From a virus, in the IMG/VR virus record IMGVR_UViG_3300042304_000666, positions 1-24,763 of that record: a stretch of DNA of 24,763 bases; one strand, 5' to 3'. Position numbers and translations under genes: made by a program. Each line of letters starts with the position of its first letter. Positions within the stretch are counted from its first letter, which is position 1. The notes beneath the pieces were generated by a model that worked only from the letters and a program-made list of their open reading frames with translations, was not told where the DNA came from and did not search any database. Of this stretch, positions 1 to 24,763 are shown piece by piece.

Positions 1-105
1 TGGTTCTTCTGCAGGTGGTTCTTCTGCAGGTGGTTCTTCTGCAGGTGGTTCTTCTGCAGGTGGTTCTTCTGCAGGTGGTTCTTCTGCAGGTGGTTCTTCT
101 GCAGG
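1..105. repeat. Seven exact 15-bp tandem repeats
   Basis: The unit tggttcttctgcagg is repeated seven times without a mismatch. It is in frame with the minus-strand gene, each unit coding for Pro-Glu-Glu-Ala-Pro read in register. Two 18-bp variants follow at 106-141. The array meets the window edge, so its true copy number is unknown. Confidence 0.97.
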
Positions 106-1773
106 TGGTTCAACTGGTGCAGGTGGCTCAACTGGTGCAGGTGGAGTGGGAGCTGGCGCAGGTGCTGGTGCAGGTGCTGGTGCAGGAACTGCATCAATTA
201 CTGTTTGTGCGGCTGCTACTATTGTAGGTGCGGTGGTTACCTTTTCTACAGCCACTGAAACATTTGCAATTGCTGTTATTTTATTTGTTAAGTCTGTGCT
301 TGCATTGCTTAATGATGTAATTGTATTTTGTGAAACAGTTGCAATTGGCGCAATGGCTGTATTTGCATTTGCTGTATTTGTTGCAACAATAGCTGTAACT
401 GCTGAGTTTAATGTAGCAATTTGTGCATTTGCTGTATCAATTGCTGCTAATACAGTTGCATTGTCTGGATCAGGTGTAGGCGTAAACGCATCGCCTTGAC
501 TTATTGTTCCAGTAAAGCCTGCGGTAGTGCTTGTATTATTAATAGCTGTTACGGGGCCGCCTGTTGTTTCTCTTACGTTGAATCTAGCTCCATTTGGGAT
601 AGGGCCAGTAACACTTACATCGGCTTGCCATGCTCCATTTGATGGATTTACATCTGCGTTAAATCTAACCTGAGTCATTTGTGTCTCGGCTGTTTGCAAA
701 GGATAAACTCTTAAATCCCAAGCTACGCTGAGAGTGTTTGTGGTTGTTGAATATGTAATTCCAGATCCGTTACTCCACGTAGTCCAGTCGTATCCTGCTA
801 TAGAAATAGAGGGAGCATTTGGTGTTTCGTAATAATTAGCACCTTCATTTACTCCAAAAGTTATAGTTGCATTAGATCCAACATAGACATTATTATATGT
901 AACTCCACCCATCTGTAAATTAAATGGGAGATTCATTCTAACTCCAGCATCGTCTGTATTTGGCAAAACATTTGTTGTGGTGCCAATAGTTGCTACTAGT
1001 GCATTGACTGCATCTTGAGCGTTATTAATTGCTATGTTTGCTTGAGTTAATTGTGTTTGAGCCTCTGTCCGTGCAGGCGCTACTGCTGCCACCGCCGTAG
1101 TTGCTGTAGTAACTGTTGCAGTAGCAGTATCTATTGCTGTCTGTGCTGATTGAACTAAAACTGTTGCTGTTTCTGATTGGGTAACCTCTGTTGCAATTGC
1201 TGTAGAAACTTGCCCTACAGTAACAGATGGAACAGGTGATCCTGCTGGAGTTGCTGCCGTAGCAACTGCTTCTGTTAATGATGTAGTTGCAGATTCAACA
1301 ACCGTGGCTGCTGCTGTAACAACTTCCTGTGCTGTAGCAACCTCTGATGTTTGAGTTGTGGCTGTTACGGGTATTGAGGCTACGGCTTGTGTAACTGCCG
1401 CTACTGTTGAAGTAATTGCTTGAACAACTGCCGTTGCAGTTTCTACAACTGGGGATAAATTTGAAACTTCTGCTACAGCAGTAGTTGCTGCAGTCACCGC
1501 AGTGTTTGCTTCAGCTACGGCTGTGTTAGATGCTGTTACTGCTTGTACCGCTGTGGCTATTGTTACTGTTGCTGTATCTGATGCGGATGCTGCCTGTGCT
1601 ACTTCTGTTGTTGCTGTTGCAATTGCTGTGTTTACTGCCTGTTGTGCAGGGCTTACTACAACTTGTTCTGCAGGAGCAGGAGGCTCATCAGCATTAGCAA
1701 AATTAGGACTAAAAAGGAAAAGCCAGCCGATTACAAAAAGGCTGGTTAAAAAGTACTTAATCTTTCTAGTCAA
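1..1773 (-). CDS. Secreted Ala/Thr-rich repeat protein, C-terminus cut by window edge
   Basis: Open frame of 591 codons without a stop, running off the left edge. The start is TTG at 1771-1773, directly after an in-frame TAG and 8 bases downstream of a GGAG ribosome site; no ATG competes. The first ~30 residues form a Sec signal peptide: basic MTRKIK, a hydrophobic stretch, and a likely cut after ANA. Residues ~35-265 are Ala/Thr/Val-rich and probably helical. Residues ~265-410 look like a beta-sandwich with a NVYVGSNATITFG segment resembling nidogen-like domains. A second helical region follows to ~525. After that come Ala-Pro repeats, two PPAPVE units and seven PPAEE units. The protein is probably exported and may span or decorate the cell envelope, or be a virion or surface protein. 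The exact function is unknown. The opposite strand is also open here because of the repetitive composition. Confidence 0.85.
   Translation of the reverse strand, partial: MTRKIKYFLTSLFVIGWLFLFSPNFANADEPPAPAEQVVVSPAQQAVNTAIATATTEVAQAASASDTATVTIATAVQAVTASNTAVAEANTAVTAATTAVAEVSNLSPVVETATAVVQAITSTVAAVTQAVASIPVTATTQTSEVATAQEVVTAAATVVESATTSLTEAVATAATPAGSPVPSVTVGQVSTAIATEVTQSETATVLVQSAQTAIDTATATVTTATTAVAAVAPARTEAQTQLTQANIAINNAQDAVNALVATIGTTTNVLPNTDDAGVRMNLPFNLQMGGVTYNNVYVGSNATITFGVNEGANYYETPNAPSISIAGYDWTTWSNGSGITYSTTTNTLSVAWDLRVYPLQTAETQMTQVRFNADVNPSNGAWQADVSVTGPIPNGARFNVRETTGGPVTAINNTSTTAGFTGTISQGDAFTPTPDPDNATVLAAIDTANAQIATLNSAVTAIVATNTANANTAIAPIATVSQNTITSLSNASTDLTNKITAIANVSVAVEKVTTAPTIVAAAQTVIDAVPAPAPAPAPAPAPTPPAPVEPPAPVEPPAEEPPAEEPPAEEPPAEEPPAEEPPAEEPPAEEP
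106..141. repeat. Two 18-bp tandem repeats (PPAPVE units)
   Basis: Two copies of tggYtcaactggtgcagg differ at a single base. They code on the minus strand for the hexapeptide PPAPVE. They sit between the Ala-Pro run and the PPAEE array of the secreted protein. Confidence 0.9.
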
Positions 1774-1787
1774 CTAAGGCTCTCCAA

Positions 1788-1811
1788 AGTAAAACAATAT
1801 TTTTGTTTACT
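1788..1811 (-). other. 5'-terminal stem-loop of the secreted-protein transcript
   Basis: On the minus strand AGTAAACAA pairs with TTGTTTTACT (nine base pairs, one bulged T) around a five-base loop. It begins where transcription from the -10 at 1817-1822 should start. The ribosome site lies just after it. Confidence 0.5.
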
Positions 1812-1816
1812 TAGTA

Positions 1817-1822
1817 ATTATA
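1817..1822 (-). promoter_or_regulatory. Extended -10 promoter for the secreted protein gene
   Basis: Minus strand reads TGCTATAAT, a perfect extended -10. No good -35 is seen at 16-18 bases upstream, as is common for extended -10 promoters. It lies between the FmdB-like stop codon and the TTG start, with predicted start of transcription near 1810. Confidence 0.55.
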
Positions 1823-1840
1823 GCAGAATGTTAGTTTAAA

Positions 1841-2029
1841 CTACTTAGGATTATCTGTTTTATAAAATCCATTACCTTTAAATTGTATACCGAATGGTGT
1901 AAATTGTCTTGTCATTTGTGCATTACATTCTTCACAAATGTATCCTGGATCATTTTCAGAAATTGATCTTGTTACAGAAAGTGTTGCGTGGGCATCATCT
2001 TCTAGGCACTTATATTCATATACTGGCAT
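1841..2029 (-). CDS. FmdB-like small zinc-ribbon protein
   Basis: 62 residues starting MPVYEYKC and ending KGNGFYKTDN, the hallmark start and end of the FmdB family (small zinc ribbons, often annotated as putative regulators). The usual first CxxC is degenerate: Cys8 remains but its partner is Asp, with His14 nearby. The second pair, Cys32-x2-Cys35, is intact. Zinc binding may therefore use C8, H14, C32 and C35, or may be weakened. AAGGA precedes the ATG. The gene is preceded by a structured leader with its own -10. Its role in a phage is unknown; binding of nucleic acid or of a host protein is possible. Confidence 0.8.
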   Translation of the reverse strand: MPVYEYKCLEDDAHATLSVTRSISENDPGYICEECNAQMTRQFTPFGIQFKGNGFYKTDNPK

Positions 2030-2042
2030 TACTTGTCCTTTA

Positions 2043-2130
2043 ATGTTGGTGAGCAGTTTGGGGACATACTCAGGTCCATCCTGCGGGTAGCAGCCCGCTA
2101 TCTGCGACTCCCCGATGAAGGGGTGCAGAT
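2043..2130 (-). ncRNA. Candidate structured leader RNA upstream of fmdB-like gene
   Basis: Three consecutive hairpins lie between the hsp20 stop and the FmdB start. From the 5' side: an outer ATCTGC/GCAGAT stem (2125-2130 with 2100-2105) enclosing CCCC/GGGG; a GCGGG/CCCGC stem (2083-2087 with 2094-2098); and a short GGAC/GTCC stem (2062-2065 with 2074-2077). The stretch is much more GC-rich than its surroundings and has no credible coding frame. A TATAAT lies just upstream, so the RNA would start at the first stem. I do not recognise a known riboswitch class. It could be a leader, a small RNA or an mRNA-stabilising element; the 3' end is uncertain. Confidence 0.5.
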
Positions 2131-2134
2131 TTCT

Positions 2135-2140
2135 ATTATA
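2135..2140 (-). promoter_or_regulatory. -10 element before the structured leader
   Basis: Minus strand reads TATAAT inside GGTATAAT, overlapping the region just after the hsp20 stop. No clear -35 and no TGN extension. Predicted start near 2128, within the first strand of the leader stem. Confidence 0.4.
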
Positions 2141-2142
2141 CC

Positions 2143-2565
2143 TTATTTGATTTTAATTGTTTTTGGTTTCTTTTCTTCTGGAACAATACGTTCCAAAGAA
2201 ATACGCAACATGCCGTCTTTTACTTCGGCACCAGTAACTTCAATAAATTCTGCTAATGCAAATTCACGAGTAAACTTGCGAGCTGCAATTCCTTTATGAA
2301 TTACTTTTTCTCCAGATACTTCTGTTTTAATTTCTCCTTTAACTACAAGAGTTTGTTCATTTACAGAAATGTCTAAATCAGTTCTTGAAAATCCTGCCAC
2401 TGCTATTTCAATGCAAAATGAGTCTTCATCTTCCATTTGAATTACATTATATGGTGGATAGGTTGATTGTGCTGAGTGATTTTGGATTCTAGATAGTCTT
2501 TCAAAATCTCTATTGAATCCGATAAAAAATGGATCATTAAAAAAATCCAAAGTTGTTGTTACCAT
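2143..2565 (-). CDS. Hsp20 small heat-shock protein
   Basis: 140 residues. The N-terminal arm (FFNDPFFIGFNRDFERL) resembles bacterial IbpA-type Hsp20. An alpha-crystallin domain spans about residues 38-130, with YNVIQ, the AGFSRTDLDISV segment and a GxLxIxLE-like strand (DGMLRISLERIVP). The tail carries the I-x-I motif (TIKIK) used in oligomer assembly. Hsp20 proteins are ATP-independent chaperones that hold unfolding proteins; phage copies are known, for example in cyanophages, and may assist particle assembly or protect host functions. AAAGGAGC precedes the ATG. A dedicated promoter and 5' hairpin lie upstream. Confidence 0.93.
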   Translation of the reverse strand: MVTTTLDFFNDPFFIGFNRDFERLSRIQNHSAQSTYPPYNVIQMEDEDSFCIEIAVAGFSRTDLDISVNEQTLVVKGEIKTEVSGEKVIHKGIAARKFTREFALAEFIEVTGAEVKDGMLRISLERIVPEEKKPKTIKIK

Positions 2566-2590
2566 TTTTGCTCCTTTTAAGCGAGTTAGA

Positions 2591-2617
2591 TTAGTACCCC
2601 CGTTAGGCGGATACTAA
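2591..2617 (-). other. 5'-terminal stem-loop of the hsp20 transcript
   Basis: Minus strand TTAGTATCC pairs with GGGTACTAA to form a stem with one G-T pair; it ends close to the predicted start of transcription (near 2614). It lies 3 bases after the -10 and before the ribosome site. It has no T-run on the minus strand, so it does not look like a terminator. Confidence 0.5.
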
Positions 2618-2620
2618 TAT

Positions 2621-2650
2621 ATTATACCATCTAGGTAACTAGAATTGCAA
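2621..2650 (-). promoter_or_regulatory. hsp20 promoter
   Basis: TGGTATAAT extended -10 (TATAAT at 2621-2626) with TTGCAA at 2645-2650, 18 bases upstream. The -35 overlaps the intergenic region just after the thermonuclease stop. Predicted start near 2614. Confidence 0.6.
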
Positions 2651-2651
2651 A

Positions 2652-3059
2652 TTATTTTTTAGATTTTGTTCTAATTTTAGCAAGCGCTTCAAAATCTTTT
2701 ACTTTAGTATCTCCTAGGTATCCCCAGGCATATCCATCGGCAATCATTTGTTCATTAATAGAAATCTTAGATCCATCTAGAAACACCCACCCAAGAATGC
2801 GTCCATATTTTTCTGATGAGTCCATTTTTTCTGTTTTAATAATAACTTCTTTAGCGTCTTTAATCTTAGACTTGACATACTCTTTAGCCTCTAAGCCTAG
2901 AACCTTTTCCGCTTTATTTGTTGTTCTACTTTCTGGAGTATCAATTCCAGCCAGTCTGACTCTTGAGCTAAAGGATATATCAAAGCCTAGATCAATTTCT
3001 ACGTCTATTGTATCTCCGTCTACTACATTAGTTACTTTCTTAACGTGGTATTCGTACAT
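2652..3059 (-). CDS. Thermonuclease (staphylococcal nuclease-like)
   Basis: 135 residues from the ATG at 3057-3059, which overlaps the lysin stop as TAATG; a longer in-frame start exists but would add 19 residues overlapping the lysin gene and not resembling the family. The SNase OB-fold core is clear: VVDGDTIDV near 12-20, VRLAGIDTPES at 34-44, and EKYGR at 83-87. The catalytic Arg35, Glu43 and Arg87 and metal-binding Asp residues are present. It would hydrolyse DNA or RNA with calcium. No signal peptide is seen, so it probably acts in the cell, perhaps on host DNA, or is released at lysis. It is translated in tandem with the lysin. Confidence 0.92.
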   Translation of the reverse strand: MYEYHVKKVTNVVDGDTIDVEIDLGFDISFSSRVRLAGIDTPESRTTNKAEKVLGLEAKEYVKSKIKDAKEVIIKTEKMDSSEKYGRILGWVFLDGSKISINEQMIADGYAWGYLGDTKVKDFEALAKIRTKSKK

Positions 3060-3601
3060 TACTTCTTCTTTACGGTTGCCTTTACTGTAGCAGCTTTTGG
3101 CGCTGGAGCATCCCAATCTGGACGAGCAACTGCCATTACTAAGCTATATGCTCTCTTCTTAAGAAATACGCCATCTCCGTTTGCTTGTGATCCCTTTGCA
3201 TTACCAGAGGTATTGCCTTCAAAACAATGTAAATTCTTTCCGTCATTCTTGTATACAATTCCAACGTGCTCTGTATCAGTAGGTGTCTTATCAAAATTAA
3301 AAAATACTACATCTCCTGGCTGTGCTTGTCCGATTGGAACAATTCTTTTGTTTTTTGCAAACCATTGTGCTCCTGCGTCACAAGATGCGAAGCCTTTCTT
3401 TGTTGAAGCTGCCACTAAATGAACTAGGCCTGCGTCATCAAAACATCCTGAAACAAACATTGCACACCAAGGTTGGTGATTCATTCCATATCTTTTTCCA
3501 AAAATTGTATCGTTATTTGGTCCTTCTGAATATCCTTCATCAGCATACTTTTTTGCTGCTGCTAAAACTTTTACTGCTAGTGGATGTCTATCTTCTGCCA
3601 T
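3059..3601 (-). CDS. CHAP-domain peptidoglycan hydrolase (endolysin)
   Basis: 180 residues. The CHAP core is evident: QPWCAMFVSGCF with catalytic Cys46, QPGDVVFF at about 94-101, TEHVGIV with catalytic His112, and a FEGNTSG segment at 127-133. CHAP enzymes cleave peptide or amide bonds in peptidoglycan. There is no signal peptide and no separate cell-wall-binding domain; the lysine-rich C-terminal tail (KAATVKATVKKK) may bind the wall by charge. No holin is seen nearby, although several small membrane proteins are encoded elsewhere. A tail-associated lytic role is less likely given the size and the position after the tRNAs. GGAG precedes the ATG. Confidence 0.88.
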   Translation of the reverse strand: MAEDRHPLAVKVLAAAKKYADEGYSEGPNNDTIFGKRYGMNHQPWCAMFVSGCFDDAGLVHLVAASTKKGFASCDAGAQWFAKNKRIVPIGQAQPGDVVFFNFDKTPTDTEHVGIVYKNDGKNLHCFEGNTSGNAKGSQANGDGVFLKKRAYSLVMAVARPDWDAPAPKAATVKATVKKK

Positions 3602-3634
3602 TTTATTTCTCCTTATTGTAGTTAACTTACATAT

Positions 3635-3640
3635 ATTATA
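3635..3640 (-). promoter_or_regulatory. Extended -10 promoter for lysin/thermonuclease
   Basis: Minus strand reads AAATGATATAATATA, with a TGA extension. The same 15-base context recurs at the promoter at 23449-23454. No -35 is recognisable because tRNA-Gln occupies that position. It gives lysis genes a start separate from the tRNA transcript. Confidence 0.5.
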
Positions 3641-3652
3641 TCATTTTCTTAG

Positions 3653-3723
3653 CTTCTCACCATGGATTCGAACCACGATTCTTGCCTCCAAAGGGCAATG
3701 TCCTGCCGTTGGACGAGTGAGAA
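3653..3723 (-). tRNA. tRNA-Gln (UUG)
   Basis: 71 bases fold as a full cloverleaf. The acceptor stem is TTCTCAC/GTGAGAA with discriminator G. The anticodon stem is TTGCC/GGCAA with loop CTTTGGA, so the anticodon is TTG and reads CAA. The T-arm has the standard TTCGAAT loop. CCA is not encoded. Confidence 0.93.
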
Positions 3724-3724
3724 A

Positions 3725-3798
3725 TGGAGCGGATGATCAGAATCGAACTGACCCCTTCTGCTTGGAAGGCAGAGGCACTACCAATATGCAACATCCGC
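3725..3798 (-). tRNA. tRNA-Gly (UCC), CCA encoded
   Basis: Acceptor stem GCGGATG/CATCCGC, discriminator T, and an encoded CCA. The anticodon stem TCTGC/GCAGA encloses CTTCCAA, giving anticodon TCC, which reads GGA. The D and T arms pair normally. It is the only one of the five with an encoded CCA. Confidence 0.93.
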
Positions 3799-3806
3799 AT
3801 GCTATG

Positions 3807-3879
3807 TGTCCCTAGTTGGATTCGAACCAACGCTGTATAGATTTTAAGTCTACCGCCTCTACCGCTGGGCTATAAGGAC
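3807..3879 (-). tRNA. tRNA with Leu anticodon (UAA) on a short-variable-arm body
   Basis: Cloverleaf of 73 bases: acceptor GTCCTTA/TAGGGAC, D stem GCCC with GGC, anticodon stem GTAGA/TCTAT around CTTAAAA, and T stem GTTGG/CCAAC. The anticodon is TAA, reading UUA (Leu). The variable region is only about five bases (ACAGC), whereas leucine tRNAs normally have a long variable arm. The discriminator is A, as expected for Leu. CCA is not encoded. The identity is therefore less certain than for its neighbours. Confidence 0.85.
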
Positions 3880-3884
3880 TTTTG

Positions 3885-3957
3885 TGCCGTCGGCAGGAAT
3901 CGAACCTGCGGCCAAGACCTTAGAAGAGTCCTGCTCTATCCCCTGAGCTACGAAGGC
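3885..3957 (-). tRNA. tRNA-Arg (UCU)
   Basis: Acceptor GCCTTCG/CGACGGC with one T-C mismatch at the fourth pair. The anticodon stem GGACT/GGTCT encloses CTTCTAA, giving anticodon TCT, which reads AGA. T stem GCAGG/CCTGC. The 5' end is six bases from the stop codon of the preceding gene. CCA is not encoded. Confidence 0.92.
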
Positions 3958-3963
3958 ATTTAG

Positions 3964-4275
3964 TTAATCGTTTGGAATATCTTCTTCATGCATATTAATT
4001 TCTATTAATCCTAAATCTTTTGCCATTTCATGTCCTTCTTCAGACATTTCTATTGTTGCTTCAAGATTATCATTATATGTAACATTAATTAAGCCAGCCT
4101 CATATAACTGGACCAGCGATCTATCAACATGCTCTTGATGCGCTTCCCATAGTTCTGGCGCAATTTCTTTTGCTTTTTCTGTAATCTGAAAAATAAACTC
4201 ACCATGTTCATCCATTCCAGTTAACTCAACTGCACCCAATTGTAAGTACATTGATAATTTCTCATCATCATCCAT
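3964..4275 (-). CDS. Small acidic protein, winged-helix-like
   Basis: 103 residues, strongly acidic at both ends (MDDDEK; HEEDIPND). The middle, with FQITEKAKEIAPELWEAH, SLVQLYEAGLINVTY and EMSEEGHEMAKDLGLIE, has the helix-helix-strand spacing of small winged-helix proteins, but no family is recognised. GAGGAG lies just before the ATG and only a few bases after the 3' end of tRNA-Met, so the message is probably released by tRNA processing. It is embedded in the tRNA cluster. A regulatory or DNA-mimic role is possible but not shown. Confidence 0.75.
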   Translation of the reverse strand: MDDDEKLSMYLQLGAVELTGMDEHGEFIFQITEKAKEIAPELWEAHQEHVDRSLVQLYEAGLINVTYNDNLEATIEMSEEGHEMAKDLGLIEINMHEEDIPND

Positions 4276-4287
4276 GTGTTCTCCTCG

Positions 4288-4361
4288 TGCAACAAGTAGG
4301 ACTTGAACCTACGATTACCGAATTATGAGTTCGGGGCTTTAACCAACTAAGCTATTGTTGC
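4288..4361 (-). tRNA. tRNA-Met (CAU), elongator-like
   Basis: Acceptor GCAACAA/TTGTTGC pairs fully from base 1, unlike typical bacterial initiator tRNA. The anticodon stem CCGAA/TTCGG encloses CTCATAA, giving anticodon CAT. The T stem GTAGG/CCTAC is normal. It could also be tRNA-Ile2 if C34 is lysidine-modified. CCA is not encoded. Confidence 0.9.
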
Positions 4362-4369
4362 TTAGTGAT

Positions 4370-4621
4370 CTATTGTATCGTGCCATCTTCATTCTTGTCA
4401 ATAGTTTCTTCTACTATTTGCTGCACATATTCAGAAAAATGTTTTCTAATATTTCCCATAGGCCTATAACCAGCAGCCTTCCAAATTCTTTTATATTCAA
4501 TTACATTAGTAAATGTAGTTGGACATAAGATTATTCCGTTATACTCTTTTAATACTGTTGGCAGCGGAACGTGCTTACCACAGCATTTACATTCTTTAGC
4601 TTTTTCTTGATACGTACTCAT
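4370..4621 (-). CDS. Small Cys-rich protein following terminase
   Basis: 83 residues, overlapping the terminase large subunit stop as ATGA. A Cys/His cluster near the N-terminus (CKCCGKHVPL: C11, C13, C14, H17) plus Cys33 suggests metal binding. The rest, with YKRIWKAAGYRPMGNIRKHFSEYVQQIVEE, is basic and helical, then acidic at the end. No family is recognised. Translational coupling to the terminase suggests a packaging-related or early-morphogenesis role, but that is inference from position only. Confidence 0.75.
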   Translation of the reverse strand: MSTYQEKAKECKCCGKHVPLPTVLKEYNGIILCPTTFTNVIEYKRIWKAAGYRPMGNIRKHFSEYVQQIVEETIDKNEDGTIQ

Positions 4622-6420
4622 ATTATTGTCATCCTGTCCATTGCATCTCTTAAGTTTTCTGGCATTCTTGGTGCCCTTATCATATTATATGAGTCTGTCT
4701 GCCCGTCATTTTTTGTTCCAAAGTCATTATCATAACTCATGGACTCATAGGTATGTATATTTATTTCTTCATTTGTATCAAATTTACTTCTGCTAATAGC
4801 ATTGTAAATAGCGCCACAAACTGCATCCGCCAAGTCTTTTGAACCTTTTCGTGGGTGGTCAACCCTATCTCTCATTATCTTAAGCTGAAGTAATTCATCT
4901 ATAAGTAATTGTATGTGTGGCCCAGACAATCTTTCTTCAGCTACTATCATTGCCATGTCGTCATAATGTTTTTTAGCGACAGACAGAATCTCTGTATTGA
5001 TGCCGTATTGTTTTAGTTGTTGCATCATATCGTGAGAATTCCATCTGTCAAAGGTACATACTCGTATTTTAAATCCACGAGTTTTTAATGAAAGAATATA
5101 ATCCTTTACTTCAGTAAAGTCTACAGACTTATCTTTTGTTGGCGTCCAAAATCTTACTGCATCTATTTCGACAATTGGTGCTGGTTGAGAATATGTATCA
5201 GTAACTTTGATATTAACCCATTTATTTACATGACCCATTGCAACTGCACAATGGTCGTGTTTTTGAGCTAAGTCTACATGCAAAAAATATTCTTTATCTG
5301 GATCTGGAATAAACCAATCTTCAAGCCTACCAAAATTATCTACAGCAAGGTGTCCTTTATTAAAAGCTTTCTCAACCTTTTCTCTTGACTTAAAGAATGC
5401 ATCAACAGCATCAGGTGGCATACATGCAAATCTAGACAATGCGTCTAAAGGATTGGTAAAGAAAGCTACTTTAAAATCATCAATTTTTCTAACGGGGTTT
5501 ACTTCCCAGGTTGGCCTCTTAAGGGCATATACCCTAGGAATCTTATATGAAAGAATGTGATCCTCTTCCCATTCAACACTAAATTCGTTGCCCTGTGTGT
5601 CATCTGGTAAATCTTCATCCATCTTAAACTTATGATCACGAATAATTGTTTCTTTATCTGCTACTACAGCGTTGTATCTTTGCTGGATATAGTCATTTTT
5701 GTATCTAGGAAATGACAACAAGATTACCTTGCCAAAGTCTGGAAAACGAGAATCTACAGATGCACGGTACATATCATATATAGCAGCACCTGTTTTTGCC
5801 TGCTCATGTCCTGTTGTATTGTCAATAGCAAATCCTGAAATTTCATCAAGAATAACTACAATTACGTTATAGCCTTCCCATGCCTCACGCTCTGAGTGAC
5901 CTGAGTGAACTGTAATGGCTTTATCAAACTTAACCTCTGAAGCCTTATCATTATATTTTCCAGCAAACCAAGGTGACTTATCTATTCTTGTTTTAAATCC
6001 TTTAAAGAATACGTTGCTTGCTTGTTGAGAGTTAATAGCAATATTAATAATATCAATGCTGTCCCCTGGAGGTTTTCCATAGTACGTGGCTGGATCTTTA
6101 AGGCACAATAGTAAATATACTATATAGGATACCGCAATTGTTGAGCAGTAATCTTTTCCCGACCCTTTTCCTAGCTGAGCAACTACTTCATTAGCGGTCT
6201 GTTTAAATCTTATTCTTCCTTCTTCTTCTCCAAAAAGTTTGATGAGCGTTGACTCTTTATAAATCTGAGAGCTTTTTTCGATAAGCGTGTATTGATAGTC
6301 GGAAAGTTCTGGAAGCCCAAGGTATTCTGGACTTCTGACAAACGTTTTAAGATCGACTGGTTTTTCATCGAACTCCTCTCCATCGAGCATGTCGATAATG
6401 TCATTAAAATCAAACGACAT
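4618..6420 (-). CDS. terL: Terminase large subunit
   Basis: 600 residues. The N-terminal ATPase carries the Walker A LGKGSGKD (83-90) and Walker B VIVVILDE (186-193). A C-terminal RNase H-like nuclease follows, with HVDLA (Asp383), TFDRW (Asp458) and KDLADAV (Asp529/Asp532) as the metal-binding acidic residues. It is the packaging motor that translocates and cuts DNA into the procapsid. The length is somewhat above the common 450-550 range. The start overlaps the small-subunit gene by 11 bases, indicating co-translation. Confidence 0.95.
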   Translation of the reverse strand: MSFDFNDIIDMLDGEEFDEKPVDLKTFVRSPEYLGLPELSDYQYTLIEKSSQIYKESTLIKLFGEEEGRIRFKQTANEVVAQLGKGSGKDYCSTIAVSYIVYLLLCLKDPATYYGKPPGDSIDIINIAINSQQASNVFFKGFKTRIDKSPWFAGKYNDKASEVKFDKAITVHSGHSEREAWEGYNVIVVILDEISGFAIDNTTGHEQAKTGAAIYDMYRASVDSRFPDFGKVILLSFPRYKNDYIQQRYNAVVADKETIIRDHKFKMDEDLPDDTQGNEFSVEWEEDHILSYKIPRVYALKRPTWEVNPVRKIDDFKVAFFTNPLDALSRFACMPPDAVDAFFKSREKVEKAFNKGHLAVDNFGRLEDWFIPDPDKEYFLHVDLAQKHDHCAVAMGHVNKWVNIKVTDTYSQPAPIVEIDAVRFWTPTKDKSVDFTEVKDYILSLKTRGFKIRVCTFDRWNSHDMMQQLKQYGINTEILSVAKKHYDDMAMIVAEERLSGPHIQLLIDELLQLKIMRDRVDHPRKGSKDLADAVCGAIYNAISRSKFDTNEEINIHTYESMSYDNDFGTKNDGQTDSYNMIRAPRMPENLRDAMDRMTII

Positions 6421-6946
6421 CGGCTTCCTCTACTGGGACTGACTCGATTACTCCAGTGATCTGAGATAATCTCTTTGCAACATCCATCTTGCACTTAGGA
6501 CAAGTAGAGGTAACTTCTTTCAAAATTCTAACAAGGACATCCTGCTTACGCTCTGTCTCTGCAATTTGAGCAGCAATTTCATTGTTCTCTAATACTCCAA
6601 TAGATTGAAGCATTGCAATTCTTTTAGTTTCAATATCAGCAATAAGCTTTAATGCGCCAGACTTAATACCTAGTTGTCCCGATGTGTCTGCATCTTCTAC
6701 TGTTTTCCACGCTTCTTTGATAAGCATGGCATAGTGTTGATCCGCCCCTGAGATAGCCTCTCTAGCACGATCTCTTATGTTACTGTCATTATGGACTACA
6801 TCTTTCCAGTCGTCAATTAGTTCTATAACTTCTTTGCGCTGTATTCCTGTAATTGTGGCGATTTGAGTAGCCGTACTTCCCTTAAGAAGTTCTTCAACCA
6901 CCCTGTTCATTCTATCAAAATGCTGTGATAATTCTATTTCGCTCAT
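6410..6946 (-). CDS. terS: Terminase small subunit
   Basis: 178 residues. A helix-turn-helix segment (ATQIATITGIQRKEVIELI, about 26-44) at the N-terminus, a long helical middle likely used for oligomerisation, and an acidic C-terminus. It directly precedes the large subunit. A single CPKC pair (C149, C152) in the tail is unusual. Small subunits recognise the packaging site and load the motor. The ATG lies at the predicted transcription start of a strong promoter, with no room for a ribosome site on that transcript; read-through transcripts from upstream would still carry some leader. Confidence 0.82.
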   Translation of the reverse strand: MSEIELSQHFDRMNRVVEELLKGSTATQIATITGIQRKEVIELIDDWKDVVHNDSNIRDRAREAISGADQHYAMLIKEAWKTVEDADTSGQLGIKSGALKLIADIETKRIAMLQSIGVLENNEIAAQIAETERKQDVLVRILKEVTSTCPKCKMDVAKRLSQITGVIESVPVEEADVV

Positions 6947-6952
6947 TAATAT

Positions 6953-6981
6953 ATTATACTTTCAGTCGACTAAAAAGTCAA
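6953..6981 (-). promoter_or_regulatory. Terminase promoter giving a probable leaderless mRNA
   Basis: TTGACT (6976-6981), 17-base spacer, TATAAT (6953-6958). The predicted start, 6-7 bases after the -10, falls at 6946-6947, on the A of the terminase small-subunit ATG. The -35 overlaps the stop codon of the upstream gene. Confidence 0.75.
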
Positions 6982-7310
6982 TTAGATTTAGCCTTTGCAA
7001 TCTTATAAAGCATTAAATACCCTATCAAATCATCAATATCATTATCTCCAGCAAATCCCTGATTATTCTTAACTCTATTTAGCTTATCATCAATTCTAAC
7101 TTTTAGTTGTTCTGTTGAGTCCGCCGTTGAAAATATTCTGGCAGGCTCTAAAGCTGAGTTGCCGTATGATATATTCTTTTCAATTAACATGTGTGCAATT
7201 TCATGACATGTTGACCATATCTTGTTGCCTGCTGGCGCACCAACAGATCTTAAATATAGGTCGCTACAATTAAATTGCGTAACATCTTCAAATACTGGTT
7301 TTAACATCAT
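6978..7310 (-). CDS. DUF1599 / Nmad1-like protein
   Basis: 110 residues. The segment KNISYGNSALEP (45-56), the STEQLKVRIDDKLNRV helix (65-80) and DIDDLIGYLMLYKIA (91-105) match the pattern of DUF1599, named nucleotide modification-associated domain 1 and related in style to all-alpha NTP pyrophosphohydrolases. Acidic residues (E37, D74, D75, D92, D94) could bind metal. It overlaps the nucleotidyltransferase gene by ATGA, so the two are co-translated. It may act on modified or cellular nucleotides; the substrate cannot be read from the sequence. Confidence 0.72.
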   Translation of the reverse strand: MMLKPVFEDVTQFNCSDLYLRSVGAPAGNKIWSTCHEIAHMLIEKNISYGNSALEPARIFSTADSTEQLKVRIDDKLNRVKNNQGFAGDNDIDDLIGYLMLYKIAKAKSN

Positions 7311-7975
7311 ACGTCCATTTCTTTATATAGTTGCTTAAGTCCACGTAGTGTACCTATGTCCATATATCTGCCGCCTGGTCGAACAGATTGAATATTTGAT
7401 CCTTCATCTATCCACTCCTGAATTTGTTTTCCTGGGTGATCTAAACTTGGATCTATGTATCTTATCATATTTTTTCGAAATAGCATAGTGCCCCACATAT
7501 CTTTATAATCGCAATCCGAAACCTTATCTTTTGATGCAAGTACTCTGCCTTCGCTAGACAACAAGACTTGACCAACTCTACCCTTAAGCTCGCCAGAACA
7601 TTCCCATACTCCAAGCATTAAGTCAGCATTAGTTTCTTTCATCATCTCTTTGTAGATATTTGAAGGAGCATTTAATATATATGTATCTGGCATTCCTACA
7701 AGAACTGTGTCGTTGTATTCACCTATCATAAACTTAATAGCATCTGACATTGTTGATGGCTCTCTAACAATTATCTTTACATTCATATCCATGTTCTGAA
7801 TAATTGGAACCCAGTCTGCTCTAGTTGAAATTCTAACTTCGTCACAGACTTCGAGCATTTGTTCTACATGCCATTGAAGTAATGATCGCTCATCTGAAAT
7901 TGGCAAGCAGAACTTAGGGATTCCACCAATTCGTGACGCTTTGCCAGAAGCAGGCAATACTCCAATTACACTCAT
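7307..7975 (-). CDS. Sugar-phosphate nucleotidyltransferase
   Basis: 222 residues of a Rossmann-like NTP-transferase fold. The N-terminal signature LPASGKASRIGGIPK (7-21) is a variant of GxGxRx(n)PK, with Lys21 as the phosphate-binding lysine. GMPDTYI (94-100) carries the metal-binding Asp97, and GGRYMDIGTLRGL near the C-terminus resembles the end of glucose-1-phosphate thymidylyl- or uridylyltransferases. It would activate a sugar phosphate to an NDP-sugar. The ATG overlaps the glycosyltransferase stop, which suggests that its product feeds that enzyme. Confidence 0.83.
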   Translation of the reverse strand: MSVIGVLPASGKASRIGGIPKFCLPISDERSLLQWHVEQMLEVCDEVRISTRADWVPIIQNMDMNVKIIVREPSTMSDAIKFMIGEYNDTVLVGMPDTYILNAPSNIYKEMMKETNADLMLGVWECSGELKGRVGQVLLSSEGRVLASKDKVSDCDYKDMWGTMLFRKNMIRYIDPSLDHPGKQIQEWIDEGSNIQSVRPGGRYMDIGTLRGLKQLYKEMDV

Positions 7976-8733
7976 TTTGAATCCCAGTCATGAGGATTAA
8001 ATCCATTAGGATAAGATTCATTTACTCTAGGATCTTTTTTCCAAGCAATCCATCCCTCTTCCCTATCATCTCCCCAGTAAAGATGAACTACGTCTTTGTC
8101 TAGGAGCCTCTTGGCATCTGGTCCGTGAAAAATATAAACTTTATTATCTTTTAGGAATGGCATTTCCATTAACTCTGGAGCCCATTCGTTAATATGCTTT
8201 TGATATGGGTCTACTCCAAGTTCACGATATAGAGCATCTGTAAACATTTGAACATCAGTATAGTAATGAACCATATGGTTATGCTGAACAACTCCAGACC
8301 CTACTCTTTCTACACAAAGATCTATGGCTGCTTTTAATAGTGGATGACCAGCTTTAGCAGCAATTGTTTGAGTTGCTAGCCACGGAGTATCTCTTTCAAT
8401 GTCTAAGATCATATCGTAATCTTCATTCAACCATGTGCTTACTGGAACTTTACAATGGGTATCCATGTCTGCATATATTCCGCCATGAATATAAAGAATA
8501 CCAAATCTCCAAAGACCCGCTTTCATTACTCCTAGTGGTAAATTAATATAGGTCTCGTATGTCTTTGAATCAAAGTGCTCTTTAAAGAAGTCTTCTCTGT
8601 CTTGTCCACTCATATACCCATGAGTCCATTCTGGGTTCTGGTATGTCCATGTGCCTACGCTTTCTTTAGCGTAATCTGGTAGGGCATCAAAACTTGTTTC
8701 GTAAGTCTGCCAAATATTTTTTTCTATGCTCAT
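7972..8733 (-). CDS. Glycosyltransferase with DXD motif (GT32-like)
   Basis: 253 residues. It begins with NIWQTYE, as in the OCH1/capsule-type sugar transferases (Gly_transf_sug). The GLWRFGILYIHGGIYADMD block (73-91) holds the Arg and the DxD (D89, D91) that binds metal and nucleotide sugar. HPLL and a C-terminal HLYWG segment fit the family. No membrane segment is seen, so it is cytoplasmic. The acceptor could be phage DNA, a virion protein or a host surface glycan precursor. AGGAGA precedes the ATG, inside the end of the HTH gene. Confidence 0.85.
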   Translation of the reverse strand: MSIEKNIWQTYETSFDALPDYAKESVGTWTYQNPEWTHGYMSGQDREDFFKEHFDSKTYETYINLPLGVMKAGLWRFGILYIHGGIYADMDTHCKVPVSTWLNEDYDMILDIERDTPWLATQTIAAKAGHPLLKAAIDLCVERVGSGVVQHNHMVHYYTDVQMFTDALYRELGVDPYQKHINEWAPELMEMPFLKDNKVYIFHGPDAKRLLDKDVVHLYWGDDREEGWIAWKKDPRVNESYPNGFNPHDWDSK

Positions 8734-8734
8734 T

Positions 8735-8881
8735 TTATCTCCTTTTAATTAACTGAAACTTTTCTAAATATCTCTGTATAGTCATAGCAGAGACCTTGCA
8801 CTCATCGGCAATTTCAGTTACCGTTTTCTTTTGAACAACATACCTTCTATATAGCCACGTCTGACTTTGATACAATTTCAT
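8735..8881 (-). CDS. 48-residue helix-turn-helix protein
   Basis: Short gene starting at 8881 with an ATGA overlap with the preceding zinc-ribbon gene. The protein is almost entirely one DNA-binding unit: WLYRRYVVQKKTVTEIADEC followed by VSAMTIQRYLEKF, a classic helix-turn-helix of the sigma region 4/transposase-resolvase type. The C-terminus is basic (LIKRR). It probably binds DNA as a small regulator; the target is unknown. Confidence 0.8.
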   Translation of the reverse strand: MKLYQSQTWLYRRYVVQKKTVTEIADECKVSAMTIQRYLEKFQLIKRR

Positions 8882-9036
8882 ATTGACATCCATCCTATAT
8901 AACCTGCATCAGGGTTATCTTTAAGCCATTGTTCACGTAACTCATTCTGCTTTGTCCAATCAATTCTATTAGTATCTAAACCGCATTTAGGGCATAGATA
9001 AACACCTAAATCTTTATATACATGTTCGCAATTCAT
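8878..9036 (-). CDS. 52-residue zinc-ribbon protein
   Basis: Starts at 9036 overlapping the RuvC-like stop (ATGA). Ligands visible: Cys3, His5, and CPKC at 15-18. The rest is polar with several Trp residues (W27, W37, W49). The mixed Cys/His ribbon is similar in style to other small zinc proteins in this genome. No function is recognised. Confidence 0.75.
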   Translation of the reverse strand: MNCEHVYKDLGVYLCPKCGLDTNRIDWTKQNELREQWLKDNPDAGYIGWMSI

Positions 9037-9599
9037 CGTTCCGTCAATATACTGTTTGAATAATGTGCAATCCCAAATGAATCAGACACATCAAAATCTG
9101 ATAAAGATAAATTATACTTTTTATTAAAGTAGTCAACTGTTCTTTGCTTACGCATATTACGTAGTTGATTCTGGTACCACGAGTCTGCATAGCCTGGACT
9201 CTTTAATCTGATAGCTGCCTTCTCTTCTTTTGTAGGGTTTTTATTTCCTATGTATGCTTGCCAAGAAGATGGTGCTATTGTAATAACTTTAGCTCCAGTA
9301 GACATCAACTCTGCTATAACAACTCCATAAACATATGATAGTTTAATTACAGCATCTGCAGATTTAACAAATACGGCTCCCTCAACAACAATATAATCTG
9401 ACTTGAGTTCATCAAGCATTGAAGCCATCTTGATCTTGGCATCATGAATCTTTTCATATATGTCATTGCCTGTTAGATTAATCTTACCCCACTTTAATGG
9501 AACATCATTTTCCATTAAGCAAAAAGCAATAGAGTTAGTTGAGGCGTCTATTCCCAATACTCTACTAGCCTGAGTCTTTTTTAAACTAGCTAACGTCAT
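9033..9599 (-). CDS. RuvC-like Holliday junction resolvase
   Basis: 188 residues of the RNase H-like fold: VLGIDASTNSIAF with Asp18, YIVVEGAVF with Glu73, and DVSDSFGIAHY with Asp170/Asp173. These are the four-acidic-residue pattern of RuvC. It would cleave four-way DNA junctions formed in recombination or replication before packaging. It overlaps the upstream zinc-finger gene by 14 bases and the downstream one by 4. A second, unrelated resolvase-like protein lies at 11790-12098. Confidence 0.85.
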   Translation of the reverse strand: MTLASLKKTQASRVLGIDASTNSIAFCLMENDVPLKWGKINLTGNDIYEKIHDAKIKMASMLDELKSDYIVVEGAVFVKSADAVIKLSYVYGVVIAELMSTGAKVITIAPSSWQAYIGNKNPTKEEKAAIRLKSPGYADSWYQNQLRNMRKQRTVDYFNKKYNLSLSDFDVSDSFGIAHYSNSILTER

Positions 9600-9864
9600 T
9601 TATCATCCTAAATAACTTACTTTTGTTTTCAAGGTTTATATTTTTTTCACATGTTGCACAGAAATTACCTTTATTATATCTGCTTAACTGGTGTCCACAT
9701 CTAGAGCATGGGCGTAAGGCTCCATTTCTAATAGCTTTACGTTCGTAATATTTTTCCATAATTCTACGATTAGTAGCAATTCTGCAACATTCATCAGTAC
9801 AATATTTTTGATTGTGTGTTTTTGGCGTAAAGTCTTTTTTACATTCAGAATTGGAGCAGATCAT
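9586..9864 (-). CDS. Double zinc-finger protein
   Basis: 92 residues with two Cys clusters. The first (C3, C8, C22, C26, C27) has the shape of an FCS/MYM-like finger, with QKYCTDECCRIATNRRIMEKYY followed by a basic helix. The second is a CxxC ribbon (C53, C56, C69, C72). The ATG overlaps the Cas4-like gene stop (ATGA). It probably binds nucleic acid. Confidence 0.8.
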   Translation of the reverse strand: MICSNSECKKDFTPKTHNQKYCTDECCRIATNRRIMEKYYERKAIRNGALRPCSRCGHQLSRYNKGNFCATCEKNINLENKSKLFRMINDVS

Positions 9865-10652
9865 ACAGAGGGAACCTCAAACTTTTCAATTTGAACTGTG
9901 CCTACTGGTGTTTCTTTAGAATAACATTCTTTTTTAACTGGGCAATATGTACAAGGCATCTTTGATTTTGTAGCCCCAGCGGGTCTCATAGGTAGGTCGC
10001 CATCTTTAAAGTTATCCCAAACTTCGCACATCCATAAGAATGTATCTTCAATAATCTTTGTGTTCTTTTCATTCATTGAAATTGGAATAACAAGGATCTC
10101 CTGGGTATTCTTATTCTCATACAAGAAGAACCCTTCCTTAGCATTCTTTAGCTTCATATATGTTAGCAATTGAAGCATATGATTAGCAGTAGGTTTCATT
10201 TCAGACTGTCTTGTATCCCACACTTCCTGTTTAGCCGTTTTGATTTCACCAATTACGGTTTCGCCGTCGTACTCCATAATTAAGTCTATAAATCCTCTAA
10301 TGGGTGGATATTCATTCAGAATTTCTTCTTCTTCCATTTTAAATTGAGGCATAGTAGAGATAAGCTTTTGAAGTCTTTCGTGTGCTTGTGTTCCCTGTGC
10401 CATATTAGCAACTGCAACTGCATCATTGTCATCAATAAACATTGCACCAGAGAAAGCCATGTACCAATATCTTGGGCAGGTTCCATGACCATACCCAAGT
10501 GAGCTTGGACTAAATGACTTCTTTGTCATCTCTCCATCTGCACGTTTGGTATTACGATATGACTCATCAAGCAATTGAGCAAACAATTCTGGATCAAAGA
10601 ATTTGCCTGTATGCTTTTTAAACTTTAGATTCTTTACTATATCTCTACCCAT
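9861..10652 (-). CDS. Cas4/RecB-like PD-(D/E)XK exonuclease with Fe-S cysteines
   Basis: 263 residues. The nuclease core is GFIDLIMEYDG (Asp123) followed by VIGEIKTA (Glu136, Lys138), with His91 upstream. Four cysteines, C59 near the N-terminus and C234, C237, C243 near the C-terminus, are placed as in Cas4 and AddB-type iron-sulphur nucleases. These enzymes degrade or trim DNA ends. There is no CRISPR array or other Cas gene, so a recombination or replication role next to RecA and SSB is more likely. Its ATG directly follows the upstream stop. Confidence 0.88.
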   Translation of the reverse strand: MGRDIVKNLKFKKHTGKFFDPELFAQLLDESYRNTKRADGEMTKKSFSPSSLGYGHGTCPRYWYMAFSGAMFIDDNDAVAVANMAQGTQAHERLQKLISTMPQFKMEEEEILNEYPPIRGFIDLIMEYDGETVIGEIKTAKQEVWDTRQSEMKPTANHMLQLLTYMKLKNAKEGFFLYENKNTQEILVIPISMNEKNTKIIEDTFLWMCEVWDNFKDGDLPMRPAGATKSKMPCTYCPVKKECYSKETPVGTVQIEKFEVPSV

Positions 10653-10991
10653 TTAGGAGTTATACCTCACAACATATTTAAGCGCATCTACCAATTTGTC
10701 TATGGACTCTTTTACTGAATAATATATATTCTTTTTGTTATTGTTTGCCGTTCCAGCTTTGTCTTTGGCAATTGTAGAATATACAGATGCAAGCACTGCA
10801 AACTTTGTTGACATTGCTTGAAGCTCCATAATTAAATGTGGTGCTTTTGCAGATGGAACATCTGGATTCATTAATAATTTTACCACAATTGCAAGGGCTC
10901 TGTCTAAATGCTCATCTTTCATGAACTCATGCAGATCATTGAACTCTGTAATATCACTAATTAACTCAAGAGTATTCTTATCTTCCGCCAT
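10653..10991 (-). CDS. Helical protein of unknown function
   Basis: 112 residues, predicted mostly helical, with no Cys and no recognised motif. The sequence has an acidic N-terminal half (EDKNTLELISDITEFNDLHEFMKDEHLD) and a basic middle (DKAGTANNNKKN). It overlaps the upstream microgene by 14 bases and the Cas4-like gene follows immediately. A partner of the nuclease is possible from position alone. Confidence 0.75.
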   Translation of the reverse strand: MAEDKNTLELISDITEFNDLHEFMKDEHLDRALAIVVKLLMNPDVPSAKAPHLIMELQAMSTKFAVLASVYSTIAKDKAGTANNNKKNIYYSVKESIDKLVDALKYVVRYNS

Positions 10992-11085
10992 TCTTTGTCC
11001 TTTTATCTAACTTATCTATGAATAGCCCAAGAGGATACCCAATTAAAAAACCTAATGCGATTCCGCAAAGAAAAAACATTTCCAT
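10978..11085 (-). CDS. 35-residue single-span membrane microprotein
   Basis: The ATG at 11083-11085 overlaps the preceding stop (TAATG). The protein has one hydrophobic segment (MFFLCGIALGFLIGYPLGLF) then a basic tail KLDKRTKNGGR, so the tail is probably cytoplasmic. Its end overlaps the next gene. A holin-like or membrane-tether role is conceivable, but it is too short to tell. Confidence 0.6.
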   Translation of the reverse strand: MEMFFLCGIALGFLIGYPLGLFIDKLDKRTKNGGR

Positions 11086-11216
11086 TATTTAGCCTTTGTT
11101 TGTTTTGTTTTGTATGGGCCTAAGTCTGCTTTTACGGAGCCATCTTTTCTTACCCTAACAATTCTACCATTTTTAATTACCGTTTGATTAAAAGGTATCT
11201 TATTACTTGATCCCAT
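11085..11216 (-). CDS. 43-residue basic microprotein
   Basis: The ATG at 11214-11216 overlaps the XapX-like stop (TAATG), and its own stop overlaps the next start in the same way. Strongly basic (GRIVRVRKDGSVKADLGPYK, KTKQTKAK), probably nucleic-acid binding or ribosome associated. No family recognised. Confidence 0.6.
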   Translation of the reverse strand: MGSSNKIPFNQTVIKNGRIVRVRKDGSVKADLGPYKTKQTKAK

Positions 11217-11374
11217 TATGCAAACTTTCCAATTAGACCATAGCCTAGCCACAATCCAAAAATTCCCATTAGACCAGCAAATACTGGTGGAGCTGGTACT
11301 GGAAGTTTAAATAAGGCAAAAACTATACCTACACCCATCCCAGTAACTGTTGTCATTAAAATTTCTTTAATCAT
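11216..11374 (-). CDS. XapX-like small membrane protein
   Basis: 52 residues with two membrane segments around a KLPVPAPPVFAGLMGIFG core. That core, with the PAPP turn and Gly-rich second helix, is the signature of the XapX family (DUF1427), small inner-membrane proteins of unknown role in bacteria. The ATG directly follows the SSB stop. The phage may use it as a membrane or holin-like factor, but that is speculation. Confidence 0.75.
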   Translation of the reverse strand: MIKEILMTTVTGMGVGIVFALFKLPVPAPPVFAGLMGIFGLWLGYGLIGKFA

Positions 11375-11797
11375 TTAAAAAGGAACCTCTACTTCTGTAA
11401 TATCCCATTTAGTAGGGGCTGACCATGAATCTGACTTAAGAGATTGCTTAAAGCTACTTGATTCATTCTTTGACAGAGACCATGTTGTTACTGCAATTGT
11501 ATCTGCATTTACATCATAAGATGTGCGGCTGTTGCCTTCTTTGTCTTTCCATGTCTCTTCGTAAATCTTTCCAACAATAACTACTTCTTGACCTTTCTTT
11601 AAAGTAGCAATACTTTGTTCCGCTAAACTCTTCCACGCTTTGACAGTCCACCAAGATGTATCTTTATCATCCCAGCTTCCCGTTGCATCATTCTTTACAC
11701 GGTCATTAGATACAATGCGTAGTCTAACTCCGCCTCCATTAAGTTTAACTGGATCTTGCCCTACTCTGCCAACTATTGTAATTGTTGGATTAGCCAT
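11375..11797 (-). CDS. ssb: Single-stranded DNA-binding protein (bacterial type)
   Basis: 140 residues. An OB-fold at 1-105 has ITIVGRVGQDPVKL, the WWTVKAWKSLAEQ strand and KKGQEVVIVGKIYEETW. The variable linker ends in TEVEVPF, an acidic tip with the terminal Pro-Phe that in bacterial SSB docks partner proteins. It protects ssDNA during replication and recombination. It overlaps the resolvase-like gene by 8 bases. A second, unrelated ssDNA-binding protein is encoded at 17136-17804. Confidence 0.93.
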   Translation of the reverse strand: MANPTITIVGRVGQDPVKLNGGGVRLRIVSNDRVKNDATGSWDDKDTSWWTVKAWKSLAEQSIATLKKGQEVVIVGKIYEETWKDKEGNSRTSYDVNADTIAVTTWSLSKNESSSFKQSLKSDSWSAPTKWDITEVEVPF

Positions 11798-12098
11798 TGT
11801 TATTTTCCTCCCAGAATGCGATCAAATCTTCTAAGATTGACCACTCAATGATTCCAAGACGAACCTTGGAATCCTCACCGATAATTATTTTAAGAGCAGG
11901 ATGCATATCCCTGCTTACCTTAAAAGTATCTGTACAGATTTTAGCCCATACATCTTTATTTAAATTAAATGATGCTTTGGCTTCCTTGTAATCTACAAGA
12001 AATTGATTCCATTTAGCATCACCCTTTTGATAATCGCCACGCCCACTATTTTTTTGAGCCTTAGCGCCATCACGTTTTACTTCTGATCTTTCTGACAT
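11790..12098 (-). CDS. PD-(D/E)XK Holliday junction resolvase-like protein
   Basis: 102 residues. The N-terminal block GAKAQKNSGRGDYQKGDAKW, followed by FLVDYKEAKASFNL, matches the layout of small phage resolvases of the PD-(D/E)XK type: Asp27 in GDA, then D36-x-K38/E39-x-K41. The GIIEWSILEDLIAF end is typical of the fold's last strand and helix. It would cut branched DNA. The start overlaps the zinc-ribbon stop (TAATG). An alternative is a general endonuclease of the same fold. Confidence 0.68.
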   Translation of the reverse strand: MSERSEVKRDGAKAQKNSGRGDYQKGDAKWNQFLVDYKEAKASFNLNKDVWAKICTDTFKVSRDMHPALKIIIGEDSKVRLGIIEWSILEDLIAFWEENNNG

Positions 12099-12286
12099 TA
12101 TCCAACCACATAAGAATTCTTATGTCCGTCTGGACATTCCCAGGAAATAGTCATATTAACTGCATCCCAAAAATATTCTTCTGAATCTTTCTCGCATTTA
12201 TTGCAAGGTTTTGTTCCGCCTAGTCTTTCAAGCTCTGGAGAAAAGACTTTCTCTGGCTTATTAAGAAACTCATTAATGTTTGGCAT
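12098..12286 (-). CDS. Small zinc-ribbon protein after recA
   Basis: 62 residues with CNKC (C28, C31) and C51-x3-H55 as likely zinc ligands separated by two beta strands (YFWDAVNMTISW). It overlaps the recA stop by 14 bases and the next start by one. No family is recognised. Probably nucleic-acid or protein binding. Confidence 0.75.
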   Translation of the reverse strand: MPNINEFLNKPEKVFSPELERLGGTKPCNKCEKDSEEYFWDAVNMTISWECPDGHKNSYVVG

Positions 12287-13277
12287 TTATCTCTCCGATT
12301 AAGTTGTCTACAACATTTTGATTTTCCTTTAAATATGCTACAGCCTTTGCACGTCCTTGAAAACGCTCTCCATTTACTGTATACCATGCGCCACCCTTTT
12401 CTATAATGCCACACATTTCTGCGACATCTAAAGTTTCTCCAACACTGTCTACACCAAGAATATCCCCTTGGTAGTAGAAGTCGTACTGTCCCGATAGATT
12501 TGGGGGGCCGAGTTTGTTGTAATCAATAATCCAGTTAACTGGCCTGCCAACTCTTTGTTCAATAATCTTGTCGCCAACCTTAATGCCAGCCTTGATAGCA
12601 TTAGCCTCAGCTTCAGAAGACCAGAGTTTGATAACAGTGGAAGAGAAGAACTTGACAGCCATGCCACCCGTTGGGATGTGACTAGCATGCATAGATCCAA
12701 ATTGATTTCGTTGTTGTGAGATGAGAACAAGTAATGTGTTTTTGTTTGCATAGTTTAACATTTTGACTGCGTGGGTCATATCCTTTGCTTCAGCGCCGAT
12801 TTGCTTTGTATCTTGCAAATCCTTCATTTCATTTCCATCTTTTTCAAAATAAATTGCAGGCAGTAAAGCAGAGATTGAATCTACCACAATCATATCAACG
12901 CCTGCATCCATTAATTTAGTAGCAACATCAACCATATCATTAACAGTTTTTGCTGGAGAATAGATAAGGGAAGATGAATCTACTCCTAGTTTTTCTGCCC
13001 AAGATTGATCATAAGAAGCTTCTGCATCAATCCAGGCACATGTTTTTCCTTCTTTTTGTGCAAGGGCAATCATTTGTAAACAGAAAGAAGACTTGCCAGC
13101 AGATTTGTTTCCCCATACAAGGACTTGTCTACCATAACCCAAACCGCCACGCAACGCAAAATTTAATCCAATGCTGGGTGTAAGTTGCTTTTCAACTTGT
13201 ATGTCCTGTGCAGATTGAACTCTTGCTCGTGTTTTTGGATCTAGCTTGGCTAAAATGCCATCTATCTCTATTGTCAT
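12273..13277 (-). CDS. recA: RecA-like recombinase
   Basis: 334 residues, close to the family's usual 330-350. Walker A GNKSAGKSS (56-64), the IDAEAS block with the catalytic-type Glu86, Walker B MIVVDSIS (129-136), an ISQQRNQFGS loop, and a C-terminal AVAYLKEN segment. It is closer in pattern to phage RecA/UvsX-like forms than to host RecA, since the Walker A and loop 1 differ from the bacterial consensus. It drives strand exchange together with SSB, the Cas4-like nuclease and the resolvases. It has its own extended -10 promoter. Confidence 0.95.
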   Translation of the reverse strand: MTIEIDGILAKLDPKTRARVQSAQDIQVEKQLTPSIGLNFALRGGLGYGRQVLVWGNKSAGKSSFCLQMIALAQKEGKTCAWIDAEASYDQSWAEKLGVDSSSLIYSPAKTVNDMVDVATKLMDAGVDMIVVDSISALLPAIYFEKDGNEMKDLQDTKQIGAEAKDMTHAVKMLNYANKNTLLVLISQQRNQFGSMHASHIPTGGMAVKFFSSTVIKLWSSEAEANAIKAGIKVGDKIIEQRVGRPVNWIIDYNKLGPPNLSGQYDFYYQGDILGVDSVGETLDVAEMCGIIEKGGAWYTVNGERFQGRAKAVAYLKENQNVVDNLIGEINAKH

Positions 13278-13297
13278 TTAAACTCTTTCTTTCCTAT

Positions 13298-13303
13298 AGT
13301 ATA
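13298..13303 (-). promoter_or_regulatory. recA extended -10 promoter
   Basis: Minus strand reads AATGCTATACT, a TGC extension with TATACT. No strong -35. The predicted start near 13291 leaves a short leader with GAAAGAG before the ATG. The element overlaps the stop of the MazG-like gene. Confidence 0.5.
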
Positions 13304-13306
13304 GCA

Positions 13307-13654
13307 TTAAAATAAATTTCCGTGAAGCCTTTGGCGTTCTTTATTTATATTAATTTTCTTTTCTAGAATTTCATCTAGGCTATGTAATACCTGTTCTTCA
13401 TTTCTCATTGCGGCATAAACATCAAGTAGTCTAATTATTACATCAGCCATTTCTTCTACAATGCTTTCGCTTCCCTTTGATTTTCTAATTGCTTCTAGAA
13501 CTTCAGTAACTTCTGAATGAACTAAAGCTAATTTATTTCCAATTTTGTCATGGTTGTACTCTCCATCCCAAAACCCTTTTTCTTTTGCAATTTCATGAAG
13601 CATTGCGGACAACGCATCTAGACCGTACTCAGTTAGAATCTGATTCGATTCCAT
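13307..13654 (-). CDS. mazG: MazG-like nucleotide pyrophosphohydrolase
   Basis: 115 residues. The all-alpha NTP pyrophosphohydrolase motif is visible: HSEVTEVLEAIR (E48, E51, E54) and IVEEMADVIIRLLD (E67, E68, D71). A GFWDGEYNHDKIGNKLALV segment upstream fits single-domain phage MazG proteins. It would hydrolyse non-canonical or excess (d)NTPs, or affect (p)ppGpp level as proposed for cyanophage MazG. It overlaps the upstream gene by 26 bases. Confidence 0.87.
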   Translation of the reverse strand: MESNQILTEYGLDALSAMLHEIAKEKGFWDGEYNHDKIGNKLALVHSEVTEVLEAIRKSKGSESIVEEMADVIIRLLDVYAAMRNEEQVLHSLDEILEKKININKERQRLHGNLF

Positions 13655-13844
13655 CTTTCTCCCTCAAACTAAAAGTAAATGACGGACCTGTTTCGTCATA
13701 ATCTATTACTAATTCCTTATTACCAACATTGGCATCTAGGAACCTTAGTGTTGGAACAACTATTTTCCCATGCTCTTCAAGGATAGCAACAAGCACTTGA
13801 TTCATGCTAATTGAAGTAACAAGGCCTTCTATATCTTCTGTCAT
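13629..13844 (-). CDS. Small beta-rich protein after polymerase
   Basis: 71 residues, beginning with an ATGA overlap with the polymerase stop. The pattern GLVTSISMNQVLVAILEEHGKIVVPTL suggests a small beta barrel, followed by another two strands (ELVIDYDE, SFTFSLREK). Acidic overall. No family recognised; a polymerase or MazG accessory role is possible from position. Confidence 0.7.
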   Translation of the reverse strand: MTEDIEGLVTSISMNQVLVAILEEHGKIVVPTLRFLDANVGNKELVIDYDETGPSFTFSLREKDGIESDSN

Positions 13845-16800
13845 TTTATTTCCTTAACCATAAGCGTACCGTCATCTAATTTAGATAATACTGGCTTACA
13901 TTTCATTCCCTCACGCATTTTAGCAAGGGAAAATTTATACATAGTTGGAAATACAATTACTCTAGTGAGCTCTTTATCCTTATTAGACAATACAATATGG
14001 CTCATTGTCTTTCCAGCCTTTGTAGTATACGGAGTAAAATTAACTACTGTATACTCATCTTCTTCAAGATCATATTCTTTTCTATAAAGATAATCTACAA
14101 ATATATCATTACTCTGCGGATCAATATCGCTTACTTTAATATATCTAGCAATACGGTTATCTCCTACAAGAATAAAATACATCTGGTTAGTTTCAATTTG
14201 CGTTTGCTCATTATGGAACAAACCAATTGACCCAGTCTCATCTACTAATTCAACTCGTGCCCACCCATTGCCACGCTTGATAGACTTAACCATACCAAAC
14301 ATTACAAATGAACCTAGGTCTTCAAAGTCTTCAATTGGTCTTGCCTGTGCTTTAATTCGTGGAGGAATACCTTCTAGATTAAATGTAGGTATACCTAAGT
14401 ATTCATAATAGTTGTCTTTCTCATTGCCGTTTCTTGGATTATCTTCAAATGCCGCTCCACCAATTGAATTTAATGCTGCAATTGCACGACTGTTAATTCC
14501 GCTACCCTTTTTTGAAGCTTTATCAATAAAGTCAGCATAGTCTGTAAATGGTCTTTGATCGATAATCTTATTAGCAATGCTGTCTGAAATAAATTTAACT
14601 TCTGCTAAACCAAAAACAATTCTATCTTTTTGCAATGAAAAATAAATATCTGACTCATTAATGTGAGGAAGAGAAACACGAAGACCTAATCTCTTAGACT
14701 CAATTAAATATTCTGTTCTTGCGTCTTTGTCATTTTCGTTTTTAAGAATCGAAAACATGAATTCAAGAGGATAATAAGTCTTGAGCCAAGCAGCATAATA
14801 AGAGAGCATAGAATAAGCAACAGCATGGGAACGGTTAAAAGAATACCCAGCGTGAGCCTCAAAAGTATGCCAGAGCGTCTCGGCTTGTTTCTTAGAAATG
14901 TGTTTTGAAGCGCCATCAATAAAGCGATCCTTGAACTGGTCGAATTCTTTTGCATCTTTCTTCTTTCCGATAATTTTACGAACCTTGTCAGCCTCTGACC
15001 AAGTCATTCCGCCTAAGTGTACACAAGCTTGCATAACCTGCTCTTGATAAATAATAACGCCATATGTATTTTCTGTAAATGGCTTCATGATTGGATGAAT
15101 AAATTGAACAGCTTCATCTCCGTGCTTACGTTTAATATAAGAAGCGCCCACAGTATTCATTGCACCTGGACGAACTAATGCGTTTGATGCAGCAAGATCT
15201 TCAAATTTATCTACACCCATTTTAATAAGAAGATTTGTATATGGAGTTGCCTCTGCTTGGAATACACCCTTAGTGTATCCGTCACTTAGCATCTTATAAA
15301 CTTTTGGATCATCTAACGCAAGATCTGACAAGTTTATATCTTTGCCAGTTCTCTCTTTAATAGATTTAATTGTATCTGACATCACAGATAAGGTCTTAAG
15401 CCCTAGTGCATCTAGTTTAATAAGACCTATATCCGCAACCGTATCCATGTCGTATGCAACGACTGGAATTCTTCCTGACACTTTATCCTGTGCATCTTCA
15501 CGGGATTCAACAGGAGCATATTTTCTTATATCATCTTTGGCAACAACAACACCAGCAGCATGCACTCCAACAGAACGAATACGCCCACGCAATCTTTCTG
15601 CCAACCAAACAACCTCTGGGTATCGTGTTCTAAATTCTTTTGTATTTGGTGAATCAATAAAGTCTTCAAATGTATCTACGGGCTTTAATGCACGATTTAC
15701 TTCTTGAAGTGGAACCATAAAAACACGAGCAGCATCACGGACAACACCCTTATCCTTAAAATAAGTATATGTTGAAATAGAGGCAACGTGCTTGAACTTC
15801 TTCTTTAAATAATCTTTAACCTCTTTACGTCGGCGGTCCTCAAAGTCCGTATCAATATCAGGAAAGTCGTTACGCTCAGGGTTAATAAATCTAAAGAACA
15901 ACAAGTCATATTTAATTGGATCAACATCTGTAATTCCTAATGCGTAGCAAACCAGCGAGCCTGCTGCAGAACCACGGCCTGGACCGACTCTAATATCATT
16001 ATCTTTAGCCCAGTTAATCATATCTGCCACTACAAGGAAGTATGAGGCAAAATTCTTTGAGGCAATAACGCTAAGTTCTTCCTCAAGGCGAGCTTTATAG
16101 ATATCGTCTGAAGCCTTCTGTAGCCTCTCTAAGCCCTTTTCAGCCAACTCCCTTAGTCTTTCATCGGCATCAGTCTTAGGGACTGGCAGGAGGTCTAGAC
16201 CCTGATTAAAGTCATATTCGCCTACCTTATTGGCAATTTCCATTGTATTTTCATATATATCTGTTCTAGTAATACCAGCCTTAACAAAATCAGCCTGAAT
16301 TTCTTCACGAGTCTGAATAAATAAATTATAATTCTGAAAGGAGATTCTTCTATCTGGATAAAGATAGTTTAATCTATCATTAATATCCTTAATATTTCTA
16401 GACATATCAAAATCGGCATCTTTATCCATTTTGGGAGATGTTGATAAAATAAGCATAGCTTCTTCTAATACTCTATCTTCTTCTTTAGCAAAGTGAGCAT
16501 CTCCTGTTGCCACCGCCTTAATTCCTAATTCATCTGCAAGGTTTAAAAGAGCAGAGTTTATTTCAGCAGGGTTATGAGATTGAACTTCTACGTAAAAATC
16601 TTTTCCGAAAGTCTTATTAAATCCTTTAAGAAGAAGTTTGGCTTCTTCCATATTTCCTTTATCTATGGCTTTACTAATTAATCCATTAAGACATCCGCTA
16701 AGAACAATAATGCCTTCACTATACTCATTTAAAATTTCTCTGTCGATACGTGGCTTATGATAAAAGCCTTCATTCCAAGCAAGCTCCTGAAGGATATTAA

Positions 16801-17110
16801 TATTCTCTAGGCCTTTTTTATTTTTAGCAAGCAGAATAATGTGGTTGTAAGCCTGAATTGATTTATCTGTTTTAGAGGAGCGGTCAAATCTATCTGTTGG
16901 TGATATATACGCTTCTACTCCAAGGATTGGCTTTATGCCTTGATCCTTACATGCAATTTGCATTTCACGATGTGAAGATAATGTTCCGTGATCTGTAATT
17001 GCAATAGCTGTTTGTCCAGCCTCTTTTGCCGCTCTAACAAGTTCGGCAGGAGAATTAAGCCCATCCATTAATGAATAGAAAGAATGCACATGCAAATGTG
17101 TAAAGTTCAA
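13841..17110 (-). CDS. dnaE: DNA polymerase III alpha subunit (DnaE type)
   Basis: 1089 residues. The start is TTG at 17108-17110, 7 bases after GGAG, giving MNFTHLHVHS, the correct family N-terminus. The PHP domain (HLHVHS at 5-10, AITDHG at 37-42, GVEAYI, ATGDAHF) keeps its metal residues, so it may still proofread. The C-family core has VGPGRGSAAGS (375-385), catalytic PDIDTDF (Asp420, Asp422), and the third Asp in IKLDALGL. A tandem HhH region and an OB domain (about 925-1010) follow. It is a little shorter than bacterial DnaE (~1160), mostly at the C-terminus where clamp-loader contacts lie. It replicates the phage genome. Confidence 0.96.
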   Translation of the reverse strand: MNFTHLHVHSFYSLMDGLNSPAELVRAAKEAGQTAIAITDHGTLSSHREMQIACKDQGIKPILGVEAYISPTDRFDRSSKTDKSIQAYNHIILLAKNKKGLENINILQELAWNEGFYHKPRIDREILNEYSEGIIVLSGCLNGLISKAIDKGNMEEAKLLLKGFNKTFGKDFYVEVQSHNPAEINSALLNLADELGIKAVATGDAHFAKEEDRVLEEAMLILSTSPKMDKDADFDMSRNIKDINDRLNYLYPDRRISFQNYNLFIQTREEIQADFVKAGITRTDIYENTMEIANKVGEYDFNQGLDLLPVPKTDADERLRELAEKGLERLQKASDDIYKARLEEELSVIASKNFASYFLVVADMINWAKDNDIRVGPGRGSAAGSLVCYALGITDVDPIKYDLLFFRFINPERNDFPDIDTDFEDRRRKEVKDYLKKKFKHVASISTYTYFKDKGVVRDAARVFMVPLQEVNRALKPVDTFEDFIDSPNTKEFRTRYPEVVWLAERLRGRIRSVGVHAAGVVVAKDDIRKYAPVESREDAQDKVSGRIPVVAYDMDTVADIGLIKLDALGLKTLSVMSDTIKSIKERTGKDINLSDLALDDPKVYKMLSDGYTKGVFQAEATPYTNLLIKMGVDKFEDLAASNALVRPGAMNTVGASYIKRKHGDEAVQFIHPIMKPFTENTYGVIIYQEQVMQACVHLGGMTWSEADKVRKIIGKKKDAKEFDQFKDRFIDGASKHISKKQAETLWHTFEAHAGYSFNRSHAVAYSMLSYYAAWLKTYYPLEFMFSILKNENDKDARTEYLIESKRLGLRVSLPHINESDIYFSLQKDRIVFGLAEVKFISDSIANKIIDQRPFTDYADFIDKASKKGSGINSRAIAALNSIGGAAFEDNPRNGNEKDNYYEYLGIPTFNLEGIPPRIKAQARPIEDFEDLGSFVMFGMVKSIKRGNGWARVELVDETGSIGLFHNEQTQIETNQMYFILVGDNRIARYIKVSDIDPQSNDIFVDYLYRKEYDLEEDEYTVVNFTPYTTKAGKTMSHIVLSNKDKELTRVIVFPTMYKFSLAKMREGMKCKPVLSKLDDGTLMVKEIK

Positions 17111-17135
17111 CTTAATTCTCCGCCTTTTTAACCTG

Positions 17136-17804
17136 TTACCAGTCTACGCTGCTAGAAGCAGAAGACTCTTCGCCGTGTCCATTTTCACCAGCAAAAAAAG
17201 CTTCTTGCTCTGTGTATGGCATATCACGTACGGCAGTCTCTTCAAGCTTAAAAAGCTCAAGAGAACTTGAATCGAATGGTGTTTCATCCTTAGCAAGTGG
17301 AATAATTGTATAACTTGTATCTGTCTTTGTGCCAGTTCGCTTAATGCGCCACATTAGATTACTAATGCTTCCCATTTCGCCTGCATACTCAATTAGAGTA
17401 GGAGTTACTGTCTTTCCGCTTGAACCCTGTGAAAGAATTCCAACGTATGGGTCTTCCTTGCCGTCATCAACAAGAACATTAATGTAAAGGCGTGAACGGC
17501 CCTTCCACCCTGCCTTATAGTCCTTACGATGTTGTTCGCAACCATAGCACTTGCCCTGATCATCCATTGAGCATAGAGCCTTGCGACGATAATCTTTTGG
17601 ATTAGTATGCTCTACAGCAATAAATCCTAGACCTAACTTTTCATTGTATGTTGGTGAATCTGGATCTAGTTCTTGTAAGAAGCGAATCTTTACGCTTTCA
17701 CCATCTTCTAGCTTTACCCAGCGACCTTTAGTTCCGTCTCCGCTTGAAGCTTGCGGCTTGTCCATTACTTTATTTAAATCTTTTAAACCTTTAACGATTC
17801 CCAT
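17136..17804 (-). CDS. gp32-like zinc single-stranded DNA-binding protein
   Basis: 222 residues. An OB-type core begins near GRWVKLEDGESVKIRFLQE. A zinc site has the order His66, Cys78, Cys86, Cys89 (H-x11-C-x7-C-x2-C), close to the H-x12-C-x9-C-x2-C site of T4 gp32. The C-terminus is acidic and Ser-rich (GENGHGEESSASSSVDW), as in gp32 where it recruits partners. It sits between primase and polymerase, so it is likely the replicative ssDNA-binding protein. AAGGAGAAC precedes the ATG, and a promoter with a 5' hairpin lies upstream. Confidence 0.82.
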   Translation of the reverse strand: MGIVKGLKDLNKVMDKPQASSGDGTKGRWVKLEDGESVKIRFLQELDPDSPTYNEKLGLGFIAVEHTNPKDYRRKALCSMDDQGKCYGCEQHRKDYKAGWKGRSRLYINVLVDDGKEDPYVGILSQGSSGKTVTPTLIEYAGEMGSISNLMWRIKRTGTKTDTSYTIIPLAKDETPFDSSSLELFKLEETAVRDMPYTEQEAFFAGENGHGEESSASSSVDW

Positions 17805-17826
17805 ATTGTTCTCCTTGTATGTAGTT

Positions 17827-17843
17827 GATGGTATAAATCCATC
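17827..17843 (-). other. 5' stem-loop of the gp32-like transcript
   Basis: GATGG and CCATC pair around a seven-base AT loop on the minus strand. It begins about three bases after the predicted start near 17846 and lies upstream of the AAGGAG site. Confidence 0.4.
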
Positions 17844-17852
17844 TGTATTACT

Positions 17853-17858
17853 ATTATA
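17853..17858 (-). promoter_or_regulatory. Extended -10 promoter for gp32-like gene
   Basis: Minus strand reads AATGCTATAAT, the same TGC extension as at recA and the secreted-protein gene. The -35 is weak. It overlaps the end of the primase gene and would boost the abundant ssDNA-binding protein and polymerase. Confidence 0.55.
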
Positions 17859-17861
17859 GCA

Positions 17862-18857
17862 TTAAGCCCAGGATCTGTATTCTATATCAGATACTGCGTT
17901 TACAATACAGGCTTTAATTTCCTCATCGGTCATATCACCTGCATCTTTTGCATCATGTGGGTATATCTTACCATATTCGTACGAAGCCCACAAGAGGTCT
18001 TTATTTTTTAACCTATTGGCTATGCTCAGGCCTAATTCTCTGCCAGCCAAATCTGCGTCTGTCATTACAATTATTTTATTAAAATATCTATTTAATATTC
18101 CGTGTTGCTCTGTTGATAAAAATCCTCCAAGCGTGGCAACAACATTTGGAAACCCAGCCTGATGCACTCGGATTGCATCAAAGCTAGACTCCACAACTAT
18201 AACCTGGCTACCAATTCTTTTGGCACGGTGCACATTAAATAATGTTTTGCTCTTAGGAAGATTGGTGCTATTTTTAAAAGACTTACCTTCAATTGATCTT
18301 CCTACAATTCCAATAGGGATGCCGTCTGGGCTATGAACTGGAACAGTAACCATATTCTGCTTTTCAGAATATCCTAAAGAAAAATGTGCCATTGATTCAG
18401 CTTCTATCTTTCTTGATTTAAAATACTCTTTAGCTTTGTCAGATTTAACTAATCCGTTATATAGATCTTTTAATGTCTCTTTTGAGAACTCTTCAAAGTC
18501 TGGTTTTTCTTCAAATATTCCCGCCATAATCTCATCAAAGTTATTTAAAACTTCTGTTTCTTGACTTGCTATAAAACGAATAGCTTCAAAATCATTCTTA
18601 TGTAATACACGCCTTACTAACTCTACTAATGTGCCAGACTCTCCACACGATGGATTAAAGCATAGCCAAACACCTGTAGATTTGTTTATGCAGCAGCTTG
18701 CAGTATGTCTATTAGAATGAAATGGGCAGTAAAACATAACCTCATTACCTGGTTCCGCCACTATATCTAATCCAAGACTCTTAACTATAGACTTGATATG
18801 GTTTGGCGCATACTGCGTGGAATTAACTTTCCTTGCGTTATGCCCTCTGATAGCCAT
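17862..18857 (-). CDS. dnaG: DnaG-type primase, short form
   Basis: 331 residues from the ATG at 18855-18857; an in-frame GTG at 18908 would add 17 residues. The zinc-binding domain has C44-x2-H47 and C66-x4-C71. The Toprim core has VVESSFDAI (Glu223) and VMTDADLAG (Asp267, Asp269). The C-terminal helicase-interaction domain of bacterial DnaG is absent, so contact with the helicase must be made otherwise. It makes RNA primers at the fork. Its 5' end overlaps another gene in a different frame (18785-19084). Confidence 0.9.
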   Translation of the reverse strand: MAIRGHNARKVNSTQYAPNHIKSIVKSLGLDIVAEPGNEVMFYCPFHSNRHTASCCINKSTGVWLCFNPSCGESGTLVELVRRVLHKNDFEAIRFIASQETEVLNNFDEIMAGIFEEKPDFEEFSKETLKDLYNGLVKSDKAKEYFKSRKIEAESMAHFSLGYSEKQNMVTVPVHSPDGIPIGIVGRSIEGKSFKNSTNLPKSKTLFNVHRAKRIGSQVIVVESSFDAIRVHQAGFPNVVATLGGFLSTEQHGILNRYFNKIIVMTDADLAGRELGLSIANRLKNKDLLWASYEYGKIYPHDAKDAGDMTDEEIKACIVNAVSDIEYRSWA

Positions 18858-19084
18858 GCCTGCTTCTTTCCTACATATACTCCGTAAAGTGTCATTAGGA
18901 ACACCCACGTTTGTCCGTCAAATTGTACCGAAAAGTTAGTATCTATGTCAAGCACTCTTGCATAGCCCTTGCTTCTCATGTCATGAGTGATCATGCTTTC
19001 GTACTGGTATTTTAATCTAGGTATACCAGAGTCGTCAGCAAACTCAACTCTTACTTGGAATCTTTTTATCTGTTTGTGATTCAC
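18785..19084 (-). CDS. Small overlapping gene between helicase and primase
   Basis: About 99 residues if it starts at the GTG at 19084 (MNHKQIKRFQ); a GTG at 19126 would give 113. The unique part between the two flanking genes, with RVEFADDSGIPRLKYQYES, GYARVLDIDTNFSVQF and FLMTLYGVYVGKKQAW, is protein-like and beta-rich, and it fills what would otherwise be a 186-base gap between the helicase stop and the primase ATG. Both ends overlap the flanking genes in a different frame (41 bases with helicase, 73 with primase). No family is recognised. The start is uncertain. Confidence 0.65.
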   Translation of the reverse strand: MNHKQIKRFQVRVEFADDSGIPRLKYQYESMITHDMRSKGYARVLDIDTNFSVQFDGQTWVFLMTLYGVYVGKKQAWLSEGITQGKLIPRSMRQTISSL

Positions 19085-20312
19085 TCTGTTGGAATGGATT
19101 CTCGTAAATTTCCTTGACGATACCACGGTTGATATCCCAGTCTAAATAGAAGTTAAAATCATGACCGTGTCTATTCTTGCGTGAGACAATTTCAATCATG
19201 TTAGTTTGTGGGTATCTGTGAACAGCAAGAGCCATATCAGCATCATACTCAATCGCCTTAGACCAAGCAACTTGGCTCATCATAGGAGGATTATCTTGAT
19301 CTGAGATATCGTCTGCTGTTGCAGCAGTAATATCAATAATGGGAATATTATTTGATACAGCAAGCATTTTAAATTCACGAGAAACATTTCGGTTTCTTTC
19401 AACTTCAGAATTGCTTCGCTTGTTATCATTAAATAGCTGATGGTAATCTAGAATAACTAGGTCTGGTTTGTGTTGGTCTATCTTACCCTGAATGGTTGCA
19501 GGAGTAACTTCTGATGCTCCTTCATTTGAAATAAGAACAAAGCTATTCTTTCCTTCAAACTTTTTATTTCCCCAGTCACGGAAGTCATCAATATTAATAT
19601 CACCCTTTGACAAATCGCTTGCACGGAATATACCAGAACCAAGCATTGTAAAAATACGATCACGCATATTTTCTGGTGACATTTCAAGAGAAACAATCAT
19701 TGGCTTGAATCCTTGCTCCCATGCCTTGCATGCAAGGTAGGCAGTAAACCAAGTCTTACCTTTTCCTGGCCAGCCAATTGCAACAATTAAATGTCCTGGC
19801 GCCATACCAGTTGGGTAAGCTTTATCAATTGCTTCAAAACCAGTTAGGATTCCTGGTGCTCCACCCATAACAGATGAACGCTCTTTGACTGCCTGATAAT
19901 GTCTTGCTGCATTTTCAACATCAATAATATCTAAGTCTCTTACGTTATTTGTATATCGACTTAGTCCAGCCAAATCACTTTGCATTTGTGCAAGAACTCT
20001 AGAGGCTGCATCTTCTTTAAGAGCAGATCCTCCACGCATAATAATTGTCTTAAGTTTGTTTGAGATAAACTCATTCTTTAATATGTCTAGGTAGTATCCA
20101 GTCTCTGCCTTAGCCTCAACTGGCTCAAAGTCTTTGTGTCGTTCCATAAGAACGCCTGCTTCTGGAACTGCTTTAAACTTATAGTAATATGATTTTAGGC
20201 TTTCCCAAATGTCTCTGTGTGATGTAAAAAGATCATCAACATTATCCGCCAACAGCGTACTGATATCTTTATTCTTACATACAGCAGAGATTAGTGTTGC
20301 TTCTGTATTCAC
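19044..20312 (-). CDS. dnaB: Replicative DNA helicase (DnaB-like)
   Basis: 422 residues. A short N-terminal helical domain (1-120), then the RecA-like motor: Walker A GWPGKGKT (180-187), SLEMSPE (208-214), Walker B DLVILDY (284-290), and a DNA-binding/arginine-finger region with VSRKNRHGHDFNFYLDWD. It unwinds the fork as a hexamer and couples to the primase encoded just downstream. The start overlaps the upstream gene by 4 bases (ATGA). Confidence 0.94.
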   Translation of the reverse strand: MNTEATLISAVCKNKDISTLLADNVDDLFTSHRDIWESLKSYYYKFKAVPEAGVLMERHKDFEPVEAKAETGYYLDILKNEFISNKLKTIIMRGGSALKEDAASRVLAQMQSDLAGLSRYTNNVRDLDIIDVENAARHYQAVKERSSVMGGAPGILTGFEAIDKAYPTGMAPGHLIVAIGWPGKGKTWFTAYLACKAWEQGFKPMIVSLEMSPENMRDRIFTMLGSGIFRASDLSKGDINIDDFRDWGNKKFEGKNSFVLISNEGASEVTPATIQGKIDQHKPDLVILDYHQLFNDNKRSNSEVERNRNVSREFKMLAVSNNIPIIDITAATADDISDQDNPPMMSQVAWSKAIEYDADMALAVHRYPQTNMIEIVSRKNRHGHDFNFYLDWDINRGIVKEIYENPFQQSESQTDKKIPSKS

Positions 20313-20626
20313 TCTTCGCCCTCCACCATCTTCTTAGTCTCATTCAATAGAATGCTACGGTTAAACTTGTCTTTTTTAATTTCTTTATTTAATGCATCAA
20401 TTCTATCAAAGTTATTATAGAAGAAATTTAATGGGTGCCCCTGCTTGTTGGTTGAGAAGTAGTATACCAAAAGCTCCTGAGCACGTTGAAAGCCTACGCT
20501 CTCTATAACATCATTCATAGCCCACTTTTCTCTAAACTTGTTTACAGTAAGTGCCTTATTATATTTTTCCTTATACAAGGATAGGTATAGTCCAATGAGG
20601 ACATAAGGCTCTTTTTCATTTGCCAC
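20309..20626 (-). CDS. Helical protein upstream of dnaB, possible helicase loader
   Basis: 105 residues, helical, with ALTVNKFREKWAMNDVIESVGF and a LNFFYNNFDRIDALNKEIKK segment reminiscent of small phage replication or loader proteins ending in an aromatic FYxxFD motif. It overlaps dnaB by 4 bases and the upstream gene by 11. Phage helicase loaders are often encoded here, but no loader motif is diagnostic, so the role is inferred from position and size. Confidence 0.6.
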   Translation of the reverse strand: MANEKEPYVLIGLYLSLYKEKYNKALTVNKFREKWAMNDVIESVGFQRAQELLVYYFSTNKQGHPLNFFYNNFDRIDALNKEIKKDKFNRSILLNETKKMVEGEE

Positions 20627-20819
20627 GTTTTAATTCTTCTTCCACTTCACGAGTTTTTTCAATAAGTTTTTCTTCAACAAACTTATAAACTCTTTCAGTA
20701 GCAGCATCTACATTTTCTCCGTCTCGAAGATCATCTTCAATGCCTACTCCAATTTTAATACTTTCGTAATTGCCTAAATTACGTGTGAACGATAGGTCCA
20801 CCTTAACTCTCGTTGTCAC
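20616..20819 (-). CDS. Small conserved-looking protein with NLGNYE motif
   Basis: 67 residues from GTG at 20817-20819, which overlaps the previous stop as GTGA, with GGAG at the right distance inside that gene. A beta-rich start (VKVDLSFTRNLGNYESIKIGVGIEDDL) resembles small uncharacterised proteins seen in many phage replication regions. The C-terminal half is a charged helix (VEEKLIEKTREVEEELKRGK). Function unknown. Confidence 0.72.
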   Translation of the reverse strand: MTTRVKVDLSFTRNLGNYESIKIGVGIEDDLRDGENVDAATERVYKFVEEKLIEKTREVEEELKRGK

Positions 20820-20926
20820 TTGTGCTCCTTATTTGTATGGTTAGATAATGTCATATGGGCAAAATCTGATCTAACTTCTAATTCTTTATTACAAATTGGG
20901 CAAATCACAATACGACTACTCGCCAT
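20816..20926 (-). CDS. 36-residue C2H2-like zinc-finger microprotein
   Basis: Starts at the ATG at 20924-20926, inside the end of the preceding gene. The sequence IVICPICNKELEV..FAHMTLSNH has CxxC (C9, C12) and two downstream His (H24, H30), the order of a single C2H2 finger. Its stop overlaps the GTG of the next gene. Probably nucleic-acid binding. Confidence 0.65.
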   Translation of the reverse strand: MASSRIVICPICNKELEVRSDFAHMTLSNHTNKEHK

Positions 20927-21053
20927 CGTCATCACCTTTAGAATTCTTTATTACAACTGGTCCATTCAATGAGTTCCAGTAAGCAACTTCTTCTTCTCTC
21001 TTACGCTTCTTTGCTGCTCCCGTTTCAAGGGTATACTGAGCATTGAATGTCAT
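20916..21053 (-). CDS. 45-residue basic/acidic microprotein
   Basis: The ATG at 21051-21053 overlaps the preceding stop (TAATG) and follows a GGCGGAG ribosome site. A basic stretch (AAKKRKREEEVAYW) is followed by a short strand and a DDDGE end. No family recognised. Support is the good ribosome site and the tight overlaps on both sides. Confidence 0.6.
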   Translation of the reverse strand: MTFNAQYTLETGAAKKRKREEEVAYWNSLNGPVVIKNSKGDDDGE

Positions 21054-21535
21054 TACTCCGCCTTCCATACTGGTATAAACCCGCTGTCTGTCTTAGTATA
21101 CAATATAATGTTGTGTTTGAGAAGCCCTAAAAGCTCTGTTCTTGAAGGAACATTTCCAGAGTGTCCTGAATCTAATATAAACTCATGTAAATCCAAGATA
21201 TCTTTTTCATTAAACATATACTTAGACCAGTTCTTGTTATCTGGATCCCCTATGGGATATATTTTTTGAGGAGCTTTTATCTTGCCGTCTAGAATATAAT
21301 CGTGTAGAGTAACCGTATGCTTATTAAGTAATGCAGAAACATCCCTCATTGCGTAAGCTTTACCCATATATTTTTCAACTTGAGAGTAAGAATACATCAC
21401 TCTTTTTTTATCTGGGTAACACCAAGCAACTATCTCATCTTTAGATCTAGATGATTTAATTACTTTATGTATCTTATCGTTTAAGAAGAAATACCGTAAT
21501 TTTTTGAGTTTATTGTTTCTTTTTTGTCTAGCCAT
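21053..21535 (-). CDS. Putative DNA-binding protein with MerR/excisionase-like segment
   Basis: 160 residues. The first 40 are highly basic (MARQKRNNKLKKLRYFF). Residues ~65-120 hold VSALLNKHTVTLHDYILDGK and, after a loop, KYMFNEKDILDLHEFIL; this helix-turn-helix, wing and helix order is that of MerR/excisionase-like domains. It could bind DNA near an origin or act as a regulator. No exact family is assigned. It overlaps the upstream zinc gene by 55 bases, so the start could be slightly further in. Confidence 0.6.
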   Translation of the reverse strand: MARQKRNNKLKKLRYFFLNDKIHKVIKSSRSKDEIVAWCYPDKKRVMYSYSQVEKYMGKAYAMRDVSALLNKHTVTLHDYILDGKIKAPQKIYPIGDPDNKNWSKYMFNEKDILDLHEFILDSGHSGNVPSRTELLGLLKHNIILYTKTDSGFIPVWKAE

Positions 21536-21666
21536 TTCCCGAAAGCACTCGTCTCTTTATTGCACATCCAGCGTTTGCCGCACATGATACAGAATAGCTC
21601 CATATGTAGTTTTTGAGAAAAAACTCTATCTACAAAAACTCTGCCACTGCATTTACCACACCACAT
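21481..21666 (-). CDS. Small zinc-ribbon protein
   Basis: 61 residues with CGKC (C3, C6) and CIMC (C26, C29), the four ligands of a zinc ribbon, and a fifth Cys at 35. The second half is basic and polar. The ATG overlaps the phosphoesterase stop by one base (TAATG). Function unknown. Confidence 0.75.
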   Translation of the reverse strand: MWCGKCSGRVFVDRVFSQKLHMELFCIMCGKRWMCNKETSAFGKWLDKKETINSKNYGISS

Positions 21667-22466
21667 TATAAAGTAAATACCTTGCCATCAACTACACAAG
21701 AATAATCAGGTGCAATATGAATCATTTGAATATGAGGATAGTCGTTTACAATATGAGCAACTGCAAATCCCTTTTGCCAATCATGGTGCTGGCTGTATTT
21801 CATTCCATCACTCTTTTCATCACACATGTGTCCAATTTCATAGCCACGAAGTGTTTCACCTTCACCACCGTTTCTAAGTTCATATGTTACCATATGTGAG
21901 GCAATTCTGTGTGAGTGTCCTCTAATTAAAGAAACTTGTAGGTCTTCCATATCTTTTCTTACTGCTCCTGTTGCAGATATAGAAAGTCCATGATGTACGT
22001 GAATATCTCCAAAACGGCGTTTAGGAAGTTCGTTATAATAAATGTATTCGTATCCTAATGAATCCAGACTCCACAAAGACTCTGGTGTAACCTCTTTAAT
22101 GTAATCAGGAAGCTTTGCATCTACATAATTAAATACTCGAATATCGTGGTTTCCTAAAGCTGAAAAAAGTTGTGCGTCTGGAAGCATCTCTCTAGTCTTA
22201 GCATAAAAATCTCTTGCTTCTTTTGCTTCGTGCCTCATCATGGGAACAATAAGATCTTTGCTATCGTTTTTATGATAGTTTAAAAACTCTGCTGATCGAC
22301 CTTCTGTATACTTGCTATAGCAAGCTTGATCGTCTGTATCCCCAAGGTAGTCCACAACGTCTGGCTTAAACCATTTCATTACTTTAAACCATAGGGCTAT
22401 CATCTTATCATCTTGATACGGGAACTGCTGATCGGATGAAAGCATCCATTTTAAATCGTTGCTCAT
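21666..22466 (-). CDS. Calcineurin-like metallophosphoesterase
   Basis: 266 residues with all family motifs: SSDQQ (D12-x-Q14 in place of DxH), YLGDTDD (40-46), GNHD (105-108), HHG (158-160) and GHSHR (183-187). Two metal ions would sit between these. Substrates range from nucleic acid ends (Mre11/SbcD-like) to cyclic nucleotides and proteins; the short length and lack of a capping domain do not decide. It is the first gene after the control region at 22487-22548, which suggests early expression. Confidence 0.88.
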   Translation of the reverse strand: MSNDLKWMLSSDQQFPYQDDKMIALWFKVMKWFKPDVVDYLGDTDDQACYSKYTEGRSAEFLNYHKNDSKDLIVPMMRHEAKEARDFYAKTREMLPDAQLFSALGNHDIRVFNYVDAKLPDYIKEVTPESLWSLDSLGYEYIYYNELPKRRFGDIHVHHGLSISATGAVRKDMEDLQVSLIRGHSHRIASHMVTYELRNGGEGETLRGYEIGHMCDEKSDGMKYSQHHDWQKGFAVAHIVNDYPHIQMIHIAPDYSCVVDGKVFTL

Positions 22467-22483
22467 TTTCTACCTTAATATGT

Positions 22484-22508
22484 AAAAAAGTCACGGGTAC
22501 GTGACTTT
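22484..22508 (-). terminator. Intrinsic terminator or attenuator on the minus strand
   Basis: Stem AAGTCACG/CGTGACTT (eight pairs, loop TACC) followed by a run of six T on the minus strand; the plus strand side has only three T, so the signal is directional. It ends the structural transcript coming from the right. It also lies only ~6 bases downstream of the predicted start of the promoter at 22521-22548, so it may act as an attenuator for the early operon. Confidence 0.85.
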
Positions 22509-22510
22509 GA

Positions 22511-22529
22511 TGTTACAGTAATTGTAACA
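22511..22529. promoter_or_regulatory. Dyad operator over the early -10
   Basis: TGTTAC and GTAACA flank a seven-base centre (16 of 18 non-central bases symmetric). The dyad covers the TACAAT -10 completely, the classic place for a repressor or activator to block RNA polymerase. No cognate regulator is identified; the small HTH proteins at 8735 or 21053 are candidates. Confidence 0.6.
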
Positions 22530-22548
22530 TATTGATTTAGATTGTCAA
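22521..22548 (-). promoter_or_regulatory. Early/replication operon promoter
   Basis: TTGACA (22543-22548) and an extended TGTTACAAT -10 (TACAAT at 22521-22526), 16-base spacer. It is the best-scoring -35 in the window. Predicted start near 22514, before the hairpin at 22487-22508. It faces the metallophosphoesterase and the replication genes. Confidence 0.75.
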
Positions 22549-22560
22549 TAGGTTATTTAT

Positions 22561-23013
22561 TTAACCTGCGATATTTCCCGATGCAGTCCAGTGGATCTTA
22601 GCCTCGGTAGGCAATGCTTTAGTTGTAGTCGTAGCAGCTTTACACCAAATACTAAACCCAGTAGTGCTGGGAGCAATTACATATGGAGTGTACGCCGCAT
22701 TTGTTGAAGTAGTTGCAAATGATATATTTAGATTAATTGTTGGAATCCCATCAAAGACTACCCCAAATGGGACTGGAAAAGATTTCATTGTAGGAGAAAG
22801 CGCTAGCTGCTGGATTCCGCCTATTGTAGTATTTAAACCTCTTGAAACTACTGCAGTGCCGCCATTGACAGTTTTATCAGCAACTACTTGAACTGAAGTT
22901 GTAGAGTCTCCTTTAGCTATAACATTAATATTTTCAATAATTTTACGCAGCATATCTGCAGTTACTGGATCACCGTCTCCAATTGATACAGATTGTAAAT
23001 TATTAATTGCCAT
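22561..23013 (-). CDS. Small structural protein, fibre- or tip-like
   Basis: 150 residues, Thr/Ala/Val-rich and beta. After a short helical start (DMLRKIIENINVIAKG) come repeated strands, and the end KIHWTASGNIAG resembles the last strand of lectin-like domains found on phage fibres. The sequence has no signal peptide or membrane segment. It is the last gene before the terminator and follows the coiled-coil trio and FN3-like protein, so a virion role is likely. AGGAG precedes the ATG. Confidence 0.65.
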   Translation of the reverse strand: MAINNLQSVSIGDGDPVTADMLRKIIENINVIAKGDSTTSVQVVADKTVNGGTAVVSRGLNTTIGGIQQLALSPTMKSFPVPFGVVFDGIPTINLNISFATTSTNAAYTPYVIAPSTTGFSIWCKAATTTTKALPTEAKIHWTASGNIAG

Positions 23014-23023
23014 TATTTATCTC

Positions 23024-23197
23024 CTATAGTGGTAAAGAATCTTCAAATTCTTTAATAGACTTTTCTTTTTCTTCTTTTTCTTGAATTTGCTGAGTTATCT
23101 CAGCACGTAATATGGCAATTTGTGTCTCATAGCTTGAGACAATTTCGCCAATACGCTGCTGCAAAGCAGTTATAACTAATTCGGCTTTATCTGCCAT
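23024..23197 (-). CDS. 57-residue coiled-coil protein
   Basis: Starts at the ATG at 23195-23197 after AAGGA. Heptad-like hydrophobic spacing (LVITALQQRIGEIVSSY, IAILRAEITQQI) then a very charged stretch (QEKEEKEKSIKEFEDSL). It is probably one long helix that forms an oligomer. It is the third of three adjacent small helical proteins; role unknown, possibly in tail or fibre assembly. Confidence 0.7.
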   Translation of the reverse strand: MADKAELVITALQQRIGEIVSSYETQIAILRAEITQQIQEKEEKEKSIKEFEDSLPL

Positions 23198-23217
23198 TGT
23201 ATATCCTTAATCTAATA

Positions 23218-23430
23218 TTAAGATAGTTCTTCTATCTTAGTTTCTAATGCTGTTATGCGTGAGTCAATATCTGTAGATTGAGCGTTAAGACTTGCAATCT
23301 GATCTGTATCTTTTATTGATTTTGCATTTTCCTCAATTAAGGAAATTTCAATATTAAACTTGCTGTAATTCAAGTTTTTTAGATGTTGATTAACGATCAC
23401 AACCTTTTCTTCATTTGTTAATGCAGTCAT
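23218..23430 (-). CDS. 70-residue coiled-coil protein
   Basis: Strong AAGGAGG ribosome site eight bases before the ATG. Helical throughout; the C-terminal part (IASLNAQSTDIDSRITALETKIEEL) has clear heptads of a coiled coil. A dedicated TTGACT/TATAAT promoter lies upstream. Possible chaperone or small virion component. Confidence 0.75.
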   Translation of the reverse strand: MTALTNEEKVVIVNQHLKNLNYSKFNIEISLIEENAKSIKDTDQIASLNAQSTDIDSRITALETKIEELS

Positions 23431-23448
23431 TTTTTGCCTCCTTCCTAT

Positions 23449-23476
23449 ATTATATCATTTAGCCCTGATTAGTCAA
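23449..23476 (-). promoter_or_regulatory. Promoter inside the structural region
   Basis: TTGACT (23471-23476), 16-base spacer, extended TGATATAAT (-10 at 23449-23454). The same TTGACT -35 appears at the terminase promoter, and the AAATGATATAATATA context matches the lysin promoter. It overlaps the end of the upstream small gene and would start just before the AAGGAGG site. Confidence 0.7.
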
Positions 23477-23665
23477 GGCTATTTTTTCTATCTCCAGGGT
23501 ATCAATAATGCTTATAATGCTATCTAGCACAGACTGCCTAGTTGGCTTTTCGGCATGATCCCCAAGTGGTACACGGGATATGTCTTCACGAAGAGCAGAC
23601 ACATGTAAATTCATAATGTTAATTTTACTCTGTATTATCTCTATTTTTTCTATATTATTTATCAT
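23459..23665 (-). CDS. 68-residue helical protein
   Basis: ATG at 23663-23665 lies one base after the stop of the FN3-like gene. Two helices, NIEKIEIIQSKINIMNLHV and SVLDSIISIIDTLEIEKIAL, separated by a polar loop (RVPLGDHAEKPTRQ), suggest a helical hairpin. No family recognised. Coupled to the structural gene before it. Confidence 0.7.
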   Translation of the reverse strand: MINNIEKIEIIQSKINIMNLHVSALREDISRVPLGDHAEKPTRQSVLDSIISIIDTLEIEKIALTNQG

Positions 23666-23666
23666 T

Positions 23667-24763
23667 TTATGCGTACGCCGTATAAGCAGTAAAAGCGCTG
23701 CTAAGACCAGTGGTGGTGTTATTTGCTCTTACTCTAGTTCTGGCCCAGTTTCTATTGCTTGCTTGGGCTCCCGTTGTTCCGCCTCCTGAGCTTGCTGAAA
23801 AGAAGTAAGTTGCGCTTCCAGTAGATGGCGATCCCGTTTGGCTGCTTGAATACTGAACCTGAAACTCAAGATTTGTTGCATTTGAAGCAGTTGCTGAAAG
23901 CGTATAGTTGTTGCCAGAACCCCAACTAATAAATGGACCGCTTGTAATTGCTGGAGTTACTGGAGCTGGAGCAGATGTTGTAAAACTGTAGTTAGCTGAT
24001 GCCGAATTACCAGTAGAAGAATAAACAGTTACTGTTCCAGAATAAGTTGTGCTTGATCCTAGAAAAGAAAAAGTATAACTATTAACATTTCCAACATATA
24101 AACTATCTACATAAGCATAAGATTGATTGGTTGATGACCAATTAATTGTTGCTCCGCTTGTACTAATATTAGTATTAGCATTCATTGTAATTGTTGGAAT
24201 TAGTGGGGCCTGAGTTACAGTAAATTGATATCCAGAGCTCCATGAACTTGCTACTGATGATGGTCCTACGCTTGTTTCACCAACTGAAGCAACAGATCTA
24301 ATATACGCATACCAAATAACGCTAGCAGAGCTGGCGGTAGTTGGTCCAGTAGGATCAGTTAGTGGATTAGATGATCCAGAATCATCTGGTGTTACTGGAA
24401 ATGTTGGAGCAACTCCTGTAGTCCAATACATTTGATAATACGGTCCAGATCCTCCAGTAAAATAAACTACTACTGGTTGTCCGCTAGAATTACCAGCAGT
24501 TACATTATAAATAGTTGGCGCTGTTAAAACAGAAGTGGTTGTAAAAGATGTTTCATTTTCAGGACTTACTAGTTCATCATAGTTTCTAGTTCTAATTTTA
24601 ATATAATATGTTGTACCACCAGATAACCCAGTTAAAGATATTGTAGTAGAACTTGAAGTCCATGTTCCAGGATATGATCCACTAGATGTTCTATATTGAT
24701 ATTCAATTGGATTTGAATATAAATAGTTACTACCATCTGTTCCAACTGTTACTGGTATTGAAG
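23667..24763 (-). CDS. Multi-domain Ig/FN3-like virion protein, N-terminus outside window
   Basis: At least 365 codons, open to the right edge; an internal Met at 24431 is not the start, because the frame continues upstream with protein-like sequence. The first visible module, with IEYQYRTSS, TTISLTGLSGGTTYYIKIRTRN and SFTTTS, is a fibronectin type III pattern. Further Ser/Thr/Gly-rich beta modules follow (TITMNANTNISTSGATINWSS; TPAITSGPFISWGSGNNYTL). The C-terminus ends FTAYTAYA. Such proteins are tail, baseplate or capsid decoration components that bind carbohydrate or host surface. Confidence 0.85.
   Translation of the reverse strand, partial: SIPVTVGTDGSNYLYSNPIEYQYRTSSGSYPGTWTSSSTTISLTGLSGGTTYYIKIRTRNYDELVSPENETSFTTTSVLTAPTIYNVTAGNSSGQPVVVYFTGGSGPYYQMYWTTGVAPTFPVTPDDSGSSNPLTDPTGPTTASSASVIWYAYIRSVASVGETSVGPSSVASSWSSGYQFTVTQAPLIPTITMNANTNISTSGATINWSSTNQSYAYVDSLYVGNVNSYTFSFLGSSTTYSGTVTVYSSTGNSASANYSFTTSAPAPVTPAITSGPFISWGSGNNYTLSATASNATNLEFQVQYSSSQTGSPSTGSATYFFSASSGGGTTGAQASNRNWARTRVRANNTTTGLSSAFTAYTAYA

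Follow-up and report, generated by a model that had tools for sequence, protein, structure and literature searches.

A promoter with a terminator-like hairpin in its predicted leader at the boundary of structural and replication genes in a large group of freshwater phages

Genes and signals at the boundary

We analyzed a viral sequence record of 24,763 bases (IMGVR_UViG_3300042304_000666), referred to here at its full length as the window, and focused on a short block on its minus strand. The block separates the last virion gene from a replication operon whose first gene encodes a metallophosphoesterase (phrog_221; 21666–22466, minus strand, ATG at 22466). All longer genes on either side are read leftward, so that structural and replication genes are co-directional, and the genes downstream of the block include those for a helix-turn-helix (HTH) protein, a DnaB-like helicase, a primase, DNA polymerase III alpha and RecA. 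The early class given to the replication genes in the first-pass annotation is a prediction from this gene content. The last gene of the upstream, structural-side unit (22561–23013, minus strand) has its stop codon 12 bases ahead of the promoter described below.

The promoter comprises a -35 element, TTGACA (22543–22548, minus strand), and an extended -10 element, TGT-TACAAT (22521–22529, minus strand; TG at 22529–22528, TACAAT at 22526–22521). The two hexamers match at 11 of 12 positions, and the 16-nt spacer falls within the 16–18 nt typical of sigma-70-type promoters. The first-pass annotation had placed 16 bases between TTGACA and TGTTACAAT; this count is correct before TACAAT, but only 13 bases precede TGTTACAAT. 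The same annotation ranked this promoter as the best in the window. It is one of seven matches at 11/12; among these, no other pairs TTGACA with an extended -10. An extended -10 also occurs in one further match at this level, TTGACT-N16-TATAAT (23449–23476, minus strand), which lies ~1 kb upstream without a hairpin behind it. A promoter of this second kind, with the consensus TTGACT-N16-ATGnTATAAT and a strong ribosome-binding site, again without a hairpin, is found ~1 kb upstream in many relatives as well as in the window. In the window it is accompanied by an AGGAGG-type site and would drive small genes close to where the structural cassette ends. The palindromic -10 was also considered as a divergent promoter on the plus strand, which was rejected on inspection, as the sixth base T of the plus-strand -10 is not kept in relatives.

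From the promoter spacing, transcription is predicted to start at 22514 (minus strand), 7 nt past the -10. The predicted RNA has a leader of ~48 nt, in which a terminator-like hairpin, AAAGTCACG-TACC-CGTGACTTT (22487–22508, minus strand), begins at about +7 and is followed behind its core by a U-tract, TTTTTT (22484–22489, minus strand; predicted +26 to +31). Next comes a probable ribosome-binding site, AAGG (22473–22476, minus strand), and an AAGG ahead of the ATG is conserved in relatives. A perfect dyad, ATGTTACA-N5-TGTAACAT (22510–22530, given without strand), has its left arm in the extended -10 and its right arm around the predicted start. The first-pass annotation had described the -10 as fully covered by the dyad; the arm holds TACA, but the last AT of the hexamer lies in the dyad loop.

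In the window, the hairpin core has a folding energy of -7.9 kcal/mol, and the 22-nt core together with the U-tract gives z = -6.4 relative to shuffled sequences. Judged by its letters, the element has both hallmarks of an intrinsic terminator, a stable G+C-containing hairpin and a U-tract directly behind it, and is a good candidate for one. A simple terminator scan of the window did not list it, since pairing is possible between three of the six T and the AAA at the stem foot. Folding of the leader gave the hairpin and a weak second helix, with no riboswitch-like or antiterminator alternative; no leader peptide or ligand domain was seen in the focal leader, and an Rfam search of the window returned tRNAs only.

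Conservation and distribution of the block

Three queries and one hairpin pattern were used to retrieve relatives of the metallophosphoesterase gene from IMG/VR, which yielded 329 loci with 168 distinct upstream sequences. As most of the data come from one protein-anchored search, the sample is one of loci that carry this gene. For conservation measures we used a thinned set of 113 rows with less than 93% identity in the metallophosphoesterase gene, and trees were built from this one gene with FastTree. In 162 of the 168 distinct sequences, the metallophosphoesterase gene has the block directly upstream. The block occurs in a large group of freshwater phages. One match to the hairpin pattern (L122) has neither the promoter nor the downstream gene and appears unrelated. 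A scan of GTDB genomes for prophage or host copies found no relative of the metallophosphoesterase gene.

The promoter, the hairpin and the U-tract are conserved as one unit, with the spacing between them fixed. Over the thinned set, the mean information content is 1.98 bits across the six positions of the -35 element, 1.82 bits in the -10 hexamer, 1.6 bits per position in the stem and 1.57 bits per position in the U-tract, against a background of 0.25 bits in the 20 bases ahead of the -35 and 0.60 bits just past the U-tract. The promoter spacer is 16 nt in 150 of 156 parsed relatives, and by eye also in the rows that the parser missed owing to a TACACT hexamer, L263 excepted. In every one of the 157 relatives tested, the upstream gene's stop codon either overlaps the -35 or is no more than 18 bases away from it, most commonly 2–4 bases before it; promoter and leader are therefore the only non-coding room at this boundary. 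The packing of promoter, dyad and a hairpin with six T into the structural/replication boundary, as first annotated, is thus confirmed by the coordinates and by conservation in relatives.

The hairpin keeps a folding energy of about -10 kcal/mol throughout the relatives (typically -10.1 kcal/mol). Pairs 1–7 are Watson-Crick or G-U in 144–145 of 145 relatives (with G-U counted at pair 5), and two-sided changes that retain pairing are seen at all seven core pairs, as in the stem variants GCCACG, GGTCACG, GGCCACA, GTCGCA and GGCCATGA in place of GTCACG. The four-base loop varies freely. That the letters of stem and loop vary while pairing holds fits a structural signal better than a bound sequence. 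The U-tract consists of six or seven T in 105 of the 113 thinned relatives, and in 98 of 108 an RNA ending with the U-tract would be 31–33 nt long. On the metallophosphoesterase gene tree, the hairpin and the U-tract each show three state changes. Loss of the U-tract (seven unique sequences, three changes) has left a strong hairpin in three lineages, so the hairpin can have another use. Taken together, the conservation of hairpin and U-tract has the signature expected of an intrinsic terminator, with a few lineages keeping the hairpin without the U-tract. We also observed a lineage (L251, L279, L284, L305, L308 and L309) with a stronger self-complementary stem, GGCCATGAATATTCATGGCC, at the same position in the leader and without a U-tract.

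The gene order around the block is common to annotated cultured relatives, and the synteny of the metallophosphoesterase gene extends to Rhodococcus and Streptomyces phages. The Loccivirinae Streptomyces phages Comrade, TunaTartare, Patelgo and Belfort have the same layout built from unrelated hairpin sequences: promoter, strong hairpin, pyrimidine run, ribosome-binding site and metallophosphoesterase gene, in this order. Comrade (its first 50 kb) and three records of ~110 kb were scanned with a promoter threshold of at least 10/12 matches. A promoter with a terminator-like hairpin no more than 55 nt downstream was found exactly once in each, always at the focal locus, compared with 0.1–0.2 expected. 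In three Streptomyces phage loci (L204, L206 and L344) the pyrimidine run can pair with the ribosome-binding site (e.g., CUCCC with GGGAG), which may point to an influence on translation.

The promoter is present without such a hairpin in the Boydwoodruffvirinae (WhereRU, Mildred21 and Jay2Jay) and in a metagenomic clade (L322–L337), and no strong terminator was found in the 2–2.5 kb upstream in these hairpin-less relatives. A terminator in phage BillNye, considered as one that might have moved, was rejected, lying inside coding sequence. Neither promoter nor hairpin is found directly upstream of the gene in the Rhodococcus phages NiceHouse, Grayson and Trina or in L263. The metallophosphoesterase gene of the latter (at about 3000) has a TTG start behind an AGGAGG-like site. 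We also compared the presence of the upstream promoter between hairpin-bearing (49/128) and hairpin-less (0/6) sequences, and did not retain the association, as the numbers are too small and the sequences too closely related.

A probable terminator nested in the leader

The best explanation, which we regard as moderately probable, is that the block acts as the replication operon's promoter and that an intrinsic terminator is embedded in the leader of this operon. The second promoter ~1 kb upstream has no hairpin of its own, so its transcripts, and those of the structural genes, would reach the focal hairpin, where the polymerases would release their RNA. The level of the replication operon would then be set by its own promoter. 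Polymerases starting at that promoter would meet the signal at about +31 and get past it frequently enough for the operon to be expressed, while some of their transcripts would end as an RNA of ~31 nt. The earlier proposal that the hairpin is placed to end the structural transcript is supported by its position, by selection on both hairpin and U-tract, and by the near-constant distance from the start. The joint absence of promoter and hairpin in L263 and the Rhodococcus phages also counts in favor of a nested terminator. Insulation by itself gives no reason for the position of the hairpin, which is always behind the promoter and never before it, and the hairpin-less L322–L337 clade and Boydwoodruffvirinae, which also lack a strong terminator upstream, indicate that insulation is not essential.

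Partial termination so near a start is physically possible, given that 39% of transcripts from the T7 A1 promoter end in vitro at a lambda tR2 terminator positioned at +38 (PMC6978380). This value weakens the strong form of a suggestion in the first-pass annotation, that the early complex escapes because it resists termination. Partial attenuation of the operon's own promoter would be the likelier outcome, and a strong promoter could afford the loss. The T7 A1-tR2 template resembles the focal block in having a terminator less than 40 nt from the start (PMC6978380), but it is an artificial construct, whereas the focal arrangement is natural and conserved. Leader terminators and attenuators likewise have a hairpin and U-tract lying behind the promoter and ahead of the operon's first gene. 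The block differs from leader attenuators in that the leader is only ~48 nt long, the putative terminator ends at about +31, and the element is also placed against transcripts from upstream.

The block could thus represent a natural, conserved terminator within ~31 nt of its own promoter, present in hundreds of metagenomic phage sequences and with a layout that is repeated with different sequences in culturable Streptomyces phages. This makes it testable how a terminator is read by a polymerase shortly after promoter escape, and whether a terminated polymerase restarts at a neighboring promoter in vivo.

Among the alternatives, the one that survives best, while still fairly unlikely in our view, is that the hairpin is a 5' stabilizer that shields the replication mRNA from 5'-end-dependent RNases, with termination incidental or absent. 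Such a role would suit a hairpin that always lies between the start and the ribosome-binding site, its survival in the three lineages that lost the U-tract, and the very strong hairpins of the Streptomyces phages, which are followed by four U or fewer. However, a stabilizer does not need a U-tract, and the U-tract is conserved to the same degree as the stem. The 6–9 unpaired nucleotides at the predicted 5' end would weaken the protection.

It is also unlikely that the terminator sorts polymerases by origin, stopping those that arrive from the virion genes, letting most of those from its own promoter pass, and allowing the stopped ones to be recycled. A polymerase released at a terminator can stay on the DNA, slide back and restart at its original promoter (PMC6978380), which is the basis of this proposal. 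At the focal locus, a stopped polymerase would stay on the DNA beside a strong promoter, slide back to it and restart transcription of the replication operon. If this were true, late transcription would feed the replication operon without reading through into it.

The dyad and the remaining readings

No other exact match to the pattern of the dyad exists in the window. Across relatives, its arms are perfect in 31 of 89 distinct types, compared with essentially none in shuffled sequences; the dyad has been lost in many lineages. It shows ~19 state changes on the tree against three for the hairpin. Along the tree, T/C at the left arm and A/G at the right arm change together, with 5.6 same-direction pairs compared with 0.1 in the opposite direction (median p ~0.03). 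The loop of perfect dyads is 5, 6, 7 or 8 nt long, so that half-site spacing differs by up to three bases. We consider the dyad to be real but most likely of secondary importance in the promoter and start region, and not the core of the device. A reading of the dyad as acting only in RNA gained no support either way, as G-U and A-C deviations are roughly equal on inspection.

One use of the dyad would be as the loading site of a regulated attenuator, in which most transcripts halt at about +31 until a phage or host factor, acting as lambda Q or AlpA does, is loaded at the promoter and allows polymerase to continue. Q has been described as requiring a -10-like element in the initial transcribed region (PMC6606751), and AlpA, whose binding sites lie inside promoters, allows bypass of a terminator immediately downstream (PMC7969949). 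The focal block resembles the lambda Q, phage 21 Q and AlpA sites in having a promoter-internal element and a putative terminator downstream (PMC6606751; PMC7969949), together with a candidate -10-like sequence in the initial transcribed region, but the focal dyad overlaps the -10 and the start and not the -35/-10 spacer. A TAnnnT element, which could act as a -10-like sigma pause element, occurs 5–7 bases past the -10 in most sequences, in keeping with such a mechanism, as is the near-constant distance from start to terminator. However, the right arm of the dyad (TAnnnT) is -10-like by construction, and the left arm is fixed by the -10; where the dyad has been lost, TAnnnT is found in 10 of 28 sequences compared with 5.7 expected, a weak excess, and elsewhere it is implied by the dyad. 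The lack of an evident antiterminator fold in the leader and the sister lineages that manage without a hairpin also speak against regulated attenuation. In the lambda late operon, the terminator is much farther from the start than in the focal block. A search for Q (PF06530) and Antiterm (PF03589) family proteins, which covers these two families, found none in 12 records while control genomes were positive. We consider regulated attenuation, too, to be unlikely.

An antiterminator RNA of the put type was also considered. The put RNA of phage HK022 has ~70 nt and two stem-loops (PMC9378689). Both it and the focal hairpin are structured RNA just behind an early phage promoter, but the focal leader has one short hairpin of variable sequence and then a U-tract. 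With a single stem in a leader of ~48 nt, the size is wrong, and this candidate was rejected.

The first-pass annotation had read the dyad as an operator, and repressor binding is indeed its likeliest single use, albeit a distinctly unlikely one. A repressor, perhaps the HTH protein (21053–21535), would cover the -10 and the start and shut off the operon late. The perfect dyad centered on the start region, the co-change of its arms and the membership of the HTH gene in the same replication operon are what this proposal can draw on. The first-pass annotation had proposed a search for the dyad elsewhere in the genome: no second perfect copy was found in 19 long records, and hits with one or two mismatches are scattered and unshared, for which reason an operator regulon was rejected. 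The operator of a dimeric repressor should have fixed half-site spacing and, if it served the operon's own regulator, should follow the HTH gene; the spacing is variable, the dyad changes often on the tree, and the HTH gene is present in 46 of 47 relatives that lack the dyad. It is likewise present in all 11 cultured loci tested, none of which has the dyad. As the presence of the gene is unassociated with that of the dyad, autoregulation by the operon's HTH gene was rejected. The early promoters of phiC31 offer a comparison, with conserved inverted repeats and nearby stem-loop terminators, the repeats being many and bound by one repressor. The focal block is likewise an actinophage promoter overlapped by an inverted repeat with a putative stem-loop terminator nearby, but its dyad is single-copy and variable in spacing.

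Finally, it is highly improbable that promoter and terminator serve to yield a short RNA with a job of its own: its predicted length of 31–33 nt is very constant, but the free variation of stem and loop letters leaves little conserved sequence for a target, and the promoter is also placed to drive the operon.

Elsewhere in the window, positions 1–120 carry tandem 15-base repeats that encode a Glu-Glu-Pro-Pro-Ala repeat at the end of a minus-strand ORF running off the window, and five tRNA genes (Gln, Gly, Leu, Arg and Met) are found on the minus strand at 3652–4361.
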